Shown here one piece after another: positions 1 to 64,000 of a stretch of 64,000 bases of DNA (the stretch's first letter is position 1; each line of letters starts with the position of its first letter). The notes under the pieces were generated by a model. The model was not told the DNA's origin, searched no databases, and worked only from the letters and a program-made list of their open reading frames with translations. Origin of the DNA: Chthoniobacteraceae bacterium (GTDB lineage: Bacteria > Verrucomicrobiota > Verrucomicrobiia > Chthoniobacterales > Chthoniobacteraceae). Made by a program: the position numbers and the translations under genes. Where the stretch lies: positions 1 through 64,000 of the forward strand of contig JAQGOL010000007.1 in NCBI GenBank assembly GCA_028293625.1, given 5' to 3'.

Positions 1-559
1 GAAGGACTTTCCCTCGCCGATCAAGGCTTCAAGCACGCCCAGATATCCGCCACCGGACGGCCGCCTTACAACCCGGGTGATCTGCTGCGGCTCTATGTTT
101 ATGGTTACCTCAACCGCGTGCGTTCCAGCCGGCAGTTGGAGAAAGAGGCCGGGCGCAACCTTGAAGTCATTTGGCTGATGCGCAAGCTCAAGCCTGATTT
201 CAAAACCATCGCCGATTTCCGCAAGGACAACGGCGCCGCCATCAAGGGGGTGTGCCGGCAGTTTACCCTCCTTTGCCGCAAGCTCGATCTCTTTGGGGGC
301 GAACTGGTGGCAATCGATGGAAGTAAGTTTCAGGCCCAGAACTCCAAGGACCGCAACTTCAGCCAGAAGAAGCTCCGAGCTCTCCTTGAGAAGATCGACG
401 CGAGGGTTGAGAGTTACCTTGCCGAGCTGGCTGAGGCCGACAAAACCGAGGAGCCGCCTAAGGCTGACACTGCTGCGAAGAAGTCCGGCGCCCTCTCGCT
501 CAAGAAGAAGCTCGAAGCGCTAAAGGATCGGCAGGGTCTCTACAAGGAACTGCTCGCCG
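1..559 (+). pseudogene. IS1182-like transposase, N-terminal part (cut by left edge, truncated 3')
   Basis: Frame 1 is open from the first base; the gene starts outside the window. The protein has the N-terminal helical region of IS1182/IS4-like DDE transposases (RPPYNPGDLLRLYVYGY, then RLEK-type RSSRQLEKE) and the first catalytic Asp region (VAIDGSKF, codons near 308-331). A Lys-rich coiled insertion follows (about 355-540). Homology stops around base 555, where the reading enters sequence that is the antisense of a neighbouring gene, so the second and third catalytic residues are absent. The frame runs on to 696 only by chance. It cannot encode an active enzyme. Family assignment is from motif recognition. 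Confidence 0.75.
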
Positions 560-1203
560 GCGGTGCCTTTGTCATGCTCAACAATCAAAAACCGGCGCAG
601 GCCGGTTGCACGGAGTGTGTGTGCCGACTCCTTTCCGTCCTGCGTCAGGCCCGTTCGCGCGGTCATCGGACTTGGAACAATCAACGCCAGCTTTGACAAG
701 TCGCCGCGCAGCTCCTCACGTGACAACGTAGCAAAACGCGATTTGCTTTCACCAACGCACAGCAATGGATCGCCAGGAAAGAGAAGATCAAGGATCGCCT
801 CCGCATCGGCTGTGCTCTCTGGGCTCAATTCCTGCAGGACTGCAACAGTTGCACCCATCGTGGCAATTACAGCTTCCCTGCGGGCCGGATCGTATTCCGG
901 CCATACATAGCGAGATTGCCGCACGGCGTGTTGCTGACTCGAACCAACTTTCAAGAGGTCGCGGCCAGGACGAGCGCTTCGAGTAATAGCGCGCTCAATT
1001 TCATTTGGTTGGAGCGGTTCGCCTGCCGTCGCACTTGTAAGGATTTCCAGAATTTCCGCCGGCGTGCGATGCCCTTGAAGCATCAGCGCGGTTTTGTAAA
1101 TCCATAGATTCAAACCGTCCCCGCGGGCAGGTTGCTTGGCGATCTGGGCTTCAATACCCGGCGGCAGCGATCGCATCGCCCCGGCCTTATAGTGTATAGT
1201 CAA
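520..1203 (-). pseudogene. Primase-like island protein, 3'-truncated
   Basis: About 215 native residues are readable. The N-terminus (MRSLPPGIEAQIAKQPARGD; preferred start at 1176, alternative 1203) and the motifs LIVPSPMTARTG and RRFLIVEHDKGT match, from memory, a hypothetical protein common on verrucomicrobial integrative elements and related to primase/polymerase N-terminal regions. Family members continue roughly 100 residues past the DKGT motif. Here that part is lost at about base 555 and replaced by antisense transposase sequence, giving a foreign tail of about a dozen residues. It lies downstream of the helix-turn-helix gene and integrase on the same strand, as in a compact int-xis-rep module. 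Probably non-functional. Confidence 0.65.
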
Positions 1204-1231
1204 GGCTGTCCCCTCCGATCACAAACCGCGC

Positions 1232-1375
1232 TTAAAGCGACGGCTCTGCGATAGCTCTTGATTTCAACGGCTCCGCTGTTAGCTTCGTGCCGTCCCAACC
1301 TTCACTTCGGGCGGCTTTCAGCTTCACAACCTGGATGCCGCCCTTTTCTTTGGGCGGGTGGTCATGGGCCCGGTC
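1232..1375 (-). other. Coding-like 47-codon stretch after the HTH gene
   Basis: Directly after the TAA of the helix-turn-helix gene the same frame stays open for 47 codons to a second TAA at 1232-1234. Its composition looks coding (for example KEKGGIQVVKLKAARSEGWD). There is no ATG; a GTG within VVKLK could serve as a start. It is either a small separate gene or the lost C-terminus of the upstream protein after a nonsense change. No family recognised. Confidence 0.3.
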
Positions 1376-1618
1376 TTATGCGGAGACTTCCCGGACGGTC
1401 AGCTTCTTGATTGCCGCTTCAACTGCTGTCGGTGAATATCGGAGCGTGCGGTGTCCCAATCGACACACAGGAAGGAGTTTGCGCCGAGTTAAGTCAGCGA
1501 GGACGCGCCGGCCGATATTCAGCCGCGCGCAGAGTTGGTCAGGGTCTAGTAAATCGAGATCGGCCATAGAGTGCTTTGGGTTACTTGTCGGCACTATAGC
1601 AGGCTCATTTTTACCCAT
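1376..1618 (-). CDS. Small helix-turn-helix DNA-binding protein (excisionase/AlpA-like)
   Basis: A protein of 80 residues, or 63 if the second Met (MADLDLLDP, start near 1567) is used. The pattern DPDQLCARLNIGRRVLADLTRRKLLPVCRLG, a helix-turn-helix followed by a wing ending in RTLRYSPTAVEAAI, is that of MerR-like/AlpA excisionase proteins. These bind element DNA and either direct excision or regulate the integrase. The gene lies between the broken integrase and the truncated primase-like gene on the same strand, which fits an element-encoded regulator or Xis. Two imperfect 22-bp direct repeats lie 45-100 bases upstream and could be its binding sites. Confidence 0.6.
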   Translation of the reverse strand: MGKNEPAIVPTSNPKHSMADLDLLDPDQLCARLNIGRRVLADLTRRKLLPVCRLGHRTLRYSPTAVEAAIKKLTVREVSA

Positions 1619-1660
1619 TCTTACCAGAGTTTGCAGACAATGGACCTCCTGCCCTTTAAG

Positions 1661-1715
1661 TTGCCTTAACTGTGCAGCAACCTAACATTGAACTTGCCTT
1701 AACTATGCAGTAACC
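1661..1715. repeat. Pair of imperfect 22-bp direct repeats
   Basis: TTGCCTTAACTGTGCAGCAA followed by CC (1661-1682) recurs as 1694-1715 with two substitutions, a spacing of 33 bases (about three helical turns). A partial third copy (TGCATTAACCC) follows. The pair sits just upstream of the helix-turn-helix gene start, inside the integrase-to-HTH gap. It may be an operator or an Xis/Int arm-type site; the function is inferred from position only. The rest of the gap 1716-1926 is AT-rich and shows no gene. Confidence 0.6.
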
Positions 1716-1926
1716 CTGCATTAACCCGCCTCAAAATAATCTGAAATTTTTCTTTTTTGCGTTTCCCCTGCGGTGTCCGGCGTTTGTATTCACCTGAACG
1801 CCATAATATTACGAATGCACTATTGAAACTCGCCTCACTCGAATTGAAGTGACGTGGCAAAAATGGTTGCAGCGGCGTTTTCTTCGTAAGTGCTTTAAGA
1901 ACAACGCAATAACTCGCGTTTGGCTT

Positions 1927-3129
1927 TCATCCGGCCGCCTCAATTGATACGACCTTGCTCGCTTCCGATTTTGGAGCAATCGCCCAGAACTTTGCCGCAT
2001 CCGCCTTCTTTACGGCCCGGTGATAGTGCATGTGAAGCACCTCCAAGCCGCCGACGTGGCCCATATACAGGGCGAGTTTCGTCAGGTCATTGTGCTCGGC
2101 CAGCCAATAGGAGGCATAGCTATGCCGGGCAGCGTTCTGCTGCCATCTCACTTTGGCTTGCTTGAATAATTCGCGCAGATGTCGGCGCAGCGTGTTGTAA
2201 GTTCGGAAAGGCAGGACAAAACCGTTTCCGATGCCGTGCTTTGAAATGTAATGCTCCAGCCACGCGCGCAGCGTTGGAGTGATAGGAACAGATCGGCGAC
2301 GCTCGCGCTTTGTGATGCTGGCGGGCAGATCAATGCTTCCTTCAATGAGATCCACGTGCTTCCAGTCCAGCTGCATCAATTCGTAAACACGAACGCCGGC
2401 GAACAGTCCAATGGCGACAAATGGAAGAAGCTGCGGGTCGTGCATGTCGGCCGCCTTCAGCATGGCTGTTGCCTCATTTACAGAATAAATTTCCCTCTCC
2501 GCAATTTTCACCCGCACGAAATCAAGCCGCGCAACAGGATTTTCTGTGCACCATCCTTTTTAAACGGCGTAAGCGAAGATCGCCCGGATCTCGCGAAGCA
2601 AAGAGTTTCGGTAAGTGTCTGCCGTTTTTAAGAGCAGCTTCTCGATTTCCTCCGCCGTGATGTCTCCCACCATGACTTCATGCAGCGGCTTCAAACGCGT
2701 CTGCGTGCGAGTCAGGGAACTGATATACTTTTCGCTTCGGCGCTTGGAGGCGAGAAATGCGGTAATCACTTCCAGCAACGGCCGCGACTCCCGCCGGCGC
2801 CGCTCGCTTGCCAGATAGCGCTTCACGACCTGAAGGAGTCCAATGTCTTCACCCGCATCTTCAAGAAGACGAATTGCTGCTTTGGCTTGCTCCGCCTCGG
2901 TTGGTTTAAGGAGTTGTGCCGAAAGGCCGTAATTTTCTATTTGCACGCCCAAGGCGCGCACGAACCCCTCTGCTTCAGCCTGCGTCTCGAAATACCGACG
3001 CTGCCGAACACCAGTTCCGGAGTGCTTGGCGGGAATATTGACCCCCACCCTTTTGCCGTGTGCTTGATCTCGTAATTCGCAACGCGAGCCATTCCCCATT
3101 GGTGCCCGAACTGCCTTAATCATCAACAA
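1927..3129 (-). pseudogene. Tyrosine recombinase (phage-type integrase) with one in-frame TAA
   Basis: The frame is open from 3129 to 2563, hits TAA at 2560-2562, and continues in the same frame to the natural stop at 1927. The codons around the stop read GTT TAA AAA GGA TGG, where relatives have an aromatic-Ala-Val-Lys-Lys-Gly-Trp turn, so one AAA-to-TAA change explains it. Together the two parts give a full-length protein of about 400 residues: an N-terminal arm/core-binding region (SAM-like, to about 189), then the catalytic domain. The catalytic domain has box I Arg (AGVRVYEL), box II ARHSYASYW (Asn in place of the first His of HxxR), MGH, and the tyrosine region HMHYHRAV. It lies 70 bp from a partial tRNA-Thr, the usual arrangement for such elements. 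A 203-residue C-terminal fragment could be made from an internal start but would lack the DNA-binding arm. Confidence 0.8.
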
Positions 3130-3198
3130 CTATTGCAAACAATAGGGCTTCACAATCAAGCACCAGCAAGGAGAACAGCTTTTTGCCCCGCTTTGCCC

Positions 3199-3247
3199 GC
3201 TGATTTGTAATCAGCAGGTCGTCGGTTCGAACCCGTCTGCCGGCTCC
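3199..3247 (+). other. 3' half of tRNA-Thr(UGU); presumptive att site at element border
   Basis: The sequence folds as the right half of a tRNA. It has an anticodon stem GCTGA/TCAGC (3199-3203, 3211-3215) with 7-base loop TTTGTAA (anticodon TGT), variable bases AGGTC, a T arm GTCGG-TTCGAAC-CCGTC (one T:T mismatch), and the 3' acceptor strand TGCCGGC plus discriminator T. Bases to the left do not form a D arm or 5' acceptor strand, so this is not a complete tRNA gene. Element integration leaves such a duplicated 3' half at one end. With the integrase immediately left, the element is to the left and the chromosome to the right. Confidence 0.75.
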
Positions 3248-3253
3248 CTCTGT

Positions 3254-3276
3254 AACTCTTTATGGAATAAAGAGTT
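3254..3276. terminator. 10-bp hairpin just after the tRNA half
   Basis: AACTCTTTAT and ATAAAGAGTT form a perfect 10-bp stem with a 3-base loop. It lies 7 bases past the tRNA 3' end, where a tRNA terminator would sit, but there is no T-run after it. It may be the original tRNA-Thr terminator left on the chromosomal side. Confidence 0.4.
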
Positions 3277-3431
3277 GCGCAGGAGGTTAAACTCCGAATT
3301 GTCCGTGCCCTTCTTTTTGCTTGGACACTTCTTGGCCATTTTCGAGCTCTATGAATCGATCAGGTCACCCTGACATCTCAAAAATCCAAGACTCTACGTA
3401 TCTGATAGGCCGCAAGCTTTTCGAGCCGCAT

Positions 3432-3671
3432 TTAGTTAAAGTGCTCCAACCCAGGGCGGCAATGCCTCGGCGAGGTTGGCCCGTTCCTCCAGCGAGACAG
3501 GGACCAGGAGGAAGTCCAAGTCATTCCAAGTTGGCCTCCGACGACAACGGCATTTTGGTCGGTGCCGAGAGTAGAAAGCGGCTGGTGAACAAAAGTAAAA
3601 ATGAGTGTGCCTGCCCTGGAACCGCAAACAAGAGCGAGACTAAATGCGAGGACGAGGATGTTTCGATTCAT
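3432..3671 (-). pseudogene. Small secreted protein, apparently frameshifted
   Basis: The protein starts with a good signal peptide (MNRNILVLAFSLALVCGSRA, then G-T). From about base 3535 the better-looking coding text moves to another frame on the same strand, reading NDLDFLLVPVSLEERANLAE and ending at a stop near 3436. A single indel near 3525-3540 would join a signal peptide to this acidic C-terminus, giving a protein of about 75 residues. No family is recognised. The opposite-strand frame over 3321-3755 has no signal or motif and was left out. Bases 3277-3431 hold nothing recognisable. Confidence 0.35.
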
Positions 3672-3799
3672 AGGGTGTGCGAAGTCGCCATTAAGGCAGA
3701 ACTGCCGATTACCCGGTGGTGTGGGGGACCGGAGGTTTCAGGCGCTGAAAAGTAGCCACTTATCTTTCCAATGGGATGGAAAAACGCCACGCTTCGCCA

Positions 3800-5092
3800 A
3801 TGAAACCACTCCCTGCTTTGCTCTCTCTCGCCGCGTTTTTGGCCATGATCCCGCGCGCCGGTGCGGCGGAGCCGGCCTGGAAGATCGGGGAACCCGTGGT
3901 GAGTTACTGGGCGGGTCCGGGGTTTCCGGGCGGAGTGGCTCTGAATGACACGGAGGCGGTTCGCCTGGTGGAAGGGGGCTGGAATTTGGTCTGGGCCAGC
4001 GAGAAGGAACTGGCGGTGGCCGAGCGGCATAATCTCCGGGCGCTCCTCACCGATCCGCTGCTTGATCCTTCCTCCCTGGATGACCCGAAGCGCCGCGAAG
4101 CCCTCAGCGCGCTGGTGGACCGCGTGAAGGGGCAAAAAGCGCTGTATGCCTATCATCTGGTTGATGAACCCGCGGCGGGCGCATTTCCGGCCATTGCCAG
4201 GCTCGTGGAGTTCCTGCGCGAGCGGGATCCGGCGCACCTGGCCTACATCAATGTGCTGCCGATCTATGCTAACAACGAGCAATTCGGCGTGCCCGGACCC
4301 ATCGTGGAGGCTTATGCGGAGCACCTGCGGCTCTACATGCAGACTGTGAAGCCGGGACTCCTGAGCTACGACCACTATCAACTCAGGCAGACATGCGATG
4401 GGCAGGAATATTTCCCCAACCTCGCGATGATCCGCACAGCCGCGCAGGCCTCCGGCGTGCCCTTTATGAATATCGTGCAGGCGTGCAACTGGGTTCCCGG
4501 GAGCGCCGCCTCCCCGCTCAGCCCCCGCATTCCCACGCCCGACGAGTTGCGCTATCTCGCCTACACCACCCTCGCCTACGGGGCCCAGGCCATTTCTTAT
4601 TACGTGTATGGTTACCCTGGACACGAGGGCGCCATGATGCGCTACGAGGGTGCTAAGGGAACACCGACGCCGCTTTACGAGAGGGCGAAATCATTGAACC
4701 GCGAATTCATCGCCATCGCCCAGGAACTTCAGCCGCTCCAATCAACGGGCGTCTTCCACGCCGGCATGCTCCCCCCGCCCACTGCGGAATTGCCCGCCGA
4801 CAGCACCGTGACCTTCGATCCCCCGATCGCGAAAATCCCCTATCACCCCGGCGACCGCGTACTCGGCTTTCTCCTTGGCCAATTCGCGAAACCCGGCGCC
4901 TCCCAGGCCACCCATTATGTCGTGGTCAATCTTGACTATAAAACCGAGTCCACCGTTGGTCTGAAGGGCCCGGGAACCTGGGAGATCTTCGATCCCGCGA
5001 CTCGTCAGTGGGGTTCCTCGACGCCCGCTCGCGTGGAGCTGAAATTGCCGGGAGGCAGCGGGAAACTCGTGCGCTTGGTGGCACCGAAGTAG
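3800..5092 (+). CDS. Secreted TIM-barrel glycoside-hydrolase-like protein
   Basis: A protein of 430 residues from the Met that begins a clear signal peptide (MKPLPALLSLAAFLAMIPRA, cleavage after GAA); an in-frame Met 8 codons earlier is less likely. The body resembles the catalytic barrel of GH42-like or related glycosidases seen in PVC bacteria. GGWNLVWA lies on an early strand. YAYHLVDEPAAG carries a Glu (residue 123) at the place of a barrel acid/base. LSYDHYQL and ISYYVYGYPG follow on later strands. A C-terminal beta domain (residues about 340-430, HYVVVNLDYK) follows. It would act in the periplasm or outside on a glycan; the substrate is unknown. It stands alone, with oppositely oriented fragments downstream. 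Assignment is by fold-like motifs, not by a recognised family signature. Confidence 0.65.
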   Translation: MKPLPALLSLAAFLAMIPRAGAAEPAWKIGEPVVSYWAGPGFPGGVALNDTEAVRLVEGGWNLVWASEKELAVAERHNLRALLTDPLLDPSSLDDPKRREALSALVDRVKGQKALYAYHLVDEPAAGAFPAIARLVEFLRERDPAHLAYINVLPIYANNEQFGVPGPIVEAYAEHLRLYMQTVKPGLLSYDHYQLRQTCDGQEYFPNLAMIRTAAQASGVPFMNIVQACNWVPGSAASPLSPRIPTPDELRYLAYTTLAYGAQAISYYVYGYPGHEGAMMRYEGAKGTPTPLYERAKSLNREFIAIAQELQPLQSTGVFHAGMLPPPTAELPADSTVTFDPPIAKIPYHPGDRVLGFLLGQFAKPGASQATHYVVVNLDYKTESTVGLKGPGTWEIFDPATRQWGSSTPARVELKLPGGSGKLVRLVAPK

Positions 5093-5101
5093 CCTGCGGC
5101 A

Positions 5102-5341
5102 TCAAAGCGGTTGGCGTTTGAACAGATCCAGCGGTCTGGAGGGCGATGCTTCGTCATCGCCTCGTGACCACAAGGCCATGCGCCGCCAGTTGTCGAGGAG
5201 GAGTTCCTTGGTGGACAGCGGGAGGACATCGAGACGCTTTCCGACAAAGACAATTAGGTCCCGCTCCGCATTAACTTTTTCTTCGGCGTGCGAGCGTTGC
5301 AGCGCCCAAAAAAACTTCATTCGTTGCCACGTCGGTTTCAT
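5102..5341 (-). CDS. Hypothetical 79-residue protein
   Basis: A short charged protein (WALQRSHAEEKVNAERDLIV, then FVGKRLDVLPLSTKELLLDN). It starts at an ATG that overlaps the stop (ATGA) of the broken frame upstream. Composition and lack of stops look coding but no family is recognised. It could be a separate small gene, or the C-terminal part of the same decayed gene after a frameshift. Confidence 0.3.
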   Translation of the reverse strand: MKPTWQRMKFFWALQRSHAEEKVNAERDLIVFVGKRLDVLPLSTKELLLDNWRRMALWSRGDDEASPSRPLDLFKRQPL

Positions 5342-5676
5342 CGTTTGGCGAAGTCGTAATGTGCTCGAGACCGGCTTCGATCATAAATGATGTTGTAGCC
5401 GCCGCCATTGCTCCAGCTCTTGTTGCAAACCGCCTTGGGGACAGGCAAATAATGAATCGCAAACGGCCTACTGCTACCCCAAAGCGATTCGGTCTACTCC
5501 CTGATGGCAGGCATATCCGCAAGACGGATCAGCTCTTCAGCTACGGCTGACCGTCCGGCGAGATGAGCAGATACTGCTTCGGCCAAGAAATCAGCAGCGG
5601 CAGCGATTTCAGGTATCGGAAGGCAGGTGCGCAAGATCATGCTGGGAGCGGCAATACTTTTGTCCATTGGTTGCAA
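5338..5676 (-). pseudogene. Fragment of an HNH-endonuclease-associated protein, with in-frame TAG
   Basis: The frame from 5676 carries RTCLPIPEIAAAADFLAEAV, then RSAVAEELIRLADMPAIRE. I recall this N-terminal signature (CLPIPEI...LIRxADMPAIREWTxSLWG) from a family of HNH-type proteins. At 5494-5496 a TAG stands where the family has Trp (TGG to TAG), and the same frame then continues TESLWGSSRPFAIHYLPVP before a second stop at 5338. The HNH part itself is not seen. Best read as a decayed 5' fragment; the family name is from memory and unverified. Confidence 0.4.
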
Positions 5677-6002
5677 GAGTTCAGCGCAACAGTCCGCTTG
5701 AAGCTATCTATTCAGGTCGCACTACTGAACCTCAACAACAACGCGCACAATAGACCTCGATCGGAACCGTAACTTGAAATGCTCCAGGACGGCTGCTTTT
5801 GAAAACGCCAGCGACGCGCGCACCGAAATCTTCGAATATATCGAGGGCTACTACAACATCGATCGCTAACATTCTTCCATCGGATATAAAACCAGAGCCA
5901 GTTCGAAGCCCGGATTCGCGCAGCACAATAACGCACAAATGGTCCAGAAATCCGTTGCACCTCGCCACTCCCAAAGCAGAATGGCGCACAGAAAACAGAC
6001 CT

Positions 6003-6386
6003 ATGAACAAACTCATCACAATTCTCGTCGCATTCGCCTTCGCGAGCACCGCCATGGCGGCCAGCTACTCCACCAAGGCAACCATGACACGAGAAGAACA
6101 CAGCGCCAGATACGCCGTTGCTGTTCGGGTCTCGAAGTTGGTTGAGCGAGACGGCAAAGTCATGGAGCACGTCATTTGCCTGCCACATATTATCTGCTCA
6201 CCCGGCGTGCCAGCATTTATTTCCTCGGGACAGGCTGTAAATCCCTACACGGGGAAGGAGAGTGTAAGGATCGATATTTCGTGGCCGAAGACGGTCAGGC
6301 CAGACTTTGCCGTTTGCACGGTTGCCATCAAACTTGGCGACACAATCGTCTCGAAGACCAAAACGAAAATGGCGGTAGAAGAGTAG
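6003..6386 (+). CDS. Small secreted protein of unknown function
   Basis: A protein of 127 residues starting at MNKLITILVAFAFASTAMAA, a textbook signal peptide. The open frame extends 68 codons further upstream but that part is Arg/Ser/Thr-rich and non-coding in character, so the start at 6003 is chosen. The mature part is about 105 residues with two Cys (HVICLPHIICSPG) and a later Cys (FAVCTVAIKLGDTIV) and looks beta-rich. No domain recognised. It is monocistronic and flanked by gene fragments. Bases 5677-6002 upstream show no gene I can support. Confidence 0.6.
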   Translation: MNKLITILVAFAFASTAMAASYSTKATMTREEHSARYAVAVRVSKLVERDGKVMEHVICLPHIICSPGVPAFISSGQAVNPYTGKESVRIDISWPKTVRPDFAVCTVAIKLGDTIVSKTKTKMAVEE

Positions 6387-6485
6387 TGATGTGGCGGGCG
6401 CTGACATGCAGCATGCCGGCTTTCGTGGGCCGCTTGCAAAAGCCGATGCTGCCCATCGGCTGCATCGCTCTCAATTTAACATGCG

Positions 6486-6851
6486 GTGATGGAAATGGAT
6501 TCGGGAACCCTCTTATTCGATCGAGTGATCAGCTCAATCTTTGAATCTGCACAGGAGAACACTCTTGAAAACCAGGATCTCGCCACTCTTCGCGACACGC
6601 TGCTGCCGAAGCTCCTGAGTGGAGAGGTATCGGCGGTGAAGCCGGCCTTGGCACGCCCGCAGCCTGAAAGCCCCTCAATGTCCAAGATCCTCGAATCGCA
6701 CTTTGAAACCGTGATGCCAGCCTTGCTGGCGAAGACCAGCTCCCCCTGTCTGGACGGCAACTCCTTCGCGCCCACCGCATCTAAGGAATGGGAGAACTAT
6801 TACGCGAATGTGCCTGCCGGCCGCCGGCGCGCTGCGACTCGGCGGTATTAA
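6486..6851 (+). pseudogene. hsdS: Orphan C-terminal tail of a type I restriction specificity subunit (HsdS)
   Basis: The start of the frame, FDRVISSIFESAQEN followed by TLRDTLLPKLLSGEVSA, is the characteristic C-terminal end of HsdS subunits: the last conserved helix after the second target-recognition domain, ending in TLLPKLLSGE. Nothing upstream encodes the recognition domains, and no hsdM or hsdR is nearby. After about residue 50 the frame runs on for 70 residues of unfamiliar sequence rather than stopping where HsdS normally ends. It is a relic of a lost restriction-modification system. Confidence 0.6.
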
Positions 6852-6996
6852 TCCCGCGTTGCCGCCGGGGGAAACCGCCTTGGGAGAGGCAATTAGTGAA
6901 TTTTCCGCAAAGCTTCAATGGGCTTCGAATTTTAACATCAAGGATGTCGGTTACCGAACTATGAGTTCTGCCACTCGACAGGCGAAGCAATGCTTA

Positions 6997-7479
6997 TTAA
7001 ACCGATGAAACTGGTAAGCTCCCCGGGCTGGCAGCCGAGTCGATATTTCGGAGCCTTTTCCAGTTATAAATCAGAGGTATTTGGATAAGTGTCCCAGCCA
7101 GAAAACAGAATATAATATCGGCAACGAATGTCGGGTGCATTCTCGTGTTCAGCTGATTGTTATAGGCCGCAGCTGCCAGCGTGATCCCAATGACGAAGTG
7201 AAAAGGCCCCAGAAGATAAATCAAGGAGGCAAACGTCTTCGGTCGCACGCATGCGAGGATGGAAGCGATTCCGATACATCCGAAGACCGAGGATGCCATT
7301 CTAAGCCAGTAATCGAACATAGGCCGGTAAGCTATTATCCCTGCGCCCATTCCGTACAGTTCATCTGCCGCCACCTTCCATGAAGCAAACGTAAAGTAGA
7401 ACGAGATCCCCCATCCGATGGCGCTGACCAGCAAACCAAGTTGGAGCGTATTGAGCCATCCGCGTGTAGTTGGTATCAT
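6997..7479 (-). CDS. Four-helix inner-membrane protein of unknown function
   Basis: A protein of 160 residues with about four hydrophobic segments: near 14-34 (LGLLVSAIGWGISFYFTFAS), 58-80 (MASSVFGCIGIASILAC), 85-106 (LIYLLGPFHFVIGITLAAAA) and 118-138 (FVADIIFCFLAGTLIQIPLI). A short Ser/Pro tail follows. The topology suggests a small integral membrane protein. No family recognised and no operon partner is visible. Confidence 0.6.
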   Translation of the reverse strand: MIPTTRGWLNTLQLGLLVSAIGWGISFYFTFASWKVAADELYGMGAGIIAYRPMFDYWLRMASSVFGCIGIASILACVRPKTFASLIYLLGPFHFVIGITLAAAAYNNQLNTRMHPTFVADIIFCFLAGTLIQIPLIYNWKRLRNIDSAASPGSLPVSSV

Positions 7480-7875
7480 TTATAGGTAATTGTTGTATAG
7501 AAACATGCTTTTGGCGAATGCCGTTTTGCCGCGCTTTAACGGATTTATTTTTAGTCAAACGTTTCAAAATCCAGCAAGGGCAGCTGTCGCGCCCGACGTG
7601 GTCGGATAATCGCTTCTTCGAGGCGCGCGTCTGAGGAAGGGTCCTGTCCATCCGCGAGCTGACGCGTCTTCTTGAACTGGCAAGGAATCCGCTTTCGACA
7701 ATTTCCTCTGATATTGAGCTGATAAAATGCCGCTGCATATCCAAGCTGCTATTGCCCGCCATTCTTCTTCCCGATTTTGGCGGTTCCGTTTTCTCAGGAG
7801 TTGATCCGTGGAGAGAGGAGAGCCGCCTTGGAAGAAATGATTCCGCAGCGGCTCGGTTCCCTGTTATCACGCGCA

Positions 7876-8030
7876 AATTCCCTTGCACAGACGGTGAACT
7901 CCTTGTTCTGAGCAGCAAATTCGCTGTCGATGCCCGCGAACTCCTTGTCATTGCCGGCAAACTCCACGACAGCGCGCACGGGTTGGCTGTAAGCCGGCAA
8001 AGATTCCCCGGCGGCAGGGGCAATCTGCCA
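7876..8030. repeat. Degenerate 21-bp tandem repeat, 5-8 units
   Basis: An AACTC/AATTC core recurs exactly every 21 bases at 7876, 7897, 7918, 7939 and 7960; weaker copies fall at the same phase at 7981, 8002 and 8023. A typical unit is AACTCCTTGTCATTGCCGGC plus A. On the minus strand the units read as a degenerate heptapeptide (EFAGNDK, EFAGIDS, EFAAQNK, EFTVCAR, EFARDNR). The repeat lies inside 7480-8177, where no convincing gene is seen on either strand; open frames there are best explained by the 21-bp (multiple of three) period. Confidence 0.7.
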
Positions 8031-8177
8031 GTCAAGGGGGCGGATTCCGCTGAACCCGGGAGCGGACTCTCCGCAGGCGCTCTGAACCTTGCAAACACTC
8101 ACCGCAGGCCGGCGAACAATTCTCCCCGAGCGTCCTCCCCGACCCGCTCCGAAAATCCAGCCACGCGGCTACTTTAA

Positions 8178-8607
8178 CCAAATCCGAGGAATTCGGAAAC
8201 TAAAAGAGGAGTTCGGCCTGACTCATTTGAAGACCGGCACCGGCTTGGCTACACCGCATATTGACCCTGGCAACTATCGTTTTTGCGCTTTGAGCAGATT
8301 GCTCTAAAAAACCACGCCACTAACTCTGCCAATAGTCCGCCGCGCCTTCCGGCCACGCTGACCCGCATCTGCAGCCGCTGCCATTGTTACATACCAATTC
8401 CGCGACGCCTCTAGCGTAGTATTATTACATCATCATTACTTACAGCGCATTAGATAACATATGGGAGACTTCTGAAAAAAATGGCGAATACTCGAAAATT
8501 AAACTGATTCATGAAATTAATTTAATTTCAAATACCCGTATGTTTATTTACTGCATTATATGCATCCGGATGCGTCCAGATATTATATGAGCCCGGATTG
8601 ACTATAT
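8178..8607. other. AT-rich intergenic region
   Basis: No gene is seen. From about 8400 the sequence becomes markedly AT-rich compared with its surroundings (runs such as GAAATTAATTTAATTTC at 8513-8529, itself an inverted repeat of GAAATT). It leads into the EF-hand protein gene, so it probably holds that gene's promoter. Confidence 0.5.
8562..8573. promoter_or_regulatory. 12-bp perfect palindrome upstream of the EF-hand gene
   Basis: GCATCCGGATGC is a perfect palindrome 35 bases before the start codon at 8608, within the AT-rich leader. It could be an operator half-site pair; function is only inferred from symmetry and position. Confidence 0.3.
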
Positions 8608-9036
8608 ATGAAGCTACCATCAAATTCTATTGCGTTCGCAGCAGCTCTCTTACTCCCACTTGCAACCTTTGCCCAAAGCTCCGGAAGTGGAACCTCCGGA
8701 ACTGGAAGTTCAACCGGTACCGGATCTGGTTCGGGCGCCAGCGGCTCAGCCACAGGCACTGCGGGATCCACTACCCCCAGTGCTGGTGGAGTAGCTTCCG
8801 GTGAGGCATTGTTCCGACAGTTCGATACCAATGGGGACGGCCAGATCAGTCGCGATGAGTTTCGCTTGGGATGGACATCCATGCATCAGGGCAGTGGCAC
8901 AGGCACATCGGGCACAGGCACATCGGGCACAGGCACATCCGGCACAGGCACATCCGGCACAGGCACATCCGGTTCAGGCACATCCGGTTCAGGCACAGGC
9001 ACAGGCACATCCGGTAGTGGTAGCTCGTCAAAGTAA
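8608..9036 (+). CDS. Secreted EF-hand protein with Gly/Ser/Thr repeats
   Basis: A protein of 142 residues. It has a signal peptide (MKLPSNSIAFAAALLLPLAT, then FAQ), a Gly-Ser-Thr-rich stretch (about 24-70), one EF-hand loop DTNGDGQISRDE (about 74-85; all calcium-ligand positions present), then a tail of pentapeptide repeats GTGTS/GSGTS up to the C-terminus. The single EF hand suggests calcium binding, or pairing with another copy. The repeat tail resembles extracellular low-complexity linkers or glycosylation targets. A strong hairpin terminator follows. Role unknown; a matrix or surface function is a guess from composition. Confidence 0.75.
   Translation: MKLPSNSIAFAAALLLPLATFAQSSGSGTSGTGSSTGTGSGSGASGSATGTAGSTTPSAGGVASGEALFRQFDTNGDGQISRDEFRLGWTSMHQGSGTGTSGTGTSGTGTSGTGTSGTGTSGSGTSGSGTGTGTSGSGSSSK
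8896..9012 (+). repeat. 15-bp coding tandem repeat (pentapeptide GTGTS)
   Basis: GGCACAGGCACATCG or -TCC is repeated at 8896, 8911, 8926, 8941 and 8956, then as GGTTCAGGCACATCC at 8971 and an expanded copy at 8986-9012. The near-identity at DNA level suggests recent slippage expansion, so copy number is likely variable between strains. Confidence 0.85.
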
Positions 9037-9050
9037 GCCCCTATTAATAT

Positions 9051-9080
9051 CGCCCTGCACAAATAAACTTGTGCAGGGCG
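9051..9080 (+). terminator. 12-bp hairpin after the EF-hand gene
   Basis: CGCCCTGCACAA and TTGTGCAGGGCG form a perfect 12-bp stem around a 6-base loop, 14 bases past the stop codon. There is no U-tract after it, so it may act as a transcript-stabilising or weak bidirectional terminator. Confidence 0.6.
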
Positions 9081-9740
9081 CTTGGGCGCTGGACTTGTCG
9101 TGTCTGCCTCCGCATCAAAGCCGGCGTGCATTTTTTCCGGTGTAATTTTCCAGAGGTGCTTTGGATGTTCACCAATGGATCGATCTGCAGGCGCAAGAAT
9201 ACGTCGATGGTATAAGCGCGAGTAGTTCAAAAAAGAATGGCCGCCTTCTTCGCAGTTAGCGAGCAATAGGCGCCCTTAAAAAGCAGTTAGCTTTTTTACT
9301 TAAAAAAGTTTTTTTGTTACTCCGTTCGTAGTCCTTCATCGGGTGTGCCGCCAATTGGATGTATTCCTACATAAAGGGCACTCCACCGGTTGCGCTGCAT
9401 GCCAGGAACTTCGCCACGCCGAAGTCTGACAGGTGAGAACCCGCAGGGTTCAAAGCCTGTAGCAGGCCGGTCGAGCCCGCCGGAACTAATTTTGTGCAGA
9501 GCCTGACCTAAAGGGCGTCGCAGCAGATGTTGCGATTCTTCCATACCGAAGGACACCGCGCCTTCCAGGGTCAAAACGCCTGGGTTCCCAGTTCCGGCAG
9601 TCTCGAAGACTCGAACGCCGGCTACACGCTGGGATCTTTTTCAGGGGCATCCGCATGCCGTCCACGGCTTATGGTGTACTGTCGATTCGCTGTGTGGCCC
9701 CCTAAAACATTGGGAACACCTTCCCGTCCACCCTTTATCC
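9081..9740. other. Gene-poor region
   Basis: Short frames on both strands (for example minus 9317-9574 and plus 9527-9766) have no signal peptide, motif or consistent composition. I see no supported gene here. Confidence 0.4.
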
Positions 9741-10010
9741 TCAGGGCACTGGACGATTACGATTAAGAGATTGGGCTTCTTGATGTATCCAATGGGCGGT
9801 ATGCCCGGCAGCTCGTCGTCTGCTGAGGTGGTTTTCCGCGTAAAAAGAATCTATCAGATCAGCATTGGCAAGCTGGGTAGCCCGGAGTTCCACCGTCATT
9901 GAGTCGAAGTTCGCCGAGTTGAAAGGGGTGCCGGGCACCACCTTGAGACGCTGATTCACGAAGGAAATGAGCGCCGGGTAAAGTGTGAAAAGCAGTTTAC
10001 CAGTGTCAGG
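9741..10010 (-). pseudogene. Gene relic of unknown family
   Basis: The minus frame is open from a TAA at 10011 down to 9741 (90 codons). Its first half reads like real protein (GKLLFTLYPALISFV, then LKVVPGTPFNSANFDSMTVE), vaguely like the C-terminal part of an atypical NAD-binding epimerase/NDUFA9-like protein. It has no ATG (only a GTG at 9959) and a stop directly upstream, so it is probably the 3' remnant of a decayed gene. Confidence 0.25.
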
Positions 10011-10259
10011 TTAAAGCAACATAGCGACATGCTATTGATTGTTAACAAAGAGTTAGCTCATGCTCTCTTCTTCGATGCACCGCTGCCTGAATATTGATAC
10101 CTGGCACGAAGAAACCAGCTCCGAACGAAGTCGAATTGGCGGCTCCGTGAAATTAGCCATACGGAAGCTGCTGCTTGCTCCGGGTGAAGATGAGCAATTT
10201 TACAATTCTCTTACGTTTACATGACAACTCGGGTCGGCACTTGGTTGACACTTGTTTTT

Positions 10260-10715
10260 ATGAAACTAATTCTCAGAGCCGTGGTGGTTCTCCTGGTCTG
10301 TGCAGCCCCCTTGATTCACGCCGCTTCGGACACAGATGTAACCCTCATCAAAGTGGAAAAAGTCGTCATCGAAGAAAGTGTGATCACCATCGTCGTCACC
10401 GAGGCGAAGACGCGGATCACATTGATTCGAGAGGATTACGATCCCGCATTTACCGGGGATACATGGCATGGAATGCCGGTCACGAGAGTTCAAGTCATCT
10501 CCAACAAGGCTATATTCACAATCAAACGAGGCGCTGAAGCCGCGCCAGGCGGGCCGTTGGAAAACGCGTGGCAATCTTCGTTGAAGACGGCCAGAGAATT
10601 GCAGGATGGAAAGGAAGTCGACCGTATTGCCTTCTATGAACCGGACATCGTCATCAAAGGGAACATGATTGATTCCATCACAGGCTCCGGGTTTCTCATT
10701 CCGAAGGTAAAATGA
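10260..10715 (+). CDS. Small secreted protein of unknown function
   Basis: A protein of 151 residues from the Met starting the signal peptide MKLILRAVVVLLVCAAPLIH (A-A-S cleavage); an in-frame Met 13 codons upstream adds a non-signal-like leader. The mature part is beta-rich (VEKVVIEESVITIVVTEAKT; DIVIKGNMIDSITGSGFLI). No recognised domain. It precedes the PTS IIA-like gene by 32 bases and could be cotranscribed with it. Confidence 0.6.
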   Translation: MKLILRAVVVLLVCAAPLIHAASDTDVTLIKVEKVVIEESVITIVVTEAKTRITLIREDYDPAFTGDTWHGMPVTRVQVISNKAIFTIKRGAEAAPGGPLENAWQSSLKTARELQDGKEVDRIAFYEPDIVIKGNMIDSITGSGFLIPKVK

Positions 10716-10747
10716 CTTGGTGGCAGAGCATTAGGGTGGAGTAGTTT

Positions 10748-11218
10748 ATGCGGATTCCGACGGCGCATATTGAACCTGAGCTGAAGGCGATCGAACGGTA
10801 TGACGCCATTCGCGAGCTTTTACGCCGGCTGGTCCACGCGGGAGCCCTTTTAATTACAGCGGAACCGGAGATCTTCGCCGCTTTCTCCGAGCGCGAGAAG
10901 GTGATGAGCACCGGTGTGGGCTTTCGGCTCGGGTTTCCTCACATTACTTCAGATGAAGTTTCGGAACCCGTGGTCGCGTTCGGCCGCTCACAAGCTGGTA
11001 TCGAGTTCGACTCTTTGGATGACAAGCCAGTTGAATTCATCTTTCTCTTTATTCTGCCCACAAACGGATTTCCCAGTCACGAACGTGCGCGTTTCATGGG
11101 CCGGATTGGTCATGCGCTCGGGAACCGCCACGCTCAAACCATGATGCGCGAGTGCTTAACAGCGCGCGAGATCGCAGATGCCTTGGAGCGGGCTTTCAAT
11201 GATGGCCCGGCCGCTTGA
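10748..11218 (+). CDS. PTS EIIA domain protein (fructose/nitrogen type, PtsN-like)
   Basis: A protein of 156 residues covering one PTS EIIA type-2 domain. The active-site region STGVGFRLGFPHITSDEVSEP places the phospho-accepting His at residue 65. VVAFGRSQAGIEFDSLDDKP and the FIFLFILPTNG strand are typical of EIIA-Ntr/Fru. It would accept phosphate from HPr/NPr in the cytoplasm. No EIIB or EIIC lies nearby, which favours a regulatory PtsN-like role over sugar uptake. Family members usually have a conserved HLxxLAxIAR helix; here SHERARFMGRIGHALG takes its place. Confidence 0.8.
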   Translation: MRIPTAHIEPELKAIERYDAIRELLRRLVHAGALLITAEPEIFAAFSEREKVMSTGVGFRLGFPHITSDEVSEPVVAFGRSQAGIEFDSLDDKPVEFIFLFILPTNGFPSHERARFMGRIGHALGNRHAQTMMRECLTAREIADALERAFNDGPAA

Positions 11219-11247
11219 CCCGGCAGAGGTATCTCGCAGGCGGGGCA

Positions 11248-14200
11248 TTATTCGGCGAGGAGAAGCTCGCCCCAGTTTTTGGGTTCCATCATCAATTCAA
11301 AAACGGCGTCATCCACGATCCCGGTATGCTGGTTGCTCCAGGAGGAACGGAGGCGGGTGCGCTGGCCGGCGGGATCGCCATAAGTGACACCGAAATCGCC
11401 GTGCAACGTTTGCCCGACTGCCGGAGCGAGCTCCAAACTCGCCAACGGGATAACCGCCTCGACCAAATAGGCATCATTGCGCTTTGTCAGTTTGATTTTG
11501 GCATCGGTTAGGACTGCCACATCGGCTACCTTATACTCGCGGATCACACCCGAGCTAAAGATCCTGGAGGTGCGCGGTTTGGTGTTGTCAGCAACCGGGC
11601 GATATACCACGGCCGTTGGTGTGCCTTTGAAATTACCGATACTTAGCCGCAGATCGCCCACCACGGCTTTGTCGCGTTTTGCGTCTGCTTTGGAATCGGT
11701 GCCGAGCTGGAAGTCAACGGTGTCGCCGCTGAGATACAAATTTTCCGGTTGCTCCGCGCCATTTACCCACGGCGTCGCATCACGCACATCCCAAGCCAGG
11801 TACAGATTTTGACTATCCCATGTGGCAGCGCAGCGGACAGAGCTGGCCTCGGTTTTTTGAAAGCTGATCGTTTCGGCACCAGCAAAATCCTGTTCAAGGT
11901 TTCCGGTGGATTTTGGCGTGAGCTTCTTAAGTATAAGGCGCCGGATGCCGACTGCGGCCTGCAGTTGCTGGTCATGAAATTTCTGCGCGTCAACCACGTC
12001 ATTGTCCGAAATCGACACGCTTGCGCCGGCAATCGCTTTCACCGTTTCAAGTCCCGTCACCTCAAGGTTCCAGTAAGCGGTCTTGCCCGCTTGAATGTAA
12101 AGCTTGCCGTCGGTGCCCAGGGTGACGCTGCCTCCGAAATCTTCCCCTCCCATGCCCGGCGGGCACTGCGACATATCCGCACCAGGGACGGCGGCGGCGG
12201 GCCACTTCACTTTCATCGGATCGCCTTCAAAAAGCCGGGTCAGATAAAAGCCCTCTTCGGTCAGGATATGCCATTCGCCAACGTTGGTCGGTACGACCCA
12301 GACGTTGCCAATCGGTTTCGACAATTTCACACTGCCCGTTGGGCTGTAAGAGCCGCGAATCATTCCGACCTGCGGCGGGCAGGCGTTGTGTGAACCGTGC
12401 ACGCCGACGAAGTTATCCGGATAGCTCCAGCGTTTTTTGCCGGTGCTGATGTCGAAGCAGTTAAACACGGCATGTGTCTCGCCGTAGTTGCCTGGTTGCA
12501 GGAGAAGCGAGCCGTCGGCCGAAGCCATTCCCGGCGAGGGAAGCTTTGCAGAAACGTTCAAGTCGTATTTTGGCGCGCCGCACGCGGTGAAGCCGTCGGG
12601 CCGGAAGAGCCGGTCAGCGGAGGTGAAGGTGAGATCCGAGCCCAGGTTCATATACCATCCGCTGAAGCGCACGGAACCATCGACGCTTTGAACTTCCCCG
12701 GGTTGTTCCTGCTCATCCCCGTTCGCGTCCGTCCATAAAAACGTTTTGGCACTCTTATCTTTGCCTTCGGGCCGGAAGGTGCAGCGCAGTTTGTAATCAC
12801 CCTCACCGAGCCGCTCAAAAATATTCACCTTGCCCGGCTCGAAAGCCCACTTGCTGGCGACCGCTAGATACAAATGCCCATTTGAACCGGTGGCAAAGCG
12901 TGAGTTCTCCATGCCGTCGCGCGTGATCACCGCCGTGACGCGCGCCCGGCCGCTTTGCGGGTCGAGGCGCCATTCGCAACCCTGGCCAATCATCACATTG
13001 GGGTCGGTCGGGCAAATCGCGCCGCCAAGTGCGCCGTAGCCGGTCGAGCCAAAAAACTCATTGAGGAGCTTGCCTGTTTTGGTGTCCCAAACGCTGACAC
13101 GCTTGGGCGCGCCATCACATTCCATGACCCAGAGTTTGCCGGCGGCGTCCACAGCCATGCTTTTTATAAACCGCATGCCATCCGGCTGCCACGGCCCAAG
13201 CAATGCGCGTCCGCCTTTGCGGCCGATGGTTAAAAGTGTCTCTTTTCCTTTGTGGACGAGCACCTGGTTGTCGGGATCGTTCTGCGCCGTATAGGTCAAG
13301 CCGTCAGGAGCAACCGTTTCCGCGATTTCCTTCCGGCCTTTTGTGCCGGGCGTCGGGCGAATTTGCACCAGCTTGCCTGTCCTGGGATTGAGCTCGGCGA
13401 TCATTTCGTCTTCGTAAAAGGCGAGTTCAAGCCTGCCGGATCTGAAGCTGACATTGTCCGCTTTCTCAGGCTTTACGGCGGTGTCCGCGGCCCAGAGCGA
13501 TTTGATTTTCAGGTCCGCGATGTCGCTGCCTTCCCATCCCACATAACTGCCATCCTTCGTATTTAGTTTATAAAGATTCGCTCCATCGGCGTCCGGGCCG
13601 GCATTCCCGCCCAGGACATAAAGCACGCCCGTGTCGACCGCGAGTCCCTTTACGCCGGAGATGCCGCCACGGTTATTGCCCCACTTCGGTTTGCCATCAA
13701 GGTCGCAAGCCAGCACCGACTTGCCGGCCTCCGCCCCGTTCCAGCCTAAAAAAACCTGTTGTCCTTCCGTGGCCACCGCCACCGGCACGCCATGGTCACC
13801 GCCCCAGTTTCCCGCGCCGTCCGCGCTGTCCCACGGTGCGACGCCGCCGTTCGCAGCCCAGCCGCGCAGTTTCAATCCGATGCCGGTGTGTGTGATCGCG
13901 TTCCATTGGTAGTCCGCAGTCGCTACCGGGACGCCGGGACGCGTCCACGAAGGGGTCGTGAGTCCGTCCCATTTGACGGTATGTTTGCCTTGGGTAAAGA
14001 ACGCGGCGTTGAGCAACTGGCGCACGACCTCGCCGTCCGCTTTCTTAATGTTCAGGGAGATGAAGCCGTCCGCGGGCATCGTGAACTCAATCGGGATAAA
14101 GCCCGCGAGTTCCTCCGACTTGATCAGGCCATTCCAGTTCACCACCGGAATCCCCTGCTCCATTTTGACTGGAAACTCCCGCGCATCGGCAAGGCGCACC

Positions 14201-14952
14201 GATTGTGTTTTCCCGGTGCTCTTCGCTTCAAGTGTCGCCGTGCCCCAGGTCCCGGCTGACATGAAAGTGAAAACACGGTCGGGCGTGATACCGGCCTTAA
14301 ACAGTTCCTTTACCGTGGCCCGGCCCCTGGTGCCGATCGTAAAGTTAGGTTCAAACGTCAGCGTGAACGAGCCTCCGGCTCTGATCGGCTCTCCGTTGCG
14401 CGTGAGCAATTTCCAGGGAATCGCCAACTCCTGTACATAACCCTTCCCGTTTTCATTCAGAGTGAACGCCTGCAATGCGCCGCCGGTTTTCTTGGCGTCC
14501 TCCACGACCCCTTCCTTGAAATCCTTCCCCTGCTCGATCTTGATGACATCCGCGCCGTCCTGGCCGCGCCACGCGGTGAAATGCTGGCCGCGTTCCAGCG
14601 GCGTTCCCGCGCCGGTGATGGTGCGGAATTGCAGACTGTCGCCCGCAAAACCGTAATCGGCGATCGTCTGGCCCGGATTGTTCAGCGGCGTATCGTCATT
14701 CCAACGGGCCAGCAGATAGAGGTACTCGGCATCATACTGCGCGTGAAGCCAGATAGCATAATGGTCGCGCTGCACCTCCGCATCGTCGCACGCGAAAATC
14801 CCGGCCGACAAATCCCAGTCGTCCACCTTGCCATCGACGGCCATTTTAGATGGAACCGGCAAAACCCGGAAGCTGACGTTTTCCGTCGGCGTGGCGCGGA
14901 CGGCCAGAGGGATAAGAACGGCGAGGGCGGCGAGGGCAATCGAAGGTTTCAC
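11248..14952 (-). CDS. Large secreted protein: CBM9-like, FlgD-like, beta-propeller, CBM9-like
   Basis: A protein of 1234 residues with signal peptide (MKPSIALAALAVLIPLAVRA, then T). Residues about 30-240 form a CBM9/DOMON-like sandwich (MAVDGKVDDWDLSAG; AEYLYLLARWNDDTP). About 285-350 is a FlgD-like Ig segment (FTMPADGFISLNI; GKHTVKWDGLT). About 350-1000 is a repetitive beta-propeller region with NHL/PQQ-like blades (GLAVDTGVLYVLGGNAG; SMAVDAAGKLWVMECDG; SNGHLYLAVASKW). About 1015-1230 is a second CBM9-like domain (SQNLYLAWDVRDATPWV). The two end domains suggest polysaccharide binding outside the cell. It precedes no close same-strand gene; the SGNH hydrolase gene lies 121 bp upstream on the same strand and may share its transcript. 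It is a family I associate with Verrucomicrobia and Planctomycetes; enzymatic activity is not evident. Confidence 0.7.
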   Translation of the reverse strand: MKPSIALAALAVLIPLAVRATPTENVSFRVLPVPSKMAVDGKVDDWDLSAGIFACDDAEVQRDHYAIWLHAQYDAEYLYLLARWNDDTPLNNPGQTIADYGFAGDSLQFRTITGAGTPLERGQHFTAWRGQDGADVIKIEQGKDFKEGVVEDAKKTGGALQAFTLNENGKGYVQELAIPWKLLTRNGEPIRAGGSFTLTFEPNFTIGTRGRATVKELFKAGITPDRVFTFMSAGTWGTATLEAKSTGKTQSVRLADAREFPVKMEQGIPVVNWNGLIKSEELAGFIPIEFTMPADGFISLNIKKADGEVVRQLLNAAFFTQGKHTVKWDGLTTPSWTRPGVPVATADYQWNAITHTGIGLKLRGWAANGGVAPWDSADGAGNWGGDHGVPVAVATEGQQVFLGWNGAEAGKSVLACDLDGKPKWGNNRGGISGVKGLAVDTGVLYVLGGNAGPDADGANLYKLNTKDGSYVGWEGSDIADLKIKSLWAADTAVKPEKADNVSFRSGRLELAFYEDEMIAELNPRTGKLVQIRPTPGTKGRKEIAETVAPDGLTYTAQNDPDNQVLVHKGKETLLTIGRKGGRALLGPWQPDGMRFIKSMAVDAAGKLWVMECDGAPKRVSVWDTKTGKLLNEFFGSTGYGALGGAICPTDPNVMIGQGCEWRLDPQSGRARVTAVITRDGMENSRFATGSNGHLYLAVASKWAFEPGKVNIFERLGEGDYKLRCTFRPEGKDKSAKTFLWTDANGDEQEQPGEVQSVDGSVRFSGWYMNLGSDLTFTSADRLFRPDGFTACGAPKYDLNVSAKLPSPGMASADGSLLLQPGNYGETHAVFNCFDISTGKKRWSYPDNFVGVHGSHNACPPQVGMIRGSYSPTGSVKLSKPIGNVWVVPTNVGEWHILTEEGFYLTRLFEGDPMKVKWPAAAVPGADMSQCPPGMGGEDFGGSVTLGTDGKLYIQAGKTAYWNLEVTGLETVKAIAGASVSISDNDVVDAQKFHDQQLQAAVGIRRLILKKLTPKSTGNLEQDFAGAETISFQKTEASSVRCAATWDSQNLYLAWDVRDATPWVNGAEQPENLYLSGDTVDFQLGTDSKADAKRDKAVVGDLRLSIGNFKGTPTAVVYRPVADNTKPRTSRIFSSGVIREYKVADVAVLTDAKIKLTKRNDAYLVEAVIPLASLELAPAVGQTLHGDFGVTYGDPAGQRTRLRSSWSNQHTGIVDDAVFELMMEPKNWGELLLAE

Positions 14953-15073
14953 AATAAAAAATGCTTGGAGAAGGGGTTGAAAATCTTACCGGGGAAAACG
15001 TTAGGCGGCGGCGTTGCCTCCTGTGGCAGGGTGCCGTGCTGAAACCGTGGAATTCATGAGGGCCGGCGCTGAA

Positions 15074-16393
15074 TCAGTTGCCGTCCAATTGCACACGCGC
15101 CTCACCACCCGCCACGCAGATACTTTCAAGCCGTATCTCCTGTTCACCTTCTCCTGCAAATAGAGGTTGAATTTCAAGCGTGTGCGCGGCCGTGGGATCG
15201 AGTCCTTCGGCGATAACCTGCACATGATGACAATTTCCTTTCACCACATTCGCCAGTGAGCCCGCGTCAAACTCCGTGAGCGTTTGTTTGCCGTCGCCCG
15301 ATTTATGCTCAACCAGCTTCCCATCAATGATCACGCGGTACTTCGTCGACTTGGTCGTCGATTCGGCGAACAACATTACCATGCTCCCGCTGAACTTCAC
15401 TTTTAGCGGAGCCACGCCATCCGGTTCATCCTTCTTTCCCGTCGCGATAACCTCGTCGTCGAGCCAGCGCGACATGAGCATGTCGAAGTAAGCCGACACC
15501 GGATTGGGCAGACCGGCGCGCCATCCTTTTGGCAACGCGCCCAGGGTGGAAATGCGCACCCGCGCGTTTTTCATGTAAGTGTCAGGATACAAAGTCTTGG
15601 GCGGCACCGCGCAAACCTGTTTCGCCTTGATCGCGTCTTGAAACGCCTGCCAGGCCGCGTCCGCGAAGACGCCGTAACCCGCATCGCCCGGATGCACCCC
15701 ATCAAAAGGCCAGAGTTTTTGAAGTGTCGTATCCCCGTTTTTCACGAGTTGCTGAGCGAGCGTCACCGCGTCGCCGATCGCTGTCTGGTAAGCATCGCTG
15801 ATCGCATGATGCGCCGCCTGGCGAGTAAACCCATCCGTGTTCCCGCGTTGTACATCCCACATGAAAGGAAACACCACCTGCACCACCGGCGCATGGGCAT
15901 CCTGAATAATCCGGCGCACCAGCGACTCATAAGAGGCAAGGGTTTCCTGGTTCGGATCGCCAATGCCGTCGTTGGCGGTGAAATCAAGAAAAACGAGATC
16001 CGGCCGTCGCCGCATGACATCGCGTTCAAAACGGAAGACACCGAGCTGCGAGCTCGTGCCACCAATCGCGGCGTCCCAGAATTTGAACCGTGCATTGGGA
16101 TAAGCCGCCTCCAATCGTGCGGCAATCTGGCCGCGATACGACGTGATCAAGGGATCGCTGGCGTTGGCGCCCCACGTAAGCGAGGCTCCAAAGAAAACCA
16201 CGCTGAGCCGTTCGCCTGCTTTAGCGCGCTGATCAAAATCTTCAAAACCCGGGCTACCCGCCATCGCGACGGAGAGCGTCACGAGACTGAGGCCAACGGT
16301 TACAAGGAATGCAAAGCTGCGATGAATGATGGAGTCCAGGGGTAAAAAGTCGTTAACTGCGCCTCGTTTCGGAGGAAGATCGACGAGGCTCAA
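15074..16393 (-). CDS. SGNH/GDSL-type esterase, secreted
   Basis: A protein of 439 residues. The SGNH blocks are readable: nucleophile Ser71 in FFGASLTWG, oxyanion Gly111 in AAIGGTSS, Asn141 in FTANDG, and the catalytic pair Asp231/His234 in DGVHPGDAGY. A C-terminal beta domain (about 275-435) follows, as in carbohydrate esterases acting on acetylated polysaccharides. The N-terminus has a hydrophobic segment (SFAFLVTVGLSLVTLSVAMA) preceded by 25 residues. The frame opens with TTG, so the exact start is uncertain. It lies upstream of the CBM9/propeller gene on the same strand; together they could bind and deacetylate an external glycan (inference). Confidence 0.8.
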   Translation of the reverse strand: MSLVDLPPKRGAVNDFLPLDSIIHRSFAFLVTVGLSLVTLSVAMAGSPGFEDFDQRAKAGERLSVVFFGASLTWGANASDPLITSYRGQIAARLEAAYPNARFKFWDAAIGGTSSQLGVFRFERDVMRRRPDLVFLDFTANDGIGDPNQETLASYESLVRRIIQDAHAPVVQVVFPFMWDVQRGNTDGFTRQAAHHAISDAYQTAIGDAVTLAQQLVKNGDTTLQKLWPFDGVHPGDAGYGVFADAAWQAFQDAIKAKQVCAVPPKTLYPDTYMKNARVRISTLGALPKGWRAGLPNPVSAYFDMLMSRWLDDEVIATGKKDEPDGVAPLKVKFSGSMVMLFAESTTKSTKYRVIIDGKLVEHKSGDGKQTLTEFDAGSLANVVKGNCHHVQVIAEGLDPTAAHTLEIQPLFAGEGEQEIRLESICVAGGEARVQLDGN

Positions 16394-16563
16394 AATCGTT
16401 AGCTATTTTTTCCACAACGTCCATGCGATGAAAATATGCGTCGCGGCCGATGACTGCTCCGCCGTTAAAAAAACTAGTTGGACCGACGCAAGGCCAGTTG
16501 AGAACGGAGTGTGAAAGCCGCTTCCTGTTTCCCGGGCCTTTCGCCGTATTTGGTCAATTGCAT

Positions 16564-16597
16564 AAAAGCCCGGCTCCTATAAGGACGCCGGGCTTTT
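16564..16597. terminator. Bidirectional rho-independent terminator
   Basis: AAAAGCCCGGC and GCCGGGCTTTT form an 11-bp GC-rich stem with a 12-base loop, flanked by A/T runs on both sides. It lies 55 bases past the stop of the minus-strand PEP-CTERM gene, which it most likely terminates. Confidence 0.8.
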
Positions 16598-16652
16598 TCA
16601 GACAGTTACCCGCCCTCCAAAAGCGGCAGCCTATGCAACCAACGAGTTCAAC

Positions 16653-17279
16653 TCACACAGCTTTACGCCGGCGCGGCCGGCTGAAGGCCGTCATGGTGAT
16701 CATCGCCATGCCGCTCAGCAGCATGCCGGGTTCAGGCACCGGAGCTATGGCAAAGATCTGAATGTTGGCGTCAAAACGAGCGCGCGTGCCGGCCTCAAAA
16801 GGAGTAAATGTAAGAGAAGTAACGTTGAATACGATTTTACTGATTGTGCTGTCCTGAAAATCGTTGGAGGCAAGGCTGAAGCGCACTTTCTCGCTCACAT
16901 CCGTGAAGGTTCCACCGCTGTCGGCATTGTTCGTATTGCCGAGCCTAACCCGTAATTCAATCATGTCATTGGCGCCATTAGTCAGGAGATGAGCAAAGGC
17001 GTTGGCGGCAGTCGTGCCACCCGCGCCGACAAGGAGAGTGATCGAAGCGGGCGCGTCGCCGGAACTGTAGAAAGGAGAATCGCTTAATATTGTCACCGAA
17101 GCGTCCGTTCCGAAACCGTCCGTGGCGGTAAATTGAGCCTGATTCAGGACGACGGTGGAAGAGATGAATTCAATCGGAAAGAACGCGGTGCCAAGAAGAA
17201 TATCAGCTTTGGCGGGCATTACGCACAGACCAAGGAAGACGGCACTTGCCGCCAATTTTGGATATGAAAGTTTTAGCAT
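16653..17279 (-). CDS. PEP-CTERM sorting-domain protein
   Basis: A protein of 208 residues with an N-terminal signal (YPKLAASAVFLGLCVMPAKA) and a C-terminal PEP-CTERM tail: VPEPGMLLSG, a hydrophobic stretch (MAMITMTAF), then SRPRRRKAV. PEP-CTERM proteins are exported and then processed by exosortase, usually in bacteria that make exopolysaccharide. The middle is a Gly/Thr/Asn-rich beta domain of unknown type with no Cys pairs. Monocistronic, followed by a strong terminator. Confidence 0.85.
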   Translation of the reverse strand: MLKLSYPKLAASAVFLGLCVMPAKADILLGTAFFPIEFISSTVVLNQAQFTATDGFGTDASVTILSDSPFYSSGDAPASITLLVGAGGTTAANAFAHLLTNGANDMIELRVRLGNTNNADSGGTFTDVSEKVRFSLASNDFQDSTISKIVFNVTSLTFTPFEAGTRARFDANIQIFAIAPVPEPGMLLSGMAMITMTAFSRPRRRKAV

Positions 17280-17580
17280 CAGAGGTGTGAAAATAATTAT
17301 TAAGTAGTTAACGCATTTACCGGCCCGCCCTCAGCATTTTGAATGCCAATAACCGCCGCGTGGAGCTTACGTGCCAGCGGCCTTGCCGGATGCATCCCAA
17401 CCTGGCTAGAAAGTTTCACGATCTGCCTCGATGGCTGTCATGTTTTTGCCATGATGGCGATGGAACGCGGTCACAAGTTACCTAACCGAATAGGCGTTTC
17501 CCAGGAGACGCCTTTCATACGACAATGTTTTGTCCGCCAAACGGGGGAGCTTTATTTTCAGCTGAAAACCGTGCCATTCC
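17280..17580. other. Intergenic between divergent genes
   Basis: It separates the minus-strand PEP-CTERM gene from a plus-strand secreted-protein gene and so must hold both promoters. No consensus site stands out and no gene is seen. Confidence 0.4.
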
Positions 17581-17955
17581 ATGAAAACTCATCCAATTCT
17601 CCGAGTCTTTTTCGTCTTCCTAATGATCCTGGCTTGCGGTGCCATGGCGCAGACCAACGAGAGAGTTGGATGGCTTCCGGGCTCGGGCGAGCCGATCATT
17701 CTTCCCGACGTTGCCTACAAACGCGCCAAGCAGGCGCTTGAAAAAGCCTATCCTGACAAAGCCACATGGATACTGGAGACACTCTCCGTGGGAGCTGAGC
17801 GCAGCAAGGGGCGGCTTGGTATTGCCTATCCAGCATACCGGCTCACCTTTTCCCGGCGCTCGCAGGAGCGGCCGATTTCGGAGAACGTCACGTGCGACGT
17901 GTTGGTTTTGCTCTCGGACGGCCGCGCCACTGTTGGCCAGCTTCGCAACGAATAA
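17581..17955 (+). CDS. Small secreted protein of unknown function
   Basis: A protein of 124 residues with signal peptide (HPILRVFFVFLMILACGAMA, then Q). The mature part has an amphipathic helix (DVAYKRAKQALEKAYPDKAT) and two beta segments (AYPAYRLTFSRR; CDVLVLLSDGRATVGQL). This layout is like small periplasmic proteins of the PepSY or DUF type but no signature is certain. Convergent with the adenylate cyclase gene downstream. Confidence 0.6.
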   Translation: MKTHPILRVFFVFLMILACGAMAQTNERVGWLPGSGEPIILPDVAYKRAKQALEKAYPDKATWILETLSVGAERSKGRLGIAYPAYRLTFSRRSQERPISENVTCDVLVLLSDGRATVGQLRNE

Positions 17956-18073
17956 GAGAAGCACCCAATCGTGCGTGCAATTGAGATCCACACGCTATTT
18001 ATCCATGCATCACGGTTTCCCGCCGAGTCAACGCTGACCGCAGATACTCAGTGTATTTCAGGCGGGTCAATGC

Positions 18074-20356
18074 TCATGTCGGCAGGAGAGCGTTTTCAAT
18101 TACCCCTTTTAGGAAGTAGGTCATCAGACTCCCTTTGCCTTTTACTTCAATCTCACCGCGGGGCTCGCATTGGAAGCAAATGGGAAGCTCGCGCACGGTG
18201 CTTTCAGTAAGGTGGATGCGGCCGGGTAGTCCGCTTGATTCCATGCGGCTCGCGGTGTTTACGGTATCCCCCCAGAGATCATAGATAAACTTCTGCCGCC
18301 CAATAACACCCGCCACGACGGGGCCGGTATGAAAGCCAATCCGGATCTCAATCGCGAGGCCTTCGGAAAGATTAAATGCATGCAGTTCATCCTTCATCTC
18401 AAGGGCGAGGCGGGCAATATCTTCACAATGCCGCAAGCTCGGTTCCGGCAGGCCGGCAACCACCATGTAACAATCCCCGATCGTTTTGATTTTCTCGACA
18501 CAGTATTTGTTGGCGAGGCGGTCAAAGCGGGTAAAAATGATATCCAGAAGCCGTACCAATTCCTCGGCTGAAACGGTCTGGGAAAAGAGGGTGAAACCAA
18601 CCAGATCAGCAAATAGCACGGTGACGTGGGGATAGCTTTCGGCAATGATGCCGGCCTTTTCTTTAAGCTGGGCGGCGATCGCAGCAGGCAGAATGCTCAG
18701 AAGGAGAGTATCGGACTTGGCGCGCTCCAATGTAATAATCCGGTTTGCTTCGCCGAGGCGTTCGATTTTCTCGCCAAGGGCGACCGCGGACCTGCGTTTG
18801 ATGAGGTAGGCTTGCAGGGCGGCAAGAGCCAGCGCCAGCAAAAGAAGAGCGCCAACGATCGCTGAATTGCGAGCCAGCCGCTGAAGACGTCGGTCTTTTT
18901 CCAGCACTTCAATCTGCCGTCCCGTGCGCTCCGCCTGCAGGCGGGTCTGGGTCTCCTGAAGCTGGCGATCACGCTCAAGGAGTTCGATTTTGCGGGTTTT
19001 TTTCTCTGTTTCGTAGCGGGTCTGGGCTTCGGCAATTTTGCGCGCCGTTGTCTCATCGAGCAACTCGCGATCGAGCTCACGAGCGCGCCGGGAATCCCGC
19101 AGAGCACCCTCGTTGTCGCCCATTGCTTCGCGAATATTGGCCCGTTCATCGAGCGCGGCGACTATGGAACGTTTGTTGGCTTTCAGCTCCGAATTTTCCA
19201 GACTTTTTTCTGTGCTGCGCAATGCCTCATCGAGTTGCCCGGCGAGACGGTATGCCTTTGCAAGGCGCACACGCATGATAGAGAGAAGATTGGGATCGCC
19301 AGACTTCTCACTTGCCTGTTCCGCGGCCTGTAGGTTCCGCACCGCCTCGGAAGCACGTCCTTCATCCATGAGGGTATCGCCGAGGTTTGCCTGGGCAGCA
19401 CCAAGCAGCCGCGGATTCTCGAGCTCAGTGGCCAGTTGGATTGCTTCCTCGGCGGCTTGCCGGGCTTCCGGATAGCGTTGCTGCTTTGCGCGAATAATGC
19501 AGAGAGTTACAAGGCTGACAGCAAGCTGCGGGCGATCGGAAATTTTTCGCGAGACAGCAATGCATTGCTCCGTGTAATGGCTGGCGTCATCCAACCGCCG
19601 CTGGTCAACAAAAACCGCGGCAAGTCCGGAAGCGGCGGCCGTCACACTTCGGGGCTGGTTAAGTGTTTCACTAAGCCGGAGTGATTCCGTGTAGGAATCG
19701 ATGGCGCCTGAGTAGTCGTTGCGCTGGTAGGCGATGGCTCCAAGATTGAGGAGACTCTCAGCTTCGGCGGCTCGGTCCCCGGCCTGGCGGCGCAGCACGA
19801 GCGCCTTTTGCTGGTATTCCTCAGCCTTCAGCAAATCGCCCTGATAAAGCCAGCAGACACTGAGATTGGCGTAAGCCATGGCAGCATCCGCAGGTGGAGG
19901 ATTGGCGCCGCGTAAAGCCATGCTTTCTTCATAAAGGGCAACAGCATCGGACCACGCGCTTCGCACCAGAAAAAGGTTCCCAAGATTTAGTACGCTGTTT
20001 GCTTCCTCAGTGTGATTGCCCAGCTCTTTAAAAATCCGGCGGGCCTGCTCGAGGGCGACGCGGGAATTATCGTAATCCGTCTGCCGATAGCGGGCGATGC
20101 CCAGGGTCAGAAATGCCCTGGCTTGAGAGGTCCGATCGCCGGCTGCTTGCGCGAGTTGGGTTGCTTCCTCGGCCAAAAGCGTGGCTTCGTCCGGAGCGGT
20201 CGCATTTAGCAGGGAACTGAGATCGATAAGAATGTTTGCGCGCTGCAATCCTGCCGGGGTGCGTGCGAGCGCCGCCCTCAGGTCGGCAATTTCATCCGCT
20301 TGCAGCGTAAGGCTCAAAGCGGAGAGGAATAAAAGGAGCAGAAGTTTGGAAGCCAT
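18074..20356 (-). CDS. TPR-repeat class III adenylate cyclase, membrane anchored
   Basis: A protein of 760 residues: signal peptide (1-20), about nine TPR-like repeats (about 35-430), a coiled coil (about 435-495), one membrane helix (497-519), a short linker, then a class III nucleotidyl cyclase domain (575-755). Metal-binding Asp584 (FADLVGF) and Asp628 (IGDCYM) are present. So are Lys624 and Asp693 (DLWGD), which select adenine, and the transition-state residues Asn700 and Arg704 (VNTASRM). It should therefore make cAMP in the cytoplasm while the TPR region faces the periplasm. The TPR array probably senses a protein or peptide partner. All catalytic residues are intact. No cAMP receptor gene is adjacent. 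Confidence 0.9.
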   Translation of the reverse strand: MASKLLLLLFLSALSLTLQADEIADLRAALARTPAGLQRANILIDLSSLLNATAPDEATLLAEEATQLAQAAGDRTSQARAFLTLGIARYRQTDYDNSRVALEQARRIFKELGNHTEEANSVLNLGNLFLVRSAWSDAVALYEESMALRGANPPPADAAMAYANLSVCWLYQGDLLKAEEYQQKALVLRRQAGDRAAEAESLLNLGAIAYQRNDYSGAIDSYTESLRLSETLNQPRSVTAAASGLAAVFVDQRRLDDASHYTEQCIAVSRKISDRPQLAVSLVTLCIIRAKQQRYPEARQAAEEAIQLATELENPRLLGAAQANLGDTLMDEGRASEAVRNLQAAEQASEKSGDPNLLSIMRVRLAKAYRLAGQLDEALRSTEKSLENSELKANKRSIVAALDERANIREAMGDNEGALRDSRRARELDRELLDETTARKIAEAQTRYETEKKTRKIELLERDRQLQETQTRLQAERTGRQIEVLEKDRRLQRLARNSAIVGALLLLALALAALQAYLIKRRSAVALGEKIERLGEANRIITLERAKSDTLLLSILPAAIAAQLKEKAGIIAESYPHVTVLFADLVGFTLFSQTVSAEELVRLLDIIFTRFDRLANKYCVEKIKTIGDCYMVVAGLPEPSLRHCEDIARLALEMKDELHAFNLSEGLAIEIRIGFHTGPVVAGVIGRQKFIYDLWGDTVNTASRMESSGLPGRIHLTESTVRELPICFQCEPRGEIEVKGKGSLMTYFLKGVIENALLPT

Positions 20357-20501
20357 CGGAGTGGGACGGTGAATTCCAAGGCGCCTGATTACACGGCCGA
20401 AGAATCGTGTGTCGTTGGCAAATCAGCCATTCCGGCAAGCTGTATAGCTGGCGCCTTTATCCTCGCCAATGGATAGTTCAAGCCGCAACCGTCCTCGTAC
20501 C

Positions 20502-20696
20502 TTATCTGGTCTCATCGGCCTGACGGGTCGCGGCAAAATAAATGACGTAAAGCCACGACAGAATTCCCGCCAAGATAGCCCATAAGATTGAGCGATTCCG
20601 CTGCCAGGAACATACAATCGCAATTGCTGCGCCTAAGCTGATACCGGTCTGGGTGACCGTTTGCGTGGTATGGTTTGCGATTTGGGCGATAATCAT
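20502..20696 (-). CDS. Small two-helix membrane protein
   Basis: A 64-residue protein with two hydrophobic segments (TGISLGAAIAIVCSW; SILWAILAGILSWLYVIYFA) joined by a short basic turn. The tail is charged. It is a plausible small inner-membrane protein; function unknown. An overlapping frame (20423-20623) has no such structure. Confidence 0.45.
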   Translation of the reverse strand: MIIAQIANHTTQTVTQTGISLGAAIAIVCSWQRNRSILWAILAGILSWLYVIYFAATRQADETR

Positions 20697-21128
20697 AACC
20701 TGGACGTCTGATTTAAAGAATGGACGAGCAAAGCCGGAACTTCCGTTGATATTACGGTTGGGAGGCAGGCTATTGCATATGCGTCATGGTATTGATCGTC
20801 AATGCTTACAAAAAAGGGCAACCGCCACCTATTGCACAAGCCGTGAACAAGTGGTGGAAAGGGGCATCCCAGAGTTTAAGCGCCGCGAAGCGGCCAGGAG
20901 GTCGTGAAAGCGCCAGCGGAGGCCTCACACGATTGGCCCGCAGGCTGGGCAAGCCGACCATAAAAGTCACCTGCCCAGCCTTTGCTGAATTCGTCACGAT
21001 GAAGGGAGAAGCGTATTTCTTCCCCCCTTCCATGAGTTTCCTGCTTGAGCCGGATGAATGCGGCGCTGGCAAGCTGGCCGCTAATTAGAAGCCAAAACCT
21101 AAAGGCGGCGGCTAGCAGCCTGGCGGGG
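20697..21128. other. Intergenic, no supported gene
   Basis: Several short frames on both strands overlap one another here (for example 20786-21088 plus and 20876-21163 minus). None has a motif, signal or consistent codon use. Nothing else recognised. Confidence 0.4.
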
Positions 21129-23429
21129 TCAGCGGCGGCGGCGGCGAAGCCCGAGGAAAGCACCGCCTGCGAGCAAGGCCATCATGGTGGAAGGCTCAGG
21201 AACCGAGGTGAGGCTTATATTGTCCAGGTCGACAATGGTATTGAGTCCGCCGGTGCGGGCGCCAAACGCTTCACGCATGCTAAATGTATCAAGATCAAGG
21301 TTTCCGATCACCACGTCGCTGAAGATGATAACGGGTGTACCGGTCAGGTTCGGCGTTAGGGTGAGGGTTGCCAACGTTGAACCATTTACCTTGGTTAGCT
21401 CAAGTTTGGCGTGGTGAAACGCGTCGCTGTTGAGGTCAAACCAGTTCGCGCCAAAATTGGCGGCGCTGAATGTCGTCACGTTCGCTTCAACTCCATCGTA
21501 ACCGATACGGATAAAGTCTTCCGGCGTATTGATGTCGGCATCGTAGATACGGAAACCGAGTGAGAGCGCCCCGCCGAGAAGTTCGCCCTCGTAGGCATGG
21601 CCGATGTCATCGATTGGGCCGCTATTGCCGTAACGGTTGGTATCGAGAAGAGCCATCTGGAAACCGTCGGCGCGCTGGACGTTATTGGCGACATCATCGG
21701 CGCTCATTTTGAAATCAAACTCGGAAACGACCTTGGATTTCGGCCCATCGGGAATGCTTTTTTCAAACCCAATATTGGAAAGCTGACCGTTGTTAGCGTG
21801 GGCAAGCCGCAATGCGTTTCCGGAGACTCCACCGGTGATGATGGTTGGATGCAGATTGCCTGCGGCATTGATATCTGATGCACGGTAACCAGTGCCTACG
21901 GTATCAAAGTTTTGCACCGTGCTGGCGGTTGGCGAACCGGTGTCCAGAGTTGTTGAAGTAAGACGATCCACATCGACGGTTGCCGTTGCCCCCCCGGTGC
22001 GAGCACCTGCCATGAGCCGAAAATCGTAGGCGCTCAGTCCCGCGACAAATTGTTTGTCAAAGAGTGTCACCGCAGCTGCACCGGCTGTATTCACATCGGG
22101 AGTAATCTTGACAGTCACATTCGCTCCGCCGTCCGCCGGCAGGATTTCAATCTGCGCGCGGTTCCAAAGATTGTTAAGGAAATCAATCGATGAAGTCGGC
22201 ACGTCAACCAAACCTACCTCCGTATTATTCCATTTAAGCGTGACCCGATTAAGGCCAGGAACGCCGCCGTTATAAAGCGGAAGTCCAATGGCCAGGGTAT
22301 TGGCCACCGAAGGATTTTCATAAGCAATGGAGGGGCCATTGCCATGCTTGTCAAAATCGGAAGTTGGCAGCAGAAAAATTCCGAGCCCATCCGCAGGGGC
22401 GCTGCCATCAGGATTGGCCATGCGGAAATCGACCTCCACTCGGCGCGCGGAAGCGAGACCGCTATCGGCGCCGCGATCGAGCGCGACGGCAGTCAGCGTA
22501 TCGCCCTGGCTATCCTTGGCCAGGCGCAGAAATGCACCGCCGCCTGAGCCGCCGGTTGTCTGAATCAGGGGACCGTCGAAATTTGGGTTATTCTTACTAC
22601 CAGAGGTCGAGTTGGTGACAAAACGCGTCGCATTGGCGCTGTCGAAATCCTGGAAAGTCTTCCCAGTAATTGACCCGGCGGGCAACGTTGCAGCAGTCCC
22701 TGAGTAAACGACATTCACATTATCTATGTCGCCGTTCATATTTAGCCCACCCGTGCGCCCACTAAATTGCACACGGTTTTCAACAGGCTGCATGGCGATC
22801 GCCTGATTGATGAGCTGAAAGGTCTGGGGAGCAGCGCCATTCACGTCACGCGTGACATTCACCACCACGTTCATCCCATTTCCAGCTTGTGTCAGTGTTA
22901 CCTGAGCCCGGTTAAAAACGTTATTACCAAAATTAATAACATCAGTCCCATTCGCCGAAACATTGACATGTTCAGCTCCATCCCAATGCAACGAAACCGC
23001 ATTGTCCTGATAAAGATCGTGACCGATTCCGAATACGTTCGCGATATTCGGTTCCTCCGCCACAAAACCAACCGGTCCAACTCCCGTGGCTCCATAAACG
23101 GAGGTTGGGATCAGCAGAAAACTGATCCCATCCGCGTTTGCATCAGGCCCGCCAAGACGAAAATCATACGTGGCAGAGAGCGTTGACCAATTCCCACCAA
23201 AATCGGTGGCATCAAAGCTGTAATGATTATTCTGGCCGTTGGCACCATCGGTAATAAGTCGGAGGAAGTTATTGGTCCCTTCCGTGATAATGGTCGCGGT
23301 GGGAGCTGAGCCCGATTGCGTGGCCACTCCTGGAGTGCCAGCCGTGTCGAAATTAGCGGTCGTGGCTGCGAAGGCGCCTGCAGCGGAGAAAAGAGCAATT
23401 GAGGTGGAGAGAATAAGGGGGGTTTTCAT
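21129..23429 (-). CDS. PEP-CTERM protein with three tandem lectin-like units
   Basis: A protein of 766 residues: signal peptide (TPLILSTSIALFSAAGAFAA), three homologous units of about 230 residues each (about 25-245, 258-490, 503-738), and the sorting tail VPEPSTMMALLAGGAFLGL followed by five Arg. Each unit begins with an xxFD motif (ANFDTAG, QDFDSAN, QNFDTVG), then FLRL/LRLA, a beta-rich core with NADGISFLLIP, PADGLGIFLLP or RADGFQMALLD, and ends in a GARTGG-like loop (SGRTGGLN, GARTGGAT, GARTGGLN) followed by a D-x-DN/DR segment. This is the layout of a concanavalin/LamG- or legume-lectin-like sandwich, so carbohydrate binding at the cell surface is likely (inference). Confidence 0.85.
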   Translation of the reverse strand: MKTPLILSTSIALFSAAGAFAATTANFDTAGTPGVATQSGSAPTATIITEGTNNFLRLITDGANGQNNHYSFDATDFGGNWSTLSATYDFRLGGPDANADGISFLLIPTSVYGATGVGPVGFVAEEPNIANVFGIGHDLYQDNAVSLHWDGAEHVNVSANGTDVINFGNNVFNRAQVTLTQAGNGMNVVVNVTRDVNGAAPQTFQLINQAIAMQPVENRVQFSGRTGGLNMNGDIDNVNVVYSGTAATLPAGSITGKTFQDFDSANATRFVTNSTSGSKNNPNFDGPLIQTTGGSGGGAFLRLAKDSQGDTLTAVALDRGADSGLASARRVEVDFRMANPDGSAPADGLGIFLLPTSDFDKHGNGPSIAYENPSVANTLAIGLPLYNGGVPGLNRVTLKWNNTEVGLVDVPTSSIDFLNNLWNRAQIEILPADGGANVTVKITPDVNTAGAAAVTLFDKQFVAGLSAYDFRLMAGARTGGATATVDVDRLTSTTLDTGSPTASTVQNFDTVGTGYRASDINAAGNLHPTIITGGVSGNALRLAHANNGQLSNIGFEKSIPDGPKSKVVSEFDFKMSADDVANNVQRADGFQMALLDTNRYGNSGPIDDIGHAYEGELLGGALSLGFRIYDADINTPEDFIRIGYDGVEANVTTFSAANFGANWFDLNSDAFHHAKLELTKVNGSTLATLTLTPNLTGTPVIIFSDVVIGNLDLDTFSMREAFGARTGGLNTIVDLDNISLTSVPEPSTMMALLAGGAFLGLRRRRR

Positions 23430-23690
23430 CGGTAGACGCTATTTTAAAGTGCAATGCTGCAACCTTTCTTAGGGGGTGCAGAGTGGCAAACGCGATTGAA
23501 CGCATCCGCGACCGGATGTCATGCACAAAAACAACCGCAAATTCCCGCCGGCTCCCATTAATAATCCGGTTTCAGCCGGCACGGCGGAATCAAGGAAAGC
23601 TAACTGCGCCAACAGAGACCGGTGCTTGCGAAAGGCGGGGTTTAAAGCCCCGGGACGACGCCGCGAAACAGTCCAATTTTTGCGGTCATC

Positions 23691-23963
23691 TCAGGACGGA
23701 TTAAGCCACTCTTCAAAATACGCATCAAGACGCACGAGCACCTCTTCTTTAATGTCCTTAAGATCGGTGAAGCGTCCCCAGCGCGTCACATCATTCTCTT
23801 TGCCCGAGCCTTCGAACTCACGGATAAACTCCTCCACCAGCAGGAGCTGGTCGGCGTGCGTTTCGCGCAGGTGTTGCTTACAAAGATCGGCGGTCTGAGC
23901 CTGCCTGTTTTTGGTTCCTAATCCCATACCATCCAGCGTATGGCCGAGTTTGACCAAAGACAA
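23691..23963 (-). CDS. Hypothetical 90-residue cytoplasmic protein
   Basis: A small acidic, helix-rich protein (THADQLLLVEEFIREFEGSG; LKDIKEEVLVRLDAYFEEWL). No signal or membrane segment. No family recognised. It lies alone, divergent from the hybrid kinase gene. Confidence 0.5.
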   Translation of the reverse strand: MSLVKLGHTLDGMGLGTKNRQAQTADLCKQHLRETHADQLLLVEEFIREFEGSGKENDVTRWGRFTDLKDIKEEVLVRLDAYFEEWLNPS

Positions 23964-24174
23964 AGGACGATTCGGCAGAAACCGCCGGTTCGCCGCAACG
24001 GATGCCAGCGCAAATCCGATTCAATGGAGCAGATCCCGGCTCCGGACTCGGCAAGTTTTCTCTTTTTATCGCTTTAACGTGAAATCACTTCACGAATTTA
24101 AGCGAATTCGCGAATGAATCGTGCTGACAGTGGGTTCTTAAATACCGCTATCCTGCCGCTCTTGCTTCCGAAAC

Positions 24175-26520
24175 ATGGCCAAAGTTCTTCTCGTTGATGA
24201 TGATCCTGCAATGCTGCGATTTTTGAGTCGCACCCTGTCTGAACATGGTCACATAACTGCTGAAGCAGTCACAGGAGCCGACGCGCTCAATCAACTCTCC
24301 ACCGAGCGATTCGATCTGGTGCTTACCGATCTGCTGATGCCTGTCATGGACGGGTTTGAGCTAGTCCTTCAGATCCGCTCAGATCCAGCAATTGCCTCCA
24401 CGCGGGTCATATTTTTTACAGGAGCCTTTTACCGTGCTGAAGTCAGGGCGCTCGCCCGATCGGCCGGGGTCGGCACCATCCTAACCAAGCCGGCCACGGG
24501 CGAAGAAGTACAACGTGCGGTCGAGGAAGTTCTTCTTCTAAAAAGTCCATCGGAGCGTCCCGAAGTCTCAGAGTTTGCCCGCCAACATCAACGTGTGCTC
24601 GTGGAAAAAATTTCCGCGGCCGAGCGCGCTCAGATGACCGCCGAACAAGCCCGCCGCGATAGCGAACGCCGCTCGCGGGCGCTTTTTGAGCATTCCCTCG
24701 ACGCCATTCTTCTTGCCTCCAACGACGGTCGCTGCATCGACGCCAACCCGGCCGCGTGCGCCATGCTTGGTTATTCGCTCGATGAACTCCTTTGTCTCAC
24801 GGCTCCCGACCTCATCGCCGGCTCCCTGACATCCGCCCAATGGCACGATTTTCTGGCCATGAGCAAACACCAAGGCGAATGCCAGCTGCTGCGCAAGGAT
24901 GGTTCGCCCCTGGAAGTGGAGTTTGGAGCGGTCGCACATATCGAGGCGGGTATCCATCTTGCCATCATCCGGGATATCACCGCGCGCAAACAATCCGAGG
25001 AAGCCCTCCGCCAGAGCGAGCAGATACTTAATCTCGCAATCGCAGCTTCCGATCTCGGCGTCTGGGACTGGGATATCGCCGGCAACAAATTCGTTTGGTC
25101 CGAACGCTGCAAGGCACTTTTTGGAGTCGCGCCCGAAGTCCAAAACGACATGGAGGCCTTCGTGGCCGCCGTGCACCCCGAGGATCGCGAGTCGGTAAAG
25201 GCCGCCATCATGCGCGCACATACCGAGAAAACCGCGTACAGTGTCGAATACCGGATTGTGTGGCCTGACGGATCCGTGCACTGGATCGCAGCGCGCGGCC
25301 GCGCCACGTTCGATGCGCACGGCAGGCCGCTGCGGAGCATCGGCACCGCGCATGACATTACCGAGCGTAAACGGATTGAAACCCAGTCGTTGCGCGCCCA
25401 GCGGATGGAAAGCCTTGGCACGCTGGCCGGCGGCATCGCTCATGATCTAAACAATGTCTTCGCCCCGATCGTCCTCGCCATCGGATTGCTGAAGCTCAAA
25501 TTTCCTGATGCGGAAAGCTGCAATGTGTTGGAGATGATTGAAAAAAGCGCCGATCGCGGCGTGGAAATGGTGCGCCAGGTGCTCGCGTTTGCGAGGGGCA
25601 TCGACGGGGAGCGTTTCCTGGTCATCCCCGCTCTGCTCCTTGAGGACGTGCAGCGGATTATTATCGATACTTTCCCAAAAAATATCGCGCTAATAACCGA
25701 GGTGGCCGCCGAGCTCTGGAGTCTCATGGGCAACGCCACCCAGCTCCATCAGGTGCTTCTTAATCTCTGCATCAATGCCCGCGACGCCATGTCCGAAGGC
25801 GGCCAGCTTGTCCTCTCGGCTGAAAATATCATGCTTCAGAGCGGCAATACTGTCAGCGACTTTGGCGCGCCCAACGGCCCTTACCTTCTTATTAAAGTCC
25901 GCGATAATGGCGAGGGCATCCCCTCTTCAATCCTGGAAAACATTTTCGATCCTTTCTTTACCACCAAAGCGTTTGGCAAGGGAACCGGGCTTGGCCTTTC
26001 TACTTCCCTTGGTATCATCAAGAGCCACGGCGGATTTATCCAGGTTGAATCCGAAGCAGGCAAAGGAACTACCTTTAAAATCTATCTCCCGGCTGCGGTC
26101 AGCCATTCGGCTATCTCCACTCTATCCCTGGGGTCCAGCGATTACGGGTTACCACCGGCGGAAGGCGAACTCCTCCTGATCATTGATGACGAAGCGCCAA
26201 TTCGTGAAATCGGAAGAAAGATTCTTGAGAACTTCGGGTACACGGTCATTACCGCGTCAAATGGAGCTGACGCGATTAAGCAATATCATCTGCACCGGTC
26301 AACCATCGCCCTTGTCATCACCGATATGATGATGCCAGTCATGGACGGCGCCACTACCATCCAGCGGCTCCGGGAAATAAATCCGCATTTGAAAATTATC
26401 AGCACCAGCGGGTTGCCGGCCAGCGAGCATGATATAAATGAGAAATATTTCCTTCAAAAACCATACAGCCAGGAGACGATTCTTCGCACAGTATTAGATG
26501 TCCTCCATTCGCCCGCTTAA
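24175..26520 (+). CDS. Hybrid sensor kinase: REC-PAS-PAS-HisKA-HATPase-REC
   Basis: A protein of 781 residues without membrane segments. The N-terminal receiver (3-118) has phospho-acceptor Asp52 in LVLTDLLMPVMDG. Two PAS/PAC domains follow (about 165-280 and 285-400; ITARKQSEE and ITERKRIE mark their ends). The dimerisation box GTLAGGIAHDLNN carries His423. The ATPase domain shows the N box (LNLCINARDAMSEGG), G1 (VRDNGEGIP) and G2 (GKGTGLGLSTSLGI). A C-terminal receiver has Asp717 in LVITDMMMPVMDG. It is a soluble phosphorelay hub taking input from another kinase through the first receiver; PAS domains may sense redox or ligands. No response regulator is adjacent. Confidence 0.92.
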   Translation: MAKVLLVDDDPAMLRFLSRTLSEHGHITAEAVTGADALNQLSTERFDLVLTDLLMPVMDGFELVLQIRSDPAIASTRVIFFTGAFYRAEVRALARSAGVGTILTKPATGEEVQRAVEEVLLLKSPSERPEVSEFARQHQRVLVEKISAAERAQMTAEQARRDSERRSRALFEHSLDAILLASNDGRCIDANPAACAMLGYSLDELLCLTAPDLIAGSLTSAQWHDFLAMSKHQGECQLLRKDGSPLEVEFGAVAHIEAGIHLAIIRDITARKQSEEALRQSEQILNLAIAASDLGVWDWDIAGNKFVWSERCKALFGVAPEVQNDMEAFVAAVHPEDRESVKAAIMRAHTEKTAYSVEYRIVWPDGSVHWIAARGRATFDAHGRPLRSIGTAHDITERKRIETQSLRAQRMESLGTLAGGIAHDLNNVFAPIVLAIGLLKLKFPDAESCNVLEMIEKSADRGVEMVRQVLAFARGIDGERFLVIPALLLEDVQRIIIDTFPKNIALITEVAAELWSLMGNATQLHQVLLNLCINARDAMSEGGQLVLSAENIMLQSGNTVSDFGAPNGPYLLIKVRDNGEGIPSSILENIFDPFFTTKAFGKGTGLGLSTSLGIIKSHGGFIQVESEAGKGTTFKIYLPAAVSHSAISTLSLGSSDYGLPPAEGELLLIIDDEAPIREIGRKILENFGYTVITASNGADAIKQYHLHRSTIALVITDMMMPVMDGATTIQRLREINPHLKIISTSGLPASEHDINEKYFLQKPYSQETILRTVLDVLHSPA

Positions 26521-26584
26521 ACTTATCGCAGTTTATGCTCCCGGATAGTTCAATCGCCACTAAGTTTACAAGGCATAGCAACCT

Positions 26585-27748
26585 ATGAACTCCCCCCGCC
26601 TGACATCCATCCTTTTTTCCCTTGCTCTGGCAACCACGGTTTACGGCCAGGATTCGGAGTACGCCGCGGCATTTGTAAACAAAGCGGGCGAAGCTCACGG
26701 AACGCTGGGAGAGAAAGCTGCCGGCTTTCTACTTGCCTACATGCCATCGAAGGATCAGGAAACCCTTACCACGGAGTTCCTGATGGAAAACCTCACGCTG
26801 GCATTCGAGGCGCGCGCGAAATTCCCGTGGGCAAAATCACTGCCTGAAGAGCGTTTTTTTAACGACGTCCTTCCGTACGCCGTGCTCGATGAAACCCGCG
26901 AATCATGGCGCAAAACTCTTCTCCCCACCGCAGCGGAGTTGGTTAAGGATTGCACAACGGCAAGTGAAGCGGCCCAAAAACTCAACGAGAAACTCTTTAG
27001 CGTTCTCAACGTCCACTACAACACGAACCGTCAGAGACCGAACCAAAGTCCGGCTGAATCAATGGCTCAAGGCCGCGCCACTTGTACAGGTCTGGCAATC
27101 CTCCTGGTCGATGCGTGCCGGGCGGTCGGCATCCCGGCCCGAGTAGCTGGCACAGCGCAATGGACGACTAAACCCGGCAACCATACTTGGGTGGAAATCT
27201 GGGACGGCCAATGGAAGTTTACCGGCGCCGACGAATTTGACCCCAAAGGGTTTAATCGCGGCTGGTTTGTCGGCGACGCTTCGAAAGCTGTCGCCAATGA
27301 TGCTGCCCATGCCATTTGGGCCAGCTCCTGGAAACCCGTCGATGGACGCTTTCCGATGGTTTGGAACCCCGCAGATCGCGCGGTAGGCGCGGCCAACGTA
27401 ACCACACGTTATACATCCAAGGGACCGGATGCGCCCGCCGGCCTCGCGCTACTGCATCTGCGCGTGACTTCACATCGGAAACCAGGCGTCGATACCCGCA
27501 TCGTTGTGACCGCGGAACTATGCGATCAGGAACGCCATCTGCTCGATACCCAACTTACCAAGGCCGGAACCGCCGACCTTAATGACACTGCTACTTTCAA
27601 GATCAAACCTGGCAACTACCTATGGCGCCTTCGTCGCGGCGACGAAATCCGAGAACTTCCCTTAAACATCAGCACACCTGCTGAAAGTACAGTTGAGCTG
27701 GAGTGGGAGAAGTTGGCACCGGCGGCCCAACAACTCACTTCACCGTAA
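26585..27748 (+). CDS. Secreted transglutaminase-like cysteine protease
   Basis: A protein of 387 residues with a signal peptide (TSILFSLALATTVYG, then Q). The transglutaminase-like core shows Cys167 in RATCTGLAILLVDACRAVGI, His200 in PGNHTWVEIWDG, and Asp216 in FTGADEFDP, a complete Cys-His-Asp triad. A C-terminal beta domain (about 285-375) follows. Such proteins cleave or cross-link peptides in the periplasm. It starts 64 bases after the hybrid kinase and may share its transcript. A hairpin terminator follows. Confidence 0.85.
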   Translation: MNSPRLTSILFSLALATTVYGQDSEYAAAFVNKAGEAHGTLGEKAAGFLLAYMPSKDQETLTTEFLMENLTLAFEARAKFPWAKSLPEERFFNDVLPYAVLDETRESWRKTLLPTAAELVKDCTTASEAAQKLNEKLFSVLNVHYNTNRQRPNQSPAESMAQGRATCTGLAILLVDACRAVGIPARVAGTAQWTTKPGNHTWVEIWDGQWKFTGADEFDPKGFNRGWFVGDASKAVANDAAHAIWASSWKPVDGRFPMVWNPADRAVGAANVTTRYTSKGPDAPAGLALLHLRVTSHRKPGVDTRIVVTAELCDQERHLLDTQLTKAGTADLNDTATFKIKPGNYLWRLRRGDEIRELPLNISTPAESTVELEWEKLAPAAQQLTSP

Positions 27749-27751
27749 GAA

Positions 27752-27782
27752 AAAACCGTCGCCCTCTCGCGCGAACGGTTTT
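27752..27782 (+). terminator. Hairpin after the transglutaminase gene
   Basis: AAAACCGT and ACGGTTTT form an 8-bp stem with a 15-base CG-rich loop, starting 4 bases past the stop. It separates this gene from the convergent polysaccharide locus. Confidence 0.55.
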
Positions 27783-27877
27783 CAAGCCTGCAAAGTTTGT
27801 CTTAGTCCTTGAATAGATCCACGCAAACTAATCCGGCAGATTTTGTGGTCAGACCTTATTGGAAGCAGATGTTGGCT

Positions 27878-28933
27878 TTATGAACTCTGCAACGGCAATA
27901 CCTCAGGTCCGTCTACCTTACTATTAGCGATTTCAATCGGCCTATTTCGGTAACGGATACCAGAGGACCATCGCTGGGCGGGACGCTCAACATATCTATA
28001 CAATAACCATGCAGCTCCAGTCGACACTCCAAGTGCAACTACCAGCACAACCAATTTACCGGGCATGGTATGAACGAAACGCAGGCTCAGATTAATGACT
28101 CGGCCGCCCACCGGCACGTGCAGAAGGTATAATGAATAAGAAACATTTCCAAAGAACAACCATGGCGCACTAAAGTTAATATCAACCAGCCCCAATATTA
28201 ACGCCGTAGCGATTGCTATACCAGCGATCACCCCTCCGTTAACAGCCCACGATCCAAAACCTAGAAGTATAATCCATAAAATAAACTGCTTACGTTTATG
28301 AAGACCAACGCGGAATTGGAATGCAGCCATTCCGAGCATGAAGAGAAACAGCCAGTGAAATAATAAATGCACCGGGGAAACCAGAAAAGCAAGGCATGCC
28401 AAACAACCAAATGTTGAGGTGCGGACAGGAACGGAACGGTGAGCAAGAATCGGAAATAGCAGACCAACTAACAAATAATACTGCAGTTCAATAGCAAGCG
28501 TCCAAAATACCGGATTCAGCCACGGATATCCAAAAAATACATTAATATATCCAAAATGTAAAAAGACCTGAGCAAATGAAAATTCGAATTGGGAGCCTTG
28601 AAAACCAGGAACCTTTGTAGAGACAAATCCTAAAATAATGATCGCAAGAATTGTGATAAGATACGGCGGGTCCAGCCTCACAACACGTTTTAGGAGAAAG
28701 ATACCGTAGTCGGAGAGACTATAGCGGCTGCGATGAAGGGCAAACGGAATGATGAACCCGGACATCACAAAAAACATCTCGACACCCAGCCACCCATACA
28801 AGCCCGATGTTTTCAAAAATCCATCCGGTAAAAATGCCGGATTTCCGCTGGTAAGATGGAACCAACAGACAGACAAAGCCGCAATTCCACGTAGCGCATC
28901 GAGTGTGGAAAATCTCGCGACCATTGAACTCAT
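27878..28933 (-). CDS. Acyltransferase 3 family membrane O-acyltransferase
   Basis: A protein of 351 residues from MSSMVARFSTLDALRGIAAL. An open extension upstream overlaps the preceding gene and was not used; MVARF at 28924 is an alternative. It has the acyltransferase-3 opening (LDALRGIAALSVCWFHL, His in the first helix), MSGFIIPFALHRSRY, and about ten membrane helices, ending in a basic tail with LLYRYVERPAQRW. It transfers an acyl group (commonly acetyl) to sugar hydroxyls across the inner membrane. As the last gene of the locus it should decorate the polysaccharide. Confidence 0.88.
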   Translation of the reverse strand: MSSMVARFSTLDALRGIAALSVCWFHLTSGNPAFLPDGFLKTSGLYGWLGVEMFFVMSGFIIPFALHRSRYSLSDYGIFLLKRVVRLDPPYLITILAIIILGFVSTKVPGFQGSQFEFSFAQVFLHFGYINVFFGYPWLNPVFWTLAIELQYYLLVGLLFPILAHRSVPVRTSTFGCLACLAFLVSPVHLLFHWLFLFMLGMAAFQFRVGLHKRKQFILWIILLGFGSWAVNGGVIAGIAIATALILGLVDINFSAPWLFFGNVSYSLYLLHVPVGGRVINLSLRFVHTMPGKLVVLVVALGVSTGAAWLLYRYVERPAQRWSSGIRYRNRPIEIANSKVDGPEVLPLQSS

Positions 28934-28952
28934 GGGTGGATACTTTAACCGA

Positions 28953-30689
28953 CTAATTGCCTTCGTCTCTTTCGACCCAGAAGTTTCCAAGCACAAGCAC
29001 ATCCATTCGAGTCCGCAGCATACAGCTTAGCGCTTGTTTGGGTGTCTGGACGATCGGCTCGTTTTCATTGAGCGAAGTATTAAGTAAAATCGGAACGCCA
29101 GTCCGTTTCCTAAATGCCTCAATTAAAGCGTGGTAAAGAGGATTTGTCTTTGTTGAGACCGTTTGCAAGCGGCCGGTCCCATCCACATGGACCACCGCCG
29201 GGATCTCATCGCGCTTTTCACTCCGAACAGTTAATACTTTTTCCATCGAAGGTGACGGCTCTGCAGCTTCAAACCAATCCCCTGCATACTCTTCAAGAAT
29301 GCTTGGAGCAAACGGACGGAACTTTTCCCGGAACTTAATCTTGAGATTGATGATTTCCTGCATGTCCCGCCTCCGGGGATCGGCAATGAGCGATCGGTTC
29401 CCCAATGCGCGTGCGCCGAACTCCATCCGGCCCTGGAACCATCCGACGACCTTCCCTTCAAGAAGCGCATCAATCGTCTTTTCTATGAGAGGCGCTTGTT
29501 CCATTCGCTCACTTCTGACAGGTTCGCCTTCGATCGCCGCCAGGCATTCGCTCTCGCTCGCTTCATCTCCCCAGTATGCGTGATCAAGCACGAAGGATCG
29601 CGGTTTTTTAAGTCCACGATGCCATACATGGAAAGCAGCACCCAGTGCCGTCCCGTTGTCAGCCGCTCCTACCGGAACGAATACATGACGGAATGGAGTA
29701 TTTCGACTGACTTTTCCATTGGCGACGGAATTCATAGCCACACCACCTGCCAGGCAGACCTGGTCGACCGGATACTTGGCGTGGAGCCGATTCAGAAGGT
29801 GGAACACGATTTCCTCGGTTACCGCCTGAAGCGAAGCCGCGATGTTTTCGTGCTTCTTGGTCAGCTCCGCGCGCGACACGCGCGCCGGTCCCAATTCTTT
29901 TTCCAGGCGCGCACTGTGAAACGGATTAACTTGCGGTACTCCGCCGTTCCAAGACATGGCGATTCCCTGCCGATGATGAGTAAAGTAATCAAGATTGAGG
30001 GCAAAGGTATCACCTCGAGGGAAAATCAGCCGGCGAAAAAACTCAAGATACTCGGGCTCCCCGTATGGCGCCAAACCCATCACCTTGTATTCATCGCCAT
30101 AAGCCGGAAAGCCAAGGTAAAGAGTGATCGCATTGTAAAGCAATCCGAGTGAATGCGGATAGTAGACCCGATCAAATTCAGTAATCTCCAACCCTTCTCC
30201 ACCCGCTAGTAGAGTGCTGGTAAAATCGCCCATTCCATCCACGGATAACACAGCAGATTTCTCGCTCCCGCTGACAAAAAAGGAACTTGCGACGTGCGCA
30301 AGATGATGTTCGACGTGATGAAACTGTGCGCGAATTTTCTCAGGAGCACAGCCAGCGGCCTCCGCAAACTGCGCAGGCAGACCCGCCACCTTCGCCTGAC
30401 GCTGCAAGCGTCCAAGTGCGCGTCGCAGCATCCCGGGCTGTTTTAAAGTGAATAGAAGCTTTCGGCCAAGGTTTGCACGCGGATCAAAGGAGAGCGCGAC
30501 ATGGTCAACGTCCCCGGCGGAGATGCCGCCGAGCTTCAAACATTGTCGAATCGATTCAGCTGGAAACCCCGCCCAATGCTTGATTCGGTTGAAACGTTCT
30601 TCCTCGCAGGCGGCCACCAGTTGACCGTCCTGAATTAGTGCCGCCGAAGAGTCGCCGTGATATGCGTTGATGCCTAAAATATTTACCAT
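28953..30689 (-). CDS. Carbamoyltransferase (NodU/CmcH/TobZ family)
   Basis: A protein of 578 residues, full length for the family. The N-terminal Kae1-like fold starts GINAYHGDSSAAL (His11). The metal-binding His cluster is at 124-129 (HHVEHH) with Asp151 in SVDGMGDFTST and Asp344 in VGAADNGTALG. The C-terminal YrdC-like part has WFQGRMEFGARALGNRSLIA (417-436) and NTSLNENEPIV. It uses carbamoyl phosphate and ATP to O-carbamoylate a sugar. Its place between a glycosyltransferase and an acyltransferase indicates that the polysaccharide or one of its precursors is carbamoylated. Confidence 0.92.
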   Translation of the reverse strand: MVNILGINAYHGDSSAALIQDGQLVAACEEERFNRIKHWAGFPAESIRQCLKLGGISAGDVDHVALSFDPRANLGRKLLFTLKQPGMLRRALGRLQRQAKVAGLPAQFAEAAGCAPEKIRAQFHHVEHHLAHVASSFFVSGSEKSAVLSVDGMGDFTSTLLAGGEGLEITEFDRVYYPHSLGLLYNAITLYLGFPAYGDEYKVMGLAPYGEPEYLEFFRRLIFPRGDTFALNLDYFTHHRQGIAMSWNGGVPQVNPFHSARLEKELGPARVSRAELTKKHENIAASLQAVTEEIVFHLLNRLHAKYPVDQVCLAGGVAMNSVANGKVSRNTPFRHVFVPVGAADNGTALGAAFHVWHRGLKKPRSFVLDHAYWGDEASESECLAAIEGEPVRSERMEQAPLIEKTIDALLEGKVVGWFQGRMEFGARALGNRSLIADPRRRDMQEIINLKIKFREKFRPFAPSILEEYAGDWFEAAEPSPSMEKVLTVRSEKRDEIPAVVHVDGTGRLQTVSTKTNPLYHALIEAFRKRTGVPILLNTSLNENEPIVQTPKQALSCMLRTRMDVLVLGNFWVERDEGN

Positions 30690-30716
30690 GGGAAAAGAAA
30701 AAGTCGCGCGACTGGC

Positions 30717-31514
30717 TTACTGCAGGCCACGGTCAGCGCCGTTGGATTGGCTCTGATTCCAGCGCCGTTCAAGGAGATAAAGCGAGAGGATGAGTTCGGC
30801 CACCGTTCGCTGCAAAACATACCACCACCCCGCCCAGCCGTCGAAGATCAAACCTTTGGCAAAGAGTGTGTAGAAAAAAACCAGAAATGGCGCCGGGACA
30901 ATTGCACGCCGGACGCGATCAGGCGCACTCAGCTGTGCGGGGTTGAGAGAAAGCAGTTTGTCAGCTTCAAGCGCGGCGTAGCGCGCTTGAGCAATCAGCC
31001 ACGCCAGAAGCGGCTTGCGATCATCGTGAAAGATCAAGTTCCGCAAATGCGTGGAAGCGCCGTCTATCTCGAGATGTTGCGTGTGCCCGTCCTGCACATA
31101 TTGGGCAGCATCAGGGCGGAAGAGCACGGCGCGTGGGGGATAAAGATTCCCTCGGACCGGACTGCCGTAAACGCAAAAGGTAAACGAAGCAAAGTAAGCG
31201 GCAACGGCCGGATCCGGCCGCATGGCATCGAGTTCCTTTATCAGTCCTTCACTTAACACATAGTCCGCATCGAGACTTAAAACCCATTCAGATCGGATTT
31301 GTTCCAACCCAAAATTCCATTGGGCGGAATGGGTATCAAAATCACGATCAAGGCACTGAACAGATGGAAATTCGTTGAGAATTGCCTTGGTCTCGTCCGT
31401 GCTGCCGCTGTCAATCACTACAATTCGCGATGCCCACTTTAATTGTTCCAACGTGCGCCTCAAGTTGGGAGCCTCGTTGAAGGTAAGCAAGAGCGGGGTG
31501 ATCTGCTTTAGCAT
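30717..31514 (-). CDS. Family 2 glycosyltransferase (WaaE/KdtX-like)
   Basis: A protein of 265 residues. The GT-A start (ITPLLLTFNEAPNLRRTLEQ) is followed by VVIDSGSTDETKAI and the metal-binding LSLDADYVLSEGL, then FASFTFCVYGSPVRGNLYPP and HLEIDGASTHLRNLIFHDDR. This matches WaaE-like beta-1,4-glucosyltransferases of lipopolysaccharide cores. A hydrophobic C-terminal segment may attach it to the membrane. It sits 2 bases after the methyltransferase gene (31517-32170), so translation is coupled. Confidence 0.85.
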   Translation of the reverse strand: MLKQITPLLLTFNEAPNLRRTLEQLKWASRIVVIDSGSTDETKAILNEFPSVQCLDRDFDTHSAQWNFGLEQIRSEWVLSLDADYVLSEGLIKELDAMRPDPAVAAYFASFTFCVYGSPVRGNLYPPRAVLFRPDAAQYVQDGHTQHLEIDGASTHLRNLIFHDDRKPLLAWLIAQARYAALEADKLLSLNPAQLSAPDRVRRAIVPAPFLVFFYTLFAKGLIFDGWAGWWYVLQRTVAELILSLYLLERRWNQSQSNGADRGLQ

Positions 31515-31516
31515 GC

Positions 31517-32170
31517 TTACTGATTCTTTGGTTTATCCCCGGCCATTGCCATCGTCATCCAAAGCCAAGGAATTCTACCCGCCCCCCGAAACTGAAGGTT
31601 TTCAAACCCGGTCTCGCGCAGAATTTCACCGAGCGTGTTCCGGCTCCAGAGCTTGATATGGCCTCCATCCCAAAGCGGGTTGGCATGCGTGTCCCATTGA
31701 TTGGTGAGAGCGATAGCCAGATTTTTGAGGAAACCATGGTAAGGCGTCGTGCAAATAAAACGGCCGCCCGGACGAAGCGCTTTAAAACAACCTTTGGCAT
31801 ACTCCCGTGGAGAATAGAGATGCTCCACTACCTCTGTGCTAACAACCAGATCAAACGGCTGTTCGCGGAGATTATCCAGAATCTGTTCGTTTGCAGGAAG
31901 AATTTCAAATCGTGCTTTGGGATAAGACTTTCGCGCCAAGGCAATCCCGCTTTCGCTAAGATCGACCCCCACAACCTCACATCCGAGCTCCAAAAACTTA
32001 CCCACAGTGTAACCGTTGCCGCACCCGACATCCAGCACACGCGTCCCGTGAGTTAGCTCCGGACATAGTTTGAACAACGCAGGCAGGAAATGCCGATGCA
32101 TGTGGGTTGGCGCCTGGTTGGCAAACCCGTAATCCCGGTAACCCTCGTTGCTGCTGATCGAGTCGCTCAT
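31517..32170 (-). CDS. Class I SAM-dependent methyltransferase
   Basis: A protein of 217 residues with motif I VLDVGCGNGYTVGKFLELG, the acidic ribose-binding residue in VVGVDLSESG, and post-motif VVSTEVVEHLYSPREY. The fold is that of UbiG/Bud23-like small-molecule methyltransferases. It probably methylates a sugar or a glycolipid intermediate. Its start overlaps the previous gene by 4 bases (ATGA), typical of this locus. Confidence 0.85.
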   Translation of the reverse strand: MSDSISSNEGYRDYGFANQAPTHMHRHFLPALFKLCPELTHGTRVLDVGCGNGYTVGKFLELGCEVVGVDLSESGIALARKSYPKARFEILPANEQILDNLREQPFDLVVSTEVVEHLYSPREYAKGCFKALRPGGRFICTTPYHGFLKNLAIALTNQWDTHANPLWDGGHIKLWSRNTLGEILRETGFENLQFRGAGRIPWLWMTMAMAGDKPKNQ

Positions 32171-33330
32171 AGAATTTTCAGGTAGAGTCCTTGCAAAGAT
32201 TTTCCCATCGCGGCAAGCGAGTACCGCTCCACGGTCAATCGACGGGCGTTACGCCCCAAAGCGGAGCACAAATCCGGCTCGCTTAGAACTCGATCCAAAG
32301 CCGCTGCAAGCGCGCCAACGGAAGGTTCAACCACAAGACCGGCCTGATATGTTTCCACTTCGGCAGCAATAGCCACTCCTTTTGTAAGTATCACCGGTAA
32401 TCCTGCCGCAAGCGCTTCCACGGCTGCGATCCCAAAATTTTCGGAATACGACGGCAAGCAAAAAACGGATGCGGCAGACAACGCAGAGAGCTTTTCGCGC
32501 CCGGAAAGAAAACCAGGCCAGATTACTTCGTTCGCGATGCCGAGCTGCACAGCCTTAGCCTTCAAACTTGCAATGTAGGCTGGCTGACCGCTTCCAGCTA
32601 TCACCAAGCGCCCATTGGGAAACCGTTTGCTCACACAGGCAAAAGCAGCCAGGAGCAATTCAACGCCTTTCTTTGGATCCAATCTTGATAGAAAGAGGAT
32701 CTGCGGATGCGCATTTGATTCAGGCGATCCGCCGCCAGGAAGATCCGAGTCGGACACTACGGCAAACTCTTCAACATCAATCCCAAGCGGGATCATTGCA
32801 GCGACTGCGCGAACACCAGATGCTTCAGCCTCCGCTTTTTCCTGCTCACTGGTGTAATGAATCGCAGCCGCTCCGTTGATTAGCGGTTGCTCTACCAGAC
32901 GAAATGAAAGCGATTTCAACCAACGCCGCCGGTTTTCCATTCCCCATCGGTTCAGAACCCCCAGCGGACGAATTATATAGGGAACGGCAGCCGCTCGTGC
33001 GGTCCGAGCTGCGGCCCCGCTGGCAAATGAAAACAGGGCATGCACATGCACCAGATCGTAATCACTAACATGTTGCTTGAGCCACCGATATAACGGCCAC
33101 GATCCCTTATAAAATTCTGTCTGTTTGGAAAAATAAAAATACCCGATACCGTCCCTCTCCAGCCGCATCCCCAAAGGCATCTTCGTGTGTTTTCCAGGAC
33201 CATCGTCGTCGGTTGTTGCAATGTCTACTTCTACTCCGGCATCGCGCAGCGCCCTCGCCATCATGGGTAACGCAAAGCTTGGCCCACCCTGCGAAGGCGA
33301 GAGTGAGGGAATAACATGGAGAACTTTCAT
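32167..33330 (-). CDS. Family 4 glycosyltransferase
   Basis: A protein of 387 residues from MKVLHVIPSLSPSQGGPSFA; an 18-codon upstream extension lacks GT4 character. The GT-B fold shows the Gly-rich N-loop (SQGGPSFALP), IIRPLGVLNRWGM, the domain-2 donor region LFLSRLDPKKGVELLLAAFA, and the E-x7-E motif (SYSENFGIAAVEALAAGLP). A retaining nucleotide-sugar transferase of the cytoplasmic face. Its stop overlaps the next gene by 4 bases. Confidence 0.88.
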   Translation of the reverse strand: MKVLHVIPSLSPSQGGPSFALPMMARALRDAGVEVDIATTDDDGPGKHTKMPLGMRLERDGIGYFYFSKQTEFYKGSWPLYRWLKQHVSDYDLVHVHALFSFASGAAARTARAAAVPYIIRPLGVLNRWGMENRRRWLKSLSFRLVEQPLINGAAAIHYTSEQEKAEAEASGVRAVAAMIPLGIDVEEFAVVSDSDLPGGGSPESNAHPQILFLSRLDPKKGVELLLAAFACVSKRFPNGRLVIAGSGQPAYIASLKAKAVQLGIANEVIWPGFLSGREKLSALSAASVFCLPSYSENFGIAAVEALAAGLPVILTKGVAIAAEVETYQAGLVVEPSVGALAAALDRVLSEPDLCSALGRNARRLTVERYSLAAMGKSLQGLYLKIL

Positions 33331-33491
33331 TGCAGAAAGTGCTTGCAGAAGCAACCGGTAACGGCCGCGAAAAGCCGCGGGCAAAAGTTGAAGGAAACAG
33401 CGGCTGCGAAAATCAAAACAGGAGAATAGTCTGCCGGCTCCAACCGTTCACATCGAGCGCCATGAACTTGCAATTTAATCGGCATCACCCG

Positions 33492-35327
33492 TCACCCCGC
33501 TTCGTAAGTAGTCTCAATTTTCATTCGCTTGCACCAAGTCGCCAGCATGAACACGCTCCACTTCTGATACCAACTCTGTGCACGCACCCCATTGCATTCG
33601 CCACCGGACTTGAAAACTTCCTTCCAGTCCTCGGCCAGCCATTGCTCAAACGGAAACGAAAATCCGCGTTTCGGACGTTTGGCAACCCAATCAGGCACTT
33701 CGGGCACCGCTTGTAGCAGCAACCCTTTACCTCGCTGCAGTCGCATGACGGCCGGCACTTGGCTAAGAACTTCAACAAGGCGCCTATCCACAAAAGGAAC
33801 CCGCAATTCCAAACCGCAAGCCATGCTCATTACGTCACTGTCACGCAGTAACTGGTTACGCATATAGGAACCTAACTCCAACACACTTACCTCATCTTCG
33901 GCAGTCGGCTGAATTTCTTTTCTCAATATCAGAGGCTGACAGAATTGCGTAGCGGTCCCGGTAAAAGCACTGGTAAGCCGCGCAGCTTCGTCGCGGGTAT
34001 AAATCCCTCGGTAGGCACGGTATGCAGCTTCAAATGTAGGCGATTGCTGAAGAAAATCTCCCAACCGCCGGCCCGGACCACTTCGCGAATAACGGGCAAG
34101 CACCCTGCCTCCCAGAATACGGAGCGGCTTGATCACATTAAACTGACGGCTCCAATTCACCATCCGCGGCACCCGCTGGAATGATGGATACCCACCGAAC
34201 AATTCGTCCCCGCCCAAGCCGGATAAAACTACTTTCATCCCTTGATTCCGAGCAAAGGTTGAAACCGCGTAAGTATTAAAACCATCAATGGTCGGTTGAT
34301 CGATACGGGGAAGAAATTCGTCAAACAAGCTCCTTCCTATCCTGGCATCCAGGCGCCAGTCGTTATGCTGAGTTCCAAAGTGGTCTGCGGTTTTGCGTGC
34401 TACATCGCCTTCATTGAAGGCGGGGTCATCAAAGCTGATTGAAAACGTCCGGATATCGTCATGACCGGCTGCTCGCGCCAATGCCAAAAGTGCAGTCGAA
34501 TCGATTCCACCGCTTAGAAATATCCCCACCGGCACGTCGCTGACAAAGTGATGACTTACCGAATCGGTCAGCGCCCCCCTCACCTCCGCCACCGTGCGAC
34601 TACTCGAAGAATCAGCGGAAAATCGGAACGACCAAAACGGCTCCATTTTCATACTTCCACGGCGCCAAAAGAGCCGATGCCCCGCCGGCAAACAACGAAT
34701 TCCTGCGACAAGGGTCTCCGGTTCGGAAACTGAGCCCGTTTGGAAAAAGCTAAACACTCCGGCAGGGTTCAGAGTTCTGGGAATCCGTTCGCTCCCAAGT
34801 AATGCACACAACTCCGAGGCAAAGAGCAACTCACCATTTGTGGATTGATGATAATAAAGCGGCTTAATTCCAAGGGGATCACGGGCAAGGAAACAGCTTT
34901 GCTCATGCTCGTCCCAAATCGCGAACGCGAACATTCCCCGCAATCGCTCAACGCATGCGGCACCATCCCGTTCATACAGCCGAAGAATGACCTCCGTATC
35001 TGATTCAGAATGAAAATGAATCCCGGACTGGACCAATTCGTCGCGCAACTCGCGGAAATTATAGATTTCACCGTTAAAGCTGATCCAATAGCGCGGAGTA
35101 ACTGTGTCGGAAGCCGTTGCGTGGATGCTCATCGGCTGATGACCGGCTGAGCTTAAGTCAAGAATAGCCAGCCGTGTATGAACCAAGGCGACGATGCCAT
35201 TATCCGAAATAAACTCCCCGTGATCATCCGGCCCGCGGTGCTCGAGGAGCGCGCGCATGCTGCGAGCAATACTCCCCAGACTTTCTCGGCTCAACTCGTG
35301 ACTAACTATGCCTGCGATCCCACACAT
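33492..35327 (-). CDS. asnB: Glutamine-dependent asparagine synthase family protein
   Basis: A protein of 611 residues. The N-terminal glutaminase domain has catalytic Cys2 (MCGIAGIVSH), Arg in HTRLAILDLS, SFNGEIYNFRELRDE and SESDTEVILRLYE. The synthetase domain has the PP-loop GIFLSGGIDSTALLAL and LSGLGGDELFGGYPSFQRVP. AsnB-like genes are frequent in polysaccharide clusters (WbpS and LPS-amidating homologues), where they are thought to amidate uronic acids or similar acidic sugars. Location here favours that role over asparagine supply (inference). The 161-base gap after it toward the GT4 gene holds no gene. Confidence 0.88.
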   Translation of the reverse strand: MCGIAGIVSHELSRESLGSIARSMRALLEHRGPDDHGEFISDNGIVALVHTRLAILDLSSAGHQPMSIHATASDTVTPRYWISFNGEIYNFRELRDELVQSGIHFHSESDTEVILRLYERDGAACVERLRGMFAFAIWDEHEQSCFLARDPLGIKPLYYHQSTNGELLFASELCALLGSERIPRTLNPAGVFSFFQTGSVSEPETLVAGIRCLPAGHRLFWRRGSMKMEPFWSFRFSADSSSSRTVAEVRGALTDSVSHHFVSDVPVGIFLSGGIDSTALLALARAAGHDDIRTFSISFDDPAFNEGDVARKTADHFGTQHNDWRLDARIGRSLFDEFLPRIDQPTIDGFNTYAVSTFARNQGMKVVLSGLGGDELFGGYPSFQRVPRMVNWSRQFNVIKPLRILGGRVLARYSRSGPGRRLGDFLQQSPTFEAAYRAYRGIYTRDEAARLTSAFTGTATQFCQPLILRKEIQPTAEDEVSVLELGSYMRNQLLRDSDVMSMACGLELRVPFVDRRLVEVLSQVPAVMRLQRGKGLLLQAVPEVPDWVAKRPKRGFSFPFEQWLAEDWKEVFKSGGECNGVRAQSWYQKWSVFMLATWCKRMKIETTYEAG

Positions 35328-35355
35328 TCTGTTTATCCTCTTAACAAGAGACCGG

Positions 35356-36426
35356 CTACACTGCTTCTTTCATGCCGATCGGACTGGAATGATTGCCATT
35401 TGCAACTAGATCCTGAAGGAATCCCAATACCTGCGTTCGCACGCTCTCTTCATCTATACCCGCAAGGCACTCATGGTTATTATCCACGCACTCCGTTAGG
35501 AAACAACCTTCACACGCCAACCGCTTCCGCACAATCAAGCGCCGAGTAACATCCGGATCCCACGCACCAGGTGCGTTGCGAGCGCTCATCACCACAGCCA
35601 CCGGACACTCAACGGCCGCGGCCATATGCATGGGACCAGTGTCATTGCCAATATAAGCAGTGGCCAGTCGAAGCAATTCAAAGATTTCAGGAAGACTCAA
35701 ATTGCGGTTAAGAAAGATCAAACGATCAAATCGCCCCCCTATCTCCTGCCGATAAGCAGTCAACTCCTTCGCATTGCCGAGAGCAATTATCGGCAAATTC
35801 AATTGCTGATTAATTGAATCAAGCACACTTGCGTAACGTTCCAGAGGCCATCGTTGAGTTGAGACTTTGCCGCCGCCGCAAAACACCAAAAAGGAAGAAT
35901 TCACCTCAACACCGGCTTCAATCAAAGCTGCTTTCACACTTAATCGGGCAGCTTCATTAACGGGAATAGCATATTTTGGCGTCCCACCCTCAATTCCATG
36001 CTGGCGCAGCAAATTGATTAGCCGCGATGGCTCGTTATCCCTCCACTCAGGCATATGATTGGCTTCAGAAAAACCGAGTAACTCGTTAACTCCGGTCGCG
36101 CGAAGAAAAAGCCGCTTACGGTGGAGGGTTCGAAGCGATTCCCGTTCCTGCGGCAAAGCGATCAATAGGTCAGGTCCAAGACGGCGTACTGTCCAAAACA
36201 TTCTCCAATAACTTAGAAATCCACGACCGCTCCGATAAGTAGCAAGCTCATCGAAAATACCAAGTTCCGCGATTACTTCATTAACGCTGACCTTTCCGGA
36301 AACAGTCTCGTCGCTCAATAAGATTAGCTGAGCGTCGGGATAATGCTCCCGAATCAGCCGGAACGATGGGATGGCGCATATCGAGTCCCCAAGATGGCCG
36401 GTTCGAAAAACAACGATTTTTTTCAC
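35356..36426 (-). CDS. Family 9 glycosyltransferase (heptosyltransferase-like)
   Basis: A protein of 356 residues. It opens with KKIVVFRTGHLGDSICAIPS, the GT9 signature of ADP-heptose:LPS heptosyltransferases. The donor site is in IGNDTGPMHMAAAVECPVAV, and the C-terminus has a Cys cluster (CEGCFLTECVDNNHECLAG) as in some WaaF-like proteins. It may add heptose or a related sugar on the cytoplasmic side. Start overlaps the preceding gene by 4 bases. Confidence 0.88.
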   Translation of the reverse strand: MKKIVVFRTGHLGDSICAIPSFRLIREHYPDAQLILLSDETVSGKVSVNEVIAELGIFDELATYRSGRGFLSYWRMFWTVRRLGPDLLIALPQERESLRTLHRKRLFLRATGVNELLGFSEANHMPEWRDNEPSRLINLLRQHGIEGGTPKYAIPVNEAARLSVKAALIEAGVEVNSSFLVFCGGGKVSTQRWPLERYASVLDSINQQLNLPIIALGNAKELTAYRQEIGGRFDRLIFLNRNLSLPEIFELLRLATAYIGNDTGPMHMAAAVECPVAVVMSARNAPGAWDPDVTRRLIVRKRLACEGCFLTECVDNNHECLAGIDEESVRTQVLGFLQDLVANGNHSSPIGMKEAV

Positions 36427-37919
36427 GGCAAAGCCCGGTTTAAATCAGTCGCTGACGACGGGTTCCGCCCTTTGGAGGGACCATTCATCATGATCTTGCG
36501 AGTTACCTTTTTTATCGTCGGCAGAGCCTCATTTTTAGAAATGAAATAGAACCCTACACTGGCAACGAAAAGCGTTTGAAACGCGGAAACCACAAATGTT
36601 CCGAGCGCGTTTTCGAGGTCCAGGCTATAACTCAGAAAGACGACGGCAAGAACGTATCCGAGCTTGTCAGTTTCCAGACGTCGAGAGAGCGTTCCTGGAA
36701 CTGCAAAAACGAACCCTAAAAATACGCCCACGAGCACAACGCCCAACCACCCGAAGTTGGCCCATGCTTCCGCGATAGCACCGAGTCCAATTGCCGTAAT
36801 CTCAACGCTCTCGAGGGTTTGGATGCCATAGTAGATTCCAAGGGTTTCCGTTGGCAAACTCCCGCGTGGTTTATTGGGCCAAAAAAGTCGAGGCACCAGA
36901 AGCTTTGGAATTTGCAAATAGGTTTCTCCGCCTAAAAATGGACGTCTTCCCGGCGATTCGTCGACGACGAGTGAAAGCATCTGGATAAGGCTTGCCCTCT
37001 GCAAAAACGACGCTCGCTCTTCGGACTCGTGCTTTTTGTCAAAGAAATGCCGCGAGGAGGAAGCTGCCCAAAATGAATAAAGCTCAATCGGGTCAACTCC
37101 GCGTTCGCTGAAATTTGTGCCCTCTTGCCAGTAGCGCTCCCGTACCTCGCTCTTCCCCAGATGAAGAAAACTGATGAATGCCAGGCAGAGCACAGCTGAC
37201 AAGATCGGGAAGCGGTGCGCCTCCATTGTAAAGCCAAGGATTGCAATAAGTATTATGAAGGTGCCCGTTACAAGAAACCCACTCGTGAACATGAGCAAGA
37301 TCCCACTGACGACGGCTATCAAGAGGATGGCAAGTTTACCCGACGAAAGAATTTTCTTTCCGTGCGCACCGAAGAGATAAAATACTGCAATCGCCCCTGA
37401 CGAGGCTTGAAACGATCGCAGCACGTTAAAAGCCGCCCCTACATTTGGAAGAACCTGCAAAGTAATCGCAGCTGTTAGTATCCACCAGATTCCTAGCAAC
37501 GCCCAAAGAATTTCCATATGCCGCAACGCGGAAATACTTCGATTGAAAAATCGCCCTCGCGTCACAACCGAGCCAACAAGATTCTTCATTGCATACCCGA
37601 ATGCAAGTTGCGCAAAAAAAAGAAACAAACATACAGCCAATCCTGTCTGCACGCGGGTCGCCAATGGATATCTTAGGAAATCGACACTGCCCCGTATATA
37701 AGGACTCACGTAATAAAAGAAGTGAAGTGCGCAATACGCCTCGAACCCCGGGATCCCCTTCATTCCTGATGTAAGCCAGCCCAATGCCGGCCTAATACTC
37801 AGAATCCCCATCACGACGCAGATGAGTATCTCGCTCAGATCAAACGAAAATATCGGGGCATTCCTATTTGACCAGACGATCAGTATGCCTAATAGGATAA
37901 GTGGGAATTTACTCTTCAC
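36423..37919 (-). CDS. Polytopic Wzy/O-antigen-polymerase-like membrane protein
   Basis: A protein of 498 residues if started at the GTG at 37919 (VKSKFPLILLGILIVWSNRN), which overlaps the upstream gene's stop by 11 bases; an ATG 46 codons further up would run deep into that gene. About 10-12 membrane helices surround one large periplasmic loop (about residues 255-390; ERYWQEGTNFSERGVDPIEL ... PRLFWPNKPRGSLPTE). That pattern fits bacterial Wzy-like polymerases or O-antigen ligases. Sequence signatures are weak, so polymerase versus ligase cannot be decided. Confidence 0.65.
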   Translation of the reverse strand: MKSKFPLILLGILIVWSNRNAPIFSFDLSEILICVVMGILSIRPALGWLTSGMKGIPGFEAYCALHFFYYVSPYIRGSVDFLRYPLATRVQTGLAVCLFLFFAQLAFGYAMKNLVGSVVTRGRFFNRSISALRHMEILWALLGIWWILTAAITLQVLPNVGAAFNVLRSFQASSGAIAVFYLFGAHGKKILSSGKLAILLIAVVSGILLMFTSGFLVTGTFIILIAILGFTMEAHRFPILSAVLCLAFISFLHLGKSEVRERYWQEGTNFSERGVDPIELYSFWAASSSRHFFDKKHESEERASFLQRASLIQMLSLVVDESPGRRPFLGGETYLQIPKLLVPRLFWPNKPRGSLPTETLGIYYGIQTLESVEITAIGLGAIAEAWANFGWLGVVLVGVFLGFVFAVPGTLSRRLETDKLGYVLAVVFLSYSLDLENALGTFVVSAFQTLFVASVGFYFISKNEALPTIKKVTRKIMMNGPSKGRNPSSATDLNRALP

Positions 37920-39093
37920 GTGAATGTAGAATGGCTGCAACGGTGCATGACAAAGATTTTTCCGTGGAGGCAATGGAGAATAGTTCGCAAGTTCGTTGAA
38001 TGGAAAGCTGGTCCTTTGCCCAGCTCGCCATCTGAATATGGTGCAGTTCCACCGCAAACTCGTCCCAACAGTCGGCTGGAAAAACAGCTCCGTTTACTCC
38101 GGCTTCAATGAGATTTGAAGCACATCCGACTTTGTCACTAACGATGGCAGGCCGTCCGCAGGCGAGCGCTTCGTTGACAGCCAGCCCCCACGTCTCGCCA
38201 AACGCCGATGGCAGAACAAAGACATCACCCAAGCGATAGACTACCGGCATTCGACTCTGATTCTCAAACGGCAATATGAATACCCGTCCCGGCTTGGACG
38301 ACGCAAGCTGACGCACCTCATTTCCCAGATGCCCATCACCAACCATTACCAGGACTATGTTTGGGTCAGCGTTTGCAAGAATGGCACGAATCAATTCGAG
38401 AGGGCGTTTTTTGGTTTCAAACTTTCCCGCAAAAAGCACCACAAATTGCTCGGGCGCAATCCCCAAGCTCACGCGCCATGCGGCAGCCTGGGCCTCTAGT
38501 TGTTCGTGCGGGGTCGAAAACCGTTCGATGTCAATCGAGTGAGGACAGTAAAAAAGACGCGCTTCGTCTACTCCGAACGCCTCATAATAGGCCTTGTTTG
38601 CCTTGCCTACGTACAAACATGCGGCAGTCCGCTTGTAAATCGCTCCCAGCAAAAATCGCTTCAAAACCCATTTCAACCCTGACTGGCCGTCAAGCAGATG
38701 AGAATCGCCGCGAAAAATTACCGGAATTCCAGAGTGCCAACAGACCCAGAGCGCCCACAAATGCGAGGCATAAGCATATCCTGTCAGGTGAACCACATCA
38801 GGCCGCCATTCCAGTATCCGCTTTATGAGGGTCGGATTGCGCAATCCGTAGAAATGATGCGTCCCGGGATCCGCTGCGCGATTGGGCATTACTTCCAACT
38901 CATATCCTTCGGTTAGCGGAATGTCCCAGGCTACGGCTTGTTGAAACCCATGGTCTAAAGTTTCTCCCACGCCGCCATGCCAGGTAAAAAAAACCTTGAT
39001 GCAGATATCGCGGCGGGCAGCCAAACGCCGATAAAGCGGCACATAATACTGGATCGGGTGCGAAACTACAAATGCCAGTCGCTTAGCTTCCAT
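37909..39093 (-). CDS. Family 4 glycosyltransferase
   Basis: A protein of 394 residues from MEAKRLAFVVSHPIQYYVPL, 4 bases after the previous stop. Motifs: HPIQYYVPLYRRLA (acceptor domain), DVVHLTGYAYASHLWAL, VVLFAGKFETKKRPLELIRA, and the E-x7-E motif SAFGETWGLAVNEALACGRP. The HPIQYYVP opening is typical of a GT4 subgroup common in exopolysaccharide clusters. The longer upstream frame overlaps the neighbour and was rejected. Confidence 0.88.
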   Translation of the reverse strand: MEAKRLAFVVSHPIQYYVPLYRRLAARRDICIKVFFTWHGGVGETLDHGFQQAVAWDIPLTEGYELEVMPNRAADPGTHHFYGLRNPTLIKRILEWRPDVVHLTGYAYASHLWALWVCWHSGIPVIFRGDSHLLDGQSGLKWVLKRFLLGAIYKRTAACLYVGKANKAYYEAFGVDEARLFYCPHSIDIERFSTPHEQLEAQAAAWRVSLGIAPEQFVVLFAGKFETKKRPLELIRAILANADPNIVLVMVGDGHLGNEVRQLASSKPGRVFILPFENQSRMPVVYRLGDVFVLPSAFGETWGLAVNEALACGRPAIVSDKVGCASNLIEAGVNGAVFPADCWDEFAVELHHIQMASWAKDQLSIQRTCELFSIASTEKSLSCTVAAILHSREE

Positions 39094-39097
39094 ATGA

Positions 39098-40312
39098 TTA
39101 AGCCAGCATCCCAACGGCATCAGATACTTTCTGACGATAATTTGCCCACGTGCAGCCCTCTGCTTTTTTGCGGGCATTGGCCTTCATCGCTGGCAATCGA
39201 TCCCGGTGGATCGAAAAAAAACGCAGGCAGTCTATTAATTGCTCAATATCGCCCGCAGGGAAGACCCGACCAGTCGATTCATCGAGGAGATCCGGCCCAG
39301 CCGTTGCATCGGATGCAATTACCGGCAAACCACAAGCCATCGCTTCAAGTATCACCAGGCCGAACCCTTCAAAAAAAGAAGGAAACACAAAAACACCAGC
39401 TTCCTGATATCGATTTCGTAATTCTTCCGCAGAACATGGACCACAATAAGAGACGTTAAGAGGAAGGGCGGAAAGACGCTCCGGCGCCAAATGCCAGACT
39501 CCAACAAGTTCGAGCGTCGCGTCTTTTAGATCGGCTTTCACCCACGCCTGCAAAAGCTCCGGGATTCCTTTTCGTAAGGAGGCCTGTCCTGCGTAAATAA
39601 ATCGCAACGGCCTTTCCTGGCTTGCCTGTGGAGCGGGATGCCAGAATTCCGAGTCGACTCCATAAGCGGCGAGCGCAACCGGTTTATCACTAAATGAGGC
39701 AATCGTCCGCTCAACAAACCGGCTTGGCACAAGAACAAGATCCGCCAGTTCCATCTCGCGCACCTTTTGTTGCGGCCGGACAAATGCGCTTGAAGGCAGT
39801 CCGCCTGGCGGCAACCAATCTGAAGAGTTCCGGACCAACCTTGCCTGAGTCGCTTCCCAAGCTGGATAGTAACCTATTGGGAGATCGTAAATGCAGATTT
39901 TTCCAAGCGCACGTGCCTTTTCAAAGGACCACAGAGCACAGTCTTCATACGCATGAACCGCAGTGACGTTGATTCGATGAAGCTCTCTTCTCATAGTTCG
40001 CATCAACCAGTCATTGGCTTGATAAGAGAGTCGTTCACCACCAAAACGACCACCAACCATGCGCCGAATCATTCGCAGCCATTCGCCCACGCGCCCTTCA
40101 ATCAATGGGCAATCTTGTAATGGCTCAAAGTAGCGACGCTCCAATCGTCCTACCTCCGCGCGCAATCGGGGCACCAAACGTAAAATATCGAGCTCTTTTG
40201 GCGTTGGCATCCAAGGCACACAAAATGCCTCCAGGCGTCCCGATTCAAAATGAGATAAAGCGGCATGGTAAGAATTCGGATTCCCACTTGGATGGCCAAA
40301 CAGAATGCTCAT
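39098..40312 (-). CDS. Family 4 glycosyltransferase
   Basis: A protein of 404 residues from MSILFGHPSGNPNSYHAALS; an ATG 29 codons upstream would overlap the preceding gene. The donor domain shows RFIYAGQASLRKGIPELLQA, and the E-x7-E motif is FPSFFEGFGLVILEAMACGL followed by P. The ADDGTGP-like terminal region (ASDATAGPDLLDESTGRVF) is also typical. Confidence 0.87.
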   Translation of the reverse strand: MSILFGHPSGNPNSYHAALSHFESGRLEAFCVPWMPTPKELDILRLVPRLRAEVGRLERRYFEPLQDCPLIEGRVGEWLRMIRRMVGGRFGGERLSYQANDWLMRTMRRELHRINVTAVHAYEDCALWSFEKARALGKICIYDLPIGYYPAWEATQARLVRNSSDWLPPGGLPSSAFVRPQQKVREMELADLVLVPSRFVERTIASFSDKPVALAAYGVDSEFWHPAPQASQERPLRFIYAGQASLRKGIPELLQAWVKADLKDATLELVGVWHLAPERLSALPLNVSYCGPCSAEELRNRYQEAGVFVFPSFFEGFGLVILEAMACGLPVIASDATAGPDLLDESTGRVFPAGDIEQLIDCLRFFSIHRDRLPAMKANARKKAEGCTWANYRQKVSDAVGMLA

Positions 40313-40368
40313 CAAAAAGAACTTGAGAAAAAAGACGTAACTGACGATTCGGCCAATCGGGCTTAATT

Positions 40369-41682
40369 TTATATCACTAAACCAGCGTTTGAAACGCATC
40401 TATTAAATAACGCGGAGTGTTGCCGGGCCATTGCCGTAGAAAGATGTGCAGCAATGAGTTCCTTTCGGTCCGTTACCACGCCTTCCACCATTTCTGCGAC
40501 GAATTCGCTCATTATCTCCTGATTCGGAATATCTGCGTCGATCTGCGCCTCAAATTGGATAAGCTTCCCCAGGTTAGGCATCGCTTTGAAATAAGCATTA
40601 GATTGGGAACGGCTATGAAAGCTGACCAGCAACGGCTTTCCCGTCAGGGCATAAGTGAACAGTTTTGATGGCATATACGCAGGATCGTCCACACCAAGCA
40701 CCAGAAGTCCATCTGCCATCAAAATCAGTTCGAGTGCTTTAAGATAGCCTATTCTGGAAGGATGCTCTTCGACCAGATCTTCAACGCCATTTTTCCGGGC
40801 AATATCTTCAAGTACTTTGGGATCGCCAGGCTGCCACTGCCCTTGAGTTCCAAAGAGTTTGATCCTAACCCGGGAAGCAAGCTCAGGAGTGTGCAATCGA
40901 AGCGCGCCCAGTGCCTGAGTAACTGCGTCAAACGATTTTGCCATGATCGTTCCTCCCGCACCTACGTAAATTACTTCAAGGAGCAATTTACGCGATTCCA
41001 ATTCGGAGATTTTCTTTGATCTGCCAGCAGCAATAAGATCATTTTCAGCAGCCCCAAATGGAATTACAACGGCATGTTCCGCACTGAGGCAATCGAGATC
41101 ACCATAACTATCGCGTAGTTGCTCCAAATAACCTTCTGACACCGATACAATCCCGGAGGCCTTACCTACCGCAAAGTATTCAAGAGGCTTGGCCAAAGCG
41201 GAAGTTAGCCAAGATTTAATTCCAATTTGGGTTGTAACATAGTGGGTCTGCCGGCGGAACCACGGATCATGATAGTCGAGCACGTAAGGGACCCCGCACA
41301 ATGCAAGCCACAATCGGCCAAGACAGAAAAGATTAAATTGAGTTGTTGAAATATAGACAAGATCGAAACGTTTGCTTTTCAGCACCTTTAATCCCAAGCG
41401 AAACATCGGCCAAAGAACCCGCCAACCAACGGACCGCATGCTCAATTTGCGGAACAAACGATCCCCACACAATGGAACCTCATGGATAACCACCGACTTT
41501 GGTCGAAGGATTTCTGCTTCGGGCTCAATCCACTCATTGTGCTGGTAACCAAGGCAAGGTGTCAGGAGTTCGACTTCCCACCCCTCAGCAGGCAGGTCAT
41601 TCGCCAGCATCCGCACGCGATGCATGTCAGCCAATATCGTTGGCGGGAGCGCGCTGCCCACTATCAAAATTCGCCGACTCAT
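40369..41682 (-). CDS. Family 4-like glycosyltransferase
   Basis: A protein of 437 residues from MSRRILIVGSALPPTILADM. N-terminal domain: RVRMLANDLPAEGWEVELLT and PYVLDYHDPWFRRQTHY, as in WcaC/WbuB-like transferases. C-terminal domain: LLLEVIYVGAGGTIMAKSFD, and a weak donor motif (LMADGLLVLGVDDPAYMPSK) in place of the usual E-x7-E. It is related to GT4 enzymes in which the second Glu region is altered. Sugar specificity unknown. Confidence 0.78.
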   Translation of the reverse strand: MSRRILIVGSALPPTILADMHRVRMLANDLPAEGWEVELLTPCLGYQHNEWIEPEAEILRPKSVVIHEVPLCGDRLFRKLSMRSVGWRVLWPMFRLGLKVLKSKRFDLVYISTTQFNLFCLGRLWLALCGVPYVLDYHDPWFRRQTHYVTTQIGIKSWLTSALAKPLEYFAVGKASGIVSVSEGYLEQLRDSYGDLDCLSAEHAVVIPFGAAENDLIAAGRSKKISELESRKLLLEVIYVGAGGTIMAKSFDAVTQALGALRLHTPELASRVRIKLFGTQGQWQPGDPKVLEDIARKNGVEDLVEEHPSRIGYLKALELILMADGLLVLGVDDPAYMPSKLFTYALTGKPLLVSFHSRSQSNAYFKAMPNLGKLIQFEAQIDADIPNQEIMSEFVAEMVEGVVTDRKELIAAHLSTAMARQHSALFNRCVSNAGLVI

Positions 41683-41726
41683 CGCTAAACTAGTCGCTAA
41701 TGGTTTCTCCCGCGATTCGCTGTCCA

Positions 41727-41924
41727 TCAAGAGCAATAGATCGTTTCAGATCGTTGATTTAAAAATGGAAGCCGTTTGATTCGATCCAGTCGAACCACTT
41801 TGCGGTTCCATGGAGTTTCGGCATGTTGCTGCGGAAATAACCTAAAGCCATCAACGTTTAGCCATCTCGCAGGGAAGGCCAGTTTACAGCCCGGATGCAA
41901 ATGCTCAATTTTAGCACCACTCAT
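41727..41924 (-). other. Possible gene remnant
   Basis: A 65-codon frame (KIEHLHPGCKLAFPARWLNV, then DGFRLFPQQHAETP) looks protein-like but has no recognised family and a stop 7 codons upstream of its Met. It lies in an 920-base stretch (41683-42605) that otherwise holds only the acyltransferase relic, so it may be debris of another inactivated locus gene. Confidence 0.25.
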
Positions 41925-42202
41925 GACAGTGAACGCAGATTCAATTTAAATATATTGAGGAAAATCCGTGTTGGCAGATCTAATGGCGCAGTCCCAACCA
42001 CTAGGATTAAATGGCAAGTAAGATAATTTACGTAGCGAAACAGATGCATCGAGTTCAGTAAGGATAAAACAGGAGATTAATACTCCGGGTTGCGGATTCG
42101 ACTAATTTCCATCGGACAAGTCATTGAAAAGAAACACTGTAAACAGCCTCGCGACTGCCTTTATGGAAAACGAGGATTCCTTTTGCGTTTAAGCCGTCGG
42201 AA

Positions 42203-42523
42203 CTAACGAGCTAAGAGGCGCGACGGATTTTCCACCGCCAGATAAAAAACGTACCAGCCGCATAAGTTAAGAGTTACCAGCGGCGGCCATTAGATAGAGC
42301 CATCCTTATAATTCAGCCGTGACTTTGATAAGAGATCAGGCAAGACCAAATGCATGGCATAAATGGAATAACTCCATTTTCCTGCCCATTACACGAGCGG
42401 CGACGGCGCATCTGTTTGATAAAATCTAATTTCCAGCAATAGCCATTCGAAGCATATCAAACCAAAAACGGTAACGACCAAGGAAATCCGATACCCTAAA
42501 AAGTGACTAAGCATGTCGAAGCT
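42203..42523 (-). pseudogene. C-terminal relic of a second acyltransferase 3, two in-frame TAA
   Basis: Reading one frame from 42523 to a TAG at 42203 gives 106 codons. They include SHFLGYRISLVVTVFGLICF, then EWLLLEIRFYQ, then WAGKWSYSIYAMHLVLPDLL, and near the end WYVFYLAVENPSRLLAR. This is the closing region of acyltransferase 3 proteins (WAGKxSYSIYxxH followed by a last helix and a VExPSR-type end). TAA codons at 42389-42391 and 42290-42292 interrupt it, and the N-terminal seven or so helices are missing. It is a clear pseudogene. Confidence 0.7.
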
Positions 42524-42605
42524 AGTAACCACACGCTAATTCTATTTCCAGATTTCAATAATAAGCTGCAGCAACCGGCTTTGAACTGCTCACAGAAACC
42601 GATGA

Positions 42606-43376
42606 TCAGGCTCGCAAAAATATTGAGATCACATCTTGAAAACCGATTTTAGCCAGCCCGGCTTTGATCGAATCTTTCCACCATACATCCTGGGGATGGG
42701 AAAAATGCTGATATCCTTTAATAGCCAGAATCTCAAAATCCAAGTCTTTGGCCAAACGCCGCAGATGCCTTGGCTTGAAATAATTGACATGGTCGACCTT
42801 GTAATACTGCCAGCGACGTCCCTTTAATCTGGCCTCTAAACCGGCGGGGTTGGGCACTTCTATTACAATCAATGCGCCTGGATTGGCAAGTGCCTTGACT
42901 GTTTCCAACACCTTGCGCGGCTGTGGGATATGCTCCAAGACGTGATACATCGTCAGCAAATCAAATCGCTCCGCTTTTCCGGCAAGATCAGTAGTTAACG
43001 CGACGCGCCATTCAACCTGGGGGTATTGGTCTTGGAGCTGCTTGATCAGTCGCTCTTTCATGTCGATCCCGGCACTCTTGAAACCAGCTTGTTCCAATAA
43101 AATAGCGACCTCCCCTTTTCCACAGCCGATGTCCAACGCTCGTCCCGGAGGCTGCTTAAACGCCAAGATATCTTTCACCCTCCGTTTCAAATGGGGTTGG
43201 TTTGGGCAAATCGTGAAGTCACCAACCTCATCGTAGTGGTATTGCGCATCGACCGGATAACTTGCCGCTTCTGTATTGATAAAGCGGAATTCGCAAGCAG
43301 CGCATTGCAGAATTTTGTAGTCTGACCACTCCGCGAAAATACTTTGGGAGGAATCGGCACAAAGAGGGCAGTTCAT
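42606..43376 (-). CDS. SAM methyltransferase with N-terminal zinc ribbon
   Basis: A protein of 256 residues. Two CxxC pairs (Cys3/6 and Cys25/28; MNCPLCADSS, LQCAACEFRF) make a zinc ribbon. The methyltransferase domain has ALDIGCGKGEVAILLEQAGF (motif I), SAGIDMKE, and TMYHVLEHIPQPRKVLETVK. Zinc-ribbon methyltransferases of this type are typical of sugar C- or O-methylation in antibiotic and polysaccharide clusters (TylC3/NovU-like in layout). Target sugar unknown. Confidence 0.85.
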   Translation of the reverse strand: MNCPLCADSSQSIFAEWSDYKILQCAACEFRFINTEAASYPVDAQYHYDEVGDFTICPNQPHLKRRVKDILAFKQPPGRALDIGCGKGEVAILLEQAGFKSAGIDMKERLIKQLQDQYPQVEWRVALTTDLAGKAERFDLLTMYHVLEHIPQPRKVLETVKALANPGALIVIEVPNPAGLEARLKGRRWQYYKVDHVNYFKPRHLRRLAKDLDFEILAIKGYQHFSHPQDVWWKDSIKAGLAKIGFQDVISIFLRA

Positions 43377-43525
43377 AGAGTTAGGACACTACAGAAAAAA
43401 TTAAGATGGAACATCCTCGTCGCAGGCAAAGAATTTAACTCAATTAACAAATCGCATAACCGTGGACGATGGCACGGGATTGCTTCCCGCTTTGCCGATC
43501 AAGGCTGAACAACGAACGCAGTTCA

Positions 43526-44782
43526 TTACACCTGGCTATCAGCTGTGGCGCGGCCTACATCCTCGATAAACCGAGGGGCAATTTGTTCCCAGCAAAAAAA
43601 CGTTTTTGCACTTTCCAAGGCAGCTGATTTTGCCATCAAGAGCTTCGATGGCACTTCCAACAGGGAATTGAGACATGCCGCCAATTTTTCGGGTGATCCA
43701 CTTGGGAATAAGAATACTCCGTCAGGGCAGTGTGTGGCGACTTCTCGTTGCCCCGCAGTATCGCTTGCCACAACCGCAAGTCCCCCCAAAAGATAATGCA
43801 AAATCTTGTTGGTAACGGTTAGATCACGACTGCGGCAATACTTCATCTCGCCTGCAAACCCAATATCGTGCTCACTAATACGGGAAAGGAGTTCCGTTTC
43901 AGAAACCAACGCATGGACAAAAATTCGCGAACTCCACTCGTTGGGAATAATCGCTTCCAGCCATTCGCGGCCACCATTGACCAACGTGCCTCGCAAATGA
44001 ATCTCAACGTCCTTGGTAAGATAGGGAATGGCCCCGAAAAGATCCTCCAACCCCCGGCCAGGACCAATTGTCTGCGATACCCAATGGATTGATGGCCGAT
44101 TGAGAAGCTTGCGGTCTTTGATCTGTCCGTCCAAGGCAAGTCGATCCGACCATAAAAATGCGTTGTAGATCACTTTTGGCAAAGGCGCTCCGTATTCTGC
44201 ACCCAAACTCTGACTCATGGAACTTGAGGGACACGAACTATGCGAGGCGCGACGAAGAAGGAGCTGTTCCAGGCGCCGTAGCATCCGAAGCGGCCGCAGA
44301 CGCCGTGCTTCCGGAAGCAAGTCCTCTGAATACCAGTCTTCGAAATCCAATCCAACTCGGTATCCTTTGCGCAGTAGTTCTGCTCCAACCCAAAGCGATT
44401 GCTCAGTGTGAAGAATATAATAGTCGCCGGCCGCTTCGATTGCCGCACGAAGCAACTCGGGGACAAAATAGCCAAGTTGAAATCGATTTTCGATACCTGC
44501 GACTCTAAACAACTCCCGACCCAGGCGACTTCGCACCCTTTGCCACAGGGACAGAAAATAGTGCGATGTGCCACCGTGCATAGATCCGACTGACTGGAAT
44601 AGGAACCGGCTCGTTACGGCGTGATTTTTGTTGCCTGCGTTTTGGAGGCATTCATCTCCAGCGCCCAGAACCACGACTTCATAACCAGCCGAATGCAGCG
44701 CATTTGCCTCTTTAACGACACGCGGGTTTCCCGTGAGTGGCACCCCGGTAACGATAACAATCTTTCCTTTCTTAGCGCTCAT
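43526..44782 (-). CDS. Family 4 glycosyltransferase
   Basis: A protein of 418 residues. Opens KGKIVIVTGVPLTGNPRVVK (NPRV loop of a GT4 subgroup). It has VGLDFEDWYSEDLLPEARRL and a donor half with WVSQTIGPGRGLEDLFGAIP and IGFAGEMKYCRSRDLTVTNK, followed by YLLGGLAVVASDTAGQREV. The usual E-x7-E motif is replaced by a TVTNKILHYLLGG variant, as seen in related EPS transferases. It is 41 bases upstream-adjacent to the next transferase gene on the same strand. Confidence 0.82.
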   Translation of the reverse strand: MSAKKGKIVIVTGVPLTGNPRVVKEANALHSAGYEVVVLGAGDECLQNAGNKNHAVTSRFLFQSVGSMHGGTSHYFLSLWQRVRSRLGRELFRVAGIENRFQLGYFVPELLRAAIEAAGDYYILHTEQSLWVGAELLRKGYRVGLDFEDWYSEDLLPEARRLRPLRMLRRLEQLLLRRASHSSCPSSSMSQSLGAEYGAPLPKVIYNAFLWSDRLALDGQIKDRKLLNRPSIHWVSQTIGPGRGLEDLFGAIPYLTKDVEIHLRGTLVNGGREWLEAIIPNEWSSRIFVHALVSETELLSRISEHDIGFAGEMKYCRSRDLTVTNKILHYLLGGLAVVASDTAGQREVATHCPDGVFLFPSGSPEKLAACLNSLLEVPSKLLMAKSAALESAKTFFCWEQIAPRFIEDVGRATADSQV

Positions 44783-44823
44783 GGCGATGCACTTTGAGAT
44801 CCCGTCGAATGCCAGCCAGCGAG

Positions 44824-46047
44824 TTAAACAGCTTCCAGATCAATCTCCCGTCGCTGTATCGTTGCGTAAAACCGGTCGTATATACGATCTTCATTGAAGC
44901 GGTTCCCAGCCAACTGGCGACGGCCAGTTTCAGCCTTACTCATATCCCACCCTGCCAGCTGATCAATTGCATCTGCAAACATTTCCGGGGTGGGCTTTGT
45001 GATCAACGGCCCAAGATGCCCCTCTAAAGCAATCCGTGCAGTGGCCGACTCTCCAGGAACACCAAAAACAATTAATCGCCCCGCATTCAGGTAGGTAATC
45101 AGCTTGGTCGGGAGGCTGGTATTTGACTGCATCAACGCTTTAGATGCGAAACTAAGCGGCAGGAAAAGCAGATCGGCTTTCCTCAATTCGACCGAAAGAC
45201 GATCGGGCTGCGTAAATCCTGCCATCTGAACGCCAGGATGTCGGAATTGGAGATTCGGACCAAACACGGTCATCTTCCATGGACGCCCTGTCCGAGCACT
45301 CCATAAATCAAGCCCCTTGAGAAAGGAGTTACATGGCTCTTCGTCCAGATAGCTTCCAGCAAAAGCGACTTTCAAGGGTCCTTGCGTCGATACGGGGAGC
45401 AGATCCTTTGCAATATCAGCTTTGTTACAAGCTAACGTTACCACGGTATGTTGCCCAAACGTATCGCCGAGAGTCGCGAGCAACTCCTCAGAAATAGTAT
45501 CAATCGAGACGGAAGTCCGCGATATTTTCCGCAGTGCTTTCTTTATTCGGTCGATATAGTGGACGGAATGACCTACCGCCTCTGCCGTAAATACCGGATG
45601 ATCATGCACTGAGACGTGGATCGCCACTTTTGGAAGCAATCGCTGAAGGTAGGGCAAAATTGGCGCAATCGGATAGTCACACAAAAACCAAATATGACTG
45701 ACATTGAATTTCTTAGCAGACGACGCGATTCGCAGTGCTCCGTTATAGCTCCAAATAGTTGACTCAAACCAATCCCAAAATCCGCGCAGTCCAAGTCGGG
45801 TCGCACCTAAGCGTCGCAAGGGCAACGACCCAATCCACTGACTCCTAAACGGCTCTTCAAGAGGAGCGGCAGGTTTCGCCAGGCTAAACCAGCGAAGCTG
45901 ATTTGGCCCAAGCTTGCGTGCAAGGAATCTGACAATATCGCCACCTCCGGTGCGTTTGTCAGGTTCAAATCCTGTTACTAATAAAATAGAGGGAGGAAAG
46001 ACACCAAGGGGTTCCACACTATGCAATATCGACACGTTATCTTTCAA
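44824..46047 (-). CDS. Glycosyltransferase (GT4-like, divergent)
   Basis: A protein of 407 residues. N-terminal Rossmann start SILLVTGFEPDKRTGGGDIV with a Gly-rich loop; middle AIHVSVHDHPVFTAEAVGHS; C-terminal KVAFAGSYLDEEPCNSFLKG, KADLLFLPLSFASKALMQSN and LPTKLITYLNAGRLIVFGVP. The fold reads as GT-B with a donor site in LPTKLITYLNAG. It is likely a transferase of the locus, but family assignment is less sure than for the other GT4s. Confidence 0.72.
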   Translation of the reverse strand: MKDNVSILHSVEPLGVFPPSILLVTGFEPDKRTGGGDIVRFLARKLGPNQLRWFSLAKPAAPLEEPFRSQWIGSLPLRRLGATRLGLRGFWDWFESTIWSYNGALRIASSAKKFNVSHIWFLCDYPIAPILPYLQRLLPKVAIHVSVHDHPVFTAEAVGHSVHYIDRIKKALRKISRTSVSIDTISEELLATLGDTFGQHTVVTLACNKADIAKDLLPVSTQGPLKVAFAGSYLDEEPCNSFLKGLDLWSARTGRPWKMTVFGPNLQFRHPGVQMAGFTQPDRLSVELRKADLLFLPLSFASKALMQSNTSLPTKLITYLNAGRLIVFGVPGESATARIALEGHLGPLITKPTPEMFADAIDQLAGWDMSKAETGRRQLAGNRFNEDRIYDRFYATIQRREIDLEAV

Positions 46048-46065
46048 ATGAAGTCAATCTGAATT

Positions 46066-47145
46066 TTATTGCTCTATCACCTGGCGACCAGCGGAGAAGA
46101 CAGCGACCACGTGATCGCAAGTCACAGTCAACGCAGGCGCAACGGGCCAATGCTTAGCACGTTTCAAAACAGGTATTTGTTGCAGAACAAGTCTGGAGAT
46201 CGCAGTTCTACTTCGAAACTGCCAATAAGCAAAATCCTGAATATACTGGCGCACCCATACCAATGGCGTCATTTTATAGTGAGAAACCTCTTCCCAGCAT
46301 GTAATTGTAGCGCCGATTTTTACGGCGAGCATCTCGGCATAACTGCGAGTAAACATGGAAAGATGCTCCACATTACGGAAATACCAGAATTGAGCGGGAT
46401 CCCGGCGGCATACTTGTGAATCGCCATTTCCTGTTACGATAATAAGGAGGCCGCCTGGTTTGAGTAGTCTGGCTAATTTTTTAAGAAGCCCCGTTGGTTC
46501 GGAGAGATGCTCAAACACGTCCATCAGGGTGATTGCATCAAAACTACCGGGCAACGACCTTTCCAAGTCATCGGAAGCGAGCATTTTCAACCCACATGCA
46601 GCCGCACGCGCTGCGGCTTCCACGTTGATTTCAAGTCCATGACAGTCGTATTCACCAACCAAATCGGATAACAACCGTCCTGAACTGCATCCAAAATCAA
46701 GGATCCTTGCGCCTTTATGTAATCTGCGCAGAATTTTCAACGCCGCGATCTCGGTCGGATAATAGCCCGGCGTAACCCATTTATGAAAATCAACTCTGGC
46801 GTAGTAATCTGAAAGTTCTTGGTCGGATAAATTTGCAGACCGGTAAAGCAGACCGCATTCGGAACATTCCAATACAGAATACGAAGGTTGCAAAAACTCG
46901 CATTCATCCAGAACTACTTGGATAGGCGGCGCTTCCGGCCCAGTCGGTCGAAAATCTGTCGATCCGCATCCAGGACATTTGTCGACCACCACAATTTTTG
47001 TGAGTGATCGTCCACCATTTTGCAGCTCTGATTTTTGCAAGTCGCCCATGAAAGGATTTGAACAGAAAATAGTTTTAACCCGGTCCGGAATACTCGTTAA
47101 CCGGTACAACGCGTTTGGAAAATTCAGAAATCGGCTTGAAGACAA
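46066..47145 (-). CDS. SAM methyltransferase with zinc ribbon
   Basis: A protein of 359 residues if started at 47145, 3 bases after the ABC ATPase gene; an alternative start is MGDLQKSELQ at 47049. Cys pairs DKCPGCGSTDF and ECSECGLLYRS form a zinc ribbon. The catalytic domain shows GARILDFGCSSGRLLSDLVG, HGLEINVEAA, TLMDVFEHLSEPTGLLKKLA and KPGGLLIIVTGNGD. It may methylate the chain end or a sugar. Being adjacent to the Wzt-like gene, it could provide the terminal modification read by that protein (inference). Confidence 0.84.
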   Translation of the reverse strand: MSSSRFLNFPNALYRLTSIPDRVKTIFCSNPFMGDLQKSELQNGGRSLTKIVVVDKCPGCGSTDFRPTGPEAPPIQVVLDECEFLQPSYSVLECSECGLLYRSANLSDQELSDYYARVDFHKWVTPGYYPTEIAALKILRRLHKGARILDFGCSSGRLLSDLVGEYDCHGLEINVEAAARAAACGLKMLASDDLERSLPGSFDAITLMDVFEHLSEPTGLLKKLARLLKPGGLLIIVTGNGDSQVCRRDPAQFWYFRNVEHLSMFTRSYAEMLAVKIGATITCWEEVSHYKMTPLVWVRQYIQDFAYWQFRSRTAISRLVLQQIPVLKRAKHWPVAPALTVTCDHVVAVFSAGRQVIEQ

Positions 47146-47148
47146 GCG

Positions 47149-48456
47149 CTATTCGATTTGCGTGAAAACGGGTGATTCCCTGCAAAGCATAGCAAATGCG
47201 CCGTAACCGTAAGACTGTTTAAAATCCCATGGATGACCGAGCGGATTGCTAGTAATGACATCAAAATCGATGGCGTCCTCTATGTAATGATCCCAACCGC
47301 TATTGACCAATGATGTTGTGATATCGAGAGAATAGCGGCCGGAAGCGAGCCATAGCGGCTCCAGTATCAGCCGAAAAACATAAATACCAGGACGGCCAGG
47401 AAGACTTGTCCCATGGAATTGATGAAGCGACGCCAGGGCAAGTTTCGATCGGGTCGAGTCCAAGAGAAAAGCCTCGATTGAAAGGGCCGCTGTTCCGTCG
47501 GTCTGAAACGTGATTTCAAGGATTAACGGGGAACCTGGGTTGTAATGGCTGACGGCAACGCCTGCGTTATCCAGCAGTCTAACCTGTTTAACGGTAGTAT
47601 GGGAACCAGAACCGAGATTGCGATCATGACCCGTGTTTTGCGAGTTTATAGAACGAGTATAGAAATCAATGGATTCATCACTGCTACCTGAAAAGGCGAC
47701 TTTCCCGGCCTGCAAAACCAAGCCGGTCGTTGTCAAACTTTTCACTGCAGCCATATTGTGGCTAACAAACAAAACTGTTCTCCCGCCCCGGGCAACATCC
47801 GACATCTTACCAATGCATTTTTTCTGAAACTCGGCGTCGCCGACTGCAAGCACCTCGTCAACGACCAGGATTTCAGGCTCCAGATGCGCCGCGACTCCGA
47901 AAGCCAACCTGACATACATGCCCGAGGAATAACGCTTCACCGGTGTGTCCAAAAATTTCTCCACCTCAGCGAACTCGACAATCTCATCGAACTTACTTTT
48001 GATTTCGGCGCGGCTCATGCCCAGAATAGCACCATTGAGAAAGATGTTTTCCCGGCCACTCAGTTCCGGATGAAATCCGGTGCCTACTTCCAGAAGACTC
48101 GCGACACGCCCCTTAATTTGCACACGGCCATTACTAGGTTCAGTGATCCGGCTTAAAATCTTTAGGAGAGTCGATTTACCTGCCCCATTTCTTCCGATAA
48201 TTCCAATCACCTCACCTTGCTTCACCGTAAATGAGACGTCGCGCAAAGCCCAAAACGCTTCAGCCGTCGTATCGCTGCGCCGCAACCCGCCGGTATTGGA
48301 AGAGTTGCCAGCCATCAAAGAGCGGATTTTCCGAAAAGGCGAAACTGCCATTCTTGCGGCAACATCGCGCAATGCAGTGTAACTCTCTGTTTTTCGAGAA
48401 TTAATCTGGTAGGATTTACCGAGATTTTCCACTTTAATGACAACATTATTACCCAT
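47149..48456 (-). CDS. wzt: ABC transporter ATPase, Wzt type with C-terminal sugar-binding domain
   Basis: A protein of 435 residues. The ATPase has Walker A GRNGAGKST (88-96), Q-loop region, signature YSSGMYVRLAFG (about 175-186), Walker B EILVVDEVLAVGD, and switch His in VLFVSHNMAA. Residues about 285-430 form the Wzt-C beta-sandwich (VKQVRLLDNAGVAVSHYNPG; GRYSLDITTSLVNSGWDHYI), which in E. coli O9a and relatives binds the modified non-reducing end of the finished polymer. It pairs with the TagG/Wzm-type permease 199 bases upstream. Confidence 0.92.
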   Translation of the reverse strand: MGNNVVIKVENLGKSYQINSRKTESYTALRDVAARMAVSPFRKIRSLMAGNSSNTGGLRRSDTTAEAFWALRDVSFTVKQGEVIGIIGRNGAGKSTLLKILSRITEPSNGRVQIKGRVASLLEVGTGFHPELSGRENIFLNGAILGMSRAEIKSKFDEIVEFAEVEKFLDTPVKRYSSGMYVRLAFGVAAHLEPEILVVDEVLAVGDAEFQKKCIGKMSDVARGGRTVLFVSHNMAAVKSLTTTGLVLQAGKVAFSGSSDESIDFYTRSINSQNTGHDRNLGSGSHTTVKQVRLLDNAGVAVSHYNPGSPLILEITFQTDGTAALSIEAFLLDSTRSKLALASLHQFHGTSLPGRPGIYVFRLILEPLWLASGRYSLDITTSLVNSGWDHYIEDAIDFDVITSNPLGHPWDFKQSYGYGAFAMLCRESPVFTQIE

Positions 48457-48655
48457 TGGAATCAGACCTTATCTAAAATGCCGGCGGCTTGTCGCGTAAT
48501 CGATATGGATTACGAGCTGCTTCATTGAATCGCTGAGCAGGCGCCGGATCCGGATTAAACAGAGAGAGGCGAGTGGTTTTTGCAAACAGCTTTCTCATCA
48601 CACCGGAGGAGATTGAGAGGCTATATCCACGTGACGATTGCACGATGAATTACAA

Positions 48656-49570
48656 TTATATTATATCAGCAAAACTCTTCTCAGTTTTCCTAAAATATAT
48701 AATCCCAAGACATAAGAAGAAGCCGGTTACAATCAAGGAGAGAAAAAATCCCGGCAGGTAGATTTCGACGTTTCCACCAAGAATCGCCCAGCGAAATCCA
48801 TCAATAACCCCCACCATCGGGTTAAGCGAATAAAGCAGGAAAAGATTATCGCCCAGCTTTTGATGCATAAGGGAGCTGCTGTAACCTACCGGTGAAACGT
48901 AAAGCCCAAACTGAACCATAAAAGGGATGACATATCGAAAATCCCGAAATTTCACATTCAATGCCGTGATAAAAAGGCTGGGTCCCAGCGAGGCCAGAAA
49001 AGCCATGAGCACAAAAAGTGGAAGCGTCACCATGCGCCATCCCGGAGCGAATCCGTACCAACCCATTATAGCAATAAGGATGACAAACGAGATTAGGAAA
49101 TCTGCCAAGGCGGTAACGATGGCGCTACCTGGAATGATAAGGCGGGGAAAATAGACTTTAGAAATGAGATTCGCATTACCCACAAGGCTTTGACTGGCAG
49201 AGGAGAGTGCGGAGCTAAAGAACATCCACGGAAGCATCGCGGCAAATACCATGATCGCATAAGGCGCTGTGCCCTCAGACGGCAATGACGCCATTCGTCC
49301 GAAAACAAGCGTCATCACAAGCATAGTCAGGAAAGGCTGAAGCAGAGCCCACGCGACGCCTATGGACGTTTGCTTGTAACGAACGGAGATGTCGCGCCAT
49401 GCGAGGATGTAAAACAACTCTCTATAGCGCCAAAGATCAAACCAGTAATTAATTTCCGCCCGCCCTGCCTCGATAGTAAGATCAAAAGAATCATCATCAG
49501 TTTGATCAATTTGGCGGGAGGAGTTTTTGGCTGCTACAGATGGCGCCTCGGTGACGGTTTCAGGATTCAA
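48656..49570 (-). CDS. wzm: ABC-2 type polysaccharide permease (Wzm/TagG)
   Basis: A protein of 304 residues with a 45-residue cytoplasmic lead, then WRYRELFYILAWRDISVRYK, the amphipathic helix signature of TagG/KpsM/Wzm, and six membrane segments. AMLPWMFFSSALSSASQSLV, VYFPRLIIPGSAIVTALADF and YSLNPMVGVIDGFRWAILGG are family landmarks. It forms the membrane channel of the polysaccharide ABC exporter with the ATPase encoded just downstream. Confidence 0.92.
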   Translation of the reverse strand: MNPETVTEAPSVAAKNSSRQIDQTDDDSFDLTIEAGRAEINYWFDLWRYRELFYILAWRDISVRYKQTSIGVAWALLQPFLTMLVMTLVFGRMASLPSEGTAPYAIMVFAAMLPWMFFSSALSSASQSLVGNANLISKVYFPRLIIPGSAIVTALADFLISFVILIAIMGWYGFAPGWRMVTLPLFVLMAFLASLGPSLFITALNVKFRDFRYVIPFMVQFGLYVSPVGYSSSLMHQKLGDNLFLLYSLNPMVGVIDGFRWAILGGNVEIYLPGFFLSLIVTGFFLCLGIIYFRKTEKSFADII

Positions 49571-49609
49571 GAGCGATGTCGGGTAAATTGATATCTCTTC
49601 GGATTGCAG

Positions 49610-51076
49610 TTAACGCCCTTTTCCGGTGATAATTGTATGGATCGTTTTCAGTACAATACTGACGTCAAGTTCAAGCGAGAAATATCGGATGTAGTAAAGG
49701 TCAAATTGAAATTTTTCGATCGTATCGCTTTCACTTTCGCCATACTTGAATTTGACCTGCGCCCATCCGGTGATTCCTGGGGTTACCAGATGCCTGAGAT
49801 GATAATTTGGAATCTCGCGTTCGTAAATTTCAGCACATTTAACCCACTCCGCCCTGGGGCCAATCAAGCTCATGTCGCCGATCAAAACGTTCCAGAGTTG
49901 CGGGAGTTCATCCAATCGTGTAATCCGCAGCCAGTTTCCAAAACGCGTGATGCGCTGGTCGCCTTTGCGCGTATACATGTCGCCTTTATTTTCTCGCATG
50001 GTCCTCAGTTTGTACATGAGAAAAACCCGCCCATCACGCCCCACTCGCTCCTGCCGGAAAATCGCTGAGCCGGGACTTTCGAGACGAATAACAAGGCCGG
50101 CAAAAAGCAATAGCGGACTAAGCATAACCAATCCCATGGAGGAGATAGCGATGTCGAAGATGCGTTTGACATGGCTGAAGAGCGAACCGCGCGCCAAACG
50201 GAATTCGCAGTCAAAAAGCCAGTCGGGTCCGACTGCTTCGATGCTGACGCGGCGCCAATGCTTTTCATGGAATGCTTCCACTGTCAAAACCGGAACATGC
50301 GAACAGTGCATTGCAATCAAACGCTGCAGGACCGGCGAAGGTAATTTAAGGGCATCGCAAGCCAACAAAACTGCCGCATATCGGGCATCAACTTTCGCAA
50401 GCTGGGCAGGAGCATCGGATGCGATGATGGGGGAACCGGCTCCATCGATTGCTACGTTTTGACCCGCAACACCGAGCGGATCGACAAACTCCAATTTCCA
50501 GTCCAGGCCGGATTGAACATATTCACGGTAAAACTGGCGCGCATCCGACCCGGCACCGAGGATTAGAAGCGATCGGCTGCTATGGTGGCGTTGCAGATGG
50601 CCTCCAAATACGCGCCGGAAATAAATGGATGGGAGTGCGAAGACCAAAAATAAGATGGGAACGAGTGCCCGGCTGGGCTTAACGGCCTCGTGATAAGCCG
50701 AGAATGCGTAAACCAAAAACATGGATACCAGCACCCCCGCAAAGAGCCCAATAAGATGCTCACTTACATAGGCAAGGCCAAGAAAATCGGTACGCCTGTC
50801 GTAACCACCGATAAGATAAAGGCTGATAACCCCAACTATAGGCGCGATCCATATAAATGGAAAATTTGAGATACTATGAGGAAGTAAATAAATACATCCA
50901 GCTAGTGAAAATAACCAGACTACCACGTCGATTACCAGTAGCAGGCCAGGGGCGAAGCGCTCCAACGCTGATCGAGAATCACGCAGCGCCGAATGCGATT
51001 GATTCATCTCATGATGAAAGGCGCTCGGAAGAAACTGTTGCCGTGATAGCGGCTGACGATCAATCGCAGTGTTCAT
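49610..51076 (-). CDS. Polyprenyl-phosphate sugar-1-phosphate transferase (WcaJ/WbaP type)
   Basis: A protein of 488 residues from MNTAIDRQPLSRQQFLPSAF; in-frame Mets further upstream overlap the preceding gene. N-terminal membrane helices (LLLVIDVVVWLFSLAGCIYL and three more) precede a CoA-binding-like domain (about 165-290; RSLLILGAGSDARQFYREYV). The catalytic PssY-like C-terminal domain has KRIFDIAISSMGLVMLSPLL, FRQERVGRDGRVFLMYKLRT, TRLDELPQLWNVLIGDMSLI and GPRAEW. It starts the chain by moving a hexose-1-phosphate onto undecaprenyl phosphate. Confidence 0.93.
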   Translation of the reverse strand: MNTAIDRQPLSRQQFLPSAFHHEMNQSHSALRDSRSALERFAPGLLLVIDVVVWLFSLAGCIYLLPHSISNFPFIWIAPIVGVISLYLIGGYDRRTDFLGLAYVSEHLIGLFAGVLVSMFLVYAFSAYHEAVKPSRALVPILFLVFALPSIYFRRVFGGHLQRHHSSRSLLILGAGSDARQFYREYVQSGLDWKLEFVDPLGVAGQNVAIDGAGSPIIASDAPAQLAKVDARYAAVLLACDALKLPSPVLQRLIAMHCSHVPVLTVEAFHEKHWRRVSIEAVGPDWLFDCEFRLARGSLFSHVKRIFDIAISSMGLVMLSPLLLFAGLVIRLESPGSAIFRQERVGRDGRVFLMYKLRTMRENKGDMYTRKGDQRITRFGNWLRITRLDELPQLWNVLIGDMSLIGPRAEWVKCAEIYEREIPNYHLRHLVTPGITGWAQVKFKYGESESDTIEKFQFDLYYIRYFSLELDVSIVLKTIHTIITGKGR

Positions 51077-51086
51077 ATCTCGGCTT

Positions 51087-52265
51087 TCAGTTTTCGCCAT
51101 GCAGAGGCATCTCAAGGGCTCTAATTAGTTTTCGCCACGCTTCGAGGGAAGCGAGACGATGAGTGCGCGCATCATCACGATGCGCGTTTGTGATCATTCC
51201 TTCATTTGTGCGCATCACCCGAAGCCAGTTGGCAATTTCGCGCACCTGCCCGGGAGCAAACACGCCGGCATGCGCAATTTTTCTGAGCTGCCTGGCAATG
51301 GCGCCGTCAGGCGGACCAATCCACAGCAGAGGCCTCGGAAGTGTTAACGCAAACCCAAGCTTGCTTGGCCACAATAGACCTTGGGTGGCGGGGAGCTGCG
51401 TAATCACGCAGCAGTGGCACCGCAGCAACGATGCAGCCAGCTCGTTTTCGCTCACGTATGGCTTCCATTCGCATCGTTTGAGCCCAAGCTCCTGCGCACG
51501 CGCACGTGCGGCCGGCCATGATGGACCGCCTCCTTGGAAAAGCAGAGTCATCCTTGGCTCCGACTCCTCCAAAAGAGATTGAACACTCAAAAGCGTTTCC
51601 CACTCGTGTGCCCGCCCAAGATTCCCCGAATATATCCAGGTCCAGTTATCGAGCGCACGAGTTTCTTCAAGGAAAGCACTCCGTGCCGAGTGCCCATTTG
51701 AAAGTGAGTTAGCTGAAGATCGATGCTCCTTGCTCTGAAGCGCGAATTCAACCAGCGATTCAAATACCCAAGGCCGGATGATTTCTGCACGGATTCTGTA
51801 GCGCCTTAACTTCTCCGCCATATCTTCATCCAAAGCTACGACCGCGTCGCAGTAGCGGTAAGACCAGCCCATTACGCATTGGATAATCCGGACTGGCAAA
51901 CCAGGCCGCACCTCACCCAGCGCAACCGCAATCTCGGGATAAAGATCCATCACCCAATGAATTGATCGCGCGCGATGACGGATCGCGACCAGGACAGCAA
52001 CCGCCACCAAACACGGGGGTGAACTCGCGGATATAACCAGATCAACGCGTGGTCGTAAAATACCGTCCACAAGCATAGCGACCAACGCTTTGAATTCACG
52101 CCACAAGCGATGGCCTCGTTGCTGACCGGTTCGATAGCTTTGCCGAGCTGCTACAAAATCAACGACATGGCCCTCTGCGGAAAGGGCATCAGATAATTCG
52201 CGCAGCAGAATCCCGGTAGGCGCAGGATCAGGAGGAAAATATTGATTAAGAAACAGTATACGCAT
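51087..52265 (-). CDS. Family 4 glycosyltransferase (WbuB-like)
   Basis: A protein of 392 residues. Opens MRILFLNQYFPPDPAPTGIL with LLRELSDALSAEGHVVDFVA, the WbuB-like N-loop. The middle has IHWVMDLYPEIAVALGEVRP; the donor domain has WTWIYSGNLGRAHEWETLLS and LRCHCCVITQLPATQGLLWP SKLG-type region in place of a canonical E-x7-E. It lies 10 bases before the initiating phosphotransferase gene, so it may add the second sugar (inference). Confidence 0.85.
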   Translation of the reverse strand: MRILFLNQYFPPDPAPTGILLRELSDALSAEGHVVDFVAARQSYRTGQQRGHRLWREFKALVAMLVDGILRPRVDLVISASSPPCLVAVAVLVAIRHRARSIHWVMDLYPEIAVALGEVRPGLPVRIIQCVMGWSYRYCDAVVALDEDMAEKLRRYRIRAEIIRPWVFESLVEFALQSKEHRSSANSLSNGHSARSAFLEETRALDNWTWIYSGNLGRAHEWETLLSVQSLLEESEPRMTLLFQGGGPSWPAARARAQELGLKRCEWKPYVSENELAASLLRCHCCVITQLPATQGLLWPSKLGFALTLPRPLLWIGPPDGAIARQLRKIAHAGVFAPGQVREIANWLRVMRTNEGMITNAHRDDARTHRLASLEAWRKLIRALEMPLHGEN

Positions 52266-52676
52266 TGCCGAGGCGGCCGGGGATCAAAAAACGGAATTGG
52301 ATCTCAGCTAATGCTTTGATTAAAAAGCAACCGAGCAAGCCAGTTTTGAATAACAATTACCGGTATGGATTTTTACTATCTGGCAGACTTGTCTCTTAAG
52401 CCCATGATTACACAGGAAGCCTTAGAATTACAAAAATTCCCTCTCAACCTGCAAAGAAGCGAAGGATAAAGAAAAGAAACATCAGGGCATGCTGCCGCCC
52501 TTGGTCAGACTTCGTAGAATCGAAGTGCTCCAATTTAGAATTTTTTCACTGCCAGCAGCCAAATCGACGGGCTCCACCTAAAGAAAAGCGGGCCTGAAAA
52601 AACAGATCAAATTGAGTCAGATCACTCTGGTATAATCACGACTCAGGACAAGGCACCGCATATAACCAAAATGCCG
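52266..52676. other. 411-base intergenic gap inside the polysaccharide locus
   Basis: No gene on either strand. The sequence is AT-richer than the flanking genes. It is the largest gap in the upstream half of the locus and could hold an internal promoter for the downstream genes; no convincing -35/-10 pair on the minus strand was identified. Confidence 0.4.
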
Positions 52677-54773
52677 TCAGATCTTTGAATCGACTGCGTA
52701 ATAATCAGGATACTGATATTGATGATAATACTCGGGCATGGCAGCGTGCACGTCATTACAAACAACGCCTATAACCTTCACCTGACGATTATGCAGCAGA
52801 TCCAAACCCTTCCGGCTGACGGCAGCGGATGAATAGGAGAATCGCACAACATAAATACAAGCATCCATTTTTGGCGCCAGACTAAAGGTGTCATCAGCCA
52901 CCATGACTGGCGAGCTATCTACGAAGATGTAGTCGTAACTATTACGAGCGGCGGCGATTAACTCATCAAACTTCTGACTCAAAAAATGCTCGCCAGGATG
53001 ATTAAGAAGTTCACCGCGCGGAAGTAAGAACAGATTTTCAATTTTGGTTGGCCTTACACACTCCTCCACCCGGGCTTCTCCCTTGAGAATCTCAGCAAGA
53101 CCAGGCTGCATTTTCTGAGAAAATGCGGTGTGCAGCCTACCCCGACGAACATCAGTATCGATCAATAAAACACGTGAGTTACCGAAGGCAAATGTGATCG
53201 CCAAATTGGTTGCGATGGTAGATTTACCCTCGCTTGGAATTGAACTGGTAATCAAAAAGACTTTAGCTTGCCGTTCATCTCCCGGGAGATAAAGGATCGA
53301 AGAACGCAGAGCACGAAATGATTCGGCGAATGCATGCCGCTCGTCATTATTAACCAAATGAGAGAGGTCGCCTTTCAACCCTTGCTGTGCAACCTGTCCA
53401 ATTACCCGTTCATCGAAGTATTGATAAAATTCGCCAAAACAAGTCATCCGATCATCAATTTTATCGAGGAAATAGAGGATGCCCATACCGAGCAGCAGCC
53501 CCATCACAAGTCCCTTGATAATCGTGCTTATTAGCTCGGGACGCACGGAAACCGGCGGTGATGCCTTGTCCAGAATCGTGATTGTATCGAGGTTGATTCG
53601 ATTGGTTACATCTACATTCCGCAGGTTAGCGGTAAGCCGCTCATAAATGGCCTTGGCGCGATCCACCTTGGCCTTAATCTGACTGTATTCAGCCATGCGC
53701 TGACTTAGGTCCAAGGCTTTTGTTTCCCACTCCTTAATACTTTTCTCAAGATTTTGGATCTGAATTGCAATCGAGTCCTGACGGGTTTTAAGCTGATCGA
53801 GGCTCTGGGTACGGAAAGTCTTAATCAACGTTTCGTAACGCGAGATGTCCTGATCAATATCAATCATGGTAGGATGCGCGGGGCGCAATTCCTTCGACAG
53901 ATCCTGCTTCTTAGCCTTAAGCAACTCGAGTTGCTGCCGGGCTTTTAAGTACTCGCTCTCGGGCCCGAAGCTCTTAAGCACTGACTCCGAGCCAGGCGTG
54001 TTATCTTGTGATGTGTCCGCACTTCGCTTTTGAATCCGCTCAAGGTTCTGATCAAGATCGAGAAGTTTAAGTAAATCGTATTCCGTGCGCAAATCAGCCA
54101 GCTGACGATTGAGCGTGACAGCATAAGCGGCAGCGCTATTGCCCGCTTCCTGCAGAAAACCGACATTGTTGATGCGTTGAAAATCGAGCAACTCCGCTTC
54201 GCCTGCACGCAGCTCTTTTTCGATCCGCACCAGTTCGGCTGTAATGGCGGTGAGGGTGCCCTCTGACTTATCGGCACGCATTTCTCTGCGACTATTCATG
54301 TACTCCTCCATGGTCGACTCCAGGAAGAGGCGAGTATATTCGGACTGGTCGCCAGTCGCTTTGAGCACAAAGATGGCCGCACCGCGCATCTGTGCCACAT
54401 CTAGTTTAACCCGTTCAGAAGCGACTCCGGCGGCAAGATCGGGGCGAAGTTTCTCCACCCGTTCCTGCGCGCGCCGCTGGACCTCGCCGCTCTGCATTAA
54501 TTCAATTTGAGTCCCGTAAAAATTATTAAGCTCTTCGCTGTATACGGCGCCCTCGGGCATGTTCATCTTTCCACTGACGACAATCCGACCGACTGATGAA
54601 AATCGTTGCGGTTGAATACTTACCCACCATGCTGCCACGCCAAGCCCCAGGCTCATGCTCAGCAGCAAGATCCACCAGCGGCTTTTGATTAGCCTCTGGT
54701 AGCGATAAAGCGCATTTAAAAATTTAGGCCAGCTGGAACTTGGGCTCTTAACCTCGTGGTCAGAATCTTGCAT
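52677..54773 (-). CDS. Wzz/BY-kinase: polysaccharide co-polymerase with tyrosine autokinase
   Basis: A protein of 698 residues. Wzz domain: first membrane helix about 34-52, periplasmic coiled coil about 170-385, second helix about 417-436 (IIKGLVMGLLLGMGILYFLD) preceded by Pro in SPPVSVRPE. Kinase domain: AESFRALRSS interface motif (484-492), Walker A SIPSEGKST (511-519), Walker A' LLIDTDVRR (537-545), Walker B YIFVDSSP (615-622). The tail has six Tyr within residues 682-692, the autophosphorylation cluster. It controls chain length and export with the Wza-like protein, whose stop overlaps its start by one base (TAATG). Confidence 0.95.
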   Translation of the reverse strand: MQDSDHEVKSPSSSWPKFLNALYRYQRLIKSRWWILLLSMSLGLGVAAWWVSIQPQRFSSVGRIVVSGKMNMPEGAVYSEELNNFYGTQIELMQSGEVQRRAQERVEKLRPDLAAGVASERVKLDVAQMRGAAIFVLKATGDQSEYTRLFLESTMEEYMNSRREMRADKSEGTLTAITAELVRIEKELRAGEAELLDFQRINNVGFLQEAGNSAAAYAVTLNRQLADLRTEYDLLKLLDLDQNLERIQKRSADTSQDNTPGSESVLKSFGPESEYLKARQQLELLKAKKQDLSKELRPAHPTMIDIDQDISRYETLIKTFRTQSLDQLKTRQDSIAIQIQNLEKSIKEWETKALDLSQRMAEYSQIKAKVDRAKAIYERLTANLRNVDVTNRINLDTITILDKASPPVSVRPELISTIIKGLVMGLLLGMGILYFLDKIDDRMTCFGEFYQYFDERVIGQVAQQGLKGDLSHLVNNDERHAFAESFRALRSSILYLPGDERQAKVFLITSSIPSEGKSTIATNLAITFAFGNSRVLLIDTDVRRGRLHTAFSQKMQPGLAEILKGEARVEECVRPTKIENLFLLPRGELLNHPGEHFLSQKFDELIAAARNSYDYIFVDSSPVMVADDTFSLAPKMDACIYVVRFSYSSAAVSRKGLDLLHNRQVKVIGVVCNDVHAAMPEYYHQYQYPDYYAVDSKI

Positions 54774-55471
54774 TATAAGTTAATCAATCGCGTCGGCACA
54801 ACGATGGTGTCGTCCGGCTTAAGCACAAGATCCAGATCGCTTCGGCCTTTTTCCATGATTTCCTCGAGGTTCACTATAAACGTCTCAGAATCGGTCCGAT
54901 TGCCACTCACTTTGCGGATCAGCTTTACCTTCTTTTTTTGAGCGAAATCAGCCAGGCCGCCGGCCCGCATGATCGCTTTACTCACGGTGAAAACTTCGTC
55001 GGTAGGGATATCAAGCGGTCCCTGACTTTTTACCTGCCCGGTTACATAAACGCGGCCACGCGACTTCACACTAACCATGTCCAGGCCGACAATCACCGTG
55101 GCTTTATAGAAGTATGTCTTTTCGAGCGGCCCTTTGATCGCGTAAGCCAATTGCTTGCAAGTCCTGCTGGTTGCCGGAACACGGCCGATGAGTGGAACCT
55201 CCATCTCGCCGGAATCGGTCACCGTTAAGATAACCGGCTCTTTATGATCTTCGACCACTCGAAAGCTGACCTTGTCACCGATTCCCAGCACACGCTTGTC
55301 ATCAAGCACATCCATTGAATTGGTATAGGCAACCGTGGATGAAGAAGAAAGCGTAGTTGGAGCTTTTTCCGCGCGCGGCGGTGGCGGCGGCTCAGCCTGT
55401 CCAGGCCAGGAAAGCGAGGCCACGGATAGGACGGTCAGAATGAGAATTCTCACTGAGCCTTGATACATCAC
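54773..55471 (-). CDS. Wza-like polysaccharide export protein (SLBB domains)
   Basis: A protein of 232 residues. Signal sequence (SVRILILTVLSVASLSWPGQ, then A), Pro-rich segment, a Poly_export domain (about 50-130; VLGIGDKVSFRVVEDHKEPV, GEMEVPLIGRVPA) and one SLBB domain (about 135-215; GRVYVTGQVKSQGPLDIPTD). It is shorter than E. coli Wza (about 380) and lacks the C-terminal membrane-spanning helix and a visible lipobox Cys, so the outer-membrane pore may be supplied by the neighbouring beta-barrel protein. Confidence 0.88.
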   Translation of the reverse strand: MMYQGSVRILILTVLSVASLSWPGQAEPPPPPRAEKAPTTLSSSSTVAYTNSMDVLDDKRVLGIGDKVSFRVVEDHKEPVILTVTDSGEMEVPLIGRVPATSRTCKQLAYAIKGPLEKTYFYKATVIVGLDMVSVKSRGRVYVTGQVKSQGPLDIPTDEVFTVSKAIMRAGGLADFAQKKKVKLIRKVSGNRTDSETFIVNLEEIMEKGRSDLDLVLKPDDTIVVPTRLINL

Positions 55472-55483
55472 AACAGGGGACTG

Positions 55484-56749
55484 TTAGAAGTTGTAGTTAA
55501 AATGGACCCCCACGCGATTCTGATAGTAATCACGGTTATCAAGATCGGAATCCTTAAGAATATATTGATAACGGACTCCAACAACCAGTTTCTGGGTAAG
55601 CCGATAATCAAACGAGACTCCACCGCCGTAGCGCTGGGCGTTCTCGGAGAAGAATCCACCGGATTCGTCGGCATCTTCAAAAAAAGCATCAAAATTAAGG
55701 GTGATAGTTGGGTTGAGCCTCCAACTCGCGGTATACCGGGCGAAAGTCAAATCAATAGAATTCGTCGTTAACCCCAAGCGCGTTTCGCGGCCGGCGGTCA
55801 AGGTTTCCGTGACGTAAGGATTGAGACGATGAGCCAGCGTCAGAACCGCGTAGGGACTGCTCGAATCACTGGAATCGCCATTGGAAGCGCCTGTATCAAA
55901 GCTAATTCCCTGATAACCGACCGCGAGGCGCAATCGGAGATAATTAGTGAGGGTGCTTTCAACGAAAGCTCCGACCTGGTAAGTGACTCCGTCGTTATTA
56001 AACGATTCGTCATAGTCTATCAATGCGGTTCCTGCATCGATACCAACCGTATTTACATCGCTTAAACGAAACGCAGCTGAAAAAGAGAACTGTTCTTCGG
56101 AACGATCGAGGTAATTGAAGTCTCCGCCAATTGCCTTGAAATTATAATGATCGTAGCCCAGGACGAGTTTAACATCATTCAGATCCCAGAGGACCGAAAT
56201 GCCGGCGTCATTTTGGAACCGGGTAAAATCTTCGGTATTACTGATACTGATGTCATCGAGAGGATCCTGCAGGATTGAAAAGCGATCGTGCAAGTTGATC
56301 TTAAAATCGCCTACAAAGATATCAAAGGAGAGCTGCGAGTTCGGGGCGATAAGGATCGTATCCGGATTATTTCTTGAATGATCGAGATAAGCGGCATAGG
56401 AAATTCCCAAATCAAAGCGCAATGCATTGATCGGTGTTACTTGCCATAGCGAATTCAACTCCAACCCGGGACGCAGAATGATATCGGCCCGGCGATTATT
56501 CTCGGAGAGGTTAATGTTATCATTAAACTCAATATCAAAACTCCCATTCAGATCAAAGATAACGGGGCCGGCCTTTAGGTTATAAATGAATGGTGGTGCC
56601 GCAGTGCGACGTGCCTCTGAAGCCATCGATCCCGCCAACGAAGGGCGGATCGATTCCTGCGCCTCCAGGAGCGGCGTCACTACGGTAAGAACTGCAGCGG
56701 TTCCAGCGAGATAACGCAGAGCCGAAAGGGGTGATAGTAAATTTCTCAT
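55484..56749 (-). CDS. Outer-membrane beta-barrel protein of the polysaccharide locus
   Basis: A protein of 421 residues. Signal peptide (RYLAGTAAVLTVVTPLLEA), then about 16 amphipathic beta strands of alternating pattern (INALRFDLGISYAAYLDHSR; RLRLAVGYQGISFDTGAS; LVVGVRYQYILKDSDLDNRD), ending in Phe (FNYNF) as required for barrel insertion. It resembles barrels encoded next to Wza-like genes in EPS loci that lack a pore helix. Likely the outer-membrane exit for the polymer (inference). It is separated from the Wza-like gene by 12 bases. Confidence 0.8.
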   Translation of the reverse strand: MRNLLSPLSALRYLAGTAAVLTVVTPLLEAQESIRPSLAGSMASEARRTAAPPFIYNLKAGPVIFDLNGSFDIEFNDNINLSENNRRADIILRPGLELNSLWQVTPINALRFDLGISYAAYLDHSRNNPDTILIAPNSQLSFDIFVGDFKINLHDRFSILQDPLDDISISNTEDFTRFQNDAGISVLWDLNDVKLVLGYDHYNFKAIGGDFNYLDRSEEQFSFSAAFRLSDVNTVGIDAGTALIDYDESFNNDGVTYQVGAFVESTLTNYLRLRLAVGYQGISFDTGASNGDSSDSSSPYAVLTLAHRLNPYVTETLTAGRETRLGLTTNSIDLTFARYTASWRLNPTITLNFDAFFEDADESGGFFSENAQRYGGGVSFDYRLTQKLVVGVRYQYILKDSDLDNRDYYQNRVGVHFNYNF

Positions 56750-56878
56750 TAACGCTGACTTCGATTACAGTTTAACTTGGTTGGGTTAACCCATGGCTTT
56801 GGCACAGGCCAAAAGCGACGGAATGGAATATCTCAATTGCGCGTCTAACCTCGACGCCCAAAAAACAGTGACTGCAAC

Positions 56879-57640
56879 CTAGTTACTGTCTGCCGTGGTA
56901 TCCGGATTGGGATTATTGAGCTGTGACCCACCGCCGCCCGTATTAAAAATAGGCGTGTTATCCGAAGCAAAGTTAAGCCCATCCCCACCCAGTCCAAGCA
57001 GACCGCGGCCCGCAGCGGCGTTTACAAGCGCCGGATCAAGATCAGGGAACTCCTCAAGCGTTGAATTAGCCAGAGCCTCAGCCATCGTCACATTGCTCAG
57101 CTGCTTTCCATCACGCACAAAGTCGCCAGGATGATGCAATGAAGCGACCGCCACCTCCATGATTCGATAGGCAAACGGCCGGGGCGCCGCCTTGATAGCC
57201 GCTTTGACGATAACCGGCGCGCACTCCTCATCGAGAAGGATGGAGACCCGCACGATCGCGTAAATGAGTTCCGCTGGCGGCTTTTTGCCAAGAGATTCGA
57301 TTGCCACCGACACAATCCTGGCCGACTCCGGGCAAACGTGACGGCGATCAGATTTGAAAATGACCGCCACATAGTTGGGCGCTTCCTGAGGATTTGCGAT
57401 GATCGCAGCCCTGAGCGCTTTCTCGATCTCTTCAATGGAGGCCTTCGCGATGGGCTTTTTCAAGGCAGCCTGAAACTGTTGCGCGCTCTCCGCAGGAGGT
57501 GTGGGCATCTCCAGTTTTGCGGTTTTTGCAAGAAGCGACGGAGAGTACAGAAAAAAGACACTTGCACCCAGAGCGGCAAGGATCGAGGCACTGGCAACGC
57601 GGCGGGTCGTTTTCAAAGTCAGATCGTTTAAGTGGTGCAT
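56879..57640 (-). CDS. Exported protein of unknown function, first gene of the locus
   Basis: A protein of 253 residues. An N-terminal signal anchor (VASASILAALGASVFFLYSP SLLA-like) follows a 14-residue basic lead. The body is helical with repeated PAES/AALKKP, KALRAAIIANPQEAPNYVAV, IVSVAIESLGKKPPAELIYA and VKAAIKAAPRPFAYRIMEVA segments, like HEAT/Sel1-type helical hairpins. The tail is Gly/Asn-rich (GLLGLGGDGLNFASDNTPIF). No family recognised. It heads the run of minus-strand genes, so the promoter of the locus should lie upstream of 57640. Confidence 0.6.
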   Translation of the reverse strand: MHHLNDLTLKTTRRVASASILAALGASVFFLYSPSLLAKTAKLEMPTPPAESAQQFQAALKKPIAKASIEEIEKALRAAIIANPQEAPNYVAVIFKSDRRHVCPESARIVSVAIESLGKKPPAELIYAIVRVSILLDEECAPVIVKAAIKAAPRPFAYRIMEVAVASLHHPGDFVRDGKQLSNVTMAEALANSTLEEFPDLDPALVNAAAGRGLLGLGGDGLNFASDNTPIFNTGGGGSQLNNPNPDTTADSN

Positions 57641-58308
57641 AAAATTCCCTTATCGAGCTATAGGGGAGCATCCGGCGTTGCGTAAAGAGAAAATAGCCTG
57701 CCCTAAATTTCTTTTTTTTACTGGGAATCAAATACTTCCCACCTGCGATTACCTTATTCGGCAGCTTTTATAGCTGCTATTTCTCAAGCGCTCCCCCTTA
57801 AGCCACCACCTTCAATTCGCTGCGATTTAAACTTTTTTACCTAATAGCCGGGCTCGAACTACTAACATTCTGAATAACATCCCACCATCGCCTCGCAAAA
57901 CAGCGATTCCACTCCGCTTGGATACCATCACGTGCTGCCGATGCCGATTCGTTGTAAATGATTTGATTTGAACGCGCAATGCAAACACGCCTATAAACGG
58001 CACGAAAGTTGCATAGCGAACAATTCTCAAGGATAAGAACCGCTTTATTGTAACTGAGGAGAATGCCGGACGATTAACCGATTTGCGCCACGAATAAAGC
58101 CCGTTTTGAGGCTGACGGCCGCCGCAATCCTGAAGTCTGAGCCACCTTTGTGGGTTGTCAAGAGGACCGGCATCCACTGCTCGCGCCCTCGCTGTCAGAG
58201 CCCAGGTGGCGAGTCAGCGTCGACTCCGGGGATGACTGCTCTGAAGCGCTCTCAGTTCCGGGAAAAGCCAAGGCGTTTCAACGAGAATAGCTGACCGGGG
58301 CCGTACTC
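57641..58308. other. Intergenic region upstream of the polysaccharide locus
   Basis: No supported gene; a minus frame at 57827-58177 has no motif or signal. The first 200 bases probably carry the promoter of the locus. No consensus element could be identified with confidence. Confidence 0.4.
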
Positions 58309-58632
58309 CTAGCAGGCCGCGGAGCGGCGGCGAAAGCGCTGAAGACCGGGCAATGAACCGAGACCCGCAAGCAGCATCGCAGCGGCACTCCGCTCAGGAA
58401 TCACCAACGCAACATCATTGCCGCCAACAAATTCTCCGGTGACGTAGTTTGCAGTGTAGCTAATGGCAAACGTGCTATTCCCGATCAAAACAGACGCTCC
58501 ATTCGACAGCCCGTTAAACTTTCAATTAACTGTATCAGCTCCATCGTTTACCATGATGGAAAAGCTGTCACCGATATTCGGGGCGAAGTTGTTGATCAAA
58601 GTAATTATCCGCCAAGCGCATAGTCGCCCCAT
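58309..58632 (-). pseudogene. C-terminal relic of an autotransporter-type PEP-CTERM protein
   Basis: One frame from an ATG at 58632 to TAG at 58309 reads CAWRIITLINNFAPNIGDSF, then SIMVNDGADTVN, a TGA, then KFNGLSNGASVLIGNSTFAI and SYTANYVTGEFVGGNDVALV, and ends IPERSAAAMLLAGLGSLPGL with QRFRRRSAAC. This is the end of autotransporter-associated beta-strand proteins (GDxFxIxxNDG...G(D)NDVxLxVPEP) with a PEP-CTERM tail in which PEP has become PER. The in-frame TGA (from GGA by one change) and missing N-terminus make it a pseudogene. Confidence 0.65.
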
Positions 58633-58825
58633 TTATAAATCGCGACAGTATATTGTCGGCTTGTTTCCCTATTGCATGCACTCCTTACACTTTCACCTCT
58701 TTGTTAACATGGCCCTACAAGCAATAAACGGGCGTCACACCTGCGTATCTCATTGATAAAATGAGACTTGCTACATCAAAATATCATACGCTCGCGTTAA
58801 TATTTTTCGGCAAATTGGCAGCCGA

Positions 58826-60400
58826 TTACGGGGAAGGAACCTCGGGAATCGCCGACGCCTGCCGAAGACGGTAGATGGTCACGTTCCTGCAGGAGATATC
58901 TAAGACGACCGGCTCAAATACTTGCTTAATATAAGCGAATGTTTGCGGATGCGTATTATGAAAATAAAGATCGTCCCGGCCATCGATCATCTCATCCTGT
59001 AACAACACCCATTTGATCTGCTTCTCTTTAAAAGCCGCGATAAGCGCTTCGTCCTCGGATAGCGAGGCCGGCCAGATCAAATAAAGCGCCTTAAGCGGCG
59101 AGAGCCGGTTGGTGGCCGGATAGAGCCCTGGCAGATGCGCGAGAAAGGCAATGGGATCGCCCGGTTTCGCAAGACGGCTGGCCAGCGCCCGCGCCAGCAG
59201 CAGGGGCGCGGCGTTTCTTTCCGGCACGTGGAGGCGCTCCAGCTGCACCTTCATTTCCACAAATGTTCCTTCAGGGAAAACTGTTTTCTGACCAAGCCCT
59301 GTCTCCAAAGCCAGCCCGGCAACCGTCGCGGCGAGGAGTCCGAAAGCCACGGCGCGGAGAAAGACCGGGGACAGCCAGTGAAAAAGCGCGGCGATACCTA
59401 AAATCAACGCCGGAACAGCGTGGGCCAGATGCACGCAATCGGGCCGTGAAAATGTAAAATGAGCGTATGGAATGGTCACCGCAGCAGCCGCGATCAGGAG
59501 CGGATGCCGCGCCGCTTTGGCAGGGCCAAACGAAAGAAGAGGAAAAAGCGTTGCGGCTATAAACAGAGGAAGTGCCACGTAAAAACAGCGCTGGACGGCA
59601 TTGCAGATAAACATAAGCCCCTGATTCTCCGGGCCGATAAGCCATGGCCACGGCACTGGGCAGCCCAGATTTGTCCCAAGGGAAAGTTCGCGGGCAAGCA
59701 TCTCAAAAAACGCTCGGAAATAGCCGGGCGCCAAAAGAAACATGAGTAACTGAGGCAGGTAGCCAACGACAATCCCGGCGCCGGAAAGCAGGACACGCTT
59801 TGGCAGCGCGCTCCATTCGCCACGGGAAAGTATCAGGAGGATAAGACCGAATGCCAAAACCATGTAAACGCCATGATTGCGCCCCATAAAGGCCATCAGT
59901 CCGATAAAGATGCCCGAAAGAAAAAACTGCCGGGAGCAGGGCCGTTCAATAAGCCGGACTGCCATGTAAACGCCCATCAAGGCGATCGATTGCTCAAATG
60001 ATTTATAACGTGGAAACATCCAGAGCACGAGGCAGAGCGCCATTGCGACGAGGAATCGCCAATCAGTGGAAATGCGACGCGCTGCCAGCAGCCCGCACGT
60101 GACACCCATGCACGAAAACAGCACGCAGGCGGCGCGCATTCCAATCAAACCTTCCCCAAAAAGCGTACTCCATGCGGTAACCCAAAAATAGCGGCCGGGA
60201 TCGTAAGCCTGGAAATCGCGAGTTGGCAGCATCCCCGCCTTTACCGCGCGAAGGCCGTACCAGAGGTAACCCTCGTCCGCGAGATCGATGCCAATATTTC
60301 CATCAAGCAGGAACCATCCGAAGCTTAAAACGAGGCTTAGGAGTGTGAGCCAGAGCAAATGCACGTTGGCACGGTTGAAATAAGGCGGGTTTGAAACCAT
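58826..60400 (-). CDS. Polytopic GT39/PMT-like membrane glycosyltransferase
   Basis: A protein of 524 residues with about 10-12 membrane helices. The first periplasmic loop has DLADEGYLWYGLRAVKAGML and PTRDFQAYDPGRYFW, an Asp-Glu pair as used by ArnT/PMT-type GT-C enzymes to activate the acceptor. A C-terminal soluble domain (about 400-515) follows. It should transfer a sugar from a polyprenyl-phosphate donor to a periplasmic acceptor. It is divergent from the methyltransferase/GT2/GT39 set, which could make the donor. Confidence 0.75.
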   Translation of the reverse strand: MVSNPPYFNRANVHLLWLTLLSLVLSFGWFLLDGNIGIDLADEGYLWYGLRAVKAGMLPTRDFQAYDPGRYFWVTAWSTLFGEGLIGMRAACVLFSCMGVTCGLLAARRISTDWRFLVAMALCLVLWMFPRYKSFEQSIALMGVYMAVRLIERPCSRQFFLSGIFIGLMAFMGRNHGVYMVLAFGLILLILSRGEWSALPKRVLLSGAGIVVGYLPQLLMFLLAPGYFRAFFEMLARELSLGTNLGCPVPWPWLIGPENQGLMFICNAVQRCFYVALPLFIAATLFPLLSFGPAKAARHPLLIAAAAVTIPYAHFTFSRPDCVHLAHAVPALILGIAALFHWLSPVFLRAVAFGLLAATVAGLALETGLGQKTVFPEGTFVEMKVQLERLHVPERNAAPLLLARALASRLAKPGDPIAFLAHLPGLYPATNRLSPLKALYLIWPASLSEDEALIAAFKEKQIKWVLLQDEMIDGRDDLYFHNTHPQTFAYIKQVFEPVVLDISCRNVTIYRLRQASAIPEVPSP

Positions 60401-60593
60401 TTGAAAAGTGTGTGCCGTAACTAAAAGCGCTCAGGCAGGCACGCATTCTTTCGAGTTCCACGCCGGCCCGCACAGCTCGAATTTCAGGAGTTTCATTTTC
60501 GAATTCAAAGCGGGCTTCAGCGAAGTGCTGGGGCGCCTTTTCATTCGCAGTTGTCTTTTCCCCGCTTCCCCGTCCTCATACGCTTTTAACCAA

Positions 60594-61439
60594 ATGCCTC
60601 TCGATCTCCCTATGGATTTTGACCCTCGAAAAATCAGCCATGGATTAACGCGCGGTGAGGCTGGCGTCTGGTTTACCGGGAGGCGCGAGCCGGTTTCTTA
60701 TCTTGAAGATGGCAACGCGCTTTGTTTTGAACTGGAGGAAAAATCGTTTTGGTTTGCCCACCGCAACGCCTGCATTACCTCAATCGTGCAGCGTTTTGCC
60801 CCCTCGGGTGCCATTTACGACATCGGCGGCGGCAACGGTTACGTGAGCCGCTCGCTGATCGAAGCGGGGTTTGAATGCGTCCTGGTTGAGCCCGGCCAGG
60901 TCGGGGCCCTCAACGCTGCCCGTCGCGGTCTGCCCCGCGTTATTTGCGGTACCCTCCAAAGCGCCCAATTCCTCGACGATTCATTGCCAGCCGCCGCGAT
61001 TTTCGATGTGCTCGAACATATCGACGACGCGGCTGGTTTCTTAAATGAAATTGCCCGCTGCGTGATGCGGGGCGGCCGCCTTTATATCACCGTCCCCGCT
61101 TTTGAATGGCTCTGGTCTCACGACGACGTGACAGCCGGCCATTTCCGCCGTTACACACTTGACCGATTGGAAGCGTCGGTGCGCGCGGCCGGGTTCACTC
61201 CGCTTTTTGCCTCTTACTTTTTCGCGATTCTGCCTCTTCCTCTCTTTCTGTTGCGCACGCTGCCAAGCTTTTTTGGCCGCCGCCGCCTTGCTCCCCGCAC
61301 TTACAAAAAGCTGCATCAACCACGCACCGGACGCCTCCCCGGCCATCTCCTCAATTTGGAACAAAAGCGGATTGAACGCGGGGCAGCACTTCCTTTTGGA
61401 AGCAGTTGCCTGCTTGTGGCAGAAAAACGTCAACAATGA
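60594..61439 (+). CDS. SAM methyltransferase with C-terminal membrane segment
   Basis: A protein of 281 residues from MPLDLPMDFDPRKISHGLTR (MDFDPRK at 60612 is an alternative); the 62-codon upstream extension of the frame is not protein-like. The N-terminus (WFTGRREPVSYLEDGNALCF, then SFWFAHRNACI) precedes motif I AIYDIGGGNGYVSRSLIEAG, AAIFDVLEHIDDAAGFLNEI and YITVPAFEWLWSHDD. A hydrophobic stretch (YFFAILPLPLFLLRTLP) may anchor it to the inner membrane. Its stop overlaps the GT2 start by 4 bases. Confidence 0.82.
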   Translation: MPLDLPMDFDPRKISHGLTRGEAGVWFTGRREPVSYLEDGNALCFELEEKSFWFAHRNACITSIVQRFAPSGAIYDIGGGNGYVSRSLIEAGFECVLVEPGQVGALNAARRGLPRVICGTLQSAQFLDDSLPAAAIFDVLEHIDDAAGFLNEIARCVMRGGRLYITVPAFEWLWSHDDVTAGHFRRYTLDRLEASVRAAGFTPLFASYFFAILPLPLFLLRTLPSFFGRRRLAPRTYKKLHQPRTGRLPGHLLNLEQKRIERGAALPFGSSCLLVAEKRQQ

Positions 61440-62425
61440 CCGCGCCCCTCCTGAATACTTTTCACGCTCCTCAGGCCGAGCGCCTGGCATCAAAGCTTCC
61501 ATCGATCTCGGTCGTTGTGCCGGTTTACAACAGCGAGCAAACACTCGAAATGCTCATCGAGAGGTTGCTGCCGGTTTTAAGCAAAATCAGCAGCCTCTAT
61601 GAAGTCATCTTCGTCAACGACGGAAGCCGTGATCAAAGCGGAAGCGTGGCGCGGCGATTAAGCCAGGCGTTTCCGTTTTTGACCGTGATTGAACTCATGC
61701 GTAATTACGGGCAGCACAACGCCCTTTTGGCCGGCATCCGCCGGGCTCGATACGAGATCCTTATCACCCTCGACGATGACCTCCAAAATCCGCCTGAGGA
61801 GATTCCGCGGCTTCTGGCCGGTTTAACTGAGGGGGTCGATGTCGTCTATGGTGTGCCGGCTATTGAACAGCATGGGCTGCTTCGCGACCTGGCTTCACAA
61901 GTCACCAAACTGACCCTTCAAAATGCCATGGGAGCGGAAACCGCGCGCCATATCAGCGCATTCCGAATCTTTCGCACCGGGCTGCGTGAAGCTTTTAGCG
62001 AGTACCGGGGCTCTTTTGTTTCAATCGACGTGCTGTTGACTTGGGCAACGACTCGTTTCAGCGCTGTCATCGTCCGGCACGAGCCGCGCCACGCCGGCCC
62101 TTCCAATTACACCGTCCGCAAGCTCATCTTTCACGCCATTAACCTGATGACCGGCTTCAGCACGCTTCCATTGCAACTGGCCAGCCTGATCGGGTTCGCT
62201 TTCACCGTAATCGGATTTCTGATCCTCCTTTTTGTCCTCGGCCGTTATGCGATTGATGGCGGCTCGGTGCCCGGCTTCCCTTTTCTTGCCTCCATCATCG
62301 CGCTATTTTCCGGCGCCCAGATGTTCGCTTTGGGAATCATCGGTGAATACCTTGCGCGAGTGCATTTTAGGATGATGGACAAACCGCCTTATGCGGTGCG
62401 GGAAACAATTGGGAACGGCGCATGA
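61436..62425 (+). CDS. Family 2 polyprenyl-phosphate glycosyltransferase (ArnC/DPM1-like)
   Basis: A protein of 329 residues from the ATG overlapping the previous stop. GT-A domain: SISVVVPVYNSEQTLEMLIE, IFVNDGSRDQSG, ILITLDDDLQNPPEEIPRLL (metal-binding DDD), VVYGVPAIEQHG. Two C-terminal membrane helices (LASLIGFAFTVIGFLILLFV; FLASIIALFSGAQMFALGII) and the closing GEYLARVHFRMMDKPPYAVR are typical of ArnC/GtrB/DPM1-like enzymes that charge undecaprenyl phosphate with a sugar. It likely supplies the donor for the following GT39 protein. Confidence 0.93.
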   Translation: MTAPLLNTFHAPQAERLASKLPSISVVVPVYNSEQTLEMLIERLLPVLSKISSLYEVIFVNDGSRDQSGSVARRLSQAFPFLTVIELMRNYGQHNALLAGIRRARYEILITLDDDLQNPPEEIPRLLAGLTEGVDVVYGVPAIEQHGLLRDLASQVTKLTLQNAMGAETARHISAFRIFRTGLREAFSEYRGSFVSIDVLLTWATTRFSAVIVRHEPRHAGPSNYTVRKLIFHAINLMTGFSTLPLQLASLIGFAFTVIGFLILLFVLGRYAIDGGSVPGFPFLASIIALFSGAQMFALGIIGEYLARVHFRMMDKPPYAVRETIGNGA

Positions 62426-62463
62426 ATTCGCGGTGGCGCGCTGCCTGCTGAGTCCAAATCGAC

Positions 62464-63777
62464 ATGAAATTAATTGAACCCGAGTCGGGCATTGTGGACG
62501 CCTCATCTTTTCCCACCAACGGGCACGGGCGCAAGATGCAGTGGCTGGCGTGGTCAACGGCGTTGCTGATCATGGCGGTGGGAATTTTTTTGCGTCTCCA
62601 GCCATCGGCAGGGTTTAAAGGGTTCGGATTCGATGAAGCGCTTTACCGGGAATATGTAATCAAAGTCGATGCGGTCGGCCTGGAGAATTATCCCGCGATT
62701 TGCCAGAACTACATCGACGAGCAACGGCGCCCGGAGATCATGGCGAAACTGCCGCCCACCCGCTTTCTTTATATCGCTTGTGGCTGGGCCTGGAAACGCG
62801 CGCAATTTGGCGATGCTCCCGCGTTATCGGCCAGGACCCCGGGTTTTGTGCAAACCGATCCGGTGCTTCTTTCCCTCGATCACGTCTCGGCGCTTTTTGC
62901 CGTATTGTTATTGGGGCTCTCCGGCATCGCCGCATGCCGGATGCTTGGCGTCTGGCCTGGACTCGGTGTGCTGGCGCTTATGAGCGTCGCGCCGACTGCC
63001 GTTCACATGGCCCAGCATGCGCTTATTGACGGATTCTTCGCTTTTTTTGCGTTGCTTTCACTTTGGACACTTTGGGAAGTGCTTCAGCATCCCGGCCGTA
63101 CGGGCTGGCTGGCGGCACACGGAGTAGCCCTCGCGCTCATGGTGCTGGTTAAGGAAAACGCTTTTTTTGTCTTTGTCGCTCTCGCGGCCATCGTTGGCCT
63201 TAACCGCTGGGCCAGGTTTGGCATCGTAACCTCACGGTTGCTCCTTGTGATGATCGTCGGGCCGCTTGCCGGGCTGACCATTCTGGTCTGGGTTGCCGGT
63301 GGAGCCGGTCCGTTTATTGAAATCTACAAACTGCTGGTTAGCAAAGCGCAGAACCTTCAATACGCCATCATGACAGGGGACGGGCCTTGGTATCGGTACC
63401 TGGTCGACATCATGCTGGTCAGCCCGATCGTCCTTTGCCTGGCGATTGGCGGATTTTTCACCTCCGTAAAAGAAAGCCGACCGCTTCTCTACTTAACCCT
63501 CTTCATCGGCATCAGTTACCTAATCATGTGCAATGTGCGCTTCGGCATGAACCTGCGTTACGCCTCCATCTGGGATCTCCCATTGCGCGCGCTTGCCGTT
63601 GCGCAAATCGGCTTGCTTGCGCGTCCGTTTGGCAAACATGCCACCCTTGTCGCCGCGCTTCTGGTCTGTGCCCTTTGCGCCTATGAGTTTCGCCAGTTCG
63701 GAATCTTTTTTAAAGACTTCGGCTTGTACGAACTCGCCAGCGAAGGGCTGCTGCGCGCGGTAAAGATTTTGAAGTAG
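62464..63777 (+). CDS. ArnT-like GT39 family membrane glycosyltransferase
   Basis: A protein of 437 residues. The first helix (WLAWSTALLIMAVGIFLRLQ) is followed by a periplasmic loop with GFDEALYREYVIKVD (Asp-Glu of PMT/ArnT enzymes). About ten helices follow (LLLGLSGIAACRML; DGFFAFFALLSLWTLWEVLQ; LVKENAFFVFVALAAIVGL). It would use the lipid-linked sugar made by the GT2 encoded 38 bases upstream to glycosylate a lipid or protein in the periplasm. A hairpin terminator follows. Confidence 0.85.
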   Translation: MKLIEPESGIVDASSFPTNGHGRKMQWLAWSTALLIMAVGIFLRLQPSAGFKGFGFDEALYREYVIKVDAVGLENYPAICQNYIDEQRRPEIMAKLPPTRFLYIACGWAWKRAQFGDAPALSARTPGFVQTDPVLLSLDHVSALFAVLLLGLSGIAACRMLGVWPGLGVLALMSVAPTAVHMAQHALIDGFFAFFALLSLWTLWEVLQHPGRTGWLAAHGVALALMVLVKENAFFVFVALAAIVGLNRWARFGIVTSRLLLVMIVGPLAGLTILVWVAGGAGPFIEIYKLLVSKAQNLQYAIMTGDGPWYRYLVDIMLVSPIVLCLAIGGFFTSVKESRPLLYLTLFIGISYLIMCNVRFGMNLRYASIWDLPLRALAVAQIGLLARPFGKHATLVAALLVCALCAYEFRQFGIFFKDFGLYELASEGLLRAVKILK

Positions 63778-63778
63778 G

Positions 63779-63795
63779 AAAGCGTCTTCGCTTTT
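63779..63795 (+). terminator. Short hairpin with T-run after the GT39 gene
   Basis: AAAGCG and CGCTTT form a 6-bp stem around a TCTT loop, followed by one further T; it begins 1 base past the stop. Weak but well placed. Confidence 0.4.
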
Positions 63796-63825
63796 AACGG
63801 CCGGAATTTTGCGTCTGAAAGTCTG

Positions 63826-64000
63826 TTAAGCCGGCGAAAATTCTGCGAAAAGGGCAACCCCGCCTGTTTGGATACCCGTTGTTTTGACTTTGCGAGTCGT
63901 CAAGACGCGCCCCATTACAACGCCATCGATGGAAATCTCAATGGGCGCCATTTCATGGAACTTTCCCCCGCCCTTCCCTCCATAGCATATTCCGGTTTGC
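63826..64000 (-). CDS. C-terminal end of a gene cut by the right edge
   Basis: The minus frame is open from the edge (first whole codon ending at 63999) to TAA at 63826-63828, giving 57 codons. It reads FHEMAPIEISIDGVVMGRVL, then TTRKVKTTGIQTGGVALFAE. Composition is clearly protein-like and beta-rich. The IEISIDGVVMGRV pattern recalls phage tail or surface proteins with an IDG turn, but the family cannot be named from this piece. Confidence 0.55.
   Translation of the reverse strand, partial: QTGICYGGKGGGKFHEMAPIEISIDGVVMGRVLTTRKVKTTGIQTGGVALFAEFSPA

Follow-up and report, generated by a model that had tools for sequence, protein, structure and literature searches.

The half tRNA-Thr(UGU) found near the left end of the window, the whole 64,000-base stretch of DNA analysed here, is likely to be the core of an attachment site lying at a seam where two elements, both inserted at this tRNA, meet. 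The window covers bases 1-64,000 of contig C37 (137,553 bp), which belongs to an assembly (G000) of 6.83 Mb and 43 contigs. The contig begins at window base 1, within a transposase gene, and the far end of the left element, with its predicted complete tRNA, is therefore out of view. tRNA-Thr(UGU) is a recurrent insertion point in this bacterial family, and the site described here probably represents a routine junction between stacked insertions and not a chromosome edge. The features discussed are collected in Table 1.

Table 1. Features at the left end of the window (positions in the window)
Feature	Position	Strand	Remarks
Transposase ORF, DUF772 domain	1..696	+	PF05598, E 4.6e-16; truncated by contig start
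Element protein, function unassigned	520..1203	-	relatives near integrases of same group
Small helix-turn-helix protein, weakly excisionase-like	1376..1618	-	PF12728 HTH_17, E 8.1e-7
Two 33-bp direct repeats, 79% alike	1648..1713		between HTH gene and integrase
Tyrosine recombinase (integrase) gene	1927..3129	-	PF00589, phrog_1; start aligned with relatives 3099
Half tRNA-Thr(UGU), likely attachment-site core	3199..3246	+	anticodon arm, T arm, 3' acceptor strand
Inverted repeat CCTCTGTAACTCTTTAT/ATAAAGAGTTGCGCAGG	3247..3283		directly after half tRNA; 82% complementary
Tandem 11-bp repeats GCTTGGACACT / TCTTGGCCATT	3319..3340	+	putative integrase arm-type sites (P' arm)

The half tRNA-Thr and the element to its left

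Positions 3199-3251 match an intact tRNA-Thr(TGT) gene of the same genome (G000:C5:12087-12160, minus strand, detected by ARAGORN) in 52 of 53 bases, a match that, with an E value of 1.6e-19, is not due to chance. The 48 bases that form the half tRNA are identical to the C5 gene with zero changes, the single mismatch, at 3247, being the first base beyond the tRNA. This match bears out the parts of tRNA-Thr(UGU) that an earlier, sequence-only reading of this DNA had recognised in the fragment. Identity starts in the 5' strand of the anticodon stem and the stem-loop GCTGA-TTTGTAA-TCAGC is therefore whole. The 5' half is absent, as a whole tRNA was not found in the window by ARAGORN or by Rfam at gathering scores, and the Rfam tRNA model applied to 3186-3245 reached 18.7 bits only (cut-off 29), with unrelated bases fitted as a 5' half. 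The 5' half whose detection by covariance-model scan the sequence-only reading had named as a refutation was thus not found.

The gene adjoining the half tRNA belongs to the integrase family, its C-terminal part matching PF00589 (E 5.5e-14, at 1930-2517) and the phrog_1 integrase (E 2.7e-20). The frame is broken by one in-frame TAA at 2560-2562, absent from the sequence-only reading, both parts sharing one frame, and given this codon the window integrase is probably inactive. The gene points away from the half tRNA. The distance of 70 bp between the two that had been noted previously holds when measured from the longest ORF start at 3129 but becomes approximately 100 bp when the start at 3099, which aligns with relatives, is used. 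Identity of the window integrase to seven integrases adjoining half or intact tRNA-Thr ranges from 28 to 38%. When genome contigs were scanned, the window integrase gave no match and the L060, L055 and L056 integrases gave 3 matches; the latter three gave no match in viral contigs. The integrase scan also detected 9 phage records and 3 partial plasmid matches at 24-27%.

Leftward from the half tRNA, the recombinase is followed by the helix-turn-helix protein, the 520-1203 protein and the transposase, which runs off the contig end. The helix-turn-helix protein matches phrog_66, excisionase and transcriptional regulator, at E 9.3e-4. The 520-1203 protein gave no above-threshold Pfam match and matched no PHROG, and is related to a frame in L073 (42% over 116 aa) and to one in L057 (32% over 84 aa), loci which each carry an integrase match near tRNA-Thr sequence. 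The transposase ORF, which we take to be IS1182-like, appears to have been inserted in the 520-1203 gene.

Window positions 3185-3260 were matched in 48 of 57 genomes, the own genome included, several of them with two to four matches. We compared 46 tRNA-Thr copies, drawn from 40 stretches of relatives, representing part of the matched places, together with the window, C5 and C38. By ARAGORN these divide into 18 halves and 28 intact genes, with L066 and L080, the latter a tRNA-Thr(CGT), counted as intact. The identity of the halves with intact genes ends in the anticodon stem-loop. An integrase match starts 5' of the half, within approximately 150 bp and pointing away from it, in 8 of the 18 halves (the window, L049, L050, L051, L055, L056, L060 and L065, L051 being cut by a contig end). 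Three relatives have, on a single contig, an intact and a half tRNA-Thr that face the same way and are separated by 3.0-5.7 kb (L071 on G004:C22, L063 on G009:C3 and L072 on G037:C16). An integrase is located between them, adjoining the intact tRNA, in L072; seven integrase queries detected none between the intact and half tRNA-Thr of L063 and L071. Between the intact and half tRNA of L071, at 5365-10396, an AbiEii/AbiEi-like pair, an FtsK-like gene and an HTH plus ImmA/IrrE-like pair were noted by eye.

There is good support for identifying the half tRNA as the putative scar left when a tyrosine integrase acted on a tRNA, one such integrase being adjacent and the same layout recurring in relatives. 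The sequence-only reading is thus supported in regarding the fragment as the remnant of integration into a tRNA 3' end and in placing the integrase-bearing element to its left.

The sequence to the right of the half tRNA

The sequence at 3247-3345, judged from its similarity to other genomes, is probably not plain chromosome. Positions 3246-3345 align with the sequence downstream of the intact tRNA-Thr in G008, which belongs to a different genus, with a local alignment score of 72 compared to a maximum of 36 among shuffled sequences (n=500). The two flanks share a 22-base identical run and the same order of features, an inverted repeat followed by tandem repeats. The previous claim that the boundary between chromosome and element is fixed at approximately 3250 is not upheld, as the bases beyond this point align with element-end sequence. 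Element-end sequence is thereby present on both sides of the tRNA fragment, the integrase on the left and a P'-type flank on the right.

A 17-base pattern, GCTTGGACACTTCTTGG, with at most one mismatch, yielded 8 matches in 40 family genomes and 1 in the reversed control. All 8 matches occur in attachment-site contexts, that is, at tRNA-Thr, at tRNA-Arg or in an integrase gene. They are found after intact tRNA-Thr in G004 and G008, after intact tRNA-Arg in G005, after half tRNA-Arg on contigs C25 and C32 of the own genome, approximately 150 bp ahead of the half tRNA in the G004 element, in the window, and in G031, where the match is within an integrase ORF near its start (phrog_1, E 3.6e-25). 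The pattern was derived from the window, G008 and G004, and 5 of the 8 matches are therefore independent.

When tandem repeats scoring at least 9/10 were counted at a spacing of 9-14, a range chosen after viewing the flanks, they were present behind 20 of 45 tRNA-Thr copies and in 1 of 86 control windows. The 20 comprise 9 of 18 halves and 11 of 27 intact copies with a full flank, L061 having been omitted on account of a flank truncated at 42 bases, and the spacing is 11 in 18 of the 20. The repeat pair of the window itself, at 8/10, falls under the cut-off and is outside the 20. These comparisons make it probable that the repeats at 3319-3340 belong to a second element, located to the right, as its integrase arm-type sites (P' arm). 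The inverted repeat between the half tRNA and the tandem repeats has a perfect 10-bp stem, the longest among the 46 flanks. As a general feature of the flanks, a hairpin was rejected, being only weakly enriched (17 of 46 flanks compared to 14 of 86 controls), and since the flanks are mutually related the Fisher values overstate independence.

If only one element were present, to the left, native chromosome would begin at approximately 3250, a reading which we consider improbable. Long ORFs, at 3776 and from 11248 on, are in its favour, as is the absence of any mobile-element family in Pfam for five ORFs searched between 3776 and 10712, and the halves of L063 and L072 are likewise followed by sequence lacking such tandem repeats. 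Further in its favour, contig C37 contains one half tRNA-Thr, and a search of the whole 137.5-kb contig found no second (the next best match being 13 bases), no further repeat site at under 4 mismatches in 20 (the nearest has 4, at 28973 on the minus strand) and, with seven integrase queries, no second integrase. The alignment of 3246-3345 with the flank of an intact tRNA-Thr in another genus counts against native chromosome, as does the occurrence of the repeats at tRNA-Arg sites and in an integrase ORF, since a native flank is not expected at two different tRNAs. Native chromosome to the right of 3250 was therefore set aside as the main reading in view of the G008 alignment and the contexts of GCTTGGACACTTCTTGG. 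The lack of a second integrase counts against a complete tandem array but not against a remnant, as a decayed member would lack one. Because no second half, repeat site or integrase was found on C37, the right-hand element is known from approximately 100 bp only.

The 3776 gene was considered as a route to the empty site and rejected, as it has distant matches only (24-35% identity, in 4 of 33 other genomes) and no match in the three genomes of the same genus; a 55% paralogue is present in the own genome. The ORF at 6486-6851 of the window resembles, by eye, a fragment of a type I restriction specificity subunit and has no Pfam match. The G031 integrase had no match in the own genome in a search performed without a positive control.

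The probable ancestral tRNA locus and other tRNA ends

Upstream of the intact tRNA-Thr on C5 are three genes, acetyltransferase-, glycosyltransferase- and thioredoxin-reductase-like by eye, which are collinear with G010 and G042, and C5 is therefore probably the ancestral tRNA locus. Two possible links between C5 and C37 were rejected. The transposase sequence at window 1-640 is present in a single copy in the assembly, and the C5 repeats, TTACTGCCTG/TTACTGCCCG, are no closer to the sequence left of the half tRNA than unrelated arms are, the best match of 8/10 being equal to that of several such arms. In this comparison of 8 left flanks with 16 arm pairs, 9/10 matches arose also between unrelated flanks and arms, and only the 10/10 matches (L071, L049 and L065) therefore carry weight.

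The arm comparison also bears on a reading of the half tRNA and both its flanks as the attP of one element, for example in circular or duplicated form, which we regard as very improbable. A core with the integrase side on one flank and repeats on the other does have the layout of attP. However, the left flank lacks right-type repeats (none at up to 4 mismatches in 20, and 8/10 at best for any arm), unlike the G004 element, which has the same repeat on both sides (10/10), a comparison which is weak given the 9/10 matches with unrelated arms; in addition, no element genes were recognised on the right. A decayed tRNA gene or tRNA-like fragment with no tie to integration, with which the lack of a whole element in view on C37 would agree, is strongly disfavoured and has a negligible chance of being correct, as the 48 bases are unchanged, their identity ends at the same anticodon stem-loop as in other halves, and an integrase adjoins as in relatives.

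Motifs at other tRNA ends were also observed. The own genome carries two half tRNA-Arg(ACG), L127 (G000:C25:821-952) and L128 (G000:C32:8590-8728), with GCTTGGCCACTTCTTGG repeats approximately 73-80 bp after each half; the intact tRNA-Arg(ACG) on C21 (L136) has no such repeat site. Contig C38 bears a further half tRNA-Thr, degenerate (93%) and approximately 440 bp from a tRNA-Val. In this region (G000:C38:167991-168574) the tRNA-Val(GAC) and the degenerate half are on one strand and TGAGGGACTTAC occurs after each. All three own-genome matches to TGAGGSACTTAC immediately follow a tRNA or a half tRNA. The 12-mer GAGGGACTTACG (L097-L112) was observed after copies of tRNA-Val(TAC), tRNA-Gly(CCC), tRNA-Thr(CGT) and tRNA-Thr(TGT). 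A family-wide excess of GAGGGACTTACG was rejected, with 16 matches in 40 genomes compared to 21 in the reversed control. Its position is non-random, 13 of the 16 exact matches following a tRNA or half tRNA by no more than approximately 12 bases; 8 of these 13 are the tRNA-Thr(TGT) copies that yielded the motif, leaving 5 independent. A phylum-wide pattern of hairpin plus GAGGGACTTACG was also rejected, the hairpin form being unseen outside this lineage in the phylum sample; 6 of 288 genomes were matched, fewer than in the reversed control (22). Among these matches only that of the own genome directly follows tRNA sequence, and one other has a tRNA-Asn end approximately 50 bp away on the opposite strand.

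Proposed stacked insertion at one tRNA and comparison with known systems

Combined, the two flanks are most simply accounted for by stacked insertion at one tRNA followed by decay. Integration of the left element would have regenerated a complete tRNA at one of its ends, the half tRNA remaining at the other, beside the integrase gene. The inverted repeat and the 11-bp repeats would then represent the left end (P' arm) of another element using the same tRNA, an element that may since have decayed, and the repeats, as putative arms of a bipartite (lambda-type) attachment site, would be predicted to bind an integrase through its N-terminal domain. The order in which the two elements were inserted may be read from this arrangement only provisionally, and the intact tRNA on C5 may head the array.

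The arrangement belongs to a known type of system. Of the 3919 islands in Islander (PMC4383910), 3760 carry a 3' fragment and 2083 use an anticodon-centred site, and 125 tandems of two or more are recorded. The window shares with such islands a displaced 3' tRNA fragment, a tyrosine integrase beside it and a crossover in the anticodon region, the anticodon-centred subsite of Islander, and tandem arrays are a listed class. Unlike Islander islands, the integrase is broken, the far end is off the contig and the second member is an attachment-site end only; Islander requires a fragment and an integrase for each member. The proposed history of stacking and decay resembles CIME/IME accretion, in which a decayed element keeps its att ends and another is inserted at the common core (PMC5704250). 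It differs in that the right-hand member is visible here at one end only.

The right flank also resembles the attP regions of cluster K mycobacteriophages (PMC3203893). In CrimD, pairs of 11-bp arm-type repeats flank the core and a putative stem-loop is located between the core and one arm; in Pixie, the arm sites are mostly in direct orientation and attB overlaps a tRNA-Lys gene. Unlike CrimD and Pixie, the host, sequences and integrase are other, and arm function here is putative. In the phage collection, the best match to an integrase was that of Akkermansia phage Chantilly (ON453895.1), with 28.8% over 93% of the query. The Chantilly genome end (L142, 1-46) resembles, by eye, a 3' half tRNA-Asn(GTT) and is close to the integrase gene. 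The tRNA is thus different, and the Chantilly integrase is on the 3' side of the half tRNA whereas the window integrase is on the 5' side. In a limited literature collection, no paper was found on Verrucomicrobia integrative elements at tRNA-Thr, on attachment sites of Akkermansia phage integrases at tRNA, or on Verrucomicrobiota genomic islands with a tyrosine recombinase at tRNA.

A more tentative suggestion, which we hold at somewhat less than an even chance, is that these elements may share a modular attachment site in which arms and core evolve separately. Tandem 11-bp GCTTGGACAC arm sites would be retained as the core switches between tRNA-Thr(UGU) and tRNA-Arg(ACG), the second motif, GAGGGACTTACG, being found within approximately 12 bases of tRNA-Thr, tRNA-Val and tRNA-Gly ends. 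If this is the case, newcomers with the same arms could adopt or mobilise decayed ends. The stacked arrangement would also correct a likely annotation error, as the chromosome does not necessarily begin at a tRNA fragment that adjoins an integrase. Such repeats following tRNA 3' ends could mark the ends of elements, even decayed ones that lack an integrase.
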